Below, piece by piece: positions 1 to 64,000 of a stretch of 64,000 nt of DNA. The notes under the pieces were generated by a model, which was not told where the DNA came from, did not search any database, and worked only from the letters and a program-made list of their open reading frames with translations. Position 1 is the first letter of the stretch; each line of letters starts with the position of its first letter. The position numbers were made by a program, and so were the translations under genes. The stretch comes from an uncultured Holophagaceae bacterium (lineage in GTDB: Bacteria; Acidobacteriota; Holophagae; Holophagales; Holophagaceae): NCBI GenBank assembly GCA_903937385.1, contig CAIZZF010000001.1:62001-126000 (forward strand), written 5' to 3'.

Positions 1-97
1 CCTGGGCCTCTAGGCGGTTGAAGAGTTCAAACAGATGCGCATGCTCGGCGTCGATCACGTGCACCGTGGAGTGGAATGCTTTGCGCCAGTGCAGCAT
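1..97 (-). CDS. Bacteriohaemerythrin-like protein, N-terminal fragment (runs off window)
   Basis: Only the first 32 codons lie in the window. The peptide starts MLHWRKAFHSTVHVIDAEH and continues AHLFELFN, which matches the start of bacteriohaemerythrins: a W, then a F/V hydrophobic pattern, then ID-x-EH-x-x-LF-x-x-x-N, where the His binds the di-iron centre. Such proteins bind O2 in the cytoplasm or sit at the end of chemosensors. The start is well supported by GGAGG five bases upstream of the ATG. The remaining iron ligands are outside the window, so the fold call rests on the N-terminal motif alone. It lies head-to-tail downstream of the cytochrome cluster but is separated from it by a terminator. 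Confidence 0.6.
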   Translation of the reverse strand, partial: MLHWRKAFHSTVHVIDAEHAHLFELFNRLEAQ

Positions 98-129
98 CGG
101 CGCCTCCGATCCATGGGATTCTGGGTCTC

Positions 130-157
130 AATATAGTCTCAAGACGGACTGGAGCAA
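130..157 (-). promoter_or_regulatory. Candidate sigma70-type promoter for the haemerythrin gene
   Basis: On the minus strand TTGCTC (-35-like) is followed after 16 bases by TATATT (-10-like), about 33 bases upstream of the start codon. The -35 matches consensus at four of six positions. Position and composition fit, but this is pattern reading only. Confidence 0.35.
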
Positions 158-190
158 GCAGAACCCGTGAACCACCTCTCAACAGAACGA

Positions 191-223
191 GAAAAAGGCG
201 CCGGATCACTCCGGCGCCCTTTT
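191..223 (-). terminator. Intrinsic terminator after the dihaem cytochrome gene
   Basis: A perfect 9-bp stem GGCGCCGGA / TCCGGCGCC (197-205 with 210-218) has a 4-base loop and is flanked by a run of T on each strand, so it could stop transcription in both directions. It lies just past the stop codon of the 246-476 gene. Confidence 0.8.
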
Positions 224-245
224 CTGTTCCCCTGAGGGGAGAAAG

Positions 246-476
246 CTACTTCTTGGTGGTGGTCAGCTTGCCATCAGCCCAGCCGTGGCAGTCCTTGCAC
301 TTGTCTTCCTTGTACTTGGGGAACATCTTGGCGGTGGCGGCGTTGAACTTCTTGTCCTTGGGGGCGCCGTCATGGCAGACGGTGCACTTGGCACCCTTGA
401 CGGTGGTGGGCTTGGCCATGGCGGCAGGGGCCAGGAGAAGCATGAGGGCGGCGGTCAGGAGGGTGATGCGGCGCAT
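246..476 (-). CDS. Small periplasmic dihaem c-type cytochrome
   Basis: This 76-residue protein has a classic signal peptide (positive start, hydrophobic core, AMA cleavage region near residue 21) and two haem-binding motifs, CTVCH and CKDCH. The mature part is only about 55 residues and lysine-rich, resembling small soluble periplasmic electron carriers. It is the last gene of a four-gene cytochrome region on the minus strand, downstream of two membrane cytochromes, and is expected to carry electrons from them across the periplasm (inference). It has its own upstream gap of about 300 bases containing a CRP/FNR-like palindrome, and its own terminator, so it is probably transcribed separately. 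The closest named family cannot be fixed without a search. Confidence 0.85.
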   Translation of the reverse strand: MRRITLLTAALMLLLAPAAMAKPTTVKGAKCTVCHDGAPKDKKFNAATAKMFPKYKEDKCKDCHGWADGKLTTTKK

Positions 477-650
477 GTTGTGTCCTTGTGGTTAGGGCTC
501 CCAGGCAACGTCCTGGAAAGCAGAAGAGGGGGTTGAAAGAGGTTTGCCCCGGCTGGGCGGCATCGGCACCTGAGGAGTTCGTCTGGAGGACGAGGACAGG
601 ACCTGAAAAGTTTGTCATCGAATTGTCTCTTGGAGTTCCCTGAATTGTCG

Positions 651-664
651 GTGATTCGAGTCAC
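651..664. promoter_or_regulatory. CRP/FNR-like palindrome upstream of dihaem cytochrome
   Basis: GTGATTCGAGTCAC has GTGA/TCAC arms, the pattern bound by CRP/FNR-family regulators. It is centred about 181 bases upstream of the 246-476 start codon. Related sites sit before the two large cytochrome genes, which strengthens the case. The rest of the 477-774 gap holds the terminator of the upstream gene and no recognisable gene. Confidence 0.4.
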
Positions 665-718
665 AGAGGTCCGGTATTCCCTTCGCAACGACCGGTCATG
701 AATCCCCTTGCATAAATC

Positions 719-760
719 GGGCCGCCCGTCCCCAGAGGTTCCTGGGTGACCGGGCGGCCC
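719..760 (-). terminator. Stem-loop terminator after the first membrane multihaem cytochrome
   Basis: A perfect 10-bp inverted repeat GGGCCGCCCG / CGGGCGGCCC (719-728 with 751-760) starts 14 bases past the stop codon. The loop is 22 bases and the following T content is low, so termination strength is uncertain. Confidence 0.5.
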
Positions 761-774
761 GGGGTCCTGCGGGT

Positions 775-2958
775 CTAGTGGCCGAGGCGAGACACCATGG
801 CGTAGATGATGAGGACGAGGAGCATGAGGCCGACGCCGAAGAAGATGTAGCCGGCGGCGCGGGCGATGCCCTTCCAGGCTTCCCACTCATCCTTCACGCG
901 GTATTCGTCCAGGCGGCCTTCGGCAACCAGACGGTCATACCAGCGCTTGCGCTCGTGGAGCATCTCAGCCTTGGAGATCCGACCCGAGAAGATCACGGTG
1001 TCCATGGGGAACTTCTCCAGCCGGAAGTGGGTGTTGAAGAAGTGGACCGTGAAGATGAAGCCCGAGGCGAGCAGGGCCTCGTCCGAGTGGATGATGAGGG
1101 ACACGTTGATCATCCAGCCCGGCATGAACTTGCTGAAGAAGACCGGGAACCACATGATCAGGCCCGAGACGCCGATGGCGAAGACGCCCCAGAACACGGC
1201 GAGGTAGTCGAACTTCTCGAAGTAGGTCCAGCGGTCGAACTCGGGCCGGGGGCCCTTGCCGAAGAACCAGCGGTTGTGATCCACGAAGTCCTTCAGATCC
1301 TGCTTGGTGGGGATCATGGAGTCCGGGTGGGCCATGGCCTGGAAGATGCGCTTGGGCTCGAAGACGTTGGTCTCCGGGTTCCAGAGGAAGCGCCGGCGCT
1401 TCCAGAGGTGGCTGACGGTCGCGCTGACGTGCAGGACGAAGTAGACGAAGGTGATGACCGCCCCGAAGTGGTGGAGGGTCCGCGCCACTTCGGCGCCTCC
1501 GAAGAGGCTGAAGATGGCCTTGGCCCAGTCGGCGTAGTAGAACTTCAGCGGCATGCCGGTGATGGTCAGCAGCAGGAAGCTCGTGACCACCAGGATGTGC
1601 AGGAACCGCTCGAAGGGCTGGAAGCGGGTGAACTGCTCATCATCCGCCTGGATCTTGAGCTTGGCTTCACGGAACTGCTTGGAGTCATGCCGATAGAGCC
1701 AGATGGAGCGGAAGAGCCAGAAGAGGGTGTGGCCGCCGAACAGGGTGAAGGTGAACACCAGCAGCGTGGTCATGACGATGAAAACGTAGTGCAGCTGGGG
1801 GAAGTTCTTGCGGTCCATCGGGTTGGCATGGGGCGCATAGCGGGCGAAGCTGGGGTTCGCCTTGGGGTGGCACTGCTTGCAGGTGTTGACGATGTTGCCG
1901 GGGGACAGGCGGGAGTTGGGATCCGAGGTGCGCAGCACATCGTGGTGGCCGTGGCAGTCATAGCAGGCGGCGACGGTGCTGGCGGTGTTGGCCTTGCCCA
2001 GCGCCATGGCCTTGCCGTGGTAGGTGTCGCGGTAGTGCTCCAGCCGGTCCGTGTGACACTTGCCGCAGACCATGTCGCTGCCGGCCTTGAAGTGGCCGCC
2101 GGTGGGCGTCTCGATCTGGTGGGCCGAGTGGCACTGGATGCAGACGGGGCCGCGGGGATCGCCCTTGGCCAGCAGCTGCCCGTGGATGCTCTTGTTGTAG
2201 ATCTCTTCCACGGTGACGTGGCACTTGCCGCAGGTCTTGGCTACATTCGCGTGGTTGATGGGCGAGGTGCGGTCGACGCTGCGCTTGATGTCATGCACGC
2301 CATGGCAGTCGTTGCAGCTGGGGGCCACGATGAGGCCCTTCTGCAGCAGCGCCATGCCGTGGATGCTCTCCTGGTACTGGGAGCCCACGGAGGGATACTG
2401 CATCTTGTATTCATCGGTGATGTTCTTGTTGGCATGGCACCGGGCGCAGGTCTTGGGCAGGTTCATCTTGTAGACCGGCGAGTCGTGCTGCTTCGCCGGC
2501 ACGATGTAGTGGTTCCCGTGGCAGTCCACGCAGTTGGCGGCACCCGAGGCGCCCAGGGACTTGCTCATGCCGTGGATGCTGGTCTGGTAGACCTTGTCTT
2601 CCGCCGTGTGGCAGCTGCCGCAGAACACGGGCTTGGGGGTCGCGCCGTCGTTGGGGTGGTCCTTCAGGTCCGAGTGGCAGCTCCGGCAGCCCATGCCCTT
2701 GTGCATCGAGCCGCCGAACTTCTCCTCGTCCACGAACAGGGACCGGGGCTTGCCCCCGGGTCCGTCCTTGGTCATGTCCTTGTCGCTGTGGCAGTCGAAG
2801 CAGTTTTCCTTGGCGGCCTTGGCACCAGCGGCCTGAGCCGGGGCGGCGCCCAGCAGCAGGCCCGCCAGGAGGGCCAGCGAGAGCAGCCATCCGGCACCGG
2901 CCCGGCGGCGGCTGGAGTGCGGCGCTGCGTCGAGGATTGGACGGGTATCCAGGATCAT
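775..2958 (-). CDS. CbcL-like inner-membrane cytochrome: 11 c haems fused to a b-type membrane domain
   Basis: A 727-residue fusion. Residues 1-43 form a signal peptide (RRR, hydrophobic stretch, AQA). Residues 53-364 carry 11 CxxCH motifs (for example CFDCH, CRSCH, CGSCH, CKQCH), several followed by the GxHxI pattern of NrfH/tetrahaem-type modules. From about residue 388 come several membrane helices with paired histidines (FLHI, TLHHFG, VLHV, VHFFNTHF) typical of the dihaem b-type domain of formate dehydrogenase/hydrogenase gamma subunits. Geobacter CbcL has the same architecture and oxidises the quinone pool during low-potential extracellular respiration; a similar role here is inference. 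The start at MILDTR is preferred over an earlier possible start because AAAGGA lies six to seven bases upstream and the signal peptide fits. A paralogue of the same design lies directly upstream. Confidence 0.88.
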   Translation of the reverse strand: MILDTRPILDAAPHSSRRRAGAGWLLSLALLAGLLLGAAPAQAAGAKAAKENCFDCHSDKDMTKDGPGGKPRSLFVDEEKFGGSMHKGMGCRSCHSDLKDHPNDGATPKPVFCGSCHTAEDKVYQTSIHGMSKSLGASGAANCVDCHGNHYIVPAKQHDSPVYKMNLPKTCARCHANKNITDEYKMQYPSVGSQYQESIHGMALLQKGLIVAPSCNDCHGVHDIKRSVDRTSPINHANVAKTCGKCHVTVEEIYNKSIHGQLLAKGDPRGPVCIQCHSAHQIETPTGGHFKAGSDMVCGKCHTDRLEHYRDTYHGKAMALGKANTASTVAACYDCHGHHDVLRTSDPNSRLSPGNIVNTCKQCHPKANPSFARYAPHANPMDRKNFPQLHYVFIVMTTLLVFTFTLFGGHTLFWLFRSIWLYRHDSKQFREAKLKIQADDEQFTRFQPFERFLHILVVTSFLLLTITGMPLKFYYADWAKAIFSLFGGAEVARTLHHFGAVITFVYFVLHVSATVSHLWKRRRFLWNPETNVFEPKRIFQAMAHPDSMIPTKQDLKDFVDHNRWFFGKGPRPEFDRWTYFEKFDYLAVFWGVFAIGVSGLIMWFPVFFSKFMPGWMINVSLIIHSDEALLASGFIFTVHFFNTHFRLEKFPMDTVIFSGRISKAEMLHERKRWYDRLVAEGRLDEYRVKDEWEAWKGIARAAGYIFFGVGLMLLVLIIYAMVSRLGH

Positions 2959-3042
2959 GGGAGGTCCTTTGGTGAAGAAGCAGGGGACAGGCAACCCGGG
3001 GGGTTGTCCCTATTATTCACTCAAAGGTTGTTTTATGGACCC

Positions 3043-3056
3043 CGATCGAGATCACA
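3043..3056. promoter_or_regulatory. CRP/FNR-like site upstream of the first CbcL-like gene
   Basis: On the minus strand this reads GTGATCTCGATCGG, sharing GTGATCT-GATC with the perfect palindrome at 5011-5024. It is centred about 91 bases before the start codon at 2958. One arm is imperfect. Confidence 0.4.
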
Positions 3057-3065
3057 AAATCTCGG

Positions 3066-4952
3066 TCAGTTCCCATCCCCAGGGGTCTGGTTGGCGTCCT
3101 TGGCCGCCTGCTGCTCCATGAGCTCCCGGTAGTACTCGGGGCGGGTCTCGCGGATGTGGTCCGCGGAGGCCTTGCCCGTGAGCCAGGCCAGGTCCATGGG
3201 ATAGACGTCGGGATCGAAGATCACCAGATACCAGTGCCAGACCAGGATCGACAGGGTGGCCAGGATGGCCTCATACCAGTGGGCTGCGGTGGCCGCATCC
3301 ATGACCCAGACCGGGAAGAAGTGGAGGCTGGTGTCCTTGGCCCAGAGCAGCACGCCCGTAACGGCCATGACGATGGTGCCCCACATGAAGGCCCAGTACT
3401 CCATCTTCTCGGCGTAACCAAACATGCCGAAGGTAGGCCGCTTGGGTGTCAGGCCCAGGTTGTAGCGGAGCATGTTGGCGATGTCCTTCGCGTCCTGCCA
3501 GCTGGGCAGGAGCTCCCAGACCATGACCCGGTCCTTCTTGACCACCACCAGGTGGAGGATGTGAAGGCCCGTAGCCCCCATGATCACGGCGCCCGCGATG
3601 CGGTGGATGATGCCGCGCACCTGACCGGCCCCGCCGAGACCGAAGGCCTGCAGCCAGCCCGACTCGGGGAACTTGAGGGCGAAGCCCGTGATGACCAGGG
3701 AGATGAAGCTGACCATCACCAGGCCGTGCGTGATCCGGAACTTCCGGTTCATGCGGGGCAGGACTTCACCGGTGCCGTGGTGGGGCTTGTGGCGCCGGAG
3801 CTTGGCCAGCCAGTCCAGGCCGTTGTGGAACAGCATGAACCCGATGGTCATGGGAATCAGGGCGTAGTAGGCGAGGCGGATCCAGCGCACGCTGGGGTGC
3901 TCGATGCCGCCGGCGGTCCGCACGTGCACCTGGCCCTTGGCGATCTTCTCGCCCACACCGGGGTGGCAGACGCCGCAAGTCTTCTGGAGATTCGCGGGGT
4001 TGATGGTGGAGCGGATATCGGCGGAGGGCAGGATGTTGTGGATGCCATGGCAGGAGGCGCAGTTCGCGGCGCGCTTCTGGCCGCCCCGCACGGCCAGGCC
4101 GTGGAAGCTGTCCTGGTAGGCGGGCACCTTGTCGCCGAAGCTGTAGCGGGAATCCAGCCGCTCGTCCCCGTGGCAGCGCCCGCAGGTGACCGTGGACACC
4201 CGGGAGGGGTTCACGAGGGAACCGGCCTCGGAGGGCGCCTGGATGTTGTGCTCCCCGTGGCAGCCCGTGCAGGTAGGAGAGTCCTTGGACCCCCGCTTCA
4301 CCGCCAGGCCGTGGACGCTGTCCGAGTAGATGGCCTGCACGTCCGGATGGCAGACGCCGCAGGTCTCGGCCACCCGGGCCCGGTTCACCTTGGCGGCGGG
4401 ATCCTTGGAGGCCAGGATGTCGTGGCTGCCGTGGCAGTCCGAGCAGGACGCCGCGCTGTCATTGCCCTTGGCCACTTCCCGACCGTGGAGGCTCAGCTTG
4501 TAGGCCTCCACCGGCTTGGCGAAGGGGATGTTGTGGTGGCGGGACAGGAACTCGGGGTTCGAGTGGCAGGAGCCGCAGGTGTCGGCGAGGTTCTTCTTGG
4601 CCACCTTCGAGCCCGGACCGCCCATGATCGCGTGGGGCGTGCCGTGGCAGGAGGAGCAGGTGGCCGCATCGGTCATGCCGCTCTTCATGGCCATGCCGTG
4701 GACGCTCTTCTGGTAGGCCTTCACCTGATCGTCGTGGCAGGTGTCGCACTTCACCTTGGCCGGCTTCTCAGCGTGGGGCAGCCGCGTGATGCTGGTGTGG
4801 CACCCGGTGCAGCCCATGCTGGCGTGCTTCGACGCCTCGAACTGGGTGATGTTCACCTCGTGGCAGCCGGCGCAGTCCTTCGCGCTGGGCGGCGCCGCGG
4901 CGAGCGCAACGGAGAGCGCGACGGAGAGCAATCCAGCAAAAAGCAGGCGCAT
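3066..4952 (-). CDS. Second CbcL-like membrane cytochrome: 11 c haems plus b-type domain
   Basis: A 628-residue protein with a short signal peptide (about residues 1-19), 11 CxxCH motifs between residues 27 and 330 (CAGCH, CTGCH, CDTCH, CSSCH, CGSCH, CSDCH, CGVCH and others), then a b-type membrane domain from about residue 350. Histidines in or next to helices (ITHGL, IIHRIAG, LHILHLV, HWY, WHWYLV) are candidate b-haem ligands. Many c-haem motifs are followed by G-x-H-x-I, as in the paralogue at 775-2958, which is about 100 residues longer. By analogy with Geobacter Cbc proteins it should pass electrons from menaquinol to periplasmic carriers; two paralogues often serve acceptors of different redox potential (inference). 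It starts at ATG 4952 and has its own upstream palindrome. Confidence 0.88.
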   Translation of the reverse strand: MRLLFAGLLSVALSVALAAAPPSAKDCAGCHEVNITQFEASKHASMGCTGCHTSITRLPHAEKPAKVKCDTCHDDQVKAYQKSVHGMAMKSGMTDAATCSSCHGTPHAIMGGPGSKVAKKNLADTCGSCHSNPEFLSRHHNIPFAKPVEAYKLSLHGREVAKGNDSAASCSDCHGSHDILASKDPAAKVNRARVAETCGVCHPDVQAIYSDSVHGLAVKRGSKDSPTCTGCHGEHNIQAPSEAGSLVNPSRVSTVTCGRCHGDERLDSRYSFGDKVPAYQDSFHGLAVRGGQKRAANCASCHGIHNILPSADIRSTINPANLQKTCGVCHPGVGEKIAKGQVHVRTAGGIEHPSVRWIRLAYYALIPMTIGFMLFHNGLDWLAKLRRHKPHHGTGEVLPRMNRKFRITHGLVMVSFISLVITGFALKFPESGWLQAFGLGGAGQVRGIIHRIAGAVIMGATGLHILHLVVVKKDRVMVWELLPSWQDAKDIANMLRYNLGLTPKRPTFGMFGYAEKMEYWAFMWGTIVMAVTGVLLWAKDTSLHFFPVWVMDAATAAHWYEAILATLSILVWHWYLVIFDPDVYPMDLAWLTGKASADHIRETRPEYYRELMEQQAAKDANQTPGDGN

Positions 4953-5010
4953 AGCTACCTCACAAGTCCTCTATACCCTACCCGAATTCGGACAAACCTG
5001 TGACAGGCCG

Positions 5011-5024
5011 GTGATCTGGATCAC
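5011..5024. promoter_or_regulatory. Perfect CRP/FNR-like palindrome upstream of the second CbcL-like gene
   Basis: GTGATCTGGATCAC is a perfect palindrome matching the FNR/CRP half-site layout TGAT-N4-ATCA. It is centred about 65 bases upstream of the start codon at 4952, a usual activator position if the transcript has a short leader. Confidence 0.5.
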
Positions 5025-5047
5025 CCCAGCCAGCAAGGTACAGAGAA

Positions 5048-5074
5048 GCGCCGGGGGAGTGACCCGCCCGGCGC
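5048..5074 (-). terminator. Stem-loop after the monohaem cytochrome gene
   Basis: Perfect 8-bp arms GCGCCGGG / CCCGGCGC (5048-5055 and 5067-5074) begin about 24 bases past the stop codon of the 5099-5353 gene. The run after it on the minus strand (TTCTCTGT) is only moderately T-rich. Confidence 0.45.
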
Positions 5075-5098
5075 CTCGTCTGAAACCGCGTCAGCGGT

Positions 5099-5353
5099 TC
5101 ACTTGCCCTTGTAATCCTTCAGCCAGTTCACGTCGACCTCGGCGGCCTTCTTCTCGGCCTTGGTGGCCTTGAGGAACTTGCCGCGCTCGGTCATCTCGCC
5201 GTCCTTCTTGACGGGGAGGGCGGCGTGGCAGGCCTTGCAGTCCTTGACTTCCGCAAAGCCGGCTTCCTGGGCCTTCTTCACGAAGGGCATCTTGGCCTGA
5301 GCGGGGATGGCGAGGATCAGCGCGGCGGCGGTGATGAGGGTAGCGATACGCAT
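5099..5353 (-). CDS. Small periplasmic monohaem cytochrome c
   Basis: An 84-residue protein with a signal peptide ending near AQA (residue 20) and one haem motif, CKACH, at about residues 39-43. The mature domain is about 64 residues and lysine-rich. The start at MRIATL is chosen because the upstream sequence reads CAGGAGACACC before the ATG, and the signal peptide begins there; an earlier possible start would add a non-signal-like extension. It is the first of the four cytochrome genes read leftward and lies 146 bases before the second CbcL-like gene. A soluble electron shuttle is the likely role. No distal Met ligand could be assigned with confidence. Confidence 0.8.
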   Translation of the reverse strand: MRIATLITAAALILAIPAQAKMPFVKKAQEAGFAEVKDCKACHAALPVKKDGEMTERGKFLKATKAEKKAAEVDVNWLKDYKGK

Positions 5354-5550
5354 GGTGTCTCCTGGAACAGATCCCGCCGTGCGGGAGGGGTTGGAAATGG
5401 GGTTGCAACAATGATACCGGATTTCCCCGGGGTTCTGCACCGGATCGTCCTGTTCGGAAAGCCTGAGGTCTGCACGGTTCATCGGCACGCCAGGCTGGCT
5501 CTCAAACTATAAATTGGATCTAGATTTTTTCCTCTGAACTCGAGGAATCC

Positions 5551-7206
5551 TCAGAGCACCAGCGTCTCCTGATACTCCCCGAAGACGCTGCGCAGGGCGT
5601 CGCAGGTCTCGCCCACGGTGGCCTCCGCCTTGACCGCGGCCAGGATGAAGGGCATCAGGTTGTCGGTGCCGGCCGCAGCCGCGCGCAGGGCGGCCAGCTT
5701 GGCTTCCACGGCGGCCTGGTCCCGACCCGCCCGGACGGCAGCCACTTCCCTGCGGCGTACGGCGCCGAGGGCCTCGTCCACCCGCAGCAGGTCAGGCTTG
5801 ACCTCGCCCGTGACCTCGAAGCGGTTCACGCCCACCACGACCTGCTCGCCCCGCTCGACGCCCTTCTGGAAGGCGTAGGCCGCGTTCTGGATCTCACGCT
5901 GGGGGAACCCCTTCTCGATGGCGCTCACCATCCCGCCCAGCTCGTCGACCTTGGCCAGCAGGGCCAGGGCCCGGGCCTCCAACTCGTCCGTGAGGGACTC
6001 GATGAGGTAGCTGCCGGCAAAGGGATCCACCACATCGGCCACCCGGGACTCGAAGGCCAGGATCTGCTGGGTGCGCAGGGCGATGCGGGCGCTCACTTCC
6101 GTCGGCAGGGCCAGGGCCTCGTCCCGGCTGTTCGTGTGCAGGCTCTGGGTACCACCGCAGACCGCCGCCATGGCCTGCACGGTGGTGCGCACGATGTTGT
6201 TGTCCGGCTGCTGGGCCGTGAGGGTGCTACCCGCCGTCTGGGTGTGAAAACGCAACATCTGGCTTTTTGCATCGTCGGTCTTGAAGTGATCCCGCATGAT
6301 CCGCGCCCAGATGCGCCGGGCGGCCCGGAACTTCGCCACTTCCTCGAAGAACTGGTTGTGGGCGTTGAAGAAGAAGCTGAGGCGGGGGGCAAAGGCCTCC
6401 AGCTTGAGGCCGGCGTCGAGCGCGGCCTGCACGTAGGCAATGCCGTCGCCCAGGGTGAAGGCGATCTCCTGGGCCGCGGTGCAGCCCGCCTCGCGGATGT
6501 GGTAGCCGGAGATGGAGATGGTGTTCCAGCCGGGGACCTGATCCGCGCAGAAGGCGAAGATGTCGGTGATGAGGCGCAGGCTCGGGCGGGGCGGGAAGAT
6601 GTAGGTGCCCCGGGCCATGTACTCCTTGAGGATATCGTTCTGGATGGTGCCGCCCACCTGGGCCCAGCTGACGCCCTGCTCTTCGGCCACAGCCAGGTAG
6701 AGGGCCAGCAGCACGGCGGCGGGGGCGTTGATGGTCATGCTGGTGGTGACCTTGTCCAGGGGGATGTCCCGGAACAGCGTCCGCATGTCGTGGATGGAGC
6801 TGATGGACACGCCCACCTTGCCGACTTCCCCCAGGGCCATCTCGTGGTCCGGGTCCATGCCGATCTGCGTGGGCAGGTCGAAGGCCACGGACAGGCCCGT
6901 GGTGCCCTGCGCCAACAGGTAGCGGTAGCGCGCGTTGCTCTCCTCCGCCGTGGCGAAGCCCGCGTACTGGCGCATGGTCCAGAGGCGGCCCCGGTAGCCC
7001 GTGGGCTGGACGTGGCGCGTGAAGGGGAACTTGCCGGGAGCCCCCAGGTCGCGCAGGGGATCGTGGTCCGCGAGGTCCGCCGGCGTGTAGCTGTTCTTCA
7101 GCGGGATGCCCGAGCTGGTCTCGAAGCTCCGCTGGCGCAGCTTGGCCGGATCTTCCTTCACCGTGAGCTGCGTCCGCACCTGCTCGAGGAAATCCTTCTC
7201 GTACAT
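5551..7206 (-). CDS. Methylmalonyl-CoA mutase, large (catalytic) subunit without B12 domain
   Basis: A 551-residue catalytic TIM-barrel subunit of the adenosylcobalamin-dependent acyl-CoA mutases, interconverting (R)-methylmalonyl-CoA and succinyl-CoA. Aligning by eye to the Propionibacterium enzyme, the substrate-specificity residues are kept: Tyr81 in RQYAGF (Y89 there), Arg199 in EYMARG (R207) and His236 in SGYHIRE (H244). Isobutyryl-CoA mutase has Phe and Gln at the first two, so methylmalonyl-CoA is the likely substrate. The protein ends where fused mutases continue into the cobalamin domain; a separate small subunit with that domain is at 57647-58045. Start is ATG 7206 with GGGAGG four bases upstream; the reading frame stays open further upstream but lacks conservation. 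It is divergent from the amidohydrolase gene. Pathway: propionate production or use, or odd-chain and branched amino acid breakdown. Confidence 0.93.
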
Positions 7207-7281
7207 GGAACCTCCCAATCTTTCCACCTTATCGCCCCGGACGGTCCCGACGCTACACTGGCCGCTTCCCCGGAGCCCGCC

Positions 7282-8886
7282 ATGCCCCTGCCGCCCGCGC
7301 CTCCCCCCCAGGTCCAGCTGCTCTCGGGGGCCGACATCTGGGTGGGCCAGGGCCTCCTGAAGGGCCAGGGCGTGCTGATCAAGAAGGACCGCATCCTGGC
7401 CGTGGGCGCCATCGAAGCCCTTGCGAAGAAGCACCCCACGGCCAGGCGTGTGGAATTTCCCGGCGGCACCCTGTTGCCGGGGCTCATCGAGGGCCACGCC
7501 CACGTGGGCGGCCTGGGCGCCCTGAGCCGGCAAGTTGACCTCACGGGACTGGCCAGCCTGCCGGAGACCCTCCGCCGCATCCGGGACTGGTCCGAGGCCC
7601 ACCCCCAGGGCTGGCTCCAGGGTCGAGGCTGGGATCAGAACCGCTGGCCCGCCGGGGCCTATCCCCGGGCCCAGGACCTGGATGCCTTCACGGGCTCACG
7701 GCCGGTCCTCCTGGAGCGGGTGGACGGCCATGCCGCCTGGGTGAACACCGCGGCCCTGGCCGTGGCTGGCATCGGCCCCAATACACCGGATCCCGAAGGC
7801 GGCCGCATCCTCAAGGACGCCGCCGGCCGACCCAGCGGCATCCTCCTGGACACCGCCGTGGAGCTGGTGCGGAAGCATCTTCCCGCACCCACGCCTGCCG
7901 AGCGCGAGGCCCAGCTGAAGGCGGGCCTGACCGCCCTGCGGTCCGAAGGTTTCACGGCGGTAGCAGACATGGGCGTGGACGGCCCCGAGCTGGCCGCCTA
8001 TCGGCGCCTGGCCGCCGCAGGTTCCCTGCCCATCCGGGTCTTCGCCTACCTGAGCCACGACCACGACCTCATGCTCCGCGAACTCAAGCCGGGTCGGCCG
8101 AAGCAGGTGTCCTTCTTCCAGGTGCAGGGCGTGAAGTTCTACCTGGACGGCGCCCTGGGCAGCCGCGGCGCCCGCCTATTGGCGCCCTACGCCGACGAGC
8201 CCGGCACCCGGGGCCTCTGGGTCACGGAGCCCCGCAAGGTTGCCGCCGACGTGGCCATCACCCTCCGCGCGGGCTACCAGCCTGCCATCCACGCCATCGG
8301 CGACGCCGCCAACCGGGCAGCCCTGGACCTCCTCGCCCAGGCCGCGAAGAAGGGCAAGGGCGCTCTGCCCCCGCGCATCGAACACGCCCAGATCGTCACC
8401 GCCGAGGACGCGGCCCGCTTCGGCAAGCTGGGCGTGGTGGCCAGCGTGCAGCCCGTCCACTGCACCTCGGACCACAGCTGGACCCCCGCCCGCCTGGGCC
8501 CCGAGCGCCTGAATGAGGCCTTCCCCTGGCGCAGCTTCGCCACCGGAGGCGCCCTGCTGGCCTTCGGCAGCGACGCCCCCGTGGAGGATCCCAACCCCTT
8601 CGTGAGCCTCGCCGCCGCCGAGACGCGCCTGGATGACCAGGGCGACCCCGCCGGCGGGTTCCTGCCGGGCCAGCGCCTGTCCCGCGTCGAGGCCATCCGG
8701 GCCTACACCGCGGGCAACGCCGCGGCCCTGGGTCGGGCGAAGGACCTGGGCACCCTCCAGAAAGGCGCCGTGGCCGACCTGCTCTGGGTGCAGGCCCCCC
8801 TCGCCGACCTCAGCCCCGAAGCCCTCCGCAAGCTGCGCCCCGGCAGGCTGTGGGTGAACGGAGTAGAGGCCAACCTGGGCAAGTGA
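7282..8886 (+). CDS. YtcJ-type amidohydrolase (amidohydrolase family 3)
   Basis: A 534-residue cytoplasmic metal-dependent hydrolase. Visible family motifs: the metal-binding HAH in [11 protein letters not shown] (about residue 75), [14 protein letters not shown] carrying the FxDG-x-xGSR signature of YtcJ-like proteins, HAIGDAAN, the RIEHAQ motif, SVQPVH and the late metal ligand in FGSDAP. The C-terminal beta-sandwich region ends with [13 protein letters not shown], normal for the superfamily. Related enzymes hydrolyse N-substituted amides or formamides, but the substrate of this one cannot be told. It starts at an ATG 75 bases from the divergent mutase start. A repeat element follows its stop codon. 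Confidence 0.85.
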
Positions 8887-8896
8887 AAGAAGGAAA

Positions 8897-9017
8897 AACC
8901 CTCGCAGAGAAATGAGGAGATGGCTGAGGGATGCAGAGAAATGCGCCGATGCAATCAAAGCCTCTGCCCTTCTCCGCGCCCCCCCGCTTCCCTCGTCCCT
9001 TCTCTGCGAGAGTGGTT
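8897..9017. repeat. Dispersed inverted-repeat element, copy 1
   Basis: The left end AACCCTCGCAGAGAA and the right end TTCTCTGCGAGAGTGGTT are inverted copies (CTCGCAGAGAA plus AACC). The roughly 120-bp element fills the gap between the amidohydrolase and rpe. The same ends and a similar right half recur at 25024-25164, so this is a dispersed repeat, not a one-off hairpin. No coding sequence inside it is supported. Confidence 0.6.
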
Positions 9018-9066
9018 ATCAGTAAAGCCATGGCGAGAGAGCCGTCCCCTCTGGGATACTGACCCC

Positions 9067-9753
9067 ATGAGCCTCCGCCCTGCGACTCCCCTCCTGGCCC
9101 CGTCCCTGCTGTCGGCGGACTTCACGCGGCTGGGCGAGGAGCTGCGCTTCATTGAGGCTGCGGGCGCCCAGGTGGTGCACGTGGACGTCATGGACGGCCG
9201 CTTCGTGCCCAACATCACCATCGGCCTGCCTGTCGTGGAGAGCCTCCGCAGGGCCACCACCCTGCCCCTGGACTGCCATCTGATGATCGTGGAGCCCCTG
9301 CGCTACGCTGCAGACTTTGTGAAGGCCGGTGCCGACTGGGTGAGCATCCACCAGGAGGCGGATCCCCACCTGCACCGCACCCTGGCCTCCATCCGCCAGG
9401 CGGGTGGCAAGGCTGGCGTGGTGCTGAATCCCGGCACCCCCGTGGAGGCCCTCGTGGACCTCGTCGGCAACTTCGACTTCGTGCTGCTCATGAGCGTGAA
9501 CCCGGGCTTCGGCGGTCAGAGCTTCATCCCCCGGGTGCTCGACAAGGTGCGGCGCCTCGACGCCTTGCGCAGCGAGCGCGGTGTGCCCTTCTTCATCCAG
9601 GTGGATGGCGGCGTGAGCCTGAAGAACGCCGGTGATCTGGTGCGTGCGGGCGCCGACTGCCTGGTGGCGGGCAATGCCGTGTTCAAGGCCGAGCAGCCGA
9701 AGCAGGCCGCCGCGGACCTGCTCAGCGCGATGGCGGCAGGCCGCACAGCCTGA
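9067..9753 (+). CDS. rpe: Ribulose-phosphate 3-epimerase
   Basis: A 228-residue TIM-barrel enzyme that interconverts D-ribulose 5-phosphate and D-xylulose 5-phosphate in the pentose phosphate pathway. Signature stretches are LLAPSLLSADF at the N-terminus, VHVDVMDGRFVPNITIG with the metal-binding His and catalytic Asp, DCHLMI, the second catalytic Asp in QVDGGV, and NPGFGGQSF. The ATG at 9067 gives the canonical N-terminus. Its last 32 bases overlap the 3' end of the convergent GIY-YIG gene. Confidence 0.95.
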   Translation: MSLRPATPLLAPSLLSADFTRLGEELRFIEAAGAQVVHVDVMDGRFVPNITIGLPVVESLRRATTLPLDCHLMIVEPLRYAADFVKAGADWVSIHQEADPHLHRTLASIRQAGGKAGVVLNPGTPVEALVDLVGNFDFVLLMSVNPGFGGQSFIPRVLDKVRRLDALRSERGVPFFIQVDGGVSLKNAGDLVRAGADCLVAGNAVFKAEQPKQAAADLLSAMAAGRTA

Positions 9754-9988
9754 GCTTGTCGGCCCGGCGCAGGCGCTTGAGCTGCCGCTCGCGGCGGAGA
9801 GCGTCGCCCTTGCTGCCGCAGGCTTCTCGGAACACCAGCGCCAGGGGCGCCCGGCCCCGGGTGTATTTGGCGCCCTTCCCTGCCTGGTGCTGCGCCAGCC
9901 TGGCCTCGACGTCGAGGGCGATGCCGCAGTAGAGGGTGCCGTCGCCGCAGCGGAGGAGGTAGACCGCCCAGACGCCAGGGGAGGTCAA
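9722..9988 (-). CDS. GIY-YIG domain protein (UPF0213/YhbQ-like)
   Basis: An 88-residue single-domain protein with the GIY-YIG nuclease core VYLLRC...LYCGIA near residues 8-21, an Arg in helix 1 (EARLAQH), and a downstream Glu-bearing helix. Short stand-alone members such as E. coli YhbQ have this size; their cellular role is unsettled. The start is inferred to be TTG at 9988, which overlaps the stop of the upstream gene in a TTGA arrangement, so translation is probably coupled. The 3' end overlaps rpe by 32 bases in convergent orientation. Confidence 0.75.
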   Translation of the reverse strand: MTSPGVWAVYLLRCGDGTLYCGIALDVEARLAQHQAGKGAKYTRGRAPLALVFREACGSKGDALRRERQLKRLRRADKLRLCGLPPSR

Positions 9989-10821
9989 GACTTCAGCCCC
10001 AGGATCTCCCGGAGGCGGGCCAGGGCCTCGGGCTTGCCCTTGCCCCGGGGGAGGTGGAACACCACCAGGGTGGAGCCCCGCCCGCCCGCCACCCAGGCGC
10101 TGGTGGCCCCGGGCACCCCAGGCACGCTGGCGGTGGCGGTCTTGAACCACCAGTTCTCCTTGCCGAACAGCGCGCTCACCTCCACCCAGAATCCCGCGAG
10201 GGTGCGCCGGCCAAAGGCGGAAACCTCGGCGTTCTCCGGCTGCAGCAGCCAGCGGAGGAAGCCTTCGGGACTGGTGCGGAGCAGGTCGCCGTCGCCCACC
10301 CAGGGGGTCGCGAAAACCGGCAGGGTGGCGTTGGCCAGGAGGCGGCGGCCCAGGAAGGGCTCGAAGACCTCCCCCACGCGATACCAGGCCACCTCAGGGC
10401 CGTAGTCCTTCACCCAGCGGGTCCGGGCCTCCGCGATCCAGGCCAGGAAGGCCAGGTCGCAGTCTTCCTCGAGGGCCTTCGCCAGGCTCACGGTGCCGTG
10501 GCCCGGTGGGATTCCGCAGGCCAGGGAGCCGGTCGTGCCCTGGCAGCGGAACTTCACGCTCCCCGTGGACCAGCCGGAGCCCTCGACGCGCAGCCACACC
10601 AGCTTGGCCAGGCCACCCATGGGCGACACGGCACGCCCCTCGCCGAAGGTCTGGATGTCCCCGCCCTCCAGGGCCAGGGCCAAGCCCTCCCCCGGCTTCA
10701 GCACCGGCGCGGGCATCACACCCCCGGGCTGGGCCGGGGCAGGCTGGGCGGCCAGCGACAGCGCAGCGCAGCAGGCGCAGAGCAGGGCTTTCCGGAAGTA
10801 CTTCTGATCCCAGCCCCTCAT
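9985..10821 (-). CDS. Secreted protein resembling a transpeptidase/beta-lactamase fold with degenerate active site
   Basis: A 278-residue protein with a signal peptide (to about residue 31, APAQ). Three features recall penicillin-binding transpeptidases and class D beta-lactamases: a stretch SPMGGLAKLVWLR where families have a P-GS-x-x-K motif, a Leu/Ala-rich segment LAKALEEDCDLAFLAW like the 'eAl..ScN.aF' region around the second motif, and WWFKTATAS followed by a W-x-x-GG strand where KTGTA is expected. The nucleophile Ser position reads Gly and KTG reads KTA, so the catalytic residues appear lost or changed. The fold assignment is my inference; it could be a pseudo-enzyme sensor or an unrelated protein. 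It is divergent from hutI and translationally coupled to the GIY-YIG gene. ATG at 10821 is preferred because the signal peptide follows directly. Confidence 0.55.
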   Translation of the reverse strand: MRGWDQKYFRKALLCACCAALSLAAQPAPAQPGGVMPAPVLKPGEGLALALEGGDIQTFGEGRAVSPMGGLAKLVWLRVEGSGWSTGSVKFRCQGTTGSLACGIPPGHGTVSLAKALEEDCDLAFLAWIAEARTRWVKDYGPEVAWYRVGEVFEPFLGRRLLANATLPVFATPWVGDGDLLRTSPEGFLRWLLQPENAEVSAFGRRTLAGFWVEVSALFGKENWWFKTATASVPGVPGATSAWVAGGRGSTLVVFHLPRGKGKPEALARLREILGLKS

Positions 10822-10912
10822 GCCACCCACCGTGCCCCCATGGGACCTCCACGCTGGGCCGATGCTACCAAGAATCCTCTGGGGCCATGGTCCTCCCTGG
10901 CAGACTGGTGCC

Positions 10913-12133
10913 ATGTCAGACCGCCGTGTGCTCGTGAACCTCCGGGGCCTGTGGACCCCTGATCCCGCCCGGACCTGGGCGGTGGACCGCATACCAGACG
11001 CAGCCCTGGCGGTGGTGGACGGCCACGTGGCCTGGCTGGGCCGCGCCGCCGACCTGCCCGCCGCCTGGGCGGACGCGCCCCGGGTGGATGGCGGCGGCGC
11101 CTGGGCCACGCCGGGCTTTGTGGATCCCCACACCCACCTGCTCTTCGGCGGCAACCGCACGGGCGAGTTCAACCGGCGCCTGCAGGGCGTCAGCTACCAG
11201 CAGCTTGCCGCCGAGGGCGGCGGCATCCGCGAGACCGTGCGCGCCACCCGCGGGGCCTCCCTGGCCGAGCTGGTGACGGCGGGAGAAGCTCGCCTGCGGG
11301 CCTTCCGGGAGCGCGGCGTGGTGCATCTAGAGGCCAAGACCGGCTACGGCCTCGAGCTGGCCACCGAGGGGCGGCTGCTGGCGGCCTACGCCGAGCTGCG
11401 CCGCCGCGGCTGGAGCCTCGATGTCACCCTGCTGCCCGCCCACGATCTGGCCCCGGAGTTTGGCGGCGATGCTGAGGCCAACGCCTGCGCCGTGGCCGAG
11501 GACTGGCTGCCGAAGCTGGTGGCGGGGAACCCGGGCGTGGCGCGGTTCTGCGACGTGTTCGTGGAGACCGGCGTGTTCAGCGCCGCCCAGGGCCGACGCA
11601 TCTTCGAAGCGGGCAAGGCCCTGGGCCTCGTCCCCCGGGTTCACGCCGATGAGCTGTCCTGGACCGGCGGCGCGGAGCTGGCCGCGGAGCTGGGGGCCGC
11701 CAGCGCGGACCACCTGATGTTCTGCAGCGAAGCAGGCATGGCGGCCATGGCTGCGGCTAACGTCACACCGGTACTGCTGCCGGGCACCACGCTGTTCCTG
11801 GGCATGCACGAGTGGGCCCCGGCCCGCCGCATGATCGAGGCCGGCTGCCGGGTGGCCCTCGCCACGGACTTCAACCCTGGCTCCTGCCCTTGTGCCGATC
11901 CCCTCACCATCCTGCGCCTGGGCTGCCTGCAGCTGCGCCTGACCTTCGAGGAGGCCCTCACGGCCATGACCCTCCACGCCGCCCGCAGCCTGCGGCACGC
12001 GGACCTCGGCCACCTCCACCCCGGCGCCCGCGCCGAAGTGCTGCTCTGGGACGTGGATGACCTGCTCGAGCTCGTCTATTGGGTCGGCGAGCCCTTCAGG
12101 CCGAGGTATCTGCCGGAGACTACCCAGACCTAG
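10913..12133 (+). CDS. hutI: Imidazolonepropionase (histidine degradation)
   Basis: A 406-residue amidohydrolase that opens the ring of 4-imidazolone-5-propanoate to N-formimino-L-glutamate, third step of histidine breakdown. Diagnostic motifs: GFVDPHTHLLFGG with the metal-binding HTH, EFNRRLQGVSYQ, EAKTGYGL, the HADELSW metal/substrate motif, GTTLFLG, and ATDFNPGS with the catalytic Asp and the family-specific NPG(S). Length is as expected. No other hut genes (hutH, hutU, hutG) are in the window, so the pathway genes are elsewhere or absent. No strong Shine-Dalgarno is seen before the ATG. A strong bidirectional terminator follows. Confidence 0.95.
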   Translation: MSDRRVLVNLRGLWTPDPARTWAVDRIPDAALAVVDGHVAWLGRAADLPAAWADAPRVDGGGAWATPGFVDPHTHLLFGGNRTGEFNRRLQGVSYQQLAAEGGGIRETVRATRGASLAELVTAGEARLRAFRERGVVHLEAKTGYGLELATEGRLLAAYAELRRRGWSLDVTLLPAHDLAPEFGGDAEANACAVAEDWLPKLVAGNPGVARFCDVFVETGVFSAAQGRRIFEAGKALGLVPRVHADELSWTGGAELAAELGAASADHLMFCSEAGMAAMAAANVTPVLLPGTTLFLGMHEWAPARRMIEAGCRVALATDFNPGSCPCADPLTILRLGCLQLRLTFEEALTAMTLHAARSLRHADLGHLHPGARAEVLLWDVDDLLELVYWVGEPFRPRYLPETTQT

Positions 12134-12144
12134 GCCGTACAAAC

Positions 12145-12172
12145 GAAGCCCCGGGCGGATTCCCGGGGCTTC
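12145..12172. terminator. Bidirectional terminator between hutI and the DUF465 gene
   Basis: Perfect 11-bp arms GAAGCCCCGGG / CCCGGGGCTTC with a 6-base loop lie between two convergent genes, 11 bases past hutI. Confidence 0.75.
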
Positions 12173-12192
12173 TGCCGCGAGTGCGGTGGGGC

Positions 12193-12426
12193 CTACTGTT
12201 CGGCGTGCCTTGAGGCCTCCTGCACGATGTGATAGATGCGCTCCTTGGCCCGGAGCTTGATCTTCTTCAGCTCGACCTCCTCCAGGGATTCCTTGGCGGA
12301 GAGGCTGGGCTTCTTCTGGAGATCACCGAGCCGCGTGTCGGCGGACTTGTGTTCTTCCATGAGCTTGCGGAATTCAAAATGATCTTTCATCAGGCGCTCC
12401 TGAATTTCTGGGCGCAGGAAATCCAT
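12193..12426 (-). CDS. DUF465 (YdcH-type) small coiled-coil protein
   Basis: A 77-residue highly charged protein. The pattern LMKDHFEFRKLMEEHKSADTRL, then a short linker, then EEVELKKIKLRAKERIYHIV is the DUF465/YdcH layout: a helical hairpin whose second helix carries an E-L-K-K-x-K-L-x-x-K-[DE]-x-I core. Function of the family is unknown. GGAGG sits four bases before the ATG at 12426. It is convergent with hutI and divergent from the ABC ATPase gene. Confidence 0.8.
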   Translation of the reverse strand: MDFLRPEIQERLMKDHFEFRKLMEEHKSADTRLGDLQKKPSLSAKESLEEVELKKIKLRAKERIYHIVQEASRHAEQ

Positions 12427-12575
12427 GAATCCTCCATGCCAGGGCGGGACCGATTCGGGCTCCGCAGGGTGAGTGGGTTGCCCAAGGGTAGGACCACCCA
12501 GCGGGGCGTCAAGGGCTATTCAGGGGATCTTTGGAACTCGTTTGACATCCGCACCTTCCCTGCGATCGTAGGCCC

Positions 12576-13514
12576 ATGGTTCTGGCTGTCGAGGGTCTGG
12601 TTCTGCAGCGAAGGGACGGGGTCCGCCTCCTGGGGCCCCTGGACCTGACCCTGGCCCCTAGCGAGCGCCTGGGCCTGGTGGGGGAGAGCGGCTCCGGCAA
12701 GAGCCTGCTGGTGCAGGCCCTGTTCGGAGTGCTGCCGCCGGGGGTGCTGCAGACCGCTGGCAGGGTCCGTGCCTTTGGCATAGCCATGGACCAGCCGAGC
12801 CCTTCCCGGGATCGGCTCCGCGGCGCCCGGCTGGCCTGGGTGCCCCAGCAGCCGGGCCAGGCCCTGAACCCCCTGCTCACCCTGGCGGAGCACCTGGCCC
12901 TGCTGCCAGGCCTCCACCGCCAGGAGGCCCCCCAGGCCGCCGTGGCGCGGCTGAGGCCCCTGCTGGCCCGGCTGCGCCTGCCCTCGGACCCGGCCTTCCT
13001 CGCACGGTTCCCCCACCAGCTCAGCGGCGGCCAGCGCCAGCGGCTCTGCCTGGCCATGGCACTCTCCTGCGACCCGGAGCTGCTGGTGCTGGACGAGCCC
13101 ACGGCGGCCCTGGATGCCACCGTGCGTCAGGACTTTATGGACCTGGCCCTGGAGCTCCACCGCGAGCGCGGCCTGGGCTTCCTCTGGATCACCCATGACC
13201 TGACCATGGCGGCAGACGTCTGCGACCGCTTGCTGGTGCTCTACGGGGGTGAGCGCGTGGAGGCCGGCCCCGTGGCAAGGCTGCTGGACAGCCCCCGCCA
13301 TCCCACCACCGCCCGCCTCCTGGCGGCAGCCCGTCGGGAGCCCTCCGGGGAGACCGGCTTCCTGCCCGCCCCCCAGGATCGGCCACCGGGCTGCCCCTTT
13401 GGCCCCCGGTGTCCCCGGGCGCAGGCCAGCTGCCTCGATTGGGCGCCCTGGCGCGGAACCCCGGGGGACGGTCTGCGCTGCCAGCAGCCGCTGGCTGCGG
13501 GCATCGGGCCGTGA
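12576..13514 (+). CDS. Orphan ATP-binding subunit of a peptide-type (Dpp/Opp) ABC transporter
   Basis: A 312-residue ATPase with Walker A GESGSGKS (about residue 36), Q-loop region PQQPGQALNP, signature LSGGQRQR, Walker B LLVLDEPTAALD and H-loop ITHD. The C-terminal extension CPFGPRCPRAQASC is the oligopeptide/dipeptide-transporter C-terminal motif, a cysteine-rich segment that in some relatives binds an iron-sulphur cluster. Peptide importers normally have two ATPases, two permeases and a binding protein in one operon, but none of those is nearby; guaB follows 51 bases downstream in the same direction. It may combine with subunits encoded elsewhere or have been retained alone. Confidence 0.85.
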   Translation: MVLAVEGLVLQRRDGVRLLGPLDLTLAPSERLGLVGESGSGKSLLVQALFGVLPPGVLQTAGRVRAFGIAMDQPSPSRDRLRGARLAWVPQQPGQALNPLLTLAEHLALLPGLHRQEAPQAAVARLRPLLARLRLPSDPAFLARFPHQLSGGQRQRLCLAMALSCDPELLVLDEPTAALDATVRQDFMDLALELHRERGLGFLWITHDLTMAADVCDRLLVLYGGERVEAGPVARLLDSPRHPTTARLLAAARREPSGETGFLPAPQDRPPGCPFGPRCPRAQASCLDWAPWRGTPGDGLRCQQPLAAGIGP

Positions 13515-13565
13515 GACCATGGGATGCAAGGTCCCGCAGGCTGCGGGTCCGGAAAAGGGCTAACC

Positions 13566-15026
<1,461 letters not shown>

Positions 15027-15029
15027 ATT

Positions 15030-15263
15030 TTTAGCTGTCGGCTATCAGCTGTCAGCTATCGGTGAAAGAAGGGCGCGGATGGGTTCTGCGGACCGCTCCA
15101 GGACCTGCCTGTATGGGTCGCAGCCTAGCTTTGGCTGACAGCTGATCGCTGATAGCTGTCGGCTGTCAGCTGTCAGCTGTCGGTGAGGGAAGGCGCCAAA
15201 GGCCTGATCGTGTGGGTCGGGGCCCATCCTTGGCTGAGAGCTGATAGCTGACAGCTGATACCA
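15030..15263. repeat. Heptanucleotide-based intergenic repeat block
   Basis: Between guaB and pyrC are three clusters of 7-base units of the form AGCTGTC/AGCTATC (first and second clusters) and their near reverse complements AGCTGAC/AGCTGAT (second and third). Clusters are separated by two related spacers of about 80 bases: each begins GGTGA-(A/G)-(G/A)GAAGG and ends with a CC(A/T)...TTGGCTGA-type stretch. Units with opposite orientation can pair into long hairpins. The block looks like two diverged copies of one palindromic element. Confidence 0.65.
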
Positions 15264-15304
15264 ACCCTCCCCCCCGCTAGACTGTTCCCATGCCCGGAGC
15301 CCCC

Positions 15305-16597
15305 ATGTCCCTCCTCGTGAAGAATGTCCGCCTGATCGATCCCGCGCAGGGTCTCGATGGGCCGGGCTCACTGCTGGTGGCGGACGGGGCGGTGGCCGCC
15401 ATCGGTACCGGGGCCACATCCCACCCGCGGGCCGAGGAAGCGGAAGTCCTGGACGGCGGCGGGGCGGTGCTGACGCCGGGCTTCATCGACCTGCACGTGC
15501 ACTTCCGCGAGCCGGGTCAGACCCGCAAGGAGTGCATCGAGACGGGCAGCCGGGCCGCGGTGGCCGGCGGGTTCAGCTCCGTGTGCGCCATGGCCAACAC
15601 CAAGCCCGTGAACGACACCGTGGCCATCACGGAGCTGATGCTGGATCGCGCCGCCAAGGCCGGCCTCTGCCGCTACTTCCCCATCGGGACCGTGAGCCGC
15701 GAGATGAAGGGCGAAGAGCTGGCGGACATGGGCACCCTCAAGGCCGCGGGCTGCGTGGCCTTCTCGGATGACGGCCTGCCCATCTCCAACTCGGCCCTCA
15801 TGCGCCGGGCGCTGGAATACACCCGCTGGCTCGAGGTGCCCGTGGTGGCCCACGAGGAGGACCGGGACCTGGCCGGCAAGGGCTACATGCACGAGGGCGC
15901 CGTCAGCGCCTCCCTGGGGTGTCTGGGCATCCCCGCCGCGGCCGAGGAGGCCATGGTGGCCCGGGACATCGTGCTGGCGGAGCACACGGGCGGCCACCTG
16001 CACCTGGCCCACCTGAGCACCCGGGGCTCCCTCCGCATGGTCCGGGAGGCCAAGTCCCGGGGTCTGCAGGTCACCTGCGAGGTGACGCCACACCACTTCG
16101 CGCTGTCGGACAAGGAGCTGATGAAGTTCGACGCCGACTTCAAGATGAACCCGCCTCTGCGCACCGAGAGTGACATCCAGGCGATCCTGGAGGCTCTGGC
16201 GGATGGCACCGTGGACGCCATCGCCACGGACCACGCCCCCCACGGCTGGGACGACAAGGAAGTGGAGCTGCCCGTGGCCGCCTTCGGCGTCATTGGTCTG
16301 GAGACCGCCCTGCCCCTGGCCATCGAAGTCCTGGTGAACCGCGGTGTCCTCTCCCTGTCCCGGGCCATCGCCCTGCTCACCAGCGGCCCCGCCAGGGCCT
16401 TCCACCTGGACCGCAAGGGCCTCGGCAGCCTCAAGCCCGGCGCCCCGGCAGACTTCGTCCTCTTTGATCCCGAGGGCCGGGTGCAGGTGGACCGCGCCTT
16501 CATCCAGTCCCGCTCCTACAACACCCCGTTCAAGGGCTGGAGCCTGCCCGGCAAGGTACTGAGCACCTGGGTCGGGGGCCGGAAAGTCTGGGGCTGA
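15305..16597 (+). CDS. pyrC: Dihydroorotase (class I type)
   Basis: A 430-residue zinc amidohydrolase that cyclises N-carbamoyl-L-aspartate to dihydroorotate in pyrimidine synthesis. Motifs: GFIDLHVHFREPGQ with HxH metal ligands and substrate-binding R, the NTKPVNDT loop, TCEVTPHH, the NPPLR stretch, and ATDHAPH with the catalytic Asp. The end, TPFKGWSLPGKVLSTWVGGRKVW, is typical. I chose ATG 15305 because CGGAG lies six bases upstream; an in-frame ATG five codons earlier is possible. No pyrB is adjacent. It is convergent with the regulator gene 30 bases downstream. Confidence 0.93.
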   Translation: MSLLVKNVRLIDPAQGLDGPGSLLVADGAVAAIGTGATSHPRAEEAEVLDGGGAVLTPGFIDLHVHFREPGQTRKECIETGSRAAVAGGFSSVCAMANTKPVNDTVAITELMLDRAAKAGLCRYFPIGTVSREMKGEELADMGTLKAAGCVAFSDDGLPISNSALMRRALEYTRWLEVPVVAHEEDRDLAGKGYMHEGAVSASLGCLGIPAAAEEAMVARDIVLAEHTGGHLHLAHLSTRGSLRMVREAKSRGLQVTCEVTPHHFALSDKELMKFDADFKMNPPLRTESDIQAILEALADGTVDAIATDHAPHGWDDKEVELPVAAFGVIGLETALPLAIEVLVNRGVLSLSRAIALLTSGPARAFHLDRKGLGSLKPGAPADFVLFDPEGRVQVDRAFIQSRSYNTPFKGWSLPGKVLSTWVGGRKVWG

Positions 16598-16627
16598 GGC
16601 CCCCTCCGAGCGCCAGCGTCCGCCTTC

Positions 16628-17512
16628 TCAGGGAGCCCTGGGACCTGGGGGACTGGGCTGGGTCTGCCCCACGACGAAGGCAGTCACCTGCTGGTGGACC
16701 TCACGCAGCGCCTCGGGCCTGACCTCGAGGGTCTGCTCCCTCGGCTGCTGACCTCGGGCGTCGGACAGCCTCAGGGAGAGCACATAGACGGCTCCCCTCC
16801 GGGCGAGGGTCCAAGTGAGCACCCGATCCGGCGCGAGCCGGGGGCTGTCCCTGCCGCCAGGCCGGGACAGCCGCTCTGGAGGCAGGAGTGTCACGCCCTT
16901 GGTGGCGGCCAGATCCTCCTCCACCTGGCGGGTCAGGGCCGCCGCGAAATAGTCCACGGCGGCGTCCCCGGTCTCATTCCGCAACAAAGAGACAGCCACC
17001 ACCGGCACCGGGGGGCGCGTGGCGAGGACCCGGGTCGCCAGCACGCCCAGGAGGGCCATCACCAGGAGGGACGTCACCCAGGGCACCCACCGGCGGCGGC
17101 TGGGGGCCACCGCCTGAGGGAGCGGAAGAACACTGGAGAGGGGCCGGAACACGGGCACAGGAAAAGAGACCTGGGGCTGAGGGGGGCGGCCGGGGAGGGG
17201 CGTCACCTCGCCCATGAACCGGTAGCCCTTCCGGGGCACGGTCTCGATGAACCGGGGCTGCTCCGAGGACTCGCCCAGGGCCTGACGCAGCCGCCAGGCG
17301 GCGGCATTGAGGCCATCGTCAAAGCCCACATGGATTTCCCCCGGCCAGATCCGCTTCTGCAGCTCCTCCCGCCCCACCAGCTGGCCAGGTCGCTCCAGGA
17401 GGCAGAGCAACAGCCGCAGAGGCTGGTCCTGGAGCGGCACCCGCTCCCCCCCCTTCCAGAGCTCGCCGGAGGTGGGATCCAGCTCAAATCCGCCAAAGGC
17501 TAGTCGGCTCAT
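16628..17512 (-). CDS. ToxR/CadC-type membrane-bound winged-helix regulator with TolB-like periplasmic domain
   Basis: A 294-residue one-component regulator. Residues 1-100 are an OmpR/PhoB-type winged helix: FELDPTSGELWKGGERVPL, LLLCLLERPGQLVGREEL, then IWPG and ETVPRKGYRF. After a proline-rich linker a single membrane helix (about 148-165) is followed by a periplasmic part resembling the TolB/FlgO-like domain of CadC-type regulators (PVVAVSLLRNETGD, then YFAAALTRQVEEDLA). The kinase at 19286-21808 has a similar extracytoplasmic domain. The gene is divergent from a small secreted protein; between them lies a PhoB-box-like pair of direct repeats spaced 11 bases and an AT-rich segment. Such proteins sense a periplasmic or membrane signal and bind DNA from the membrane. 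Confidence 0.8.
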   Translation of the reverse strand: MSRLAFGGFELDPTSGELWKGGERVPLQDQPLRLLLCLLERPGQLVGREELQKRIWPGEIHVGFDDGLNAAAWRLRQALGESSEQPRFIETVPRKGYRFMGEVTPLPGRPPQPQVSFPVPVFRPLSSVLPLPQAVAPSRRRWVPWVTSLLVMALLGVLATRVLATRPPVPVVAVSLLRNETGDAAVDYFAAALTRQVEEDLAATKGVTLLPPERLSRPGGRDSPRLAPDRVLTWTLARRGAVYVLSLRLSDARGQQPREQTLEVRPEALREVHQQVTAFVVGQTQPSPPGPRAP

Positions 17513-17573
17513 GGCATGCCTCAGGGGAGCGAAGGAAGTATGGGGACCTCCGGGTCATCTCTCAAGACCTGGA

Positions 17574-17591
17574 CCTAACGATTCCCTAACG
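17574..17591. promoter_or_regulatory. PhoB/OmpR-type direct-repeat operator (CCTAACG-N4-CCTAACG)
   Basis: Two identical 7-base repeats separated by 4 bases (CCTAACGATTCCCTAACG) have the exact 7+4 layout of PhoB-family boxes, where winged helices bind in tandem one helical turn apart. A third, inverted copy (CGTTAGG) lies at 17671-17677 across the AT-rich tract. The site is 62-79 bases upstream of the winged-helix regulator start. Autoregulation is the natural hypothesis. Confidence 0.5.
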
Positions 17592-17604
17592 AGGGGCCAT
17601 GATT

Positions 17605-17664
17605 GGAAATCATCAAATATGAAAAAACAATTATTTTATTGTCATATTCAATAATTTTATTCGA
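17605..17664. promoter_or_regulatory. AT-rich divergent promoter tract A
   Basis: About 60 bases of nearly pure A/T in GC-rich surroundings lie between the regulator (left) and the secreted protein gene at 17782 (right). They contain an 11/12-match direct repeat AATTATTTTATT / AATAATTTTATT about 21 bases apart, and the 9-mer ATATTCAAT, which recurs in tract C. Confidence 0.5.
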
Positions 17665-17781
17665 CGAACCCGTTAGGCACACCTCATGGCCCGGAGAGGT
17701 CGTCTGGCAGACCCTTCCACTGCCGCAGCCTTCTGCTCGGCAGCCACTGGACCCGCCGGGTCCCTTTTGTGGAGGTGTTTC

Positions 17782-18336
17782 ATGAGTCGTATCCTCACCA
17801 CCCTCGCCTTGGCAGCCTGCACTCTGACCCTCGCCGCCGAGGACTTCGCCCCCGCCGTGAAGGCCGCGAACCAGATCTACCAGGGCCGCACGCACTTCGG
17901 CGTTGTCTGCGACACCCGCTACAGCCAGAAGGAAGTGGACGACTTCCAGCGGGCGCTTCCCGACGGAACCAAGCTCACTGTAGTGGATCTCCGTTCTCCC
18001 TCGAACCTGGGCGGCGCCGCGTCCGTGATGGTCATGCGCGGCGTGGAGTTGATGGCCCTGCTGCCGAATGATCCCCTGATCCGGGATGGCTCCTTCCACG
18101 CGACCGTCCTGGTGAATCAGGTCCACCGCAGCAACATCCCGGCCTTCGGAACCACCCCGGCGGCCCTGAAGAACGGCTGTGCCTTCGCCCTGGGCGCCGG
18201 CACCAACTGGGAGCTGGCGATCAATCCCAAGCTGCTCGACCCCTCCATCCTCGGCACCGTCGGTCCCGTGGAGATCACCCGCGCACCGTGGGAGACCCCG
18301 AAGGGACCTTCCAACCTCTGGGTTCCCCGGAACTAG
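17782..18336 (+). CDS. Small secreted protein, paralogue 1 (function unknown)
   Basis: A 184-residue protein with a signal peptide (cleavage near LAA-ED, residue 19). Mature sequence shows alternating beta/alpha character: GRTHFGVVCDTRYSQKEVDDF, TVVDLRSP, VMRGVELMALLPNDPLIRDG, IPAFGTTPAALKNGCAFALG. The strand-helix periodicity and the GTTPAAL-GCAFALG segment resemble periplasmic binding-protein-like domains (ABC_sub_bind type), but the protein is half their size, so I leave it unnamed. GGAGG precedes the ATG by six bases. A paralogue of similar size lies at 18737-19234. It is divergent from the membrane regulator and probably its target (inference). Confidence 0.8.
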   Translation: MSRILTTLALAACTLTLAAEDFAPAVKAANQIYQGRTHFGVVCDTRYSQKEVDDFQRALPDGTKLTVVDLRSPSNLGGAASVMVMRGVELMALLPNDPLIRDGSFHATVLVNQVHRSNIPAFGTTPAALKNGCAFALGAGTNWELAINPKLLDPSILGTVGPVEITRAPWETPKGPSNLWVPRN

Positions 18337-18352
18337 GTTTTCCTGTCTCAGG

Positions 18353-18387
18353 CAGCGCCCCGCCGGTCGGCGGGGCGCTGCTGTTTT
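18353..18387 (+). terminator. Intrinsic terminator after secreted paralogue 1
   Basis: Perfect 12-bp arms CAGCGCCCCGCC / GGCGGGGCGCTG with loop GGTC, followed by CTGTTTTT. It separates the two paralogues transcriptionally. Confidence 0.9.
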
Positions 18388-18417
18388 TGAGCCCGTTCCC
18401 GGCCAGCGCAAACGTCT

Positions 18418-18506
18418 GGCGAATATTTAGACATTTCTCAATTCTAGACAATTATTTTAATGATGGCACTTGGGTTCAATTTAATTATCTTCATTTTTGA
18501 ACAAGA
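18418..18506 (+). promoter_or_regulatory. AT-rich promoter tract B and long leader
   Basis: An AT-rich stretch after the terminator shares ACAATTATTTTA with tract A. From there to the start codon at 18737 are about 230 bases of GC-rich sequence with no supported gene, possibly a long untranslated leader. Confidence 0.4.
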
Positions 18507-18736
18507 CGAGTTTTTCAAGGAGCACTCTCAGCAGGTCAGAGTCTGCCCTGCGCCGTCACCTCATGCCTGCCAAGAGCCCGGGGTTCTGGAATCAAGCCAG
18601 AGCTGCCCTGGTGATCGAACGAGACCCGCCCCTCCCCATCCCTGCTGCCCTGATCAGGTGCCGGTGTGGGCGTTGCCCGCCAAGACATTCACCACCCCAC
18701 CCTGGGCCATTCAGGCCCTCTCCAAGGAGTCACACC

Positions 18737-19234
18737 ATGGTCAGACCCGCCATCTTGTTTGCCCTGCCATCGCTTGCACTGACGCTTGCGGCCGAAGACT
18801 TCGGCCCTGTTGCCCAGGCAGCGCAGCGGATCTTCAAAGGCCGAACCCATTTTGGCGTGGTCTGCGACTCCCGGTTCAGTCGCCAGGCAGTGGCTGATCT
18901 CCAGCGATCGCTTCCGGATGAATCCGTGCTCACGGTGGTCGATTATCGCGCTCCGACCAGCATCGGGGCTGCTGCGGCGGTGATTGCCCAGCGAGGTGTC
19001 GAAGTGCTCGTCCTCCTGCCTCATGACCCCCTGATTCGCGGTGGGTCCGCCGAAGCCGGCGAGCTGATCCGGCAGCTCGGCAGTCGCATCCCGGCGGTCG
19101 GGACCACCGCTGCTGCACTGACGAGTGGCTGTGCCTTTGCGGTGGGGACCGCCACCCGGGGGGAGCTGAGGATGAATCCCGGAGTGCTGGAGCGTGCCGC
19201 CCGCGCCACCGATGCCCCTGCCAGGCCTCGCTGA
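18737..19234 (+). CDS. Small secreted protein, paralogue 2 (function unknown)
   Basis: A 165-residue protein with a signal peptide (ALTLAA-ED near residue 18) and clear similarity throughout to the 17782-18336 protein: AEDF-P-x-AA-IF-GRTHFGVVCDSRFS, LTVVDYRAP, QRGVEVLVLLPHDPLIRGG, IPA-GTTAAAL-SGCAFAVG. The C-terminus is about 20 residues shorter and Arg/Ala-rich. AAGGAG lies eight bases before the ATG. Tandem retention of two diverged copies with separate promoters suggests different ligands or expression conditions. No catalytic motif was recognised. It is convergent with the Ser/Thr kinase gene, 51 bases away. Confidence 0.8.
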   Translation: MVRPAILFALPSLALTLAAEDFGPVAQAAQRIFKGRTHFGVVCDSRFSRQAVADLQRSLPDESVLTVVDYRAPTSIGAAAAVIAQRGVEVLVLLPHDPLIRGGSAEAGELIRQLGSRIPAVGTTAAALTSGCAFAVGTATRGELRMNPGVLERAARATDAPARPR

Positions 19235-19285
19235 AGCCTAGGGCTCACGATGCCCCGGCACTGGCCCCCGTCCTCAGGCCAGCGC

Positions 19286-21808
19286 TCACCCCTGCGGAGC
19301 CAGCAAGGCCCGCAGCGCTTCCAGGGGCTCGGCGAGGTACTCCGGCAGCTCCCCCCGGGCTCGGCCCTGGTCGAGCTGCCGGACCACCATGGCTGCGCCG
19401 TCCTGGGTGGCCTTCAGGATCGGGGCAAAGCGGGGATCCCGCCGCAGGCCCTGCTGGTCCGGATCCGTCAGCAGCCAGTCCAGGGGTGGGGGGGAGCCCA
19501 TGTCGAGGCTCCGCTGCAGCAGGCGGATGGCGTCATTCCGCAGGCCCACCCGCACTAGGAAGGGGGCGTTGTAGATCACGGCGTTGCTGATGTCGATGGC
19601 CCGCATCCGGGGTCCCAGCCATTCCGCCAGGAGGGGTGCCGCGAGAGCCCTGGCTTCCTTGCTCTGCCCCCGGCTAGCGGCCAGCCAGAACCGGACCTCC
19701 GGCGGGACGGGCCGCGGGGACTGCGCCAGGATCCGCTCGGCCTCTTCCAGGCGGCCCAGGCGGATCAGGGCATAGACCCGCACGACCCGGTTGAGGAAGA
19801 CGTGTCCTGGATCGCGCAGGAGGGCCCGCTGCACCAGGGGCAGACCTTCCTCCGCCCGCCCCATCCAGGCCAGGCCCAGGGCCACAAAACCCGGGCCCCA
19901 GAGGTCCAGGGGGTCCAGCTCCATGGAGCGTCGTCCCCCGGCGATGAAGAGGCCCACGGAGCCCGGCCCCGACAGGACCGAGCCCATCGCGATGTGGACC
20001 TGAGCCTTCCCGGGCGCCAGACAGACTCCCTTCACCGCGTAACCCGCCGCAAGCTCCGTATCCTCCCGGCGCCCGTGGACCGCGGCGATGGCCAGCGAGC
20101 TCCAGGCCAGACCGCAGGCGGGATCCAGCTCCAGGGCCCGGCGCGCCCAGCTCTCCGCCAGGCGGCGCGCGTCCCTGCCCGTCTGGCTGTCGCCATGCTC
20201 GAAGGAATGCCAGCCATGGAGCGACGCCAGCTCCGCGGCGGCCTCCGCGTGGCGGCCATCCAGCTGCAGGGCACGCTCAAAGGCGCCCTTGGCGACGTCG
20301 AAGTCCTCATCGCGGTAGGACGCCCGGTAGCGGTACAGGAAGTGCCGGCCCTCCCCCATGGCGAGCTCCACCTCGGAGCTGGTGCGGGACGCGGCCGCCA
20401 TCCGGCTGCCGCCTTCCTCGCGCGTCAAGGTCCGGGCGACGGCTTCCGCCGCCTGCCGCACGAAGGTGTTGTAGGCGGAGGGGGGGCCCTCGTACTGGTG
20501 CCCCCAGCGCACCTTCCAGGTCCGCGTGTCCACCAGCTGGACATTCAGCACTAGGAGGCGGCCCTGCTTGGAGATGGTCGTCACCACCAGATGATCAGTG
20601 CGGTAGGCCTCGGTGATCTGAGCCAGATCCCCCTGCCACTTGTCCACCTCTACGCTGGAGGGAGGCGCCTTGGTATCGATCCCCTCCACGCCGGCCAGCA
20701 GGGTGGAGAGGGTGGTCGGGACCGCGTCGGTCAGGTAGGCCTCACTCCCGGCCCCCAGCACCCGGGTGGGCAGCGCCAGGACGCTGGGCCGCCCCGGCGC
20801 CACGGTCGCTGCAGGCGGCCTGGGCGGTAATCCCCGCCGCTGCCAGGACAGCAGGCCGCCACCTGCGGCCAGGAGGACCAGAGACACCCCGACGACCGAG
20901 GTGGGCAGGCGCTTCAGCACCCGGGTCGGCAGGTTCCAGACCGGGCGCTCCTCTGCCGCTCGCCAGGCGGTGTAGCGCAGCGCCAGGGCCAGGTCCCGGG
21001 CCGAGGGGAAGCGCAGGGCGGGCTCCCGGGCCAGGCAGACCCGGAGAATGCTGCCCAGGGCCGGCGGGATCAGCCCCGCTCCCCCCGCGGCGGCGGCAGG
21101 CCAGCCGCCCAGGATCGCGGCGTGAGTCCCGGTGGGCGTATCCCGATGGAAGGGGTGGGTGCCCGTGATCATCTCGAACAGGATGATGCCCAGGCTGAAC
21201 ACGTCGCTCCCGGCGCCCACGTCCCGCCCCTCCAGCTGCTCAGGGCTCATGTAGTCCGCCGTGCCCATGACGGTGCCCGCTTCCGTGACGCCGCCGGAAC
21301 AGTCCGTGGGGACCGGCACAGTGGTTTCCACCCGCAGGGAGGCCAGTCCGAAATCAAGGATCTTCACGTGACCATGCACCGAGACCATCAGGTTCTCGGG
21401 CTTGAGGTCCCGGTGCACGAAGCCCTTGAGGTGGGCAGCCGACAGCCCCTCGGAGGTGTCCGCAGCCAGCTCTGCGGCCTGGCGCCAGGGAAGGGGACCC
21501 CGCGCCAGGCGCTCCCGCAGGGTCTCCCCCTCCACCAGCTCCATGACCAGGTAGGGCTGCCCCGCCTGCTCACCCGCATCGAAGACCTGCACGATGTTGG
21601 GGTGGGACAGGGCCGCCAGGGTGCGGGACTCCCGCTCGAACCGCTCGAGCCGGACCGGGTCTCCGGCAAGCGTCTCCGGGATTACCTTGATGGCGACCTC
21701 CCGGCCCAGCTTGGGATCCCAGGCCCGGTAGACCTCGCCCATTCCCCCAACGCCCAGGTGGCCCAGGATCCGGTAGGGACCGATGGCGCTGCCGAGATCG
21801 ACAGTCAT
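19286..21808 (-). CDS. Membrane Ser/Thr protein kinase (PknB type) with TolB-like and TPR sensor part
   Basis: An 840-residue protein. The kinase domain (about 11-275) keeps all key motifs: GVGGMGEVY loop, AIKV lysine, HRDLKPEN, DFGLAS, GTADYMSPEQ. One membrane helix (about residues 308-325) follows. Next is a TolB/FlgO-like region (about 345-470) resembling the one in the winged-helix regulator at 16628-17512, then helical TPR repeats (ALQLDGRHAEAAAELA, ALELDPACGLAWSSLA and more) to the end. This architecture is common in Acidobacteriota. AGGAGG sits four bases before the ATG. It is divergent from the hotdog gene across AT-rich tract C. Substrates are unknown; the neighbouring regulator is a candidate (inference). 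Confidence 0.9.
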   Translation of the reverse strand: MTVDLGSAIGPYRILGHLGVGGMGEVYRAWDPKLGREVAIKVIPETLAGDPVRLERFERESRTLAALSHPNIVQVFDAGEQAGQPYLVMELVEGETLRERLARGPLPWRQAAELAADTSEGLSAAHLKGFVHRDLKPENLMVSVHGHVKILDFGLASLRVETTVPVPTDCSGGVTEAGTVMGTADYMSPEQLEGRDVGAGSDVFSLGIILFEMITGTHPFHRDTPTGTHAAILGGWPAAAAGGAGLIPPALGSILRVCLAREPALRFPSARDLALALRYTAWRAAEERPVWNLPTRVLKRLPTSVVGVSLVLLAAGGGLLSWQRRGLPPRPPAATVAPGRPSVLALPTRVLGAGSEAYLTDAVPTTLSTLLAGVEGIDTKAPPSSVEVDKWQGDLAQITEAYRTDHLVVTTISKQGRLLVLNVQLVDTRTWKVRWGHQYEGPPSAYNTFVRQAAEAVARTLTREEGGSRMAAASRTSSEVELAMGEGRHFLYRYRASYRDEDFDVAKGAFERALQLDGRHAEAAAELASLHGWHSFEHGDSQTGRDARRLAESWARRALELDPACGLAWSSLAIAAVHGRREDTELAAGYAVKGVCLAPGKAQVHIAMGSVLSGPGSVGLFIAGGRRSMELDPLDLWGPGFVALGLAWMGRAEEGLPLVQRALLRDPGHVFLNRVVRVYALIRLGRLEEAERILAQSPRPVPPEVRFWLAASRGQSKEARALAAPLLAEWLGPRMRAIDISNAVIYNAPFLVRVGLRNDAIRLLQRSLDMGSPPPLDWLLTDPDQQGLRRDPRFAPILKATQDGAAMVVRQLDQGRARGELPEYLAEPLEALRALLAPQG

Positions 21809-21865
21809 GAGGCCTCCTTCTCCAGCGCCTCCGAGGTGGAACCGCCCTGAGTGTACCGCCTCGCA

Positions 21866-21955
21866 AATGTTTTTCTAGCCGTTTTTTTCCATTTTATTTA
21901 TTTATATTGTATGAATATTCAATGCATATATCATTTATTAAATCAACAATATCAC
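21866..21955. promoter_or_regulatory. AT-rich divergent promoter tract C
   Basis: About 90 A/T-rich bases separate the kinase and hotdog genes. ATATTCAAT is shared with tract A. The sequence from 21956 to 22130 is GC-rich with no supported gene. Confidence 0.45.
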
Positions 21956-22130
21956 CTCCTGTACAGGGCCTCCTGGACCCTGGCGACAGGGAACATGGAC
22001 CCGGCGGCCCCCGGGAGGAGGGCAGCGCTGAACATCCCCGTGCACGGTTCCGGATCTTCCGGGCAGACTCTCCTGAACCCCACCCGCCCTATCAGCCCCG
22101 ACGCGACATCACACCCTCAGGAGCTCACCC

Positions 22131-22544
22131 ATGGTCACGAAAGAAGCAATGGCCGCCTTCCTGGCCAGTGAGTTCCCCCAGAACAAGTGCACCGTCGAGG
22201 CGGTGGGGAAGGGTTCGGCCACGGTCCGGCACCCCGTCGGCGTCGCGGAGCTGCGGCCGGGCGGCACCGTCTCAGGACCGGTCATGGTGTTTGTGGCGGA
22301 TGTGGCACTGTACGTGGCGATCCTTGGCCGCATCGGCATCGTGCCGCTGGCCGTGACCACCAGCCTGACCATCAACTTCCTGCGCAAGCCCTCGGCGGAC
22401 GCGGACATCCTGGGCGTCTGCACGCTCCTGAAGGTGGGCCGGACCCTGGCCATCGGAGAAGTGTCGATCTACTCCGAAGGCAGCCCGGATCCGGTCGCCC
22501 ACGCCGTGGGGACCTACGCCATTCCCCCTGGGAGCAGGGGCTGA
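22131..22544 (+). CDS. PaaI/YigI-type hotdog thioesterase-like protein
   Basis: A 137-residue protein of the right length and pattern for a hotdog-fold acyl-CoA thioesterase: RPGGTVSGPVMVFVADVALYVAI matches the 'r.GG.v.Gg....laD.a...a' central helix region with its Asp, and LTINFLRKPSADADILGVCTLLKVGRTLAIGEVSIYSEG matches the long strands. Such proteins hydrolyse aryl- or acyl-CoA; this one's substrate is unknown. AGGAG precedes the ATG at 22131. It ends six bases from the convergent alcohol dehydrogenase. Confidence 0.8.
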   Translation: MVTKEAMAAFLASEFPQNKCTVEAVGKGSATVRHPVGVAELRPGGTVSGPVMVFVADVALYVAILGRIGIVPLAVTTSLTINFLRKPSADADILGVCTLLKVGRTLAIGEVSIYSEGSPDPVAHAVGTYAIPPGSRG

Positions 22545-22550
22545 GATTTT

Positions 22551-23594
22551 CTACAGCGTCTTCATGTCCAGCACGAAGCGGTAGCGGACATCGTTCTTCA
22601 TCATCCGGTCGTAGGCCTCGTTGACCTGCTGGACGGGGATCAGCTCAATTTCGGAAACGATGTTGTGCTCGGCGCAGAAGTCGAGCATCTCCTGGGTCTC
22701 AGCGATGCCGCCGATGAGGGAGCCCGTCAGCACCTTGTGGCCGAAGATGAGGGAGCCGGCAGCCACGGGAGTCGGTTCCGGGGGCACGCCCAGCAGCACC
22801 ATGGCGCCCTCGAGGCGGAGCAGGCCCAGATACTTGTTGTAGTCGTGGGGCGCGGAGATGGTGTCGATGATCAGGTCGAACTTTCCCGCCAGGGCCTTGA
22901 AGGTGGCCGGGTCAGAGGTCAGCCCGAAGTGCTGCGCCCCCAGCTTGCGGGCATCCGCTTCCTTGGTCCGGGAGGTGCTGAGCATGGTGACTTCCGCGCC
23001 CATGGCGGCAGCCAGCTTCACGGCCATGTGGCCCAGACCACCCAGGCCCACCACGCCCACCTTGTCGCCGGCCTTGGTGTGGAAGCGGCGCAGCGGCGAG
23101 TAGGTGGTGATGCCCGCGCAGAGTAGCGGCGCCACCGCGGCCAGATCGAGCTTGGGGGACACCTTCAGCGTGAAGGCCTCATCCACCACCACACTCGACG
23201 AGTAGCCGCCATAGGTGGGCGTCTTGCGGTCCATCTCGGTGCCGTTGTAGGAGAAGGCAGCGCCCTTCTCGCAGAACTGCTCCAGCTTCCGCTCGCAGCT
23301 GGGACAGGTGCGGCAGGAATCCACCATGCAGCCCACGCCGGCCAGATCACCGACCTGGAACTTCTTCACGTGGGCGCCCACAGCGGTGACGCGGCCCACG
23401 ATCTCGTGGCCCGGCACCATGGGATACTTGGCGCCGCCCCACTCGTCACGCACCTGGTGGATGTCCGAGTGGCAGATGCCGCAGTAGGCGATCTCGATCT
23501 GCACGTCATGGGCACCCACGGCGCGACGCTCGATCTGGAAGGGCGCCAGGGCAGCGGTGGGGGAGGAAACGGCATAGGCTTTGGCGAGGGTCAC
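22551..23594 (-). CDS. Zinc NAD(P)-dependent alcohol dehydrogenase (YahK/cinnamyl type)
   Basis: A 347-residue medium-chain dehydrogenase/reductase. Catalytic zinc ligands are in CGICHSDIH and PGHEIVG; the structural-zinc cysteines are in DSCRTCPSCERKLEQFC; the Rossmann motif is GLGGLGHMAVKLA. YahK-type enzymes are NADPH-dependent aldehyde reductases with broad substrates, and the TSRTKEADA stretch after the Rossmann strand fits that group. Start is GTG at 23594 with AAGGAG six bases upstream. It is a single-gene unit. Confidence 0.93.
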   Translation of the reverse strand: MTLAKAYAVSSPTAALAPFQIERRAVGAHDVQIEIAYCGICHSDIHQVRDEWGGAKYPMVPGHEIVGRVTAVGAHVKKFQVGDLAGVGCMVDSCRTCPSCERKLEQFCEKGAAFSYNGTEMDRKTPTYGGYSSSVVVDEAFTLKVSPKLDLAAVAPLLCAGITTYSPLRRFHTKAGDKVGVVGLGGLGHMAVKLAAAMGAEVTMLSTSRTKEADARKLGAQHFGLTSDPATFKALAGKFDLIIDTISAPHDYNKYLGLLRLEGAMVLLGVPPEPTPVAAGSLIFGHKVLTGSLIGGIAETQEMLDFCAEHNIVSEIELIPVQQVNEAYDRMMKNDVRYRFVLDMKTL

Positions 23595-23711
23595 GGAAGC
23601 TCCTTGAGGCGACTGATTCTCAGTTTAGGCCCAGAGCCACCAGGGAGGGGATAGGCACTTTCCTGTGCGTGGCGGATTGGCTTCCGGCTCGTTCCCGGCG
23701 ACCCTAAAGGG

Positions 23712-24224
23712 ATGCTACCCCTGACCACCGAGCGCCTCGTCATCCGTCCCTTCCAGGTGGAGGACGCCCCGTTCATCCTCCGCCTGCTCAACGAGCCGTC
23801 CTTCATCGAGCACATCGCTGACAAGGGGGTGCGCACGCTGGAGCAGGCCGCGGCCTACCTGGAGAGCGGCCCCCTGGCCAGCTACGCGGCCCACGGCCAC
23901 GGGCTCTGGCTGGTTGCGCACGGGCAGACCGGCTCGGCCATGGGCATGTGCGGCCTCATCAAGCGGGACACGCTGCCCGAGGTGGATCTGGGCTACGCCT
24001 TCCTGCCGGAGTTCTGGGGCCTGGGCTACGCCCTGGAGGCCGCCGAAGCCTGCGTGGCCTTCGGGGCGAGCCTGGGACTCAAGGGCCTCCTGGCCATCGT
24101 GTCGCCGGGCAACAGCGCCTCCCTCCGCCTGCTGGAGAAGGCCGGGTTCCAGACCACCGGCCGCCAGGAGCTGACGCCGGGGGATCCGGTGGAGGTCCTG
24201 CGCAAGGACCTCGGGAAGCCCTGA
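23712..24224 (+). CDS. GNAT acetyltransferase (RimJ/RimL-like)
   Basis: A 170-residue protein beginning LTTERLVIRPFQVEDAP, the RimJ/RimL family start. The acetyl-CoA-binding region is LGYAFLPEFWGLGYALEAAEACVAFGA, and the later NSASLRLLEKAGFQ is the conserved family segment. It would acetylate an N-terminal amine or small molecule; the substrate is not evident. It shares direction with the membrane protein gene 41 bases downstream. Confidence 0.85.
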   Translation: MLPLTTERLVIRPFQVEDAPFILRLLNEPSFIEHIADKGVRTLEQAAAYLESGPLASYAAHGHGLWLVAHGQTGSAMGMCGLIKRDTLPEVDLGYAFLPEFWGLGYALEAAEACVAFGASLGLKGLLAIVSPGNSASLRLLEKAGFQTTGRQELTPGDPVEVLRKDLGKP

Positions 24225-24265
24225 AGAGCCCTGTCGGAGCAGCGGCCAAGCCGTCATCATGGCCC

Positions 24266-25069
24266 ATGGCCATCCCGGAACCCCCCGCAAGCGCAGCCGA
24301 ATCCAGGGCCACCGCGCCCGCCTGGGCCCGCGCCCTGCACACGCTGGCGACCCACCTGAGCCAGGACGTGGGCGGCGGACCGCGGCCCTGGAAGCTGGCC
24401 ACCCTGATCAACCTGCAGAAGGGTGGCACCGGGCTCTTCGTCCTGGGCCTCATGGCCGCCTTTGGCAGCTGGGGCAGCGCGGCCTGGACCTACCTGGCCC
24501 TGCACGGCACCTACGGGCTCTGCTGGCTGCTGAAGCATGCGGCCTTTCCCGATGCCCGCTGGAACGCCCGCGCCACCTGGGCCGGCGGCCTCCTCACCTG
24601 GCTGGCGGTGCTGGGACCCTACTGGATCGCCCCGGTGCTCGTGGTGACGCCCCTCCTGGGGGCCCGGCCCGAGCCTGCGCCCTGGCTGCTGGCCCTGGCC
24701 ATCGCCATGCACACGGTGGGTCTGGCCCTCATGCTGGCGGTGGACGCGCAGAAGCACGCGGCCCTGGCGCGCGGCCCTGGCCTCATCAGCGACGGCCTCT
24801 TCAGCCGCATCCGGCACCCCAACTACCTGGGGGAGATGCTGCTCTACGCGGCCTATGCCCTCCTGGCCCGCCACTGGCTGCCCTGGCTGGTGCTGGCCTG
24901 GGTCTGGGGCCTGGTCTTCCTGCCGAACATCCTCCTGATCGAAGCCAGCCTCTCCCGCCACCCCGGGTGGGCCGCCTACAAGGCCCGCACCGGCTTCCTC
25001 CTGCCGAGTCTGCGGAGAAGGGGAACAACTCTCGCAGAGGAGGCTGAGGTTCGCAGAGGGTTGAGGTGA
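24266..25069 (+). CDS. Membrane protein of the DUF1295 / isoprenylcysteine methyltransferase-like group
   Basis: A 267-residue polytopic membrane protein with about six hydrophobic segments. The diagnostic C-terminal motif RIRHPNYLGEMLLYAAYALLA followed by EASLSRHPGWAAYKARTGFLLP matches the steroid-5-alpha-reductase C-terminal / isoprenylcysteine carboxyl methyltransferase superfamily, where the RHPxYxG and E...Y...R residues bind the cofactor. The ATG at 24266 is chosen from the start of recognisable sequence. The last roughly 16 residues (GTTLAEEAEVRRGLR) are encoded by the left end of a dispersed repeat, so the original C-terminus may have been altered. The substrate is unknown. Confidence 0.75.
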   Translation: MAIPEPPASAAESRATAPAWARALHTLATHLSQDVGGGPRPWKLATLINLQKGGTGLFVLGLMAAFGSWGSAAWTYLALHGTYGLCWLLKHAAFPDARWNARATWAGGLLTWLAVLGPYWIAPVLVVTPLLGARPEPAPWLLALAIAMHTVGLALMLAVDAQKHAALARGPGLISDGLFSRIRHPNYLGEMLLYAAYALLARHWLPWLVLAWVWGLVFLPNILLIEASLSRHPGWAAYKARTGFLLPSLRRRGTTLAEEAEVRRGLR

Positions 25070-25164
25070 CACCCTTCAGGGCAAGTTCTCCTAGCGCTGC
25101 TGAGTGCCTAGCCCAATCCCTCTGCGCTCCTCCCCTACCTCGTCCTTTCTCCGCGAGAGTCGTT
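25024..25164. repeat. Dispersed inverted-repeat element, copy 2
   Basis: The left end AACTCTCGCAGAGG and the right end TTTCTCCGCGAGAGTCGTT form inverted arms. The right half resembles copy 1 at 8897-9017 in order and spacing (CTCTGCGC, CCTCGTCC, TTCTC-GCGAGAGT-GTT). The left end lies inside the 3' end of the preceding gene. Confidence 0.6.
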
Positions 25165-25223
25165 GCGGTGGTGCTTGGCCAATCCTGTGCCACTGTATGC
25201 TGGGCACCTTTGCTGGAGTCCCC

Positions 25224-25793
25224 ATGCCCCGTCCCGCCACGCTGCCTGTGATCGACTGGAAGGCGATCTTCGAGTCCGGCCTTGAGTATTCAGCCTGGCT
25301 GGGCGTCGCCGAATCCGCTGAGCTGCGGGACAAGATGGAGACCCTGCGCCAGGCCCTGGTGCTGGAGCCGCAGGTGGCGGGCTTCCTGGGCGCCCTGCCC
25401 CGACCTGTCCACGTGGTGGCCATCGCCGAGGACTGGTGCGGTGATGTGGTGCGCCACGTGCCGGTGCTGCAGCGGCTGGCCGAGGCCGCGCCGTCCTTGT
25501 CTGTGCGCTATCTCAGCCGGGAGCAGCACCCGGAGGTGTTCGTGCGGTTCCTCACCAATGGCGGCGAGGCCATCCCCAAGTTCATCTTCCTCAGCGACCG
25601 CTTTGTCGAGTGCGGCAGCTGGGGTCCCATGCCCGAGGCCTGCCGCGAGCTCATCAGCCGGGGCAAGGCCTGCGGCGACGTGGGCGCCGCCCGCAAGAAA
25701 GTCGCCGCCCTCTACGAGGCCGATGGCAACCGCCGCGAGGTCATCCGCGAGCTCACCCGCCTCATCGACATCGCCGCCAGCCGCGAGCCCTGA
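25224..25793 (+). CDS. Thioredoxin-like family protein (Thioredoxin_9 type)
   Basis: A 189-residue protein with a thioredoxin-like core: VHVVAIAEDWCGDVVRHVPVLQRLAE places WCGDV at the usual active-site position, so only one cysteine of CxxC is present, as in other members of this group. The cis-Pro region IPKFIFLSDRF follows. No signal peptide, so cytoplasmic. The start at 25224 is supported by GGAG seven bases upstream. A redox or thiol-repair role is possible; no substrate can be named. It is convergent with the FixJ-type regulator 19 bases downstream. Confidence 0.75.
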   Translation: MPRPATLPVIDWKAIFESGLEYSAWLGVAESAELRDKMETLRQALVLEPQVAGFLGALPRPVHVVAIAEDWCGDVVRHVPVLQRLAEAAPSLSVRYLSREQHPEVFVRFLTNGGEAIPKFIFLSDRFVECGSWGPMPEACRELISRGKACGDVGAARKKVAALYEADGNRREVIRELTRLIDIAASREP

Positions 25794-25812
25794 CGAGCCT
25801 GCCCACCCCAGC

Positions 25813-26472
25813 TCAGAGTTCCTCCTCCTGCAGGATCCGGATGAGGTCCGCCGTGTTGCGGGCCTCCAGCTTTTCCAGGCACCGCTGCCGGTAGAGCTTG
25901 ACCGTGCGCAGGGCAAGGCCCAGCTCTTCGCCAATCACCCGATTGAGCTTGCCGTGGGCGACCCGGATCGCAACGTCATGTTCCCGCGGGGTCAGGGCCG
26001 CGAGCCGTCGAGTCAAGGACTGGGCCTTCACCCGAAGGTGCTGGCGATCTCGGCTTGCCAGGAGCGCCCTCTCCACGGCTGCCAGCAAGGTCTCGGCCTC
26101 GATGGGCTTGATCAGGAAATCCAGGGCACCGGCGCGGAAGGCCGTGACGGCCTCCCGGGCCCCACTGGCGCCGCTCATGAGCAGCACCGGCGTGTCATCG
26201 AGATCGGCCAGGCGCCGCTGAGCCTCCAGGCCATCCAGGTCCGGCATCATCACGTCGAGCAGGACACAGCTGGGTCCGGGGGGAGAGCGCCGCGGGACCT
26301 CGAGCTGCCGGAGGTAGTCCAGGGCTGAGGAGAAGCTATCGCAGGCATACCCCTCGAACTCCAGCAGCGAGGTGATCGCGGCCAGGATCTCGACATCGTC
26401 GTCGATGAGGACGATGCGGCCCCGGCGGCAGCGCTCGGCTCGTTCCGCGGCAGACCTGAGCTCCGGGCTCAT
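25813..26472 (-). CDS. FixJ-type response regulator (REC + LuxR-family HTH)
   Basis: A 219-residue protein. The receiver (about 18-135) has the acidic pair IDDD, phospho-acceptor Asp in CVLLDVMMP, conserved Ser/Thr position in LLMSGAS and Lys in LIKPIE. The output helix-turn-helix is LAALTPREHDVAIRVAHGKLNRVIGEELGLALRTVKLYRQRCLEKL. It is the last gene of the histidine kinase operon: its ATG overlaps the upstream kinase stop (ATGA at 26469-26472), so they are made together. It is likely the shared output of the three kinases (inference). Confidence 0.92.
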   Translation of the reverse strand: MSPELRSAAERAERCRRGRIVLIDDDVEILAAITSLLEFEGYACDSFSSALDYLRQLEVPRRSPPGPSCVLLDVMMPDLDGLEAQRRLADLDDTPVLLMSGASGAREAVTAFRAGALDFLIKPIEAETLLAAVERALLASRDRQHLRVKAQSLTRRLAALTPREHDVAIRVAHGKLNRVIGEELGLALRTVKLYRQRCLEKLEARNTADLIRILQEEEL

Positions 26473-27884
26473 GGCAGCACTCCGCCGGCGCCCAGCAGCG
26501 GCAGCCGGATGTCCACACTGGCCCCGCCCCCCTCGGCATTGCGGAGCACCAGGCTCCCCTTGTGCTGCTGCAGGATGGCCGTGGAGATAGACAGGCCCAA
26601 CCCCAGGCCATCGGCCTTGGTGGTGAAGTAAGGCATGCCCGCACGCTCGGCCACTTCGGGGTCAAGACCCGGCCCGGAGTCGCGGATGCTCAGGACGGCC
26701 TCATCCGCCGACCGGGTGAGCTGGATCTGGAGGGACCGCTCCGGGACCAGCTGCACGGCCTCAATAGCATTCCTGAGGACATTCAGCACCACCTGGGACA
26801 GCTGGATCGCATCCCCCTGCACCTGGACGAGTTCTCCTCCGGCCGCGAAGGCCACCCGGACGTCCTGGCGTTGCAGGTCCGGCGCCACCATTTCGAGCAT
26901 CTCCCGGGTGATCTGCTCCAGGTCCACGGGGCCCAGGTGCGGCTCAGCGGGCCGGATGAAGCTGCGGATGCGTCCGGTGATCATGGAGAGGCGGCGGACG
27001 TTGATGATGATCTTGTCCAACAGCTCAAGACTCTGGGCCGGATTCAGACGGTTCGCGGCGGTACCCCGCTGGGCCGCCTGGGCACTGGCCAGGATCGCTG
27101 TGAGGGGCTGGTTCAGCTCGTGGGCCAGGGATGCCGCCACCAGGCCAAAGCCCCGCTGGCGATCCAGATGGGCCAGCTGGTTCCCGAGGATCTGGCGCTC
27201 CTCCAGGCGAGCCTCTCCGGCAGCCGCTTCCTGCCACTGGTGTAGGGAACGCTCAAGGGCTAGGCCGATGAAGCCCACGTCCCCCGCAAGGGCGGCCAGC
27301 AGCCCCAGCATGTCCATCAGGCCAGAGCTCTGCCGTGTGCAGGCTAGGGCGCCACTCCGGGGCAGGAGCAGGTTCGCCAGGATGTAGACCATGTTGCCCG
27401 CCAGCAGCAGGTGGGCTCCGGCGATGGCCAGGGCACTCACGCTCTGCTGCCGACGGGCGATCAGCCAGGCCCACCCCACCACCTGCAGCAGGAGGATGAG
27501 GGCCACGAAGGGGACCAAGGCCATGCGGAGGGTGAGATAGCCTTGGGCCTGGCGCGTGAACTCGTAGAGCAACAGGTAGCCCAGGGAGGCCACAGCCAGC
27601 CAGCGGAACCGCCAGGGCACCTTCTGGTCCAGGCGCAGCGCCTGGATGATGCAGAGCATGCTCATGAAGTCCATGAGGTTGCTCGCTGAATCAAAGATCC
27701 GGCCCGGAAGGACCCCAGGGCGCCCGACCAGGAAGAGGCTCCCGGCACCCAGCAGGCTGCCCAGGCACCAGAGCGCCACGACCCGCGAGCGCAGCCGCGC
27801 CAAAACCACCCAGATGAGGAGGGGCAGGAGCAGGTTGATCAGCCCCAGGCTCAGGTAGGATATTCCGCTCTCCTGCCCGGTCAC
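26469..27884 (-). CDS. Membrane sensor histidine kinase, copy 1 of three
   Basis: A 471-residue kinase. The N-terminal half is a membrane sensor with about six to seven hydrophobic helices (ISYLSLGLINLLLPLLIWVVLARL and onward). The catalytic part has H-box LAHELNQPLTAILASAQAA, N-box LNVLRNAIEAVQ, G1 RDSGPGLDP and G2 GLGLGLSIST, the FixL/DctB-type arrangement. The start is inferred as GTG at 27884 (VTGQESGISYL), matching the MTGQ starts of the two paralogues; it overlaps the stop of a small upstream ORF as GTGA. The 3' end overlaps the response regulator by four bases. Confidence 0.9.
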   Translation of the reverse strand: MTGQESGISYLSLGLINLLLPLLIWVVLARLRSRVVALWCLGSLLGAGSLFLVGRPGVLPGRIFDSASNLMDFMSMLCIIQALRLDQKVPWRFRWLAVASLGYLLLYEFTRQAQGYLTLRMALVPFVALILLLQVVGWAWLIARRQQSVSALAIAGAHLLLAGNMVYILANLLLPRSGALACTRQSSGLMDMLGLLAALAGDVGFIGLALERSLHQWQEAAAGEARLEERQILGNQLAHLDRQRGFGLVAASLAHELNQPLTAILASAQAAQRGTAANRLNPAQSLELLDKIIINVRRLSMITGRIRSFIRPAEPHLGPVDLEQITREMLEMVAPDLQRQDVRVAFAAGGELVQVQGDAIQLSQVVLNVLRNAIEAVQLVPERSLQIQLTRSADEAVLSIRDSGPGLDPEVAERAGMPYFTTKADGLGLGLSISTAILQQHKGSLVLRNAEGGGASVDIRLPLLGAGGVLP

Positions 27885-28003
27885 CTCGCACCCCCGATCG
27901 CCGCACCACCGAAGCCCATCCGCTCGACGGAGGTTCCGGTGCCGGCCCTGGGCCGCACTACTTGAAGAACTGCAACGTTGGCCGTGGAGGCAGCGCAGGT
28001 CAT
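27881..28003 (-). CDS. Coupled 40-residue small ORF between kinase copies 1 and 2
   Basis: The ATG at 28003 overlaps the stop of kinase copy 2 (ATGA) with GGAGG seven bases upstream; the TGA stop overlaps the GTG start of kinase copy 1 (GTGA). The peptide begins MTCAASTANVAVLQVVRPRA and ends GGAAIGGAR; it has one weakly hydrophobic stretch but no clear helix or motif. It could be a real small protein, or a translational-coupling device that delivers ribosomes to the GTG start. The exact double overlap and strong Shine-Dalgarno argue against chance, but the sequence itself gives no function. Confidence 0.5.
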   Translation of the reverse strand: MTCAASTANVAVLQVVRPRAGTGTSVERMGFGGAAIGGAR

Positions 28004-29409
28004 GAGCCACCTCCAGCCAGGAGCGGCAGGCGGATGTCCACGCAGGCCCCGCCCCCTTCGGCGTTGCGGAGGCTCAGGCTTCCCTGGTGGTGGCGCAGGA
28101 TCGCGGTGGAGATGGACAGGCCCAGCCCCAGGCCCTGCTCCTTGGTGGTGAAGTAGGGGGTCCCGACCTGATCGGCCAGCGTGGGGTCCAGGCCCGGCCC
28201 CGAATCACGGAGGCAGAAGACGGCCTCAGTGGCCGACCGGGCGATCTCAATCTGGAGGGACCGGTCCGGGACCAGCTGCACGGCCTCGATGGCGTTCCGG
28301 AGGGCATTCAGCACCACCTGGGACAGCTGGATGGCGTCCCCCTGGACCAGGACCGGTTCCCCGCCCGCCGGGAAGGTCACCCGAACCCCATGGCGTCGCA
28401 GGTCGGGTTGCATCAGTTCGAGCATCTCCCGAGTGATCGCCTCCAGGTCCACGGGCGCCGAGTCCAGCCCGCTCGGCCGGATGAAGCCGCGGATGCGCTC
28501 CGTGATCCCGGAGATGCGGCGGGTGTTGAAGACAATCTTGTCCACCAGCTCGAGGCTCTGGGCTGAGTCCAGGCGCCCCGAGGCGGCGCGCCGCCGGACC
28601 GCTTGGGCACTGGCCAGGATCGCCGTGAGCGGCTGGTTCAGCTCATGGGCCAGGGAACCCGCCATCAAGCCCAGGCTCCGCTGACGCTCCAGATGGGCCA
28701 CCTGGTTGCCGAGGCGCAGGCTCGCCTCCAGGCGGGCCTCACTGGCGGCGGCCTTCTCCCAGCTGCGGACCGAGCGCTCGAGGGCGAGGCCGAGGAATCC
28801 CACATCGCCGGCGAGGTCGGCCAGTACCCCCGCCGAGTTGATCCGTCTGGCCAATTCCCCAAGGCGGGGCGGGAGACCGCCCCCGGCCAGTACCAACTCC
28901 AGCAGGAGGAGGACCACCCCGGCCGCCAATAGCAGATAGGCTACGGCGATGGCCAGGGCGCCCCTGCTCTGCTGGCGGCGGGCGATGCGCCAGGCCCACC
29001 CCGCCACCTGCACCATGAGGACCAGGTTGGTGAGGGCGACGAAGCCCAGGCGTAGCGGGGCATGGCCCAGCCCCTGTCGGAGGAGCTCATGGACCAGCAG
29101 GTAGCCCAGGCAGGCCGCCGCCAGCCAGCGGAGCCGCCAGGGCACACGCCGATCCAGACGCAGCGCCTGAACTGTGAGCAACAGGCCCGAGAAGGCCAGG
29201 AGGTTGGACACCGGAAAGCTGACCCAGTCCGGGAGGCTTCCCCCGATGCCGTCCAGGAGGAGACTCCCGGCACCCAGCAGGCTGCCCAGGCACCAGAGCG
29301 CCACGACCGGCGAGCGCAGCCGCCCCAGGACCACCCAGATCAGGACGGGCAGGAGCAGGTTGATCAACCCCGGGGTCAGATGGGAGAGGGTGCCCTCCTG
29401 ACCCGTCAT
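28000..29409 (-). CDS. Membrane sensor histidine kinase, copy 2 of three
   Basis: A 469-residue paralogue of the kinases on both sides, starting MTGQEGTLSHLTPGLINLLL. It has a multi-helix membrane sensor domain, then H-box LAHELNQPLTAILASAQAVRR, N-box LNALRNAIEAVQ, G1 LRDSGPGLDP and G2 GLGLGLSIST. GGAGG lies six bases before the ATG, which also overlaps the stop of copy 3 (ATGA). The most divergent part against the other copies is the sensor region around residues 170-200, consistent with different signals feeding one regulator. Confidence 0.9.
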   Translation of the reverse strand: MTGQEGTLSHLTPGLINLLLPVLIWVVLGRLRSPVVALWCLGSLLGAGSLLLDGIGGSLPDWVSFPVSNLLAFSGLLLTVQALRLDRRVPWRLRWLAAACLGYLLVHELLRQGLGHAPLRLGFVALTNLVLMVQVAGWAWRIARRQQSRGALAIAVAYLLLAAGVVLLLLELVLAGGGLPPRLGELARRINSAGVLADLAGDVGFLGLALERSVRSWEKAAASEARLEASLRLGNQVAHLERQRSLGLMAGSLAHELNQPLTAILASAQAVRRRAASGRLDSAQSLELVDKIVFNTRRISGITERIRGFIRPSGLDSAPVDLEAITREMLELMQPDLRRHGVRVTFPAGGEPVLVQGDAIQLSQVVLNALRNAIEAVQLVPDRSLQIEIARSATEAVFCLRDSGPGLDPTLADQVGTPYFTTKEQGLGLGLSISTAILRHHQGSLSLRNAEGGGACVDIRLPLLAGGGS

Positions 29410-30893
29410 TGCCCGCCTCCGGTCGATTCGGCAAGGACGACCAGCGGTGCCAGGGCGTTTTCAGCGGGGACCCGGGGCTGCCTGCTTCCAGGGGCCAGGA
29501 GCGGCAGCTGCATGACCGCGCAGGCCCCGCCCCCCTCGGCGTTGCGGAGGGTGAGGTTTCCCTGGTGCTGCTCCAGGATGGCGATGGAAATGGACAGACC
29601 CATGCCCAGGCCCCGGTCCTTGGTGGTGAAGTAGGGCCTCCCGACCTGATCGGCCAGCCCGGGGTCCAGACCCGGCCCCGTGTCGAGAATGCTCAGGAGG
29701 GCCACACTGCCGGACCGCGTGATCTGGATCTGGAGGGATCGGTCCGGGACCAGCTGCACGGCCTCGAGGGCGTTCCGGAGGACGTTCAGCACCACCTGGG
29801 AAAGCTGGATGGCGTCCCCCTGCACCAGGACCGGTTCGCTGGCAGCGGGGAAGGTCACCCGGACACCATGGCGCTGCAGGTCTGGTTGCAAGAGTTCCAG
29901 CATCTCGCGGGTGATCCGCACCAGATCCACGGGTGCCGAGTGCGGCTCGCCCGGCCGGATGAAGCTGCGGATGCGCTCGGTGATGCCGGAGATGCGGCGG
30001 CTATTGGCAATCACCTTGTCCAGCAGCTCGAGGCTCTGGGCCGGCTCCAGGCGATTCGCGGCGGTGCCCCGCCGGGCCGCCTGGGCACTGGCCAGGATGG
30101 CCATGAGGGGCTGGTTCAGCTCGTGGGCCAAGGTGGCCGCCATTAGGCCCAGGCTCCGCTGGCGATCCAGATGGGCCAGCTGGTTGCCGAGGCGCAGGCT
30201 CTCCTCCATCCGGACCTTGCAGGCCACAGCTTCCAGCTGCTGGCGCGCCGACCGCTCGAGGGCGATGCCGATGAAGCCCACGTCACCCACGATGGCGGCC
30301 AGCACGCCCGCCGAGACCAGGAGTCCCATCTCCACCAAGTGGCGGGTCGGGCCTTCGCCTCCACCACCGACCTGGATCAGGTGCACCAGACGGACGAGCA
30401 TGGCGGCGGCCAGCAGCAGATGAGATCCGGCGATGGCCAGGGCGCCCATGCTCTGCTGGCGGCGGGCGATGCGCCAGGCCCACCGGACCACCTGCAGCAG
30501 GAGGGTCAAATGGACGAGGACGATGAATTCCTTGCGGAGGGGGGCATTGCCCAGTCCCCGTTCAATAAACTCAAAATTCAGAAGATAGACCAGGCCGGCA
30601 ACGACCATCCAACGCAGCCGCCAGGGCGCCCCCTGGTCCAGGCGCAGCGCCTGGATGGAACTCAACAGGCCCGCTAAGGTCACGAGGTTGGCCACTGCAA
30701 AGCTGACCCAGTCAGGAATGCTCCCCCGGAGACCGACCAGGAGCATTCCCCCGGCATAGAGCAGGCTGCCCGCGCACCAGAGCACCACGACGCGCGAGCG
30801 CTGCCGCGCCAGGATCACCCAGGTGAGGGATGGCATGATCAGGAAGATCAGCCCCAGGAACAGGTAGGCAGTGACGCTTGCCTGCCCGGTCAT
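29406..30893 (-). CDS. Membrane sensor histidine kinase, copy 3 of three
   Basis: A 495-residue kinase, first gene of the operon, starting MTGQASVTAYLFLGLIFL. Same membrane sensor plus kinase layout: H-box LAHELNQPLMAILASAQAA, N-box LNVLRNALEAVQ, G1 LDTGPGLDP, G2 GLGMGLSIS. It has an extra C-terminal tail of about 20 residues after the ATPase domain compared with copies 1 and 2. GGAGG precedes the ATG. Its stop overlaps the start of copy 2. The promoter must lie in the gap upstream of 30893. Confidence 0.9.
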   Translation of the reverse strand: MTGQASVTAYLFLGLIFLIMPSLTWVILARQRSRVVVLWCAGSLLYAGGMLLVGLRGSIPDWVSFAVANLVTLAGLLSSIQALRLDQGAPWRLRWMVVAGLVYLLNFEFIERGLGNAPLRKEFIVLVHLTLLLQVVRWAWRIARRQQSMGALAIAGSHLLLAAAMLVRLVHLIQVGGGGEGPTRHLVEMGLLVSAGVLAAIVGDVGFIGIALERSARQQLEAVACKVRMEESLRLGNQLAHLDRQRSLGLMAATLAHELNQPLMAILASAQAARRGTAANRLEPAQSLELLDKVIANSRRISGITERIRSFIRPGEPHSAPVDLVRITREMLELLQPDLQRHGVRVTFPAASEPVLVQGDAIQLSQVVLNVLRNALEAVQLVPDRSLQIQITRSGSVALLSILDTGPGLDPGLADQVGRPYFTTKDRGLGMGLSISIAILEQHQGNLTLRNAEGGGACAVMQLPLLAPGSRQPRVPAENALAPLVVLAESTGGGQ

Positions 30894-31306
30894 TTCCCGC
30901 CTCCGGTGGCTGGGAGGCCGAAGACCGCGGATTCTCTGGAGTTGCCTGGGGGCATCATGGGGAAGCTCATGAACACGTTCCCGTGTATCGTCACACCCCC
31001 TTCAGAGGACGCCCTTCCCGGAAAATCTAGACAAATATTCGCCCCTCCGCAGAAGCACTTAGCACCTGCGCAGCATCTGCCCACCCCGCGATCCGCCCCC
31101 CGCGTTTTCAACCGCCGGGAAGGCGAACCACGGGGTGGGGCAAAGGGGCCGGGCTAGCCGGTGAATACTGGCCACGGCCAGATTCTTCAGCCTGTTTGCA
31201 CTGCCCTTTCCGGGAGGCCTGACCCCAGCCAGCCACTTTCGGGGACTAAGCAATCACCGCAGCGCCCCGGAACGGCATGGACCGGCCGTTGCCCAGGGGC
31301 GGGCCC
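30894..31306. other. Intergenic region upstream of the kinase operon
   Basis: About 410 bases without a supported gene. Contains a relatively AT-rich patch near 31020-31040 (AAATCTAGACAAATATTCG), the best candidate for the promoter of the leftward kinase operon. TCTAGACAA is also found near 18449. Nothing else recognisable. Confidence 0.35.
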
Positions 31307-31570
31307 TCACGCGGCCGGGGATTTTCGCGTTCCGGCTCTCAGCTTGGAAACTCGGAGCGAACCGGGCTGTCCGCAGGCTCGACTGGGAAGGTCCTGGCCG
31401 AAGGACTCCGCGTCGAAGTCCACGAAGGAGTCCAGGATCTGCTGCAGGAACGCGGGCATCGGAGAGAACACCTTCCGCGGATCCCGCGGCAGAGATACCT
31501 GATCCAGAGCCTCATCCCAGGCCAGCCAGGGATCCACCGCCCCTTTTTCCTGTGCTCCAAAGCTGGTCAT
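31307..31570 (-). CDS. Possible small hypothetical protein
   Basis: An 87-codon frame starting MTSFGAQEKGAVDPWLAWDE, with a G-rich Shine-Dalgarno-like run (GGGGGG) five bases before the ATG and a protein-like composition (DFDAESFGQDLPS, FLQQILDSFVDF). No family is recognised. The later part is Arg/Ser-rich as in non-coding frames. It could be a real small protein, a gene remnant or chance; it lies downstream of the methylase gene on the same strand. Confidence 0.25.
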   Translation of the reverse strand: MTSFGAQEKGAVDPWLAWDEALDQVSLPRDPRKVFSPMPAFLQQILDSFVDFDAESFGQDLPSRACGQPGSLRVSKLRAGTRKSPAA

Positions 31571-31681
31571 GCCATCCCCCCACAGCCAGGCTGGCTGCCT
31601 CTGCCATCCAGAGTAGCGACCGGGGGAGGTTCCACCAGTGCACCAAAGGGCATCATTTTGGTGTCGGAACAATTTTTTACT

Positions 31682-32470
31682 TCAGCCCCGCCCCTCAACC
31701 ATGCGGAACATCAGGATGGCCCCGGCGGCGGCGACGTTGAGGCTGTCCATGCCGGAGGCCATGGCGATGGCCACCGCGCGGTCGCAGCAGGCCAGCTGTT
31801 CCGCGTCGAGACCGGTGTCCTCGGGACCCATCACCAGGGCGCAGCGAGGCCCCGGGTGCCAGGACCGTGCGTCCTCCGCCGTGGCGGTCAGGGCCGCGGC
31901 AACCACCTCGGTGCCGGCTTCCGCCGCCTTCCAGTGCGCGAGTGGCGGCCAGGGATCTTCCGCGTGCCAGACCGGGATGCGCCAGACTGCGCCCATGGAC
32001 ACCCGCACGGTGCGGCGGCTCCAGAGGCCGGGGCCCGGTCCCGCGAGCACACCGTCCAGACCCAGGGCGGCGGCGCTCCGCAGCAGCAGGCCCAGGTTCT
32101 CGCTGTCATAGAGGCGGGGCAGCACCAGCAGCCGGCGGGCCTGCACCAGCTCCACGAAAGGCGGCGGCGAAGGCACCGCGGCACAGGCCATGAGGCCGCG
32201 ATGGAAGGGGAACCCAGCCAGCGAGGACAGCACCGAGGGTTCCGCCACCAGCAGCTCCGTGTCCGGCGGCAGCAGCTCCCGGACTGCGGCTGCGGCAGAG
32301 GTGGTGGCGGCCACGGAGACCACCTGCATCCGGCCCGCCCGGCCCGCAGCCAGCAGGTCCTCCACCAGGATCCGACCCTCGGCGATGAAGCAGGTGCCGA
32401 AGCGGGGATGCTCCCGCGTCCCGGCGAAGCGCAGGTCGCGATAGGGTTCCCAGGGATCGAAGGCCGTCAT
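31682..32470 (-). CDS. TrmH/SpoU-family RNA 2'-O-methyltransferase
   Basis: A 262-residue protein with a short N-terminal substrate-binding domain and a SPOUT domain carrying the three TrmH motifs: DSENLGLLLRSAAALG (motif 1, with Asn), CALVMGPEDTGL (motif 2) and AIAMASGMDSLNVAAAGAILMF (motif 3, SLN). It would methylate a ribose in rRNA or tRNA using S-adenosylmethionine; the target cannot be told. It starts at ATG 32470, divergent from the ResB operon across a region with a perfect 13-base palindrome. Confidence 0.88.
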   Translation of the reverse strand: MTAFDPWEPYRDLRFAGTREHPRFGTCFIAEGRILVEDLLAAGRAGRMQVVSVAATTSAAAAVRELLPPDTELLVAEPSVLSSLAGFPFHRGLMACAAVPSPPPFVELVQARRLLVLPRLYDSENLGLLLRSAAALGLDGVLAGPGPGLWSRRTVRVSMGAVWRIPVWHAEDPWPPLAHWKAAEAGTEVVAAALTATAEDARSWHPGPRCALVMGPEDTGLDAEQLACCDRAVAIAMASGMDSLNVAAAGAILMFRMVEGRG

Positions 32471-32560
32471 GGGTCCAGGTTACATGGGCGTTCCTGCCCA
32501 GACATTTTCGGGGGAAAGTCCCTCTTCCGTGCACTTAGTACTTAAGGTCTATAAGGTGTT

Positions 32561-32573
32561 GTCGAAATTCGAC
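32561..32573. promoter_or_regulatory. 13-base palindrome in a divergent promoter
   Basis: GTCGAAATTCGAC is a perfect palindrome about the central A, located between the divergent methylase gene and the lipoprotein-resB-ccsA unit. Size and place suit a repressor operator. Confidence 0.35.
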
Positions 32574-32673
32574 CTACCCCCATCCGGCAAGGTCCGATAC
32601 CCTGAAATGTCACCGAGGAAGCCCCTTGCCGAACCCACTGATTATTTCTCAACCCCCCCGCTCATCCTTTGAG

Positions 32674-33285
32674 ATGCGCGCCCTGCTGACCGGCGTCGGC
32701 CTGGCTCTCCTGGCCCTGGGCTGCCAGCGCGACCAGGTGGCCCACTACCGGGTGCCGCGGGAAGCCCCGAACGCGCCGAGCAATCCCCGCCCCGCCGCGC
32801 CTCCCCAGCCCATGGGTGAGCGCACGGGCAGCCCTTCCGACATGCCGACACCGCCTGCACCTACGGGCAAGGCCGCGCTGAAGTGGTCCCTGCCCAAGGG
32901 CTGGACCTCGGAGCCCGGCGACGGCATGCGCTTCGCCACCTTCAAGGCGCCCGTGGACGGCAAGCTGGAGGCCACCGTGGTGGTGCTGCCAGGGCCCGCG
33001 GGCGGTGAGCTGGCGAACGTCAACCGCTGGCGGGGCCAGATCGCCCTCCCGCCCCTGGATGAGCCGGGACTGGCCAAGGCCCGCACGGCCCTGAAGACCA
33101 AGGCCGGCCCGCTGAACGTCTACGACTTCAGCAGTGAAGGCAAGACCAAGAGCCGGATGGTGGCGGGCTACATCTCCACGCCGGACGGCAACACCTGGTT
33201 CCTGAAGATGACCGGCGATGCGGGCCCCGTGGCCAAGGCGAAGCCCGATTTCATGCACATCCTGGAGAGCCTCCACCTTGATTAA
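32674..33285 (+). CDS. Lipoprotein upstream of resB
   Basis: A 203-residue predicted lipoprotein: MRALLTGVGLALLALGC ends in a lipobox (LALGC), then a proline-rich linker (about residues 25-65) and a globular domain starting LKWSLPKGWTSEPGDGMRFATFKAP. The domain has the character of small surface-associated beta-sandwich proteins of unknown function. ATG 32674 gives an ideal lipoprotein signal but lacks a Shine-Dalgarno; a TTG at 32626 with GAGGAA upstream is an alternative. Its stop overlaps the resB start region, so it is probably cotranslated with the cytochrome c maturation genes and may assist them (inference). Confidence 0.75.
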   Translation: MRALLTGVGLALLALGCQRDQVAHYRVPREAPNAPSNPRPAAPPQPMGERTGSPSDMPTPPAPTGKAALKWSLPKGWTSEPGDGMRFATFKAPVDGKLEATVVVLPGPAGGELANVNRWRGQIALPPLDEPGLAKARTALKTKAGPLNVYDFSSEGKTKSRMVAGYISTPDGNTWFLKMTGDAGPVAKAKPDFMHILESLHLD

Positions 33286-34435
33286 GCCACTCGCCCTCCA
33301 AACCTGGAAGTTCCTGAAGTCCATCCAGCTCACCATCGTCCTGCTGGCCCTGCTCATGGCCCTCGTGGTGCTCTGCACCCTGGCCCAGGTGGAGATGGGC
33401 ACCGCCGGCGCCGTCAACGCCTACATGCGCAGCTTCATCGTGTGGCGGCAGTTCTCGGCCCTGCCCTTCCCGGTGCCGGTGTTCCCCGGCGCGGCCCTGG
33501 TCGGACTGCTCCTCACCATCAACCTGACGGGCAAGACCCTCGAGCTGAAGCGCACCTGGGCCAAGTCCGGCCTGTGGCTGATCCATGCGGGTCTCGTGGT
33601 GCTGTTCGCGGGTGAGTTCGTGGCCGGCATGCTGCAGGTGGACACCAACATGTCCATCGAGGTCGGCCAGACCGTCAACTACGTCCAGAGCTACAAGAGC
33701 ATGGAGCTGGCGGTCATCGATGTCACCGATCCCACCTGGGACGAGGTCTACTCCATCCCTGACTCCGAGCTCTCCCGGGGCGGGGCGATCCCCATCCCCG
33801 GCACGCCGCTCACCATGAACGTGAAGAAGTACTTTGCCAACGCCGAGCTCTCCAACCTCCCGGCCGGCCAGACCTCCATGGCCACCGCGGGCGTGGGTCC
33901 CGGCGTCCTCGTGGTCGAGCAGCCCACCGTCACCGCGGACGGCGAGATGAATCAGGCCTCGGCCTTCGTCGAGCCCGTGGCCGGTGGCCGCAGCTACGGA
34001 GTCTGGCTCGCCTCGGCGGCCATCGGCGCCCCCCAGTCCTTCACCCACGAGGGGCACACCTACCTCCTGACCATGCGCCTGCGCCGGCTGTACCTGCCCT
34101 ACGCCTTCACCCTCAAGCAGTTCCGGCACGACGTCTATCCCGGCACCGACATCCCCAAGAACTTCTCCAGCCTGGTCCAGGTGGTGAACCCCTCGCAGAA
34201 GGAATCCCGCGAGGTCCTGATCTACATGAACCAGCCCCTGCGCTACGAAGGCAAGACCTTCTACCAGGCGAGCTTTGGCAAGAACGATACGCTGTCCGTC
34301 CTTTCCGTGGTTGAAAATCCCGGCTGGCTTCTCCCGTATGTGTCCTGCGTGCTGGTCTCGATCGGCCTGCTCGTGCACTTCGCCATCGTCCTTCGCCGCT
34401 CCCTCAAGCGGCGGCAGGACAAGAAGGAGGCCTGA
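33278..34435 (+). CDS. resB: Cytochrome c biogenesis protein ResB (system II)
   Basis: A 385-residue membrane protein with N-terminal helices ([59 protein letters not shown]), a long periplasmic domain and a last helix (WLLPYVSCVLVSIGLLVHFAIVL) followed by KRRQDKK. LYMNQPLRYEGKTFYQASF-like sequence near residue 310 is typical of ResB. With CcsA it forms the haem delivery and ligation complex attaching haem to CxxCH motifs, needed for the many cytochromes at 246-5353. The start is read as TTG at 33278, eight bases before the end of the upstream lipoprotein stop. Confidence 0.9.
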   Translation: MIKPLALQTWKFLKSIQLTIVLLALLMALVVLCTLAQVEMGTAGAVNAYMRSFIVWRQFSALPFPVPVFPGAALVGLLLTINLTGKTLELKRTWAKSGLWLIHAGLVVLFAGEFVAGMLQVDTNMSIEVGQTVNYVQSYKSMELAVIDVTDPTWDEVYSIPDSELSRGGAIPIPGTPLTMNVKKYFANAELSNLPAGQTSMATAGVGPGVLVVEQPTVTADGEMNQASAFVEPVAGGRSYGVWLASAAIGAPQSFTHEGHTYLLTMRLRRLYLPYAFTLKQFRHDVYPGTDIPKNFSSLVQVVNPSQKESREVLIYMNQPLRYEGKTFYQASFGKNDTLSVLSVVENPGWLLPYVSCVLVSIGLLVHFAIVLRRSLKRRQDKKEA

Positions 34436-34437
34436 CC

Positions 34438-36210
34438 ATGAACTTCCTCACCAAGTACCTCTCCTGGATTGCGGGGGGCCTCGCCCTGGCCCTCGCCCTG
34501 ACCTTCGCCCTGCCCTCCGGCAAAGTCCGCGGCTTTGATGCCTCTGGCTTCGGCACCCTGCCCATCCTCGAGGGTGGCCGGGTCAAGCCCCTGGACTCCG
34601 TGGCCCGCAACTCCCTGCTGGTCATCCACAGCCGCCAGGGCTTCCGCCACGCCGGCCACAACGTGGGTCCTGACGAGTGGCTCCTGGACGTGCTGTTCCG
34701 GCCCCAGGTGGCCGATCAGCAGCCCATCTTCGTCATCGACGACCTGGACGTGCTGGGCCTCATCGGCGCCAAGCAGACCACGGCCCGCAACTACTTCAGC
34801 TTCTCGGAGCTGGGCCCCCACCTGGACGAGATCCAGAAGCAGGCCGCCACGGCCCAGCCCATCGCGCCTCAGAAGCGCACCCGCTTCCAGAGCTCCGTCA
34901 TCAACCTCTTCGAGCGGGTCTTCCTCTACTACAAGCTGCGCAACACCCTCCAGCTGGCCGGCTCGCCGGGGCTGGCCTGGGAGCTGCAGTCCCTGGGCAG
35001 CAAGGACGCCAGCCTCCGCCACCAGGACCTGGTCCAGCTGGCGCACTTCCGCATCCTGCCGCCCACCGCCGGGGCACCCCCCGAGGCCTGGCAGAGCGTG
35101 GGCCAGGCGCTCACCACCGCCAACATGGGCGGCCCCCTGCACCCTGGTCTGACGCCCCTGGCCAAGATGAATGCCGCCTACCTCAGCAACGACCCCGCCG
35201 GCTTCAACCAGGCTCTGGCGGACATGAACGGCCTGGTGAACACCCTCAAGCCCGACGCCCTCGGGCACTCCGGCCGCGAGGTGGTCTTCAACCGCTCCCA
35301 GCCCTTCTTCGTGGGCATGATCATCTTCCTGGCGTCCTTCATGGCCGCCTGCATCTCCTGGGTCTACAAGCCCGAGGTGCTGCGTCCCACGGCCTATGCC
35401 CTGCTGTTCTCCGGCGCCATCGTCCACACCCTGGGCCTCGCCGCCCGCATCATCCTCCAGGGCCGCCCCCCGGTGACCAACCTCTACTCCTCCGCCGTCT
35501 TCGTGGGCTGGGGCGTGGTGATCCTAGGCCTCCTCGTGGAGAAGATGTACCGCAAGGGCTTCGGCACCGCCATGGCCTCCATCTTCGGGTTCGCCTCGCT
35601 GATCGTGGCCCAGCACCTGGGCGAAGCCGGCGACACCATGGAGATGATGCGCGCCGTGCTGGACTCCAACTTCTGGCTCGCCACCCACGTGGTGACCATC
35701 ACCATCGGCTACTCGGGCACCTTCCTCGCTGGCGCCATCGCCATCGCCTACGGCGTGCGCAAGCACATCGTCGCCGTCCAGGACATCGAGACGGACCGCG
35801 TCCTTGCGGACATGGCCTACGGCATCATCTGCTTCGCCCTGTTCTTCAGCTTCGTGGGCACCGTGCTGGGCGGCATCTGGGCCGACCAGTCCTGGGGCCG
35901 CTTCTGGGGCTGGGATCCCAAAGAGAACGGCGCCCTGCTGATCGTGCTCTGGAACGCCATCATCCTCCACGCCCGCTGGGCCGGCTATGTGCGTGAGCGC
36001 GGCACCATGGTCATGGCGATCTTCGGCAACGTCATCACCGCCCTCTCCTGGTTCGGCGTGAACATGCTCGGCGTGGGCCTCCACTCCTACGGCTTCATGG
36101 ACCAGGCTTTCTGGGCCCTGACAGGCTTCTGTGCCAGCCAGCTCATCCTCATGGCCGTCACCTACGCGCCGCCCCGGTTCTGGCTGCCCAGGAACGATTC
36201 GCACGCCTGA
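34438..36210 (+). CDS. ccsA: Cytochrome c biogenesis protein CcsA/ResC (system II)
   Basis: A 590-residue protein. An N-terminal region of about 270 residues (one helix, then a soluble part starting at about residue 30) precedes the conserved CcsA membrane domain. The haem-handling WWD motif is WGRFWGWDPKENGALL near residue 490, flanked by His-containing helices (IVHTLGLAARI; THVVTITIGYSG; LHARWAGY; GLHSYGF). GGAGG lies seven bases before the ATG and only two bases separate it from resB, so they form one operon. A bidirectional terminator follows. Confidence 0.93.
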   Translation: MNFLTKYLSWIAGGLALALALTFALPSGKVRGFDASGFGTLPILEGGRVKPLDSVARNSLLVIHSRQGFRHAGHNVGPDEWLLDVLFRPQVADQQPIFVIDDLDVLGLIGAKQTTARNYFSFSELGPHLDEIQKQAATAQPIAPQKRTRFQSSVINLFERVFLYYKLRNTLQLAGSPGLAWELQSLGSKDASLRHQDLVQLAHFRILPPTAGAPPEAWQSVGQALTTANMGGPLHPGLTPLAKMNAAYLSNDPAGFNQALADMNGLVNTLKPDALGHSGREVVFNRSQPFFVGMIIFLASFMAACISWVYKPEVLRPTAYALLFSGAIVHTLGLAARIILQGRPPVTNLYSSAVFVGWGVVILGLLVEKMYRKGFGTAMASIFGFASLIVAQHLGEAGDTMEMMRAVLDSNFWLATHVVTITIGYSGTFLAGAIAIAYGVRKHIVAVQDIETDRVLADMAYGIICFALFFSFVGTVLGGIWADQSWGRFWGWDPKENGALLIVLWNAIILHARWAGYVRERGTMVMAIFGNVITALSWFGVNMLGVGLHSYGFMDQAFWALTGFCASQLILMAVTYAPPRFWLPRNDSHA

Positions 36211-36230
36211 CCCCAGCCATTCCATCGCTG

Positions 36231-36263
36231 AAAAACGGCACCCGGTTTCCGGGTGCCGTTTTT
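36231..36263. terminator. Strong bidirectional terminator between ccsA and the convergent gene
   Basis: A perfect 15-bp inverted repeat (36231-36245 with 36249-36263), arms AAAAACGGCACCCGG / CCGGGTGCCGTTTTT with a 3-base loop, gives A-tract, GC stem and T-tract in both directions. Confidence 0.95.
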
Positions 36264-36277
36264 CAGGTTGGGAAAAG

Positions 36278-36784
36278 CTAGTTGGTCTTGCGGGTCTGGG
36301 CCTCGAGATAGATGGAGAAGGCCTCGGGCTTGGCGGGCGGGGCGATCTCGAACCTGACCGTGACGAGACCTTCGGCCTTCTTCAGGTGGCTCAGGCGGAA
36401 GCGCGGGCCGGGGGCGGGCTCGCTGGTGAAGGCGACGCCGCCGGGCACCTCGACCACCCGGTAGCGGATGACGTGGCCTTCGTTATCCAGGTAGTGCGCC
36501 TTCAGCACGCCGCCCTCGCTGAAGAGGCTCATGAGGTCTTCGTGCCGGGAACCGGGCCGGTCCTTGGTGGCGGCCATGTCCGCGTGGCTGCGGCGCACCA
36601 GCACCTTGCCGTCCAGCTCGAAGCGGAACGACGCCGCCCCCGAGGTCTGTCCCGGCAGCCCCCCACCCTCACCAACCCACTCCCCCACCAGAAAGCGCAG
36701 CGGCGCGAAGGCATCCGCCGCTGGCGGCGCCTGCGCCAAGAGCACCGGGACCACCGCAACCAGGGCCAACATCGCTGCTCTCAT
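36278..36784 (-). CDS. Secreted hypothetical protein (lipocalin-like pattern)
   Basis: A 168-residue protein with a signal peptide (MRAAMLALVAVVPVLLAQA). The mature sequence begins with FAPLRFLVGEWVGEGGG, the L-x-x-L-x-G-x-W-x-G-x-G start seen in small beta-barrel families such as DUF1579 or lipocalin-like proteins, and continues with alternating strands (ASFRFELDGKVLVRRSHAD, VLKAHYLDNEGHVIRYRVV). No function is known. The start at 36784 is supported by GGAGG seven bases upstream. It is convergent with ccsA. Confidence 0.75.
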   Translation of the reverse strand: MRAAMLALVAVVPVLLAQAPPAADAFAPLRFLVGEWVGEGGGLPGQTSGAASFRFELDGKVLVRRSHADMAATKDRPGSRHEDLMSLFSEGGVLKAHYLDNEGHVIRYRVVEVPGGVAFTSEPAPGPRFRLSHLKKAEGLVTVRFEIAPPAKPEAFSIYLEAQTRKTN

Positions 36785-36837
36785 GGACACTCCTCCATTC
36801 CAGCTAGGATGACCGCAAAAGGGTCGCCCAAGTGGCC

Positions 36838-36870
36838 TCCCACAGGCGCCAAGAACGCCAAGAAATGCAT
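36838..36870. repeat. Fragment of a dispersed intergenic repeat (left)
   Basis: CACAGGCGCCAAGAACGCCAAGAAATGC is a type of oligopurine-rich repeat with 'GCCAAGAA' units. A related inverted stretch (GGCGCCTTCGTGTCTTTGTGGTGG) is at 37047-37070. They flank the cloverleaf-like structure. Confidence 0.4.
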
Positions 36871-36925
36871 GACCCCTTGGGTGGGGCCACGAGGCACGCA
36901 TCAGCGAGGGGCAGACAGCCTGACA

Positions 36926-37034
36926 GCACGGGTTGTATCCCGGGGGCGCCGGGGCTGCGCTTCTTGGGACGCGACTCCGGCGCCCCCGGGGTCACTTCCG
37001 GCTGAGCCGGAAGTCGCCTTCGGCGGACCCGTGC
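36926..37034. other. Cloverleaf-like nested inverted-repeat structure
   Basis: An outer perfect 8-bp stem GCACGGGT / ACCCGTGC (36926-36933 with 37027-37034) encloses three hairpins in a row: a perfect 14-bp stem (36939-36952 with 36977-36990, 24-base loop), a perfect 10-bp stem (36994-37003 with 37005-37014, 1-base loop) and a 4-bp stem (37015-37018 with 37022-37025). It lies in a 460-base gene-free gap. It does not look like a tRNA. It could be a structured RNA, a repetitive extragenic palindrome array or a mobile palindromic element. Confidence 0.6.
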
Positions 37035-37137
37035 GGGATGTGTCGGGGCGCCTTCGTGTCTTTGTGGTGGATCAGTTCATTACAACCCAGGCACCGGGCC
37101 GCAGGAATGGGACCATGGGGGCCAATTCCACTGCTTG

Positions 37138-37190
37138 ATTTATCGGTGTTCATCAGCTTTTTTAGGTGTTCATCGGTGGCTAAAGCTCGT
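37138..37190. repeat. Short direct repeat of an intergenic repeat type
   Basis: GGTGTTCATCAG and GGTGTTCATCGG occur about 24 bases apart, separated by a T-run. No gene lies in 36785-37243 apart from the repeat and hairpin structures described. Confidence 0.4.
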
Positions 37191-37243
37191 ATCGCCGAAG
37201 CCAGCGCAGCTCGTGCCCTACATCCCTGTGGAGGCGGCTGTTG

Positions 37244-38656
37244 TCAGGAAAGCCGAGTCGTTCCCAGGAGGCCGTCTGGATCCAGGTGCGCCTTGATCGC
37301 GCCGCTGACGGCCTTGACCGCAGCGGGGGTGTAGGCCTCGTAGAACCGCTGGTTGTGGGGGCCCACGCCGTGCTCGGCGCTGTAGCTGCCCTCGAAGCCC
37401 TTCACGGCTAGGTCGTAGATGCGGGCCTGGAGAACCGGCACCAGCTCCGCAGCGGGGATCGGCGCGCCAGCCTCGGTCCACACCAGGTTCAGGTGGGTGC
37501 CACCGTCGCCCCAGTGGCCGAAGTCGCAGCAGCGCACGAAGGGGAACTCCGCGGCCAGCAGGGCCCGGGCGGCGGCGGTGAAGGCGGCCATGCGGCTGCG
37601 GGGCACGCTGATGTCGAAGGCCAGCACCTTCCCCTCGGCCCGCAGGCCTTCGCTGATGTGGTGGCGGATGGCCCAGAAATCCTCGGGCTTGCCCATGAAG
37701 ACATCGGTGATGGCCTCGCCGGACTCTGTTTCGAGGAAGGCGCCGAGCCGCTCCTCCAGCAGCGCTGGCAGGTCCAGGGCCGTGGCGGGCAGGGTCGAGG
37801 CCAGCTCCACCAGCACGGAATAGGCCGGTGGCGGCGCGGCACCGAAGGGGTTCCGCAGCTGGTCGTGGTGCTTGAATACCGGTCCCATGGCCTCGGCGCT
37901 GATGGCCTCGAAGGCCGTGAAGACGTCGGCCAGATCCCGCTCCAGGGCCCGCAGCAGGGCCAGGGCGGCCTCCCCGGAGGCGCAGCCTACCAGGGCCGCA
38001 GCGCGCTGGCCGGGCACTGGCACCACCTGGACCACGGCCCCGGTGATGACGCCGAGGACCCCGCTGGTGCCCACAAACAGCTGCTTGGCATCCAGGCCGG
38101 TGTTGTTCTTGCGGAGCTGGTTCATGGCCTCCAGCACGGTGCCGTCGGCCAGGGCCACCTCGATCCCCAGCAGGTTGTGGCGCACGTCCCCGTACTTGAG
38201 CAGCCGCGTGCCGCCGGTGTTGGTGGCGATCATGCCACCGAGGGTAGGATCCGCGCCCAGGTCGATGGGGAACATCAGGCCGTGCTCGGCCAGGGCCGCA
38301 TTCAGGGCGCTGAGCAGCACGCCGCCGTCCACCCGGGCGGTGCGGTTGACGGGGTCGATCTCCAGGCGCTTATTCAGACGCTCGAGGCTCAGCACCGCCA
38401 TGCGGCCGCTGGCGTCTGGCGTGGAGGCACCCACCAGGCCCGTGTTGGCGCCCTGGGGCACCACGGCCACACCCGCGGCCCGGCAGGCGGCTAGGGTGGC
38501 CGCCACCTGCTCGGGCGTGGACGGACGCACCGCCAGCAGGGCCACGCCCTTGCCGTAGCGCCAGCCCTCCTGGTAGCGGACGAGGTCGTCCGGCTCCGTG
38601 AGCACGGCGTCATCGCCGAGCAGGTGGCGCAGTTCGGCCGCAAGGGGGCTGGTCAT
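37244..38656 (-). CDS. FAD-linked oxidase (GlcD / D-lactate dehydrogenase type)
   Basis: A 470-residue flavoprotein of the VAO family. The FAD-binding half has VRPSTPEQVAATLAACRAAGVAVVPQGANTGLVGAS, GADPTLGGMIATNTGGTRLLKYGDVRHNLLG and TGLDAKQLFVGTSGVLGVIT; the C-terminal half has the catalytic HWGDGGTHLNLV and AEHGVG. Such enzymes oxidise 2-hydroxyacids (D-lactate, glycolate, 2-hydroxyglutarate). Its ATG overlaps the murD stop (ATGA, 38653-38656), so it is translationally coupled to a cell-wall gene, an unusual partner. No iron-sulphur GlcF-like gene is adjacent. Confidence 0.9.
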   Translation of the reverse strand: MTSPLAAELRHLLGDDAVLTEPDDLVRYQEGWRYGKGVALLAVRPSTPEQVAATLAACRAAGVAVVPQGANTGLVGASTPDASGRMAVLSLERLNKRLEIDPVNRTARVDGGVLLSALNAALAEHGLMFPIDLGADPTLGGMIATNTGGTRLLKYGDVRHNLLGIEVALADGTVLEAMNQLRKNNTGLDAKQLFVGTSGVLGVITGAVVQVVPVPGQRAAALVGCASGEAALALLRALERDLADVFTAFEAISAEAMGPVFKHHDQLRNPFGAAPPPAYSVLVELASTLPATALDLPALLEERLGAFLETESGEAITDVFMGKPEDFWAIRHHISEGLRAEGKVLAFDISVPRSRMAAFTAAARALLAAEFPFVRCCDFGHWGDGGTHLNLVWTEAGAPIPAAELVPVLQARIYDLAVKGFEGSYSAEHGVGPHNQRFYEAYTPAAVKAVSGAIKAHLDPDGLLGTTRLS

Positions 38657-39981
38657 GAGGCGCTCCAGGCGTGGATCAGGGCTTCGAAGCGGTCGCCCCG
38701 CTGCTCGAAGTTGTCGAACTGATCGAAGCTCGCGCAGGCCGGACTGAGCAGCACCTGGTCGCCGGGCTGGGCCAGGGCCAGGGCCGCCTGCACCGCATCG
38801 TTGAAGACCGGCACCACTTCGTGCGGCAGATCGCCCAGTTCCTGCGTGAGCTGCGGGATCGCCTCGCCCAGGAAGACCAGGCGCCGCAGCTTGCCCACCA
38901 GGGCTCCGCGCAGGGGCTCGTAGCTGGTGCCCTTGTCCGTGCCGCCGAGCAGCAGCACCAGGGGCCCCGGCAGGGCGTGGATGGCCGTCAGCGTGGCGTC
39001 CACGTTGGTGCCCTTGGAGTCGTTGTAGGCCCGCACGCCGCCCTTCTCGCCGCAGAAGGCCAGGCGGTGGGCCAGGCCCGGATAGGTCCGCAGGCCCGCG
39101 CGAAGGCCCTCCAGGGAGGCGCCGGCGTGCCGGGCCAGGAGGCTCGCCGCCAGGGCGTTCTCGACGTTGTGGTCGCCGGGGATGAGCAACTCCGAGCGGT
39201 TGAGCAGAGCCTCGCCGTGGAGGAACAGCTGGCCCGACCCATCGCACCAGGCCTCGCAGGGCGACCAGCCGAAGCGCGCAGTCTGCCCGGCGCCGGGCGC
39301 ACCCTCCCCCAGCTTCGCGTGCGCCATGGGCAGCACCCGCAGGTCGTCCGCGGCTTGCCGCTCGAAGATCCGCAACTTGGTCTGGCGGTAGGCCTCCATG
39401 GTGCCGTGGCGGTCCAGGTGGTCCGGAGTCAGGTTGAGGAAGGCTGCTGCTTCGGCATGAAAGGCCTGAATCGACTCCAGCTGGTAGCTGCTCAGCTCCA
39501 CCACGAAGGTCGTGTCCGCAGGCGCCGACTGGGCTGCTTCCAGGACCGGTGTCCCGAGGTTGCCGCAGGCCGCGGCTGAGTGCCCCGCGGCCCTCAGCAG
39601 GAAGGCCGTCAGATCCGTGGTGGTGCTCTTCCCGTTGGTGCCGGTGATGGCCAGCACTTGGCCAGCGCCGGGCCGTGCGCGAATCACGCGGTGCGCCAGC
39701 TCGACCTCGCCGAGGACCGGGATGCCCCGGCGGAGCGCCTCCGCCACGAAGGGCGCCGTGCGGGGAATGCCAGGGCTGATGACCAGCTCCTCACAGGCCT
39801 CCAGCAGCGCCAGCGGGTGGTCACCCCAGACGCCGGCGACCCTGGCCCTGGTCAGCTCGAGCTCCAGCTCCGGACTCGGCTCCGGACGCAGGTCCGTGAT
39901 CACCACGGAGCGTCCCTGCCCCGCGAGGAAACGGGCTGCCGCCAGTCCTGATCGTCCTGCTCCCATGACCACGGTGCGCAT
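38653..39981 (-). CDS. murD: UDP-N-acetylmuramoyl-L-alanine--D-glutamate ligase
   Basis: A 442-residue cytoplasmic Mur ligase adding D-Glu to UDP-MurNAc-L-Ala using ATP. Motifs: N-terminal VVMGAGRSGLAAARFLA, P-loop ITGTNGKSTTTDLTAF, the ELSSYQLE segment specific to MurD, LNLTPDHLDRHGT, the NVENALAA motif, and YNDSKGTNVDAT. GGAGG is four bases before the ATG. It follows mraY in the cluster but is separated from it by an EAL gene on the other strand, so it probably has its own promoter in the 110 bases between 39982 and 40091. Confidence 0.96.
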   Translation of the reverse strand: MRTVVMGAGRSGLAAARFLAGQGRSVVITDLRPEPSPELELELTRARVAGVWGDHPLALLEACEELVISPGIPRTAPFVAEALRRGIPVLGEVELAHRVIRARPGAGQVLAITGTNGKSTTTDLTAFLLRAAGHSAAACGNLGTPVLEAAQSAPADTTFVVELSSYQLESIQAFHAEAAAFLNLTPDHLDRHGTMEAYRQTKLRIFERQAADDLRVLPMAHAKLGEGAPGAGQTARFGWSPCEAWCDGSGQLFLHGEALLNRSELLIPGDHNVENALAASLLARHAGASLEGLRAGLRTYPGLAHRLAFCGEKGGVRAYNDSKGTNVDATLTAIHALPGPLVLLLGGTDKGTSYEPLRGALVGKLRRLVFLGEAIPQLTQELGDLPHEVVPVFNDAVQAALALAQPGDQVLLSPACASFDQFDNFEQRGDRFEALIHAWSAS

Positions 39982-40091
39982 GCCGCCTCCTGTTCTAGCG
40001 TAGCCCGAATCCGGGATTCAGCCGCAGGGCGGGACGCGACCCGGGACACCGCGCTACACTTGCACAGGAGCCTTGCGCGAACGGAGTCGAC

Positions 40092-40847
40092 ATGTCGAAG
40101 GGCATCCTGGAGAGCATGCTGAGCGGGGAAGGCGTCATTGCCTCGCACGTGCAGCCTGTCTATCGCCTCCTCGACAACCGGCTGGTGGCGCGGGAATACC
40201 TGGCCCGGCACCTGGATGCCAATGGCGTCGCGCATCCCGTGGGTCCCCTGCTGCAGGATCCCCGCCTCTCGCCGCAGGACCGCCTGACCCTGGATCTCCT
40301 GTTCCTGGACTCCACCTTCCAGACCCTGGCCAGCGCGGGGGACGACACCTACCTCCACTTCGTGAACCTGGAGCCGGTCAGCCTGGAGGCCCCCGGCTTC
40401 TGGCAGAGCCTCCCCGCCTGGCTGGAGGCCCTGCCCTTCAGCCCTGAGCTGGTGGTCATGGAGTTCACGGAGTCCCAGGGTGTCCATGATCTGGAGGCCC
40501 TGCAGGCCTATGCGGGGCGGCTGCGGGACTTGGGCCTCCGCGTGGCCGTGGACGATCTGGGCGCGGGCGTGGCCAGCCTCAGCCACATGGCCCAGCTGGC
40601 GCCGGACTTCATCAAGGCCGATCGCAGTCTCGTCCACAACGCGCACCGCCGGCCCTACCAGGCGGCCCTGCTGAACGCCCTGGCCCACTTCGCCACGGCC
40701 ATGCGCATCGGCTTCATCGCCGAGGGCATCGAGAACCTGGAGGAGCTGGAAGCGGTCATGGACGCGGGCGTGCCCTGGGGCCAGGGCTTCATCCTGGGCC
40801 AGCCGTGGCCCAGCCGGCCCCGCCCTATCGCAGCTTCAGCGAGCTGA
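40092..40847 (+). CDS. EAL-domain protein (cyclic-di-GMP phosphodiesterase candidate)
   Basis: A 251-residue stand-alone EAL domain. Catalytic positions look retained: E in AREYLAR (EAL motif as EYL), N in FVNLEP, E in VMEFTES, the DD pair in VDDLGAG, K in FIKADRS, E in IAEGIEN and Q in GQGFILGQP. It may therefore hydrolyse c-di-GMP, though the altered EAL and DFG motifs make activity uncertain. No sensory domain is attached. GGAG precedes the ATG. It is oriented against the mur genes, divergent from murD, and its 3' end overlaps the mraY 3' end by 23 bases. Confidence 0.85.
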   Translation: MSKGILESMLSGEGVIASHVQPVYRLLDNRLVAREYLARHLDANGVAHPVGPLLQDPRLSPQDRLTLDLLFLDSTFQTLASAGDDTYLHFVNLEPVSLEAPGFWQSLPAWLEALPFSPELVVMEFTESQGVHDLEALQAYAGRLRDLGLRVAVDDLGAGVASLSHMAQLAPDFIKADRSLVHNAHRRPYQAALLNALAHFATAMRIGFIAEGIENLEELEAVMDAGVPWGQGFILGQPWPSRPRPIAASAS

Positions 40848-41913
40848 GGGCCAGGATCGAGCAGACAATGGCGGTGATCCACATGCGGATGACCACCTTG
40901 GTCTCCTGCAGCCCGCCCAGCTCCAGGTGGTGGTGGAAGGGCGCCATGCGGAAGATGCGCTTCCCGCCGCGCAGCTTGAAGCTGCCCACCTGCAGGATGA
41001 CGCTCACGGCCTCCAGGACGAACAGGCCGCCGGCGATGACCAGCAGCAGCTCCTGCTTGATGATCACGGCCACCGTGCCCAGCGCGCCGCCCAGGGCCAG
41101 CGAGCCGGTATCGCCCATGAATATCTCGGCGGGGTGCGCGTTGTACCAGAGGAAGCCCAGGCAGGCCCCCGCCATGGCGCCCATGAACACCGACAGCTCG
41201 GCGCCACCGGACACGAAGGGCACCGCCAGATAGGCCGCGATCTTCGCGTGGCCCACCACGTAGGCCAGGATCGCGTAGGTGATGGAGACGATCAGGGTCC
41301 CGCCGATGGCCAGGCCGTCCAGCCCATCCGTGAGGTTCACGGCGTTGCTGGTGCCCACCATCACCAGCCAGATCCAGGGGATGAGGAAGATGCCCACGTT
41401 CGGCCGGAAGTTCTTGAAGAAGGGCACGGACAGGTGGCTGGTGGCCGTGCCGCGCAGGCCGAAGTGCAGGATGAGCCAGGCCACCAGCAGCGAGATGCCC
41501 GTGAGCAGGGCCATCTTCTGCCAGCTGGTGAGCCCCAGGTTCTGCTTCTTGAGCAGCTTCTGCGCGTCATCGAAGGCCCCAACGATGCCGAAGCCCAGGA
41601 GGGAAAGCAGCACCACCCAGATGGGGCCGCTCTTGAGGTCGCACCAGAGCACCGTGGATACCGTGATCACCAGCAGGATCAGGATGCCGCCCATGGTGGG
41701 CGTGCCCGCCTTCTTCTGGTGGTTCTCGGGGCCGACGTCGCGGATGTGCTGACCCATCTTCAGCGCGGTCAGGGTGCGGATCACCCAGGGCCCCAGCAGC
41801 AGGCTCAACACCATGGCCGTGGCCGCGGCCATGGCCGTGCGGAACGTCACGTAGCGGAAGACCGAGAAACCGGGGATCAGGTCGCGGAAAGGATGGAGAA
41901 GCCAGGGCAGCAT
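40825..41913 (-). CDS. mraY: Phospho-N-acetylmuramoyl-pentapeptide transferase
   Basis: A 362-residue integral membrane enzyme with about ten helices that makes lipid I from UDP-MurNAc-pentapeptide and undecaprenyl phosphate. Recognisable: GPENHQKKAGTPTMGGILI, the catalytic Asp-bearing GAFDDAQKL, NAVNLTDGLDGLAIG with its aspartates, the GAMAGACLGFLWYNAHPAEIFMGDTGSLALGG block, and the FKLRGGKRIFRMAPFHHHLEL motif near the C-terminus. It lies 42 bases downstream of murF in the leftward cell-wall cluster. Confidence 0.97.
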   Translation of the reverse strand: MLPWLLHPFRDLIPGFSVFRYVTFRTAMAAATAMVLSLLLGPWVIRTLTALKMGQHIRDVGPENHQKKAGTPTMGGILILLVITVSTVLWCDLKSGPIWVVLLSLLGFGIVGAFDDAQKLLKKQNLGLTSWQKMALLTGISLLVAWLILHFGLRGTATSHLSVPFFKNFRPNVGIFLIPWIWLVMVGTSNAVNLTDGLDGLAIGGTLIVSITYAILAYVVGHAKIAAYLAVPFVSGGAELSVFMGAMAGACLGFLWYNAHPAEIFMGDTGSLALGGALGTVAVIIKQELLLVIAGGLFVLEAVSVILQVGSFKLRGGKRIFRMAPFHHHLELGGLQETKVVIRMWITAIVCSILALSSLKLR

Positions 41914-41955
41914 GGGAATCCGTAAGACAGGAACAGGGAACGCGTAGTGAAGGAC

Positions 41956-43311
41956 TCAGGGCCGGTGCGCGAGCAGCCACTCGGCGGCGCGTTCCGCGCG
42001 CCAGTACCGGCTGCCCTTCACCAGGATACGGGCTCCGGCGGGGATTGCGGAGAGTCCCGTGGCCTCATCCCGCAGGGCCTCGAAGTCCGGGAAGGCCTGC
42101 ACACCGGGACCGAAGCCTTCGGCAAAGTCCCGGGCGAAGTCGCCGTAGGCCCAGAGGCGCGACAGCCCCAGCGCCTTGAGTGCCGCGCCTGTGTCCCGGT
42201 GGATTCCGGGTGCGCCGGCGCCCAGCTCCCGGATGGAGCCCAGCACGGCCACGGCCTCGCCGCCGGGCAGCTGCAGCAGGGCCTTGGCGCAGGCCAGGAT
42301 GGAATCCGGGCTGGCGTTGTAGGTCTCGTCCAGCAGGCAGCCGCCGCCGGCCAGGGCGTGCAGGCGGCCCCGGCCGGCCTCGGGAGCGACCGCCGCGAGC
42401 CCGCGGGCCACCTGATCCGGAGCCGTGCCCAGGTGGAGCGCCAGGGCGGCGGCCAGGGCCGCGTTGCGGACCTGGTGCTCGCCGGGCAGGCGAAGATGCA
42501 CGGCCAGCTCGCCCTTCGGTGTGTGCAGCAGGAAGGCGCTGCCCGCGGCGCCCAGAGACGCCACCGCATCCCAGTGATAGGCCTCGCCTGCCCCCACAGG
42601 CAGCGCCACCGCGTGGGCGGCCCAGGGCTGCTCGGCGATCCACCGGCACCAGGGATCCGCCGCGAGGTGGGCCCAGATGCCTCCGCGCCGGAGGCCCGCC
42701 ACCAGCTCGCCCTTGGCCTGGGCGACGCCCTGCTGGCCCTCGGGGAAGTTCTCAATGTGGGCGGTCCCCACCAGCGTGATCAGGCCCGCATCCAGGGGCG
42801 CGATCTCCGTGAGCCGCCGGATCTCGCCAGGCGTGCTCATGCCCATTTCCAGAACCACGGAGGCCAGGCCCTCGGGCAGCGTGGCCAGAGCCTCGGGCAG
42901 GCCCAGGGTGTTGTTGCGGTTGCCCGGCGTCTTCCAGCCACCCATGGCTGCCGCCAGCAGCTCCTTGGTGCTGGTCTTGCCAACGCTGCCCGTGACCCCG
43001 ACAACGGTCTTCGGGCGCACCGCCGCCAGCCGGGTCTGGCCCCAGCGCTGCAGCGCCGCCAGCGTGTCCGGCACCACCAGCTGCGGACAGTCCGTGGCCA
43101 GGGCATGATCCACCAGCAGGGCCGCGGCCCCCTTCGCCACGGCCTGGAGGGCGAAGTCGTGGCCGTCGCGCTCGGCCCGGAGCGCCACGAAGCAGGCGCC
43201 GCTTTGAAGGGTACGGGTGTCCAGGGAGAGCGCCGTCGGCATCACGGAGCCGTCGCCCCGAACCTCGGCCCCCAGCTGGGAAGCCGCCTGAAAGAGGGAC
43301 CAGAGGCTCAT
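41956..43311 (-). CDS. murF: UDP-N-acetylmuramoyl-tripeptide--D-alanyl-D-alanine ligase
   Basis: A 451-residue Mur ligase completing the pentapeptide precursor. Motifs: N-terminal LSLDTRTLQSGACFVAL, P-loop GVTGSVGKTSTKELLAA, NRNNTLGLPEA, LEMGMSTPGEI, GTAHIENF, HQVRNAALAAALA and DETYNASPDSI. The ATG overlaps the upstream gene stop (ATGA, 43308-43311). The family signature GS-GKT is normal. Confidence 0.96.
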   Translation of the reverse strand: MSLWSLFQAASQLGAEVRGDGSVMPTALSLDTRTLQSGACFVALRAERDGHDFALQAVAKGAAALLVDHALATDCPQLVVPDTLAALQRWGQTRLAAVRPKTVVGVTGSVGKTSTKELLAAAMGGWKTPGNRNNTLGLPEALATLPEGLASVVLEMGMSTPGEIRRLTEIAPLDAGLITLVGTAHIENFPEGQQGVAQAKGELVAGLRRGGIWAHLAADPWCRWIAEQPWAAHAVALPVGAGEAYHWDAVASLGAAGSAFLLHTPKGELAVHLRLPGEHQVRNAALAAALALHLGTAPDQVARGLAAVAPEAGRGRLHALAGGGCLLDETYNASPDSILACAKALLQLPGGEAVAVLGSIRELGAGAPGIHRDTGAALKALGLSRLWAYGDFARDFAEGFGPGVQAFPDFEALRDEATGLSAIPAGARILVKGSRYWRAERAAEWLLAHRP

Positions 43312-44300
43312 GCCGTCTCCTTCGCCGAGGCCCGCCCCAGGCGGTCCCGCACGGCCAGCCAGGCTTCCGTGTCTGGCGGCTGTTCCATGAAGATCTGCTC
43401 GAAGCCCGCATCATCCAGCTCGTGGAGCAGCGCATAGAGCCGGGTGCCCACCTGCTCCGGATCCAGCGGCAGCGGCACGCCGAGGATGCCCGCGGGCAGC
43501 GGCGGCAGGGCGCCGAGCGCCACGTAGGCCGTGCGGCCCCCCAGGCTGCGAATGCCGGTCCCAGGCACCACCAGGCGCAGCCTGGCGCGGGGGGCGTAGT
43601 GCCGCTCAGCCATGCCCGGCGCAGCCTGGGTGGCGCCGGGCGCCACGGCGCCCTGCCACAGGTCCACGGGACCGAGCAGTGCCTCCAGCTCCGCGGGCGG
43701 GATCGGACCGGGGCGCAGGATCCGGGGCCGGACCCCGACCTGGCTGAGGTCCAGGATCGTGGACTCCAGGCCCGAGCTGGTGGGGCCGCCGTCGAGGATG
43801 AGGTCCACGGCCTCGCCCAGGCTCGAGGCCACATGGGCGGCGCAGGTGGGGGAGAGGTGCTGGCTGCGGTTGGCGCTGGGCGCGGCCAGGGGCCTCCCCA
43901 CGGCCCGGATCAGGGCCAGCGCCACGGGATGGGCGGGGCAGCGCAGCGCCACGGTGGGACCCCCGGCGCGGACAATGGCGGGCACCGTGTCCGCCGCGGG
44001 CAGCACCAGGGTCAGGGGGCCGGGCCAGAAGCGCTCCGCCAGCCGCTGCGCCTCCGCGGGCCAGCGGGTCACGAGGGCCTGGGCCTGGGCCACATCCGCG
44101 ACATGGAGGATCACGGGATTCGTTGCTGGGCGGCCCTTGGCGGCATAGATCCGCGCCACGGCCTCGGGATTCAGCCCATCGGCGCCGAGGCCGTAGACGG
44201 TCTCCGTGGGGAAGGCCACCAGGCCACCGGCGGCAAGGAGCTCCGCAGCTTCGGCGATGGCGGGATCCCCGGGGCCAACGACCTGCAGCAGCCGGGTCAC
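43308..44300 (-). CDS. tsaC: L-threonylcarbamoyladenylate synthase (Sua5 type)
   Basis: A 330-residue enzyme making threonylcarbamoyl-AMP from threonine, bicarbonate and ATP, for the t6A37 modification of ANN-decoding tRNAs. The YrdC domain has GGLVAFPTETVYGLGADG, KGRPATNPVILHV, FWPGPLTLVLP, ALRCPAHPVALAL and LAAPSANRS. The length and a C-terminal domain (about residues 235-330, joined by a PGMAERHYAPRARL linker) mark it as the Sua5 rather than the short TsaC form. It sits between murE and murF with 4-base overlaps on both sides (GTGA with murE, ATGA with murF), an uncommon placement. Start codon is GTG. Confidence 0.95.
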   Translation of the reverse strand: MTRLLQVVGPGDPAIAEAAELLAAGGLVAFPTETVYGLGADGLNPEAVARIYAAKGRPATNPVILHVADVAQAQALVTRWPAEAQRLAERFWPGPLTLVLPAADTVPAIVRAGGPTVALRCPAHPVALALIRAVGRPLAAPSANRSQHLSPTCAAHVASSLGEAVDLILDGGPTSSGLESTILDLSQVGVRPRILRPGPIPPAELEALLGPVDLWQGAVAPGATQAAPGMAERHYAPRARLRLVVPGTGIRSLGGRTAYVALGALPPLPAGILGVPLPLDPEQVGTRLYALLHELDDAGFEQIFMEQPPDTEAWLAVRDRLGRASAKETA

Positions 44301-45754
44301 CGGGTGCCGCCGAGCGCCGCTTCCACGGCCGCGCGGTCGCTGTAGGGGTGCTTCACGCCGTGGATCTCCTGGTAGGGCTCGTGGCCCTTGCCCGCTAACA
44401 GCAGCAGGTCGCCGGGGCGGCAGTCACCCAGGGCCGACGCCACGCTGCGGCGGCGGTCGGCGTCCCGGTGGTAGCGCGCGGCATCGACCCGCAGGGCCTC
44501 GGGGATGCCCGGGGCGGCGTCGTCCAGGATGCGCTCGGGGTCCTCGGTGCGGGGATTGTCGCTGGTGTGCCAGAGCACGTCCGCGCCCGCGGCCACGGCC
44601 GCGGCCATGAGCGGCCGCTTGGTGCGGTCCCGGTCCCCGCCGCAGCCGAAGAGCACGTGCAGGCGACCGCCGGGCGGCAGCAGGCGGCGGCCCTCGGCCA
44701 GCAGCTTCTCCAGGGCATCCGGGGTGTGGGCGTAGTCCACCATGACGCCGAAGGCCTGGCCGCAGTCCACGCGCTCCAGGCGGCCTGGGGCGCCGGTCAG
44801 CGTCGGTAATACGGGGACCAGCTGGTTCAGGTCGAAGCCCGCCTCGGCGCAGGCCGCCAGGGCCGCCAGCAGGTTGTAGGCGTTGAAGCGGCCCAGGAGG
44901 GGGCTCTCCACCTCCCAGACGTTCAGCGGCGTCTCCAGGGTGAAGCGCGAGCCCGTGGGGCCCAGCTCCAGGTCGGCGGCGCGGTAGTCTGCGGGGTGGT
45001 CGATGGCATAGCTGTAGCAGCCCGGCGCACCCAGGAGCCGCCGCCCGTAGGCGTCATCCGCGTTGGTCAGGAAGCGGTCGCTCTGGGTCCGGAGCCGATC
45101 CTTGGCCTCGAAGTAGGCCTCCAGGGTGCCGTGGTAGTCCAGGTGGTCCTGGGTGAGGTTGGTGAAGAGACCCACCCGAAACCGGGCGCCGTGGACCCGG
45201 CCCAGGCAGAGGGCGTGGCTGCTCACCTCCACGGCCGAGGCCACGTCGCCAGCCGTGACGCCGCGCGCCAGCCAGCGGTAGAAGGCGGTGCTCTCGGGTG
45301 TGGTGCGGACGGCTTCTTCTTCCACCTTCCCGGCGGCGTTCAGCACGGTGCCGATGAGCCCGCAGCCCAGGCCTGCGCCCTGCAGGAGCTGGCGGATCAG
45401 GGTGGTGGTGGTGGTCTTGCCGTTGGTGCCGGTGACACCGAGGACGGCCAGGTGACGATCCGGTTCGCCATACAGCCGGCGGGCCAGGAGCGCCATCTGC
45501 AGCCGGGCCTCCCCGCCCAGCACGGCGCTGGCGACGCCTTCCGGCACCTCCAGTGCGGCCTCAGAGAGGATCGCCACGGCCCCCTGGGCCAGGGCCTGGG
45601 GCACGAAGGTGGCCCCGTCGGCCTGCTCGCCCCGCAGGGCCAGGAAGGCCCACCCGGGGCGCACCTCGCGGCTGTCGCTGGTGAGGTCCAGCACCTCGAC
45701 GTCAGGGCCCGTGCCCCGCTCGGCGAGGCCTTCGATGAGCGCATGCCACTTCAT
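44297..45754 (-). CDS. murE: UDP-N-acetylmuramoyl-tripeptide synthetase
   Basis: A 485-residue Mur ligase adding the third amino acid of the stem peptide. Motifs: LTSDSREVRPGWAFLAL, P-loop GVTGTNGKTTTTTLIRQ, TTPESTAFYRWL, EVSSHALCLGRV, LTQDHLDYHGT, FNAYNLLAALA, VDYAHTPDALEKLL and the late HTSDNPRTEDPERI. The DNPR sequence is the meso-diaminopimelate-selective motif, so DAP-type peptidoglycan is expected. Its ATG overlaps the ftsI stop (ATGA). Confidence 0.96.
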   Translation of the reverse strand: MKWHALIEGLAERGTGPDVEVLDLTSDSREVRPGWAFLALRGEQADGATFVPQALAQGAVAILSEAALEVPEGVASAVLGGEARLQMALLARRLYGEPDRHLAVLGVTGTNGKTTTTTLIRQLLQGAGLGCGLIGTVLNAAGKVEEEAVRTTPESTAFYRWLARGVTAGDVASAVEVSSHALCLGRVHGARFRVGLFTNLTQDHLDYHGTLEAYFEAKDRLRTQSDRFLTNADDAYGRRLLGAPGCYSYAIDHPADYRAADLELGPTGSRFTLETPLNVWEVESPLLGRFNAYNLLAALAACAEAGFDLNQLVPVLPTLTGAPGRLERVDCGQAFGVMVDYAHTPDALEKLLAEGRRLLPPGGRLHVLFGCGGDRDRTKRPLMAAAVAAGADVLWHTSDNPRTEDPERILDDAAPGIPEALRVDAARYHRDADRRRSVASALGDCRPGDLLLLAGKGHEPYQEIHGVKHPYSDRAAVEAALGGTR

Positions 45755-47892
45755 GGGTTCCCCGCCTTGATCTTCACCACCGCCCCCGCTTCGAGCGCCG
45801 TGCCGGGCTCGGGACTCTGGGCCAGCACCCGGGTGGCCTGCTGACCGGGCATTGCCTCGATCCGGGGCACGCCTCCGACCAGCACCACTCGCTGGATGGC
45901 CGCCTTGAGGCTGAGGCCCTTGAGGTCGGGCACCCGGCCCCGCTCCACGTGCACCGCGGCCTCGTCCGTCTCGCTCACGGGCCAGTCCCGCAGGGACAGC
46001 TTGAGGTCCGCCTCGCGGTCCAGGTCGGGGGTGGTCTGCCGGAATCGCTGGATGCCGTCGCCGATGCGCTTGAAGAGCGGCGCCGCCACGTCGCCGCCGG
46101 TGGTGTCGCCGCCCGGGTCATCCAGCATCACGAGGATGCCGAACTGGGGCTTGTCGGCGGGGAAAAAGCCCATGAAGGACGCGAAGTGGCGCCGGGGATC
46201 GTATTTCCCGCCGATGAGCTTGCGGCTGGTGCCGGTCTTGCCGAAGGACTCCACGCCATTGTCGAGCCGGGCCCGCTTGCCGGTGCCCTGGGTGATCACG
46301 CCCTTGAGGGCCTCCCGCATGAGGCTGGAGGTCTCCTCGCTCAGGACCTGGGCCTTCACCGTGGGCTTGAACTCCTTCAGCAGGAGCCCCTTGTCGTTGA
46401 AGATGCGCTGCACGAGGATGGGCTGCATGAGCTTGCCGCCATTGGCCAGGGCACAGCCCGCCATGAGGATCTGGAGCGGCGTGGTGCTGAGGCCGTAGCC
46501 GTAGGAGAAGGTGTACTGGGTGGGCGTGCTCCAGCGGTCCGGCGCGATCATGCGCCCGGGACTCTCGCCGGGGAAGTTCAGGCCCGTGGCCTCGCCAAAC
46601 CCGAACTTGCGCAGGTACTGGTAGTGCACCGCCGGATCCAGGCGGATGCCCAGCTTGGCCGCGCCGATGTTGGAGCTCTGCCAGAGGATCTCCTCGAAGG
46701 TGAGGACGCCGTGGCGGTGGGTGTCGGTGATGGGCGGCACCTTGGGGCTGTACTGCCAGCGCCCCGCCAGGCAATCGATGCGCTCGCCGAGGTGGACCTT
46801 GCGCTCCTCCAGGGCGATGGCGGCGGTGAAGATCTTCATGGTGGAGCCAGGCTCGTAGACGTCCTCCAGGGGGTGCACCTTGCGGGCCGCCTTCTGGCGC
46901 TCCTGCTCCCGGTGCAGCTCCTCGCGCTCGCCCGCGCCAAGCTCGCCCTCGCCCCGGTTGCGGAACTTCTTCGGCAGGATGTGGTTGGGATCGAAGGTGG
47001 GCGTGCCCGCCATGGCCAGGATCTCGCCGGTCTGGGGATCCACCACGACCGCGTAGGCTGTCTTTGGCTTCGAGAGGCGCATGCCCTCTTCCAGCGCATC
47101 CTCCACGATGTGCTGGATGGAGGCGTCCAGGGCGAGCTGCAGGGAGGCGCCATTGACGGGCACCTGGCTGTAGTTCTCCTGGAGGATGAGCAGCTTGCCG
47201 TGGGCGTCCCGGGGGGCGATGAGCTCGCCCTTCATGCCCGCCAGCTGCTTGTCGTAGGTCTGCTCGATGCCCAGCTGGCCCAGGCCGTCGATGTTGGTGA
47301 AGCCCAGGATCTGCGCGGCCAGGCTGCCCCGGGGGTAGAACCGGCGGCTCTCCGGCTGGAACTCGATGCCATCCAGGTCCAGGGCGCGGATGGCGGTCAC
47401 CTTGGTGGGCGGCAGGTGCCGCTCCAGGTAGACGAAGGTCTTCTTGCGCAGCAGCTTGTCGAGCACCTGCCCCTTGGTCTGCTCGAGGATCGGGGCCAGC
47501 TTCTCCGCCATCTCCGCGGCCGCCTTCTTGTTGGGCGTCCCCCACTGGCGCTCTTCGCCCCGGCCCGGCTTGTAGTCCGGGTAGAAGGCGCGGGGATCCA
47601 CGAACAGGCTCTCCACCTTGATCGAGATGGCCAGCGGCTCGCCGCGGCGGTCCCGGAGCTCGCCCCGGATGGGCGGAATGGGTACCACGGTGGTGTGCTG
47701 CTGCTCGGCCTTGGCGTGGAACTTCCGGTGCTCCACGACCTGCAGCCAGAGAAGCCGCAGCAGGATCAGCAGCGCCCAGAAGGCCATGCTGCCCAGGATC
47801 CAGGGCATGCGGCTGCCCAGCAGGTCCTGGGGTTCCTGCCGTCCCAGCAGGCGCCGGGAGGATCGGGGTTCAGTGGCGAAGCGATGGAACAC
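45751..47892 (-). CDS. ftsI: Septal peptidoglycan transpeptidase FtsI/PBP3-type with PASTA domain
   Basis: A 713-residue class B penicillin-binding protein with one N-terminal membrane helix (about 31-52: ILGSMAFWALLILLRLLWLQVV), a pedestal domain (RGELRDRRGEPLAIS), and a transpeptidase domain with YEPGSTMK (catalytic Ser), SSN in WQSSNIGAAK and KTGTS. The last about 65 residues form one PASTA domain (VPDLKGLSLKAAIQRV... LAQSPEPGTALEAG), more typical of Gram-positive and some other FtsI/SpoVD proteins. The start is GTG at 47892; no Shine-Dalgarno is evident, so the true start may differ slightly. It follows ftsL and overlaps murE. Confidence 0.93.
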   Translation of the reverse strand: MFHRFATEPRSSRRLLGRQEPQDLLGSRMPWILGSMAFWALLILLRLLWLQVVEHRKFHAKAEQQHTTVVPIPPIRGELRDRRGEPLAISIKVESLFVDPRAFYPDYKPGRGEERQWGTPNKKAAAEMAEKLAPILEQTKGQVLDKLLRKKTFVYLERHLPPTKVTAIRALDLDGIEFQPESRRFYPRGSLAAQILGFTNIDGLGQLGIEQTYDKQLAGMKGELIAPRDAHGKLLILQENYSQVPVNGASLQLALDASIQHIVEDALEEGMRLSKPKTAYAVVVDPQTGEILAMAGTPTFDPNHILPKKFRNRGEGELGAGEREELHREQERQKAARKVHPLEDVYEPGSTMKIFTAAIALEERKVHLGERIDCLAGRWQYSPKVPPITDTHRHGVLTFEEILWQSSNIGAAKLGIRLDPAVHYQYLRKFGFGEATGLNFPGESPGRMIAPDRWSTPTQYTFSYGYGLSTTPLQILMAGCALANGGKLMQPILVQRIFNDKGLLLKEFKPTVKAQVLSEETSSLMREALKGVITQGTGKRARLDNGVESFGKTGTSRKLIGGKYDPRRHFASFMGFFPADKPQFGILVMLDDPGGDTTGGDVAAPLFKRIGDGIQRFRQTTPDLDREADLKLSLRDWPVSETDEAAVHVERGRVPDLKGLSLKAAIQRVVLVGGVPRIEAMPGQQATRVLAQSPEPGTALEAGAVVKIKAGNP

Positions 47893-47961
47893 GGTTGGGC
47901 CAGGGCTGGAGGGGGCGTGGACGAAGGACGACTCCTACAGCCTACCGCCCCCGGACCAGGG

Positions 47962-48330
47962 CTACAGCCCCTCGGACGACACGGGGCGCAGCTTGGCGAT
48001 GCGCTGGTCCTCGGGCGTGAAGGCCCGCTGGATCAGATGGCCCTGCTTCCGGGGCGCGAGGCCCGCCTTGTCGGCATACACCTGGATCTCTTCATCGCGC
48101 TGGTAGCGGCTGCGCTCGAGCATGAGCTTGCGGTGCAGCTCCTCTTCCTTGTGGATCCGGTCCTTGATCTCGCCCATGGCGTAGCTCAGGCGGGTGCTCT
48201 GGATCTTCAGGTAGGCCAGGGTGGCCAGGGGCATGGCCATGGCCAGCACCAGCAGCAGCACGCGCAGGATGCCCTCGCTCTCCACCGTGCGGGTCGGAGC
48301 GGAAGAGCCGGGCAGCGTTCCAATGACCAT
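47962..48330 (-). CDS. ftsL: FtsL-like cell division protein
   Basis: A 122-residue bitopic protein with one membrane helix (about 22-43, LRVLLLVLAMAMPLATLAYLK) followed by a charged coiled coil (IKDRIHKEEELHRKLMLERSRYQRDEEIQVYADKAGL), the usual FtsL design. The identification relies on position between rsmH and ftsI and on topology, since FtsL sequences are poorly conserved. It would help recruit FtsI and FtsW to the septum with FtsB/FtsQ. Confidence 0.85.
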   Translation of the reverse strand: MVIGTLPGSSAPTRTVESEGILRVLLLVLAMAMPLATLAYLKIQSTRLSYAMGEIKDRIHKEEELHRKLMLERSRYQRDEEIQVYADKAGLAPRKQGHLIQRAFTPEDQRIAKLRPVSSEGL

Positions 48331-48341
48331 GGGGACCTCGA

Positions 48342-49307
48342 TCAGAGCAGGCGCTCCGCCACGCGGAGGCGGGCGGATCGGGAGGGGGGATTGACGGCGG
48401 CCTCGGCCTCGCTGGGCGCGATGCCACCGGGATGAACGAGTTTCACGAGCTTGGGCAGGACGACGGGGGAGGTGCGGCCGGGGCCGTCATAGACGCCCGC
48501 GAGGCGGCGCAGGGTCTGCTTGACGATGCGGTCCTCGAGGCTGTGGAAGCTGATGACCGCGAGCCGACCCCCGGGCCGCAGGTGGGCCACGGCGGCCTCC
48601 AGGGAGGCGGCGAGGCGGTCCAGCTCGCCGTTCACGGCGATGCGGATGGCCTGGAAGGTGCGGGTGGCGGGATCGCTGTGGCCCTTGCGCTTGGCGGGCT
48701 CGCGGGGGATCACGGTGTAGACGGCCCGGGCCAGGTCGCGGGTGGTCTCCAGCCGGTCCTCGTGCAGCGCCCGCAGGATCGCCCGGGCGATGGGACGGCT
48801 CGCCCGCTCCTCGCCGTACTGGTAGATAGCATTCGCCAGGCTCTCGTCGGTCTGCTCGGCGATCCAGGCCCGGGCGGGCAGCCCGTGCTCGGGATCCATG
48901 CGCATGTCGAGGGGGCCTGCGTCGCGGAAGCTGAAGCCCCGCTCCGGGGTGCGCAGCTGCAGGGTGGACACGCCCAGGTCGGCCAGGATGGCGTCGAAGC
49001 CGCCCGGGGCCTGGGCCACCTGCCAGGCCAGGAACTGGGGCTCGTCCCAGAGGTCCTCGTAGGCGCAGCCCATGATGGTGAGCCGCGCGTCGGACCCCAG
49101 GCGCTGCAGGGCGCGGGCACGGGCCTCGGGATCGCGGTCCACGCCCAGGTAGCGGGTCTCGGCGTCGGCCTTGGCCAGCAGGGCCTCAGCGTGGCCACCC
49201 AGCCCCAGGGTGAGGTCCAGGACGCGCGCGGCGGGGGGCAGCACCAGGTGGTCCAGGACCTCCTGGAGCAGCACCGGGACATGGATGGGAGACTCCAGCG
49301 CCATCAT
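48342..49307 (-). CDS. rsmH: 16S rRNA (cytosine1402-N4)-methyltransferase
   Basis: A 321-residue S-adenosylmethionine methyltransferase. Visible: HVPVLLQEVLDHL, the cofactor loop LDLTLGLGGHAEALL, ILADLGVSTLQL, RGFSFRDAGPLDMRMD, ARPIARAI-type region, TFQAIRIAVNGELDRL and ISFHSLEDRIVKQ. The ATG at 49307 overlaps the mraZ stop by one base (TGATG), indicating coupling. Confidence 0.96.
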   Translation of the reverse strand: MMALESPIHVPVLLQEVLDHLVLPPAARVLDLTLGLGGHAEALLAKADAETRYLGVDRDPEARARALQRLGSDARLTIMGCAYEDLWDEPQFLAWQVAQAPGGFDAILADLGVSTLQLRTPERGFSFRDAGPLDMRMDPEHGLPARAWIAEQTDESLANAIYQYGEERASRPIARAILRALHEDRLETTRDLARAVYTVIPREPAKRKGHSDPATRTFQAIRIAVNGELDRLAASLEAAVAHLRPGGRLAVISFHSLEDRIVKQTLRRLAGVYDGPGRTSPVVLPKLVKLVHPGGIAPSEAEAAVNPPSRSARLRVAERLL

Positions 49308-49771
49308 CAGATTCCCAGGTCCGCAAGCTGGGCCAGGTCTTCGGCGCCCAGGGGCTCGGCTGCGAGCCGCCGCTGGAAGCCGGCCTTGTTCCACAGGGCC
49401 AGGTGGTCCATCTGCCCCAGCACGGCCACTTCGCCGGTGAGCTGGGCCGCCTCGCGCAGGGTGGGCGGGATGACGAAGCGCCCCTGGGCATCCGGCTCCA
49501 CTTCGCTCCCGAAGTAGGCGGTGGTCTCCAGGAACTTGCGCTTGGCGGGGCTGGTGGACGGCAGGGCCGCCAGGCGGGCCTCGATGGCCTCCCAGACGGG
49601 CATGGGGTAGAGCCGCGCCGAGCGTCCGTCCAGCGAGGTCAGGTAGTGCCGCAGGGCTCCGCCCCCCACGCCCTGGGCGTAGGTCTCGAGCTCGGCCTTG
49701 AAGGAGGAGGGGAGCTTGAGGCGTCCCTTTTCATCCACCGTGGCCGGTGTGTTCCCGCGAAGTCGCAGCAC
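49307..49771 (-). CDS. mraZ: Transcriptional regulator MraZ
   Basis: A 154-residue protein with two SpoVT-AbrB-like halves: ATVDEKGRLKLPSSFKAEL and SEVEPDAQGRFVIPPTLREAA, both the conserved D-x-KGR / D-x-QGR MraZ motifs. It represses its own division/cell-wall operon by binding repeats in the promoter; five such repeats occur just upstream at 49825-49869. The start is GTG at 49771 with AAAGG eight bases upstream. Confidence 0.94.
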   Translation of the reverse strand: MLRLRGNTPATVDEKGRLKLPSSFKAELETYAQGVGGGALRHYLTSLDGRSARLYPMPVWEAIEARLAALPSTSPAKRKFLETTAYFGSEVEPDAQGRFVIPPTLREAAQLTGEVAVLGQMDHLALWNKAGFQRRLAAEPLGAEDLAQLADLGI

Positions 49772-49824
49772 CGGATTGACCTTTCAAGCAGCAACCCAGG
49801 TGAGCCAGTAGAATCGAGCTGGGA

Positions 49825-49869
49825 CCACTTATTCCCACTTGAATCCACTTTGTTCCACTGAGAACCACT
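49825..49869 (-). promoter_or_regulatory. MraZ box: five AGTGG repeats at exact 10-base period
   Basis: On the minus strand AGTGG (mostly AAGTGG) occurs five times with starts exactly 10 bases apart (plus-strand CCACT at 49825, 49835, 49845, 49855, 49865), 54-98 bases upstream of the mraZ start. Known MraZ operators are three to four short G/T-rich direct repeats with 10-base period, so the layout fits with one extra copy. Confidence 0.85.
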
Positions 49870-50037
49870 TCAAAGTCTAGAAACATAACTGCAGTCAACA
49901 AGGGGGAATAAAAGCGAAAGTGATGCAGGGGTCATGTCTGGGCAGACGGGGCCCTGCTCCCTCACGGCAGGGCGGGAGGAGGCAGGAGGCCTGCGGGGCA
50001 GCAGCTCAGCGGTGGGACAGGCCCGGGCAGACAGAAC
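49870..50037. other. Intergenic stretch upstream of the MraZ box
   Basis: About 170 bases with an AT-leaning part (49870-49920) that may hold the core promoter of the leftward division cluster, followed by GC-rich sequence. No gene is supported. Confidence 0.3.
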
Positions 50038-50077
50038 CAGGGCGGGCGGGACCGCGTTCAGTCCCTGCCCGCCCCTG
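50038..50077 (-). terminator. Stem-loop after the REC-REC signalling gene
   Basis: Arms 50038-50052 and 50061-50077 pair over about 15 bp with two single-base bulges and an 8-base loop. The following minus-strand sequence GGTTCTGTCTG is only moderately T-rich. It lies 24 bases past the stop codon at 50101. Confidence 0.4.
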
Positions 50078-50100
50078 AGGCACGATCCTGCGGCCGAGCT

Positions 50101-51375
50101 TCAGCGCGGCTTGGCCTCCGCCTCCTGGCGGAGCTGCTCCCAGATGTTCTTCAGCAGCGAAGTCGCAATCTTGCCCTTGCCCGACGCCGTGGCATAGTGC
50201 CCAGCGGGCAGCTTGGGCTTGAGGGTGGCGACCCGCTGGGTGAGCTCGCTGAGGTCCGCGCCCGGCAGGATGGCCACGAAGAGGCCGTCGCCCAGACGGC
50301 AGAGCACTTCGTGGTCCTCCAGGTGCTTCTTGATGATGTCGGAGACCCGCTGCCCTTCGCCCGACCACATTGTGGCGCCCGCAACCAGCCGGAAGCCCAG
50401 GAGACCCACCGGGCGGCCGACCAGGGTGGCGAAGGCGCAGAAGTGCTCGAGGCTCGCGTAGAGGTAGGGCCGCGTGTAGGCTCCGCCGTTGGGATCCTTG
50501 ATGGAGCTGGGGTCCGCATCGAGGATCTGGGCGTCCTTCCGGCGCCGCAGCTCCGAGCGCTTGAGCAGGGAGCGCACCCGGGTCTTCAGCTCGGCGGCAT
50601 CGAAGGGCTTGACCAGGTGCTCGTCGGCCTCGCTCTGCCAGATGCCCACCTGGAGCTCCAGGGCACCGGACTCGCAGGTCAGCAGGATGGTCTGGTCGGC
50701 GGTGGTCACGTCGCTGCGCAGCCGGGAGATCAGGCTGCTGCCGGTGCCTTCCGTCAGGTCCTGGTCCAGGATCAGCAGGTCGGGCCGGTCCAGCCGCAGG
50801 CGCTCCACCAGCTGCTCGGAAGTCGCCACGCCCTGGATGTCCCAGCCCTCCTCTGCGAGCAGGCCCTTCAGGTGGCCGACCATGTAGCCCTGCGCATCGA
50901 GGATGAGGATATGAGCGGGCGGCCCCTCCAGTTCCTCGGAGGGAGCATCCCCCGGCACGGCCGCATGGGCGTCCTGGAGCTGCCGCAGCAGCAGCAGGTT
51001 CCGCAGCCGGGTCTTCAGCTCCAGCAGGTGGGGCGGCTTGTTCAGGAAGTCGTCGGCGCCCGCCTGATAGCCGCCGTCCTTGGCCTTCGCCCCCAGCATG
51101 GTCAGGAGGACCACGGGAATGTTCTGGGAGGCTGGGGTCGTCTTGATCAGCCGACACAGGTCCAGCCCGCTCATGCCGGGCATGAAGACATCCAGGAGCA
51201 CCAGGTCCGGCGGATCGGCCTGGATCAGAACCCAGGCGGCGTCCCCGTTCTCCACGGGCACGACCTGGTAGCCGATCATCCGCAGCTGAGCCTCCAGGTA
51301 GCGGCGGAAGACCACATCGTCATCCACCACCATCACCCGCAGGGACTCCGTCACTTCACTCTGGCCTTCGTCCAT
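50101..51375 (-). CDS. PleD-like regulator: two receivers and a degenerate GGDEF domain
   Basis: A 424-residue protein. Receiver 1 (about 12-130) has MVVDDDVVF, phospho-acceptor LVLLDVFMPGMSG and NKPP. Receiver 2 (about 152-268) has ILILDAQGY, LLILDQDL and VKPFD. The C-terminal part (about 285-415) has the GGDEF-domain layout, with DPNGGAYTRPYLYASLEHF in place of D-x-LTGL-NR and RLGDGLFVAILP in place of R-x-GGDEF. The signature is lost, so it is probably not an active diguanylate cyclase. GGAGAAG precedes the ATG. It is the last gene of a four-gene signalling operon and a likely phosphate acceptor from the upstream hybrid kinase. Confidence 0.85.
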   Translation of the reverse strand: MDEGQSEVTESLRVMVVDDDVVFRRYLEAQLRMIGYQVVPVENGDAAWVLIQADPPDLVLLDVFMPGMSGLDLCRLIKTTPASQNIPVVLLTMLGAKAKDGGYQAGADDFLNKPPHLLELKTRLRNLLLLRQLQDAHAAVPGDAPSEELEGPPAHILILDAQGYMVGHLKGLLAEEGWDIQGVATSEQLVERLRLDRPDLLILDQDLTEGTGSSLISRLRSDVTTADQTILLTCESGALELQVGIWQSEADEHLVKPFDAAELKTRVRSLLKRSELRRRKDAQILDADPSSIKDPNGGAYTRPYLYASLEHFCAFATLVGRPVGLLGFRLVAGATMWSGEGQRVSDIIKKHLEDHEVLCRLGDGLFVAILPGADLSELTQRVATLKPKLPAGHYATASGKGKIATSLLKNIWEQLRQEAEAKPR

Positions 51376-51450
51376 GGGACTTCTCCAACCGTATGCTTGA
51401 GCTGACGAGCTTGGAACTGGTCTTCAATCCTGAACAGATCTTTCCTGGAA

Positions 51451-54400
51451 TCAAGGGCTAAAGGCCTGCGCAACTTGCCGAAACTGCTCGAAGTCGCGGA
51501 TGAGGCCGGGCAGGCCGGCCCGGAAGGCCTTCAGGTCACCAGCCAGGACCACCTTCTCCAGCGTCCGGACTCCCGCCAGCAGGGTCGCGGCACCCACGGT
51601 GGCAGAGGAACCTTTGATGAGGTGACACTCCATGGCGGCGGTCGTCAGATCGCCGGAAGCCAGGGCGGACTGCAGGAGGGCCAGGTGCCGGGGGCAGTCC
51701 TCCAGGAAGCCCTTGAGGATGGCTCCCACGGCGCTGCGGTTGCCCATCAGGCGCCCGAGGAACTCCTCCTCGGCGAAGACGACCGGGGGCGCACCGTCAT
51801 CAGACAAGGAAAGCGCCAGGGGCAGGGGCCGCGAGCCCGTGCCACTGGAGAGGTAGCGGTCCAGGATCGCCAGGAGCGCATGGGGCTCCAGGGGCTTGGT
51901 CAGGTAGTCATCCATCCCCGCATCGAGGCAGAGCTGGCGATCCTCCGCCATGGCGTGGGCCGTCAGGGCCACCACGACCACGTGGGGGTTTCGGACCCCC
52001 GACAGGGGATTGCGGAGGGTGGTGGTGGCCTCCAGACCATCCAGCTTGGGCATCTGGATGTCCATCAGCACCAGGTCGTAGTCCGCCTCCCGAAGCGCCC
52101 GGAGGGCCTCCATGCCATTGCAGGCCACCTGCACCCGGAGGTTCCACGGCTCGAGGATGGCCAGGGCCAGCTCCCGGTTCACGAGGTTGTCTTCCACCAG
52201 GAGGAGGCTGGCGCCCTGGAAATCCCGCAGGCCGAGGGCGGTCTCCTCCGCCCGGGCCGGGGCGTCCTCCCCCACCAGGCTCCGCTGCTTGAGCATGGCC
52301 GTGAACCAGAACTCGGAGCCCTGGCCTTCCACGCTGGTCACGCCGATCTCGCCCCCCAGCAGGTCCGCCAGCTGCTTCGAGATGGCCAGCCCCAGCCCCG
52401 TGCCACCGGCCCGCCGGGTGGTGGAGGCGTCCACCTGGCTGAAGCTCTGGAAGAGCTTCCCCAGCTGGTGTTCGGGAATGCCGATGCCGGTGTCCCGCAC
52501 GGCGAAGCGCACCAGGACGTGGGTTTCGTTCACGCGCTGAGAGCTGCCCTGCACGGTCACCTGCCCGGCGTCCGTAAACTTCAGCGCATTGCCCACCAGG
52601 TTGACGAGCACCTGGCGCAGCCTGCGGGCGTCCCCCCAGAAGACGCGCGGCGTCTCCGGATCCAGGGCCAGCTCGAACCGAAGTCCCTTCTCCTGGGCCT
52701 TCGCCGCCATGGTGGTGCCCACTTCCTCCAGGAGTCCCTGCAGGTCGAAGGCCTCCTCGTCCAGCTCGAGCTTGCCCGCCTCGACCTTGGAGAGATCCAG
52801 GATGTCGTTGATGAGCGCCATGAGCGACTGCCCGCTGAGCCGGGCCAGCTCGGCGTAGTGCCGCTGCTGGCCATCCAGGTTCGAGTCCAGGAGGAGACCT
52901 ACCATGCCGAGGACCCCGTTCATGGGGGTGCGGATCTCATGGCTCATGTTGGCCAGGAACTCGCTCTTGGCCTGGCTGGCCGCCACGGCCAGATCACGAG
53001 CTTCCCGCACAGCCTGCTCCGCCTCCTTGCGGTCGGTGATGTCCAGGAGGATGCCGTTCCAGCGGGTGCCGCCCTCCGGAAGTGTGGTGACATCAGCCTC
53101 AAAACGGAACCAGTGGAGTTCCCCGCTTACCCAGACCCGGCCTTCCCACCGGAACGGCCCCGGCGCCTGGGTGGCCCGCGCCACGGCTTCCAGGGCTCCG
53201 CCAAAGTCCTCACGGTGGACCATTGAGAAGATCCCTGACGACAGCTGGAGGGCATCGGCCTTCTCGAGGGCCAGGAGCTGAGCGAACCGATCGCTGACGT
53301 ATTCGAAGGTCAGGGCTCCTGCGGGATCGATGGTCGCGGTGTAGACCCCCACCGGGATCCTGGCGGTCAACTCATCGTAGCGATCCTTGCTCAGCTGCAG
53401 AGCCAGCTCGGCCTTCTTCCGCTCGCTGATGTCGGTGTCGATGCCCATGACCCGGGTGACCTCACCCAGGGCATCCCAGGCTGTGATCTGTCCCGAGGAG
53501 AAGAGCCAGCGCCAGCTGCCATCCCGATGCCGCATCCGCAGCTCGACCTTGTAGGCCGGGAGCTCGCCCTGGGCGTGCCGGCGGTAGGTCTCCCGGGCCT
53601 GCTCCAGGTCGTCGGGATGGACGAGCGAGCTCCAGGTGTCGTTCCTGTCTTCCAGCTCCCCGTGCCGGTAGCCGAGCATGGCCAGCCACTGGTCGCTGAA
53701 GTAGGTCTTGTCCAGGGTCATGTTCCAGTCCCAGAAGCCCATCTGCGAGGCATCGAGGGCGATCCGGAGCTGCTCCCGGCTCTGCCGCAGTTCCTCCTCC
53801 ATCTGCTTGCGCTCGGAGATGTCCGTGCGGATGGCGATGTAGGCGACCGGTTCCCCCGACTCGCCCTGGATGGGCATCAGGGTGGCCGCCAGCCAGTAGA
53901 GATGGCCGTCCTTGGCCCGGTTGCAGATCTCGCCGTGCCACACCTTGCCGGCGCGGATGGCTTCCCACATCACCTTGTAGAACTCGGGCGGATGCTGGTC
54001 TGACTTGACGAGGCGGTGGTTCGCTCCGACCAGCTCCTCTCGTGGATAGCCGCTTACCTCGCAGAACTTGTCATTCGCGTAGAGGATGACGCCCGCGGTG
54101 TCTGTGACCGTGACGATGGCGTGCTCATCCAGGGCCGCCTTCTGCTGCTCCAGCTCGAGCAGCGCCTTCCGCCGGTCCGCCAGCAGCTCACCCATCAGCG
54201 TGGACAGCCGGGCCAGATCCGTGGTCTCCGAGCCTATTTCCGCTCGGCCCTGGGACCGCAGCAGGGCATTGGCGGAGCTCCGCAGCGACTGCACGATCTG
54301 GGCCTGCGCTTCGGCGAACTGCTGGACCCGCTCATTGGCCTTGATCAGCTCCTCGGAGCTGAGGTCGAGGCTTCGCGTCCGAAGCTCCTGATCCCGCTCG

Positions 54401-54591
54401 TGCTGCAGGTAGGTACTCTCGACGCGCCCCAGGAAATCGCCAAAACCACTGAGGAGACGCCGCACGGAGTCGGGAATGGTCGGGTCGAGCTGCACCTGGC
54501 TCAGGTCCCTCAGCAGACCCTGAAGCTCCTGCTGCTCGGGGAGTTTGAGCGCCCGCGTAAGTTGCCGCTGGAGGAGTCGTTGCACGCTCAA
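51451..54591 (-). CDS. PAS-rich hybrid sensor histidine kinase with receiver and Hpt domain
   Basis: A 1046-residue cytoplasmic kinase with no membrane segment. In order: N-terminal helical region with coiled coil (1-150), PAS 1 (about 157-270; [35 protein letters not shown]), PAS 2 (about 275-395), PAS 3 (to about 520), H-box [17 protein letters not shown], ATPase boxes ([36 protein letters not shown]), receiver ([31 protein letters not shown]) and C-terminal Hpt ([15 protein letters not shown]). This is a full phosphorelay. The start is TTG at 54591 overlapping the FIST gene stop, but GTG at 54585 has a better-spaced GGGGAG. The FIST protein upstream is its probable sensory partner. Confidence 0.93.
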
Positions 54592-55733
54592 CGCTCCCCG
54601 AGACAGGTCACGGTCATGGTCTGGTTGTGGAGCCGGCAGTCCCCTGGCGCCAGAGGGGCGAACTCGCCATAGGAATAGAACCCGGCCAGGGTCATGCCCT
54701 TCCCCAGCACCTCGCTGACCACCTCAAGCTCCTCCTCGACGGCGTCCCCCATGACGAGTTGGCGCCCGACGCAGCTCACCAGGAGGGCCAGCCCCTGGCC
54801 CGCCTCCAGCGACTGCAGGCTGCCGGCCAGCCGGGCGGCCACTTCGGCCCCGTCCACCAGGCCGTCCTTGGAGGCGTGCATGAGCCGCAGGTAGCCTCCG
54901 GACGCAATCTCTCCCGCCAGGATGAGGGATCCCTCAGCCTCGTCGACGCCCAGGATGGTCCGGATGAGGCCGAGCCGGCCCCGCTCCGGATCGAGGATCT
55001 CGAAGGGGAACAGCAGCCCCGAGTGAGGCAAGTCCTTCGCATGCTCACCGAGGTAGCGCTTGTAGATGTTCAGGGCGGGCTCGCCATCCAGCTCGTAGAG
55101 GATGTTCTCCTGGCAGCGGGTGACCTTGCGGGCGGGGCCAAAGGGAGCCCAGCCCCCCCGAGAGCCGTGGGAGAGGATCAGCCCTTCGCCGCCAAGGCCC
55201 ACGGCCACCACGCCGTCCGGCGTGATCCCCGAGGGGCCGAGGGTCAGGGTCTCCAGAAAGGCACCATCGTCCCCGGCCAATCCGCCGGAGATGGGCACCT
55301 GCGCGCCGACTTCGGAAACCAGCCCCGCGAGGAGGGCGCTGCCGTTGACGCCGACCCCCTTGCCGAAGAGCAGGATGGCCCGCAGGCCAGGCCGCTTCAG
55401 GGCCGCACCCAGGGCGGCGCCGGCGGCTCGGCAGGCATCCATGCTGGGCACCACGGCCTCCGCGACCTGGAGGGTGATCTCCCCGTGGAAGCGCACGGCC
55501 GTGACCACGCAGCTCTGCTCGGAGCGGCCCTGATCGCTGATCTCCCCGGCCGTGGAGCAGCCCACCAGGGCGGCGCCCGGGAAGGCCGCCTTCAGCCCGG
55601 CAAAGCGGCCAGGCAGACGCAGGGCCCGAACGCTGCCAAAGACCAGGACCAGCTGAGGCTCCAGTTCCGCCAACACCAGGAGCTGCCCCTCACTCAGGGG
55701 GGCGGATTCCTGTACGATCTGGCGGCACTCCAT
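54588..55733 (-). CDS. FIST domain sensory protein (FIST N and FIST C)
   Basis: A 381-residue soluble protein. [39 protein letters not shown] is the N-terminal FIST pattern (paralogues read '...GcStaGei'), with [18 protein letters not shown] in the middle and FIST_C features such as [21 protein letters not shown] and [39 protein letters not shown] domains are ligand-sensing modules placed beside kinases; small molecules such as amino acids have been suggested as ligands. It overlaps the downstream hybrid kinase by four bases, so the two are probably made in equal amounts and interact. Confidence 0.9.
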
Positions 55734-55772
55734 GGGTTTCCTTCTTCGAGGCTGGGACTTCTGATGACCGGT

Positions 55773-56639
55773 TCAACCAAACTGTTCCTGGCGGAGCTTT
55801 TCCAGCTTGCGCTCGAGGCGGATGATCCGGGCGCGCAGGCCCGGGTACCGGCCCGCGGTCGCGGGCTGGTTCTCACCCTCGATGGCCGTGCGGAAGAGAC
55901 CGATGTTCATCTTGAGGACACTCTCCGCGACGGCGAACTCCGCCTCGGCATGCGGCCGGTCACCCACCTTGAAATACAGCTTGGACAGCAGGTAGGTCGC
56001 ATGAATGGTCTGCTTCTTGGAGTGGACCCGATCCTTCAGGTAGACGATCGCCTGGGGATTGTGTTCATCGAAGACCCACCGCACCCGCTGGATCCAGCCC
56101 TCGGCCCAGCGGCGGGCCGCCACGACCTCCGGGTCGAGGACGGGCGCCTCGGCTTCCAGGGGGGCCGCTCCCGGGTCGTCGAGACCGAGCAGAGCCTGCT
56201 CCTGGCCACTGAGCAGCTCGCGCATCCGGGCCAGGGCTGACTGCATGACGGCCTCATCGGGCCCATGGGTGGTGAGCTTCCGGAAGCGGGCCTGGATGGC
56301 ATCCACCAGCTCGGTCGGATGGAAGGGCTTGGTGAGGAAGTCGTCAGCCCCGGAGGTCATGCCGCGGCGCTGGGTGTCCCGGTCGGTCAGGGAGGTCAGG
56401 AAGATGAAAGGCACCCGGGCCAGGCGGGGGATCTGCTGGGCTGCGGCCAGCACGCCGAAGCCGTCCAGCCCCGGCATTACGATGTCGCAGACCACCAGAT
56501 CCGGGGGCCGCTCCTGCAGCCGGGCCAGGCCCTCGGCACCACTTTCGGAGGACTCGGTCTCGAAGCCCAACGCCCCCAGGAGCAGCTCCGTGCTCAGGCG
56601 GATCGTGGGGTCGTCGTCGATGATGTGGATCCGTGGCAT
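55773..56639 (-). CDS. Receiver-domain response regulator with helical C-terminal domain
   Basis: A 288-residue protein. The receiver (about 2-120) has IIDDDPTIRL, phospho-acceptor LVVCDIVMPGLDG, FLTSLTD and TKPFHP. The C-terminal part (about 170-285) is helical, with LSKLYFKVGDRPHAEAEFAVAESVLKMNIGL resembling a TPR-like pair and a final coiled coil (IIRLERKLEKLRQEQ). No DNA-binding motif is seen. The ATG at 56639 is preferred (GAGG upstream); a longer frame would need a TTG start. First gene of the operon with the FIST protein and hybrid kinase. Confidence 0.85.
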   Translation of the reverse strand: MPRIHIIDDDPTIRLSTELLLGALGFETESSESGAEGLARLQERPPDLVVCDIVMPGLDGFGVLAAAQQIPRLARVPFIFLTSLTDRDTQRRGMTSGADDFLTKPFHPTELVDAIQARFRKLTTHGPDEAVMQSALARMRELLSGQEQALLGLDDPGAAPLEAEAPVLDPEVVAARRWAEGWIQRVRWVFDEHNPQAIVYLKDRVHSKKQTIHATYLLSKLYFKVGDRPHAEAEFAVAESVLKMNIGLFRTAIEGENQPATAGRYPGLRARIIRLERKLEKLRQEQFG

Positions 56640-56734
56640 CGGCCTCAGAGCTCCTGATGGAGATGGCAACAGGCCATGAGACCAGAATAGTCGAAAGCGC
56701 CTGCGCCTGGAGCAGACAGACGCTGCCCAGATCC

Positions 56735-56778
56735 GTTGAATTTAAATTTTAAATAAAAAATTAACTCAAGTTAAAACA
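56735..56778 (-). promoter_or_regulatory. AT-rich promoter tract of the FIST/kinase operon with a TTAACT-CA-AGTTAA palindrome
   Basis: About 45 A/T-rich bases (including TTTAAATTTTAAAT) end in the palindrome TTAACTCAAGTTAA (56761-56774), about 120-135 bases upstream of the operon's first start codon. Composition and position suggest the operon promoter and an operator. Confidence 0.45.
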
Positions 56779-56814
56779 TGACCCCACCCCATTCCTGAAA
56801 GGAGGGGCTCAGGA

Positions 56815-57162
56815 CTACCGACAGACCCGGCCGCCGAGGGGCTTGCCGCCGATGACGTGGAAGTGCAGGTGGTAGACGCCCTGCCCGCCTTCGACGCCGC
56901 AGTTGGTGGTGAGCCGCCAGCCGGCCTCCGCCACGCCGTGGTCCCGGGCCAGCTGGGCGGCCACACCCGGGATGCGGGCGGCGGCCTCGGCGATCGCGGG
57001 CGTCAGGTCGTTGAGGTTCTCGCAGTGGGCCTTCGGGATGAGCAGGAGGTGCACCGGCGCCTGGGGGCTGATGTCCTTGAAGGCGAGCAGGGTATCGTCT
57101 TCATAGACGATGTCGGCAGGGATCTCCTTCCGCACGATCTTGCAGAACAGACAGTCGCTCAT
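56815..57162 (-). CDS. HIT-family nucleotide hydrolase/transferase (HinT-like)
   Basis: A 115-residue protein of the histidine-triad family. It has CLFCKIVRKEIPADIVYEDD, LAFKDISPQAPVHLLLIPK and the active-site HLHFHVIGG (H-x-H-x-H). HinT proteins hydrolyse nucleoside phosphoramidates such as AMP-lysine. The start at 57162 is supported by GGGAGG six bases upstream. It diverges from trmL with only 12 bases between start codons, so the two promoters overlap the coding starts. Confidence 0.93.
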   Translation of the reverse strand: MSDCLFCKIVRKEIPADIVYEDDTLLAFKDISPQAPVHLLLIPKAHCENLNDLTPAIAEAAARIPGVAAQLARDHGVAEAGWRLTTNCGVEGGQGVYHLHFHVIGGKPLGGRVCR

Positions 57163-57174
57163 CGGGGACCTCCC

Positions 57175-57630
57175 ATGTTTCACCTCATTCTCTACCAGCC
57201 CGAGATTCCGCAGAATACCGGAAGCATCGGGCGGCTCTGCGTCAACAACAATGCCAAGCTCCACCTGATCCACCCCCTGGGCTTCGACACCTCGGACGCC
57301 CAGGTGCGCCGGGCCGGGCTGGACTACTGGGAGAAGCTGGACCCGGTCCACTACCTAGACTGGGATGACTTCCTGGCCCGCAACCCCGCCAGCAATTTGT
57401 GGTTCTTCACCACCAAGGGCGCCCGGCGGCACACCCAGGTGCCCTGGGCCTACGGCGACGGTCTGGTCTTCGGCCGGGAGACCGTGGGGCTGCCCCCGGA
57501 GCTCCTGGAGGCTCATGCCGACCACCTGGTGCGGATCCCCATGCTGGGTGACCACCACCGCAGTTTGAACCTTGCCCAGGCCGCAGCCGTTGGTCTTTAC
57601 GAGGCGCTGAGGCAGACTGAAAGCTGGTAG
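57175..57630 (+). CDS. trmL: tRNA (cytidine/uridine-34-2'-O)-methyltransferase
   Basis: A 151-residue SPOUT enzyme methylating the wobble ribose of tRNA-Leu. Motifs: [53 protein letters not shown] and [16 protein letters not shown] (C-terminal knot). Size and motif order match TrmL (YibK) and differ from TrmH. It lies 16 bases upstream of the B12-binding mutase subunit gene, in the same direction. Confidence 0.93.
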
Positions 57631-57646
57631 ACCCGAGGAGCCCCCC

Positions 57647-58045
57647 ATGAGCCAAGCACCGATCCGCATCGTCATTGCCAAGCCGGGCCTGGACGGGCAC
57701 GACCGGGGCGCCAAGGTCGTGGCCCGCGCCCTGCGTGATGCGGGCATGGAAGTGATCTACACGGGGCTGCGCCAGACGCCGGTGCAGATCGTTGCGGCCG
57801 TGGTGCAGGAGGACGCCCGCGTGCTCGGCATGAGCATCCTCAGCGGGGCCCACAACCAGATCTTTCCCGAGGTCATGCGGCTGCTGAAGGCCCAGGGCGC
57901 CGAGGACGTGCTGGTCTTCGCCGGCGGCATCATCCCCGACGAGGACATCCCTGCCCTCAAGGCCATCGGCATCCGGGAGATCTTCCAGCCGGGCACCAAC
58001 ACGGACGACATCGTCGCCTTCATCCGCCAAGCGATCCCGGACTGA
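57647..58045 (+). CDS. Methylmalonyl-CoA mutase, small (cobalamin-binding) subunit
   Basis: A 132-residue stand-alone B12-binding domain. It has [22 protein letters not shown], containing the D-x-H-x-x-G motif whose His is the lower cobalt ligand, then SILSGAHNQ and the [11 protein letters not shown] loop, and ends [15 protein letters not shown], as in the C-terminal domain of fused methylmalonyl-CoA mutases. Its catalytic partner is encoded 50 kb away at 5551-7206, which stops where this domain would begin. GAGGAG lies six bases before the ATG. The neighbouring trmL and radA genes have no link to cobalamin metabolism. Confidence 0.93.
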
Positions 58046-58058
58046 GGGGCAGGACCCC

Positions 58059-59423
58059 ATGGCCAAGGCCACGCCGCTGTTCGAGTGCACGGCCTGCGGA
58101 GCGCGCCATCCCAAGGCACTCGGCAAGTGCACGGCCTGTGGGGCGTGGGACTCGGTGCAGGAAGTGCGCGGGACCCTGAAGCGGGACCTGCAGCGGGCTG
58201 GCTCGGCCTTCGCCCAGAGCCACTACACCGGCCCTGTGGCGCTGCAGGACGTGGAAGTCTCGGATGCGCAGCGTCGCCCCACGGGCATTGTCGAACTGGA
58301 CCGGGTGCTGGGCGGCGGGGTGGTGCCGGGCATGGTGGTGCTGCTCGGCGGGGAGCCCGGCATCGGCAAGTCCACCCTGCTGCTGCAGTGGGCCGCCACG
58401 GCCGAGGGCACGGTGCTCTACGCCAGTGGTGAGGAGAGCGAGCGCCAGATCAAGCTGCGGGCCCAGCGCCTCGGCGCGGAATACCCGGGCATCCACCTGC
58501 TGGCGGAGACCGACGTGCGCCGCATCCTGGAGGAGGCCGAGCGCATGAAGCCCGGTCTGCTGCTGGTGGACAGCATCCAGACGCTTTTCGATCCCGACTT
58601 CGAGAGCAGCGCAGGCAGCGTGAGCCAGGTGCGTGGCTGTGCGGCCCTGCTCACGCGGTGGGCCAAGACCACGGGCACACCCCTGGTGCTGGTGGGCCAC
58701 GTCACCAAGGACGGCAGCCTCGCCGGTCCCAAGGTGCTGGAGCACCTGGTGGACACGGTGCTGGCCTTCGAGGGCGACCGGCACCACCACCACCGCCTGC
58801 TGCGCGCCCTGAAGAACCGCTTCGGCGCTGCCTTCGAGCTGGGCGTCTTCGCCATGACCGAGCGGGGCCTGGTGCCCGCCGAGGGCAACCCGTTCTTTCT
58901 CGACGCCGAGCCCCGCCCCGGCTGCGCCGCCACCGTGGTCCTGAGCGGCACGCGGCCCATGGTGGTGGAGATCCAGGCCCTGGTGGCCTCAGCGGGCCTG
59001 GGCATCCCCCGGCGCACCGCCCTGGGCATCGACGGCCAGCGGCTGGCCATGCTCTGCGCCGTGGCCGAGCGCCGCGGCGGCGTGCAGCTCCACGACCGGG
59101 ACGTCTACCTGAACGTCGCCGGCGGCCTTGAGATCGAGGATCCCGCCGCGGACCTGGCCGTCATCGCCGCCCTCTGCAGCAGCGCCGGCGGCCGCCTGCT
59201 GGCGGAGAAGTGCCTCTTCATGGGCGAGGTGGGCCTCACCGGCGAGGTGCGTCCCGTGGCCCAGCTGCCGCTGCGCCTGCAGGAAGGCGCCCGGCTGGGC
59301 TTCAGCTGCGCCGCCGTGCCCCGCATCGGCCTCGAAGGCCGGAGCCCCCTGGACCTGTTCCCGGAGGTGAGCGTCGAGCGGCTGCGGGGCAAGGCCTGGC
59401 TCAAGGGCGTGGTGGAAGAGTAG
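58059..59423 (+). CDS. radA: DNA repair protein RadA
   Basis: A 454-residue protein for recombinational repair and branch migration. It has the N-terminal zinc finger (FECTACGARHPKALGKCTACG), Walker A GEPGIGKSTLLLQ, the SGEESERQIKLRAQR block, LLVDSIQTLF, the RadA-specific KNRFGAAFELGVF motif and the C-terminal Lon-protease-like domain (GLGIPRRTALGIDGQRLAML; VGLTGEVRPVAQLPLRLQE). Full length; 13 bases after the small mutase subunit and three bases before the convergent PilZ gene stop. Confidence 0.96.
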   Translation: MAKATPLFECTACGARHPKALGKCTACGAWDSVQEVRGTLKRDLQRAGSAFAQSHYTGPVALQDVEVSDAQRRPTGIVELDRVLGGGVVPGMVVLLGGEPGIGKSTLLLQWAATAEGTVLYASGEESERQIKLRAQRLGAEYPGIHLLAETDVRRILEEAERMKPGLLLVDSIQTLFDPDFESSAGSVSQVRGCAALLTRWAKTTGTPLVLVGHVTKDGSLAGPKVLEHLVDTVLAFEGDRHHHHRLLRALKNRFGAAFELGVFAMTERGLVPAEGNPFFLDAEPRPGCAATVVLSGTRPMVVEIQALVASAGLGIPRRTALGIDGQRLAMLCAVAERRGGVQLHDRDVYLNVAGGLEIEDPAADLAVIAALCSSAGGRLLAEKCLFMGEVGLTGEVRPVAQLPLRLQEGARLGFSCAAVPRIGLEGRSPLDLFPEVSVERLRGKAWLKGVVEE

Positions 59424-59426
59424 GGA

Positions 59427-60746
59427 TCAGTCGGCGAGCCCCAACAGCGCCTCCAGACAGGGCAGCAGGACCTCCTTCAGGTCCAGCGGCTGCGCCGGCA
59501 CCAGCACCAGCCGTCCCGCCTTGGCGGCCAGGGTGAGGCGGACATCTTCCTGCTTCTTCAACACCACCACCCGGGCCTGGTCCGCCAGGCTGTTGCTGCG
59601 CATGGAATCGAGGATCTCCAGCGCCGTGTTCTGTCCCACTTGCTGGTTCATCAGGAGGAGGTCCAGGCTCTCCTTGCGGGCCTTGTGGAGCGCTGGCAGC
59701 CAGCCCCGGGCCTCCTGGATGCCTCGGAAACCCTCGGCGTGGAGCCAGGCCGCGAGGAACTCCCGCTCCAGGTCATCCTCGACCACCAGCAGGATCTGAC
59801 GGCTGCATCGCCTCAGGAGGCGCTGTGTCTCAGCCTCTGAGAGCACGATGGGGGGCGGTTCCGGGATCGGCAGAGGCGCTTCGGCGAGGGGAGGGGGTTC
59901 GGGCGGCGCGGCTGCGTCGGGGGCCACCCCGACTGCAGCGGAGCCCTCCTCGGGTGGATCCTCCTCCGTCCGTCTCCGTTTCCAGGTGAAACCTGGGACA
60001 ACCTTGGGCACCCTGGCCAGCAGCAGCCGGTCGATAGCCTGGGCATCACTCCCTTTCAGACCAGTGAAGGCGAGTCCGATTACCAGGCCTTCGGACCGGT
60101 TTTCGCAGTGAGAGACGACCCCCGTGAGGTCCATGAGGGGAATGTTCAGGATCTCCTTCAGGCGGACAAGGCCCAGTTCCTTGCCGGGGCGCACCAGGGA
60201 CGTTGAAGGAGTGAGCTTCTTGTCCGTCCGGATGTCGATGGCCTTCTCCACGCGGAAGGCGCAACCGCCCCGCCCGAGGTTGAGCAGCTTGCCACTGAGC
60301 CCGGTGCCTTCAAAGAGGGACTCCAACGCCAGGACCTGGGCCTTCTCCCGGAGGTTGAACCGCGCCCGACTTCCCCCTCGCCGTTCCGCGTGGCTGATGC
60401 ATTCCGGCAGGTGGAACTCGTTCTTCAGCGGGCTGGGCCGACCCACGCACTCGGCCCTGGCCAGGAACCGCAGGCCATCCAGATTGAACCAGAACTCCGT
60501 CGGCATGCCCTTCCCGGGTTCCCGCGCGGGCTGCTTCCGCATCCGAATGGTGAACGTGCCCTTCCCCTCGCTGATCTGATCCAGGACGACGGGATGGGGC
60601 GCGAGGGAGTCCCCGGGCAGGTGCATGAGCAGCTCCGAACCCAGGCGGAACAGGCACTCCAGATAGGCCAGGATCTGCTCCGGGTCCCGCAGCCCGGAGG
60701 TCTCCTCCGTCGGAGTCGGCTTCTTGAACACGTCAAACCAGGCCAA
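59427..60746 (-). CDS. PilZ-domain protein with C-terminal pseudo-receiver
   Basis: A 439-residue protein. The N-terminal part (to about 120) resembles a YcgR-like PilZN region. The PilZ region has the R-x-x-x-R type motif AERRGGSRARF and NLGRGGCAFRV where families have D/N-x-S-x-x-G; the Ser is Gly, so c-di-GMP binding is possible but not certain. A proline-rich linker (about 285-320) leads to a receiver-like domain (LLVVEDDLEREFL) whose phospho-acceptor site reads LDLLLMNQQ, with Asn where Asp is needed; the late Lys is also absent (VPAQPLD). It is thus a pseudo-receiver. The start is TTG at 60746 with GAGGGA upstream. It may tie c-di-GMP to another output; an EAL protein is at 40092. Confidence 0.75.
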   Translation of the reverse strand: MAWFDVFKKPTPTEETSGLRDPEQILAYLECLFRLGSELLMHLPGDSLAPHPVVLDQISEGKGTFTIRMRKQPAREPGKGMPTEFWFNLDGLRFLARAECVGRPSPLKNEFHLPECISHAERRGGSRARFNLREKAQVLALESLFEGTGLSGKLLNLGRGGCAFRVEKAIDIRTDKKLTPSTSLVRPGKELGLVRLKEILNIPLMDLTGVVSHCENRSEGLVIGLAFTGLKGSDAQAIDRLLLARVPKVVPGFTWKRRRTEEDPPEEGSAAVGVAPDAAAPPEPPPLAEAPLPIPEPPPIVLSEAETQRLLRRCSRQILLVVEDDLEREFLAAWLHAEGFRGIQEARGWLPALHKARKESLDLLLMNQQVGQNTALEILDSMRSNSLADQARVVVLKKQEDVRLTLAAKAGRLVLVPAQPLDLKEVLLPCLEALLGLAD

Positions 60747-61101
60747 AGGGAGTCCCTCACCCGCCCCCTATCGACCCGGTCTGATCAAATCTAAGTTGTC
60801 TGTTTACCGTTATATCTCCTGTCTGGACGGCCGATTTTCGAAGGCAGCCGACCGGGAGACCGAGGCGTGGCGCTGCCAGCACCTGGACCCGGCCTGGGAA
60901 ATGCCAGGAGACACCCGGGGGCACTGGACCTGAGGCGAGCGCCAGCAGCGGGGTGCAGGCCCGACCCTGTCCAGCTTTTTGTGTCAGCACCCCGCGCCTG
61001 GGATCGGCCTGGCCCCCGGACGCGCGACCCTCGCAGTCCACGGGGACAATTCCGGGAATTATCCAGGTGCCGCAGGCCCAGGACTGACTTAGGCTCGTCT
61101 G
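60747..61101. other. Divergent intergenic region with promoter-like AT patch
   Basis: About 355 bases without a supported gene between the PilZ gene and the gene at 61102. A moderately AT-rich patch at 60780-60825 probably drives the PilZ gene. The rest is GC-rich, with the palindrome described separately near the right end. Confidence 0.35.
61048..61060. promoter_or_regulatory. 13-base palindrome upstream of the 61102 gene
   Basis: AATTCCGGGAATT is perfectly symmetric about its central G and lies 42-54 bases before the ATG at 61102, a typical operator position. Confidence 0.35.
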
Positions 61102-62064
61102 ATGACCTGGAAGCCCTGCCCCCGCGTGGAGATGGACCTCCACACCCTGCCCCTCGATCCGCGCCAGGGCTACCTGCTCTCGCTGCTGGACGGCAGCCAG
61201 GACCTGCCAACTCTCGCGGCCATCCTGAACACGGAGGAGGCCGAAATTCTGGATATGCTGGAGGCCCTGGTGGCCTGTGGTGCGGTGGAACCCGAACGGG
61301 GCGGATTCCCGACTCCAGCTCCAGACCTAGCGGCAGCCGAGCCGGCGGTGGCCGACGCCGAAGCGGAGGCCCCCCGTCCCCTGGAGTCTGCCACCCACCG
61401 CCAGCTGTTCGAGCAGCGCCTGCACGCCCGGCCCGTGGACGAGCGGGTCGCCCTGGCCCACCAGGCGCAGGAGCCGGAACTGAGCGCCCTCTGCTTCGAC
61501 CCCGCGGCCGAGGTCATCCGCGCCCTGCTGGAGAACCCCCGGGTCGGGCTGCTCCAGGCCCGCCTCATCGCCGCCCACCACCGCACCGCTGCCGGCCTGG
61601 AGGCCCTGGGCGCCCGGACGGCCCTGGTCACGGACGCCGGCGTCCGCCGGGCCCTGCTCCAGAACCCGCTGCTGCCTGCGGGACTCTTCCGCCGCCTCTG
61701 GTCCCCCAAGCGCCTGCTGGAGCACTACCTGGTGGCCACCTCCCGCGAGGCACCTGAGCAGGTGCGCGCCATGGCCCGGGACCTCCTGCGCAGCACCTTC
61801 AACCAGCGCACCGGCGAGGAGCGGGCGGAGTTCATCCTCACCACAGAGGGGCGCTGCCTGACCAGCCTGGTGGGCCTCACCCTGGATGGGCACACCACCG
61901 CCCTGCTCTGCCGCCGCACCTATGTCTCCACCCTGCTCATCCAGAACATCGCCCGCTGGAGCGCCGCGCCGCCCGCCCTCATCGCCCACCTCCGCCGCCA
62001 GGAGGTGGTGAAGCGGAACCCCGTCCTGCGCCAGCTGCTGGAGCGGCACCCGAACGCGAGCTGA
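61102..62064 (+). CDS. Hypothetical protein with winged-helix-like N-terminus
   Basis: A 320-residue cytoplasmic protein I do not recognise. Residues 10-60 (LDPRQGYLLSLLDGSQDLPTLAAILN then EEAEILDMLEALVACGAVE) have the pattern of a small winged-helix module of the type found in delta-proteobacterial and acidobacterial signalling proteins. An Ala/Pro/Glu-rich linker (65-95) follows, then a mostly alpha-helical domain (about 100-315) with repeated Leu/Ala helices (EVIRALLENPRVGLLQARLIAAHH; AGVRRALLQNPLLPAGLFRRLW) recalling HEAT-type repeats. The length of helical units (about 35-45 residues) supports a repeat scaffold. A role in protein interaction or signalling is possible only as inference. 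Confidence 0.7.
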   Translation: MTWKPCPRVEMDLHTLPLDPRQGYLLSLLDGSQDLPTLAAILNTEEAEILDMLEALVACGAVEPERGGFPTPAPDLAAAEPAVADAEAEAPRPLESATHRQLFEQRLHARPVDERVALAHQAQEPELSALCFDPAAEVIRALLENPRVGLLQARLIAAHHRTAAGLEALGARTALVTDAGVRRALLQNPLLPAGLFRRLWSPKRLLEHYLVATSREAPEQVRAMARDLLRSTFNQRTGEERAEFILTTEGRCLTSLVGLTLDGHTTALLCRRTYVSTLLIQNIARWSAAPPALIAHLRRQEVVKRNPVLRQLLERHPNAS

Positions 62065-62076
62065 GCGGGCCAACGC

Positions 62077-62649
62077 CTACTGGGCCACGCAGGTGCCCAC
62101 CCCTGCGGTGAATCCCGTGGCCGTCCCACCCGGGGCCAGGGTGTTCCCCGACACGAAGGTGATGGCCACCGGGGCATTCACGGCCACGGTGCCGGCCTTC
62201 AGCTGCAAGCAGACCCGCGCGAGCGGCTGCCCGAAGCTCTGCGTCCCCGACTTCTGGAAGATCGCCCCCTGCAGGGTGCCCTGGCCAGCGTCCTTGCCGA
62301 CCAGGACCGGGGTGGTGGTTCCCAGGTTGAAGACGAGGTTCTCCACCAGGCCCTGGGCTGAAGGTGGGGCGGCCCAGGCCACCTTGGTGGCGTCCGTGGA
62401 CAGGATGAACGCCACCCCCTGGCCACTCTGGCCCGTGGGGCCCGTCAGGTCCAGAACCAGCTTCCCTGCGGTGGAGAGACTCGAGTTCCTCAACCACCGG
62501 AACCCCGCCCCTCCCGGATCCGTGTAGCTCAGAGTCGTGGCATAAACCGGGCTTGGCGAGGGGGCGGGGCCGGATGCGCCCCCACCCCCGCCGCCACAGG
62601 CGAGGAGCGCCGCGAGCTCGAGGATTCCGGGAAGCGCAAGTCGTCGCAT
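62077..62649 (-). CDS. Secreted lipoprotein, possibly cohesin-like
   Basis: A 190-residue protein with a short lipoprotein signal (LAALLACGGGGGG), a Ser/Pro linker and a beta-rich domain: GQGVAFILSTDATKVAWAA, ENLVFNLGTTTPVLVGKDAG, GTLQGAIFQKSGTQSFGQPL and ARVCLQLKAGTVAVNAPVAI. The order and spacing recall cohesin domains, which bind dockerins. This is suggested, not shown. It lies 12 bases downstream of the dockerin-like protein gene on the same strand. GGAGA is seven bases before the ATG. Confidence 0.55.
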   Translation of the reverse strand: MRRLALPGILELAALLACGGGGGGASGPAPSPSPVYATTLSYTDPGGAGFRWLRNSSLSTAGKLVLDLTGPTGQSGQGVAFILSTDATKVAWAAPPSAQGLVENLVFNLGTTTPVLVGKDAGQGTLQGAIFQKSGTQSFGQPLARVCLQLKAGTVAVNAPVAITFVSGNTLAPGGTATGFTAGVGTCVAQ

Positions 62650-62661
62650 CGTGAGCTCTCC

Positions 62662-64000
62662 CTAGATCCCGGCCAGCAGCAGGGCCAGGTCGGCATCATC
62701 CACGAAGCCGTCCCCGTTGAGGTCGGCTGGCGAGTTCGCCACGGGAACGCCCGGTGCATAGAACGTGAAGAAGCTCGCCAGGTCCAGCACGTTGACCACT
62801 CCGTCGCCATTGAAGTCCTGGGTTCTCACGATCACCGTGAGCCCAGCCGCCCCACTGCTGACGCTGCCTGCCGTGCCGGTCACCACCACACGGTATTGGG
62901 TGCCGCTCATGGCAGCAGTCGCGCCCGTGATCGACAACATTGCCGTGGTGGCACCCGAGTAGAGCCCGCCATTCGTGACGTTGGCGAAGGCGCCGTTGCT
63001 GCCCAACTGCCACTGGTAGCTGAGGCCCGTGCCAGTCGCCGTGACGCTGAAGGTGGCATTCCCGCCCACCGTCACCGTGGCATTGCCCGGCTGGGCCGTG
63101 ATGGCCGGCGGTGTATTCACCGTCAGCGTGGCCGCACTGGACGTGGCGGCAGGGGCGGCCGTGCTGGACACCACGACCTGATACAGGTAGCCGTTCATGG
63201 CCGCCGTGGCGCCCGTGATCGACAGCGTCGCCGTGGTGGCGCCGGAGTAGACCCCGCCGTTCGTAAGGTTGGCAAAGGCGCCGCCGCTGCTCACCTGCCA
63301 CTGGTAGCTGAGAGCCGTGCCCGTCGCGGTGACGCTGAAGGTGGCACTCCCGCCCACCGACACCGTCGCATTGCCCGGCTGGACCGTGAGGGCCGGTGCC
63401 GTGTTCACCGTCAGCGTGGCCGCGCTAGAGGTGGCCGCTGGGGCGACGGCGCCAGACACCACCACCTGGTAGTGAGAGCCGCTCATGGCCGCCGTGACGC
63501 CGGTGAGGCTCAGTGTCGCCGTGGTGGCGCCCGAGTAGACCCCGCCGTTCGTGACATTGCTGAAGGCGCCGCCGCTGCCCACCTGCCACTGATAGGTGAG
63601 GCCCGTCCCGGTGGCCGTGACCGTGAAGCTGGCATTGCCCCCCGCAGGCACCGTGGCATTGCCCGGTTGGCCCGTGATGGCCGGCGCCGTGTTCACGGTC
63701 AGCGTGGCGATACTGGAGGTGGCCGCTGGGGCGACGGTGCCGGACACCACCACCTGGTATTGAGAGCCGCTCATCGTCGCCGTGGCGCCGCTGAGGCTCA
63801 GAGTCGCCGTGGTGGCGCCCGAGTAGATCCCGCCATTCGTCACGTTGGCGAAGGCGCCACCGCTGCGCACCTGCCACTGGTAGCTGAGGCCCGTCCCGGT
63901 GGCCGTGACCGTGAAGCTGGCATTGCCCCCCGCAGGCACCGTGGCATTGGCGGGCTGCGCCGTGATGGCCGGCGCCGTGTTCACCGTCAGCGTGGCTGCG
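62662..64000 (-). CDS. Secreted Ig-like repeat protein with dockerin-like C-terminus (N-terminal part beyond window)
   Basis: The frame is open to the window edge, so the start lies outside. In the window are four near-identical Ig-like repeats of about 96 residues (288 bases), each starting NT-x-PA-x-T-x-QP-x-NATV and containing L-x-YQWQ-x-x-SGGAF-x-N-x-TNGG-x-YSGATTA. They probably form an extended surface stalk. The last about 55 residues are DFNGDGVVNVLDLASFF and DLNGDGFVDDADLALLLAG, two calcium-binding D-x-N-x-D-G loops as in type I dockerins. The repeats are recent duplications. A lipoprotein gene follows 12 bases downstream in the same operon. Confidence 0.85.
   Translation of the reverse strand, partial: AATLTVNTAPAITAQPANATVPAGGNASFTVTATGTGLSYQWQVRSGGAFANVTNGGIYSGATTATLSLSGATATMSGSQYQVVVSGTVAPAATSSIATLTVNTAPAITGQPGNATVPAGGNASFTVTATGTGLTYQWQVGSGGAFSNVTNGGVYSGATTATLSLTGVTAAMSGSHYQVVVSGAVAPAATSSAATLTVNTAPALTVQPGNATVSVGGSATFSVTATGTALSYQWQVSSGGAFANLTNGGVYSGATTATLSITGATAAMNGYLYQVVVSSTAAPAATSSAATLTVNTPPAITAQPGNATVTVGGNATFSVTATGTGLSYQWQLGSNGAFANVTNGGLYSGATTAMLSITGATAAMSGTQYRVVVTGTAGSVSSGAAGLTVIVRTQDFNGDGVVNVLDLASFFTFYAPGVPVANSPADLNGDGFVDDADLALLLAGI

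Follow-up and report, generated by a model that had tools for sequence, protein, structure and literature searches.

MITEs are non-coding, bear terminal inverted repeats, are found inserted one within another and are present at some sites and absent from others. REP sequences and REPINs, with their RAYT transposases, are short, palindromic, intergenic, dispersed and non-coding, number more than 100 copies (PMC2817692, PMC3116915, PMC3733652), and are marked by a GTAG/CGTC foot (PMC3733652). The intervening sequences of 23S rRNA, which have S23/IVP genes, combine terminal inverted repeats with a long stem (PMC4990558).

The stretch of DNA analysed here (the window) comprises 64,000 nucleotides of an uncultured Holophagaceae bacterium, and its positions 36844-37069 are a single copy of a repeat element made up of a core and two arms, which shares features with each of these systems. 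The element is non-coding, shows nesting and differs in presence between sites, as MITEs do, and it also has terminal inverted repeats (the median left-versus-right arm score is 34 within a copy, against 18 for arms of other copies and 16 for shuffled arms). Unlike those of MITEs, its terminal repeats consist of ~9-nt units in arrays, and the unit sequence differs among copies; no parent transposase is known for it, and the same kind of ends instead holds a gene for a PD-(D/E)XK nuclease of the GxxExxY family (TIGR04256, PF13366 PDDEXK_3), which the window copy lacks. It differs from the 23S rRNA intervening sequences in lying outside rRNA, in having no gene in the window copy and in its unit of ~9 nt rather than 7.

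With REP/REPIN sequences the element shares its small size, palindromes, dispersal and intergenic position, but it is ~220 bp long, has a core of four helices and arms of tandem units, and reaches up to 28 copies. The sequence-only reading had pointed to a search for a REP-associated Y1 transposase (PF01797); this gene is missing from the window's genome and from 37 of 41 genus genomes, and the Y1 genes in the other four have their own IS200-like hairpins, only ~20 bp of which are alike. The GTAG/CGTC foot is absent from the window core, and none was seen by eye to be conserved in the subfamily consensuses. We judge it very improbable that the element is REP/REPIN-like and owes its movement to a Y1 (RAYT) transposase. 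Two further candidates were set aside: an integron attC site (GTTRRRY...RYYYAAC), because AAC is absent near the core's 3' end and the 5' motif is not conserved between subfamilies, and a tRNA or tRNA-derived element, for which ARAGORN returned 0 matches.

Structure and conservation of the cloverleaf core

The element occupies a 453-bp spacer between two minus-strand genes (Table 1), the gene-free gap of the sequence-only reading. That reading had described a cloverleaf with an outer 8-bp stem and three hairpins of 14, 10 and 4 bp, and each of these is present, the 14-bp stem at 36939-36952/36977-36990 and the 10-bp stem as a 10-nt inverted repeat at 36994-37003/37005-37014. The minimum free energy of the 109-nt fold at 36926-37034 is -84 kcal/mol, whereas shuffles average -54.9 (z -7.8; 0 of 200 shuffles as low).

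Table 1. Features of the window copy and its surroundings, in window coordinates
Feature	Coordinates	Strand	Basis or remark
Neighbour gene, 170 aa, without Pfam match	36278..36790	-	5' end towards the element
Left arm, two 9-nt units CGCCAAGAA	36847..36864	+	
Small hairpin between left arm and core, ATGGCCCC..GGGGCCAC	36869..36890	+	subfamily A consensus
Conserved cloverleaf core, 112 nt: outer stem and three hairpins	36925..37036	+	fold, copies, covariance
Outer stem, 5' side	36926..36933	+	pairs with 37027-37034; double-sided changes in 3/8 pairs (helix 1)
Hairpin 1, long and most variable	36937..36992	+	17/22 pairs changed on both sides
Hairpin 2, ACTTCCGGC-NNN-GCCGGAAGT, nearly invariant	36994..37014	+	partly ascertained by search pattern
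Hairpin 3, CGCC-TTC-GGCG	37015..37025	+	fold and alignment
Outer stem, 3' side	37027..37034	+	pairs with 36926-36933
Right arm, inverse array of ACGAAG/ACAAAG-type units	37049..37069	-	
Subfamily-A extension past right arm, CATYCCAACCC...CATGGGAYC	37074..37125	+	subfamily A consensus
Adjoining array of CACCGATGA-type units	37139..37180	-	unit type also beside the genome's only GxxExxY gene
Neighbour gene, FAD-binding/FAD-oxidase (GlcD-like)	37244..38656	-	3' end towards the element

The fold is conserved across copies while its letters change. In an alignment of 61 sequences, 95% of the cells of its 43 pairs are paired, 40-49% of them with the partner slid by 1-3 columns, and 22 of the 43 pairs show changes on both sides. 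Such double-change cells number 171, against 38.5 in shuffles that ignore kinship (0 of 500 shuffles as high). The compensatory changes that the sequence-only reading had proposed to look for are thus present, and its view that the structure goes beyond a terminator or a single REP is supported. The scanning pattern included hairpin 2 together with the foot of hairpin 3, so that the near-invariance of both is partly ascertained; the outer stem and hairpin 1 lay outside it.

Copies, range and genomic context

The window's genome (3.68 Mb in 30 contigs, Geothrix-like, Holophagaceae) yielded one near-full copy in a DNA search, together with several remnants whose hairpins are deleted. A covariance model made from 61 diverse copies raised the count to three full copies, at the window (C1), C17:10006 and C17:28846, which supplies the copy number that the sequence-only reading had wished to see. 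With the same model the core is found in 33 of 47 genus genomes, at up to 28 copies per genome, and among 149 phylum genomes only members of the genus carry it. The isolate G. fermentans DSM 14018 is one of the carriers. A pattern scan of GTDB gave, among the matches listed, Holophagaceae/Geothrix records only, and the core pattern was not found in viral contigs.

None of the 153 distinct copies checked lies inside a predicted gene, and both orientations occur. Where both neighbours are close, the spacers are codirectional in 66 cases, convergent in 35 and divergent in 20, and in the codirectional spacers the core runs opposite to the genes in 42 and in the same direction in 24; these context counts are rough, as genes were called by a simple script based on codon usage and some copies sit at orthologous places. 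In several species cores occupy corresponding places near panB, panC, panD, an RNase E/G gene and other genes (L332, L333, L334, L335). The damaged core copy at L333 contains a long mono-G tract near 7407-7437.

These data bear on the possibility, also raised by the sequence-only reading, that the element is a structured RNA, namely an sRNA gene or a 3'-UTR/terminator-like element that has spread and is retained because of its RNA fold. The compensatory changes and the cores at matching places by panB, panD and neighbouring genes are what such an RNA would show, as is the excess of G-U over A-C cells on the + strand (101:46); however, when counted per column, the preference of G-U over A-C is not significant (19:11, p 0.20). 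The mixed orientation relative to the flanking genes and the differing presence of the core between close species also speak against this reading, and a search of Rfam with the core returned nothing at the gathering score, with weak sub-threshold matches only. We retain a structured RNA as a rival and regard it as quite unlikely.

The presence of copies varies from species to species. Many relatives lack the window element in the corresponding spacer, and two genomes (G003 and G030) have a different inverted-array element at its spot. A nested insert of roughly 400 bp is present in one locus (L141) and absent from another (L144). Three copies of a further genome (G023) were compared with the window's genome (G000), G003 and G030, with flanking genes mostly 84-97% identical, and at one site ~460 bp in G023 correspond to only ~50 bp in G000 and G003. 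No clear target duplication could be read at the empty sites, where the spacers are highly diverged at the junctions. These comparisons are made at species level in a genome set that includes metagenome assemblies, and they suggest, rather than display, movement of the element. Its many copies, their presence and absence at homologous spacers and their nesting support the "mobile unit" of the sequence-only reading, while its alternative of a retro-transposed unit found no evidence. We consider it very likely that the repeat is a mobile element whose structure is conserved.

Arms of short tandem units

The flanking inverted fragments of a dispersed repeat noted in the sequence-only reading are real, although their limits shift slightly to those of Table 1. 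They consist of short tandem units of ~9 nt in inverted arrays (9-nt period in core flanks, 0.33 vs 0.27). The arms agree within each copy as inverted repeats, the unit changing from copy to copy, and in the window copy the left and right arms carry different unit variants. Unit families include CGCCAAGAA, CACGAAGA, CACAGAGGA, CACCGATGA, CGCAGATGA, CACGGAAGA and GACGGGGAT, and arms without a core are also present in the window's genome. One unit type, CACAGAGRACACAGAG (repeats of CACAGAGGACACAGAG kind), extends to 26 of 149 phylum genomes in 18 genera, and its reversed control pattern gave 0 matches in every genome listed in that phylum scan.

Three remnants (L003, L005 and L006, at G000:C19:76844-76983, C21:33643-33768 and C20:47124) have lost core hairpins, the expected outcome of replication slippage across hairpins. 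One may ask whether mutation alone keeps the fold: in a repeat that is otherwise inert, slippage and hairpin-templated repair (quasipalindrome correction) would hold arms and stems self-complementary. This would account for arms that are alike within a copy and unlike between copies, and for the clean hairpin deletions in L003 and L005. However, the core sequence itself is conserved genus-wide, beyond symmetry, and neither the copies in new spacers nor the tie between arm and nuclease types described below would be explained. We hold this reading to be unlikely.

Other arrays were seen alongside. IVP genes (four-helix-bundle, PF05635) occur in 14 of 41 genus genomes and in many cases are flanked by inverted arrays of 7-nt units (L112, L113, L119, L121, L126 and others). 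The window itself has inverted arrays of 7-nt units of the AGCTGTC/AGCTATC type at 15030-15260, with no gene inside, and this unit type also encloses IVP (23S_rRNA_IVP, PF05635) genes in several genus members. At 49825-49860 stand four CCACTT/CCACTG repeats spaced by ~10 nt, which we take to resemble an MraZ-type operator.

Association with the GxxExxY nuclease family

Four species share a gene cluster in which two cores flank the gene for a GxxExxY protein of 122 aa (PF13366, TIGR04256). As this arrangement represents a single ancestral site, it was not counted as proof, and the association was assessed more widely. Of 101 GxxExxY loci of the genus, which form 32 site clusters, 74 lie within inverted arrays, the corresponding figure for control genes being 12 of 238 (odds ratio 52). 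An array was called at an arm score of at least 32, a cut-off fixed on the first 40 loci (26 of them in arrays) before the set was enlarged. An initial arm test, which omitted the 60 nt beside the gene, gave a median of 21.5 for own and cross-pairs alike and about six clear cases; it showed no excess because the arms often lie within those 60 nt, and the excess appears once flanks begin at the gene.

The type of nuclease follows the type of arm. With one locus per site (23 sites), nuclease identity and arm similarity are correlated (Mantel r 0.59, p 0.0002), a class-free test that supersedes our classing of arms by regular expressions (66% vs 39% nuclease identity). Core arms resemble GxxExxY arms of the same genome more than permuted ones (26.8 vs 21.5, p 0.018), and the copy numbers of cores and GxxExxY genes correlate (rho 0.41, p 0.004, uncorrected for kinship). 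The single GxxExxY gene of the window's genome adjoins an array of CACCGATGA units, the type found also next to the window element at 37139-37180. Units with GxxExxY also vary in presence, one species having a unit that others lack between flanks 80-91% identical. The PD-(D/E)XK residues D68, E78 and K80 (D...ExK) are invariant in 21 GxxExxY sequences, and TIGR04256 is matched at E about 1e-38 to 1e-41; a predicted structure was set aside (pLDDT 40). Among six plasmid GxxExxY loci from other phyla, similar arrays were seen by eye in two, from Persicobacter (L471, score 24) and Bernardetia (L474, score 30), both below the cut-off. Relatives of GxxExxY were not found in viral contigs, a PADLOC search gave no match, and open-licence literature barely mentions the family and describes no role for it.

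We propose GxxExxY as the mover of the element because its genes lie within arms of this kind and vary in step with arm type. This assignment is tentative. An equally real possibility, to which we give roughly one chance in three, is that another enzyme, of the host or of a mobile element, moves the repeat and that GxxExxY is cargo of the same arm kind. Several genomes have GxxExxY without a core, and cores occur in genomes in which GxxExxY was not found (G012, G063 and G005, from assemblies 58-86% complete), the latter favouring another mover, as do the tandem-unit arrays that enclose IVP genes too. Against this, GxxExxY type follows arm type across unrelated sites, which would be unexpected for a passenger unless both simply descend together.

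Interpretation and significance

Taken as a whole, the repeat is probably a mobile DNA element, non-autonomous and built around a structured core, that GxxExxY may mobilise, and it is known so far from Geothrix-like Holophagaceae only. Its inverted arms could pair into a long hairpin that would serve as the recognised end structure, the element would be mobilised in trans by a PD-(D/E)XK nuclease of the GxxExxY family, and the cloverleaf may be a conserved structure for recognition or protection that works at the DNA level. If so, it could belong to a previously undescribed class of mobile DNA, which we put forward with some reserve, whose ends are formed by short tandem units in inverted arrays, with a GxxExxY nuclease of its own for every unit family, and whose cloverleaf members are non-coding dependents. 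The repeat units returned unrelated matches only in open-licence literature, which is weak evidence of novelty.

What began as an isolated cloverleaf is now a mobile family whose copies can be counted, whose structure is conserved and which has a candidate partner. Were the new class real, it could account for an orphan nuclease family as well as for common, so far unexplained intergenic repeats, a wide reach because arms of this kind occur across the phylum. If the link with the nuclease holds, it would provide a function for GxxExxY proteins and an origin for the widespread intergenic repeats of the CACAGAGGACACAGAG kind.
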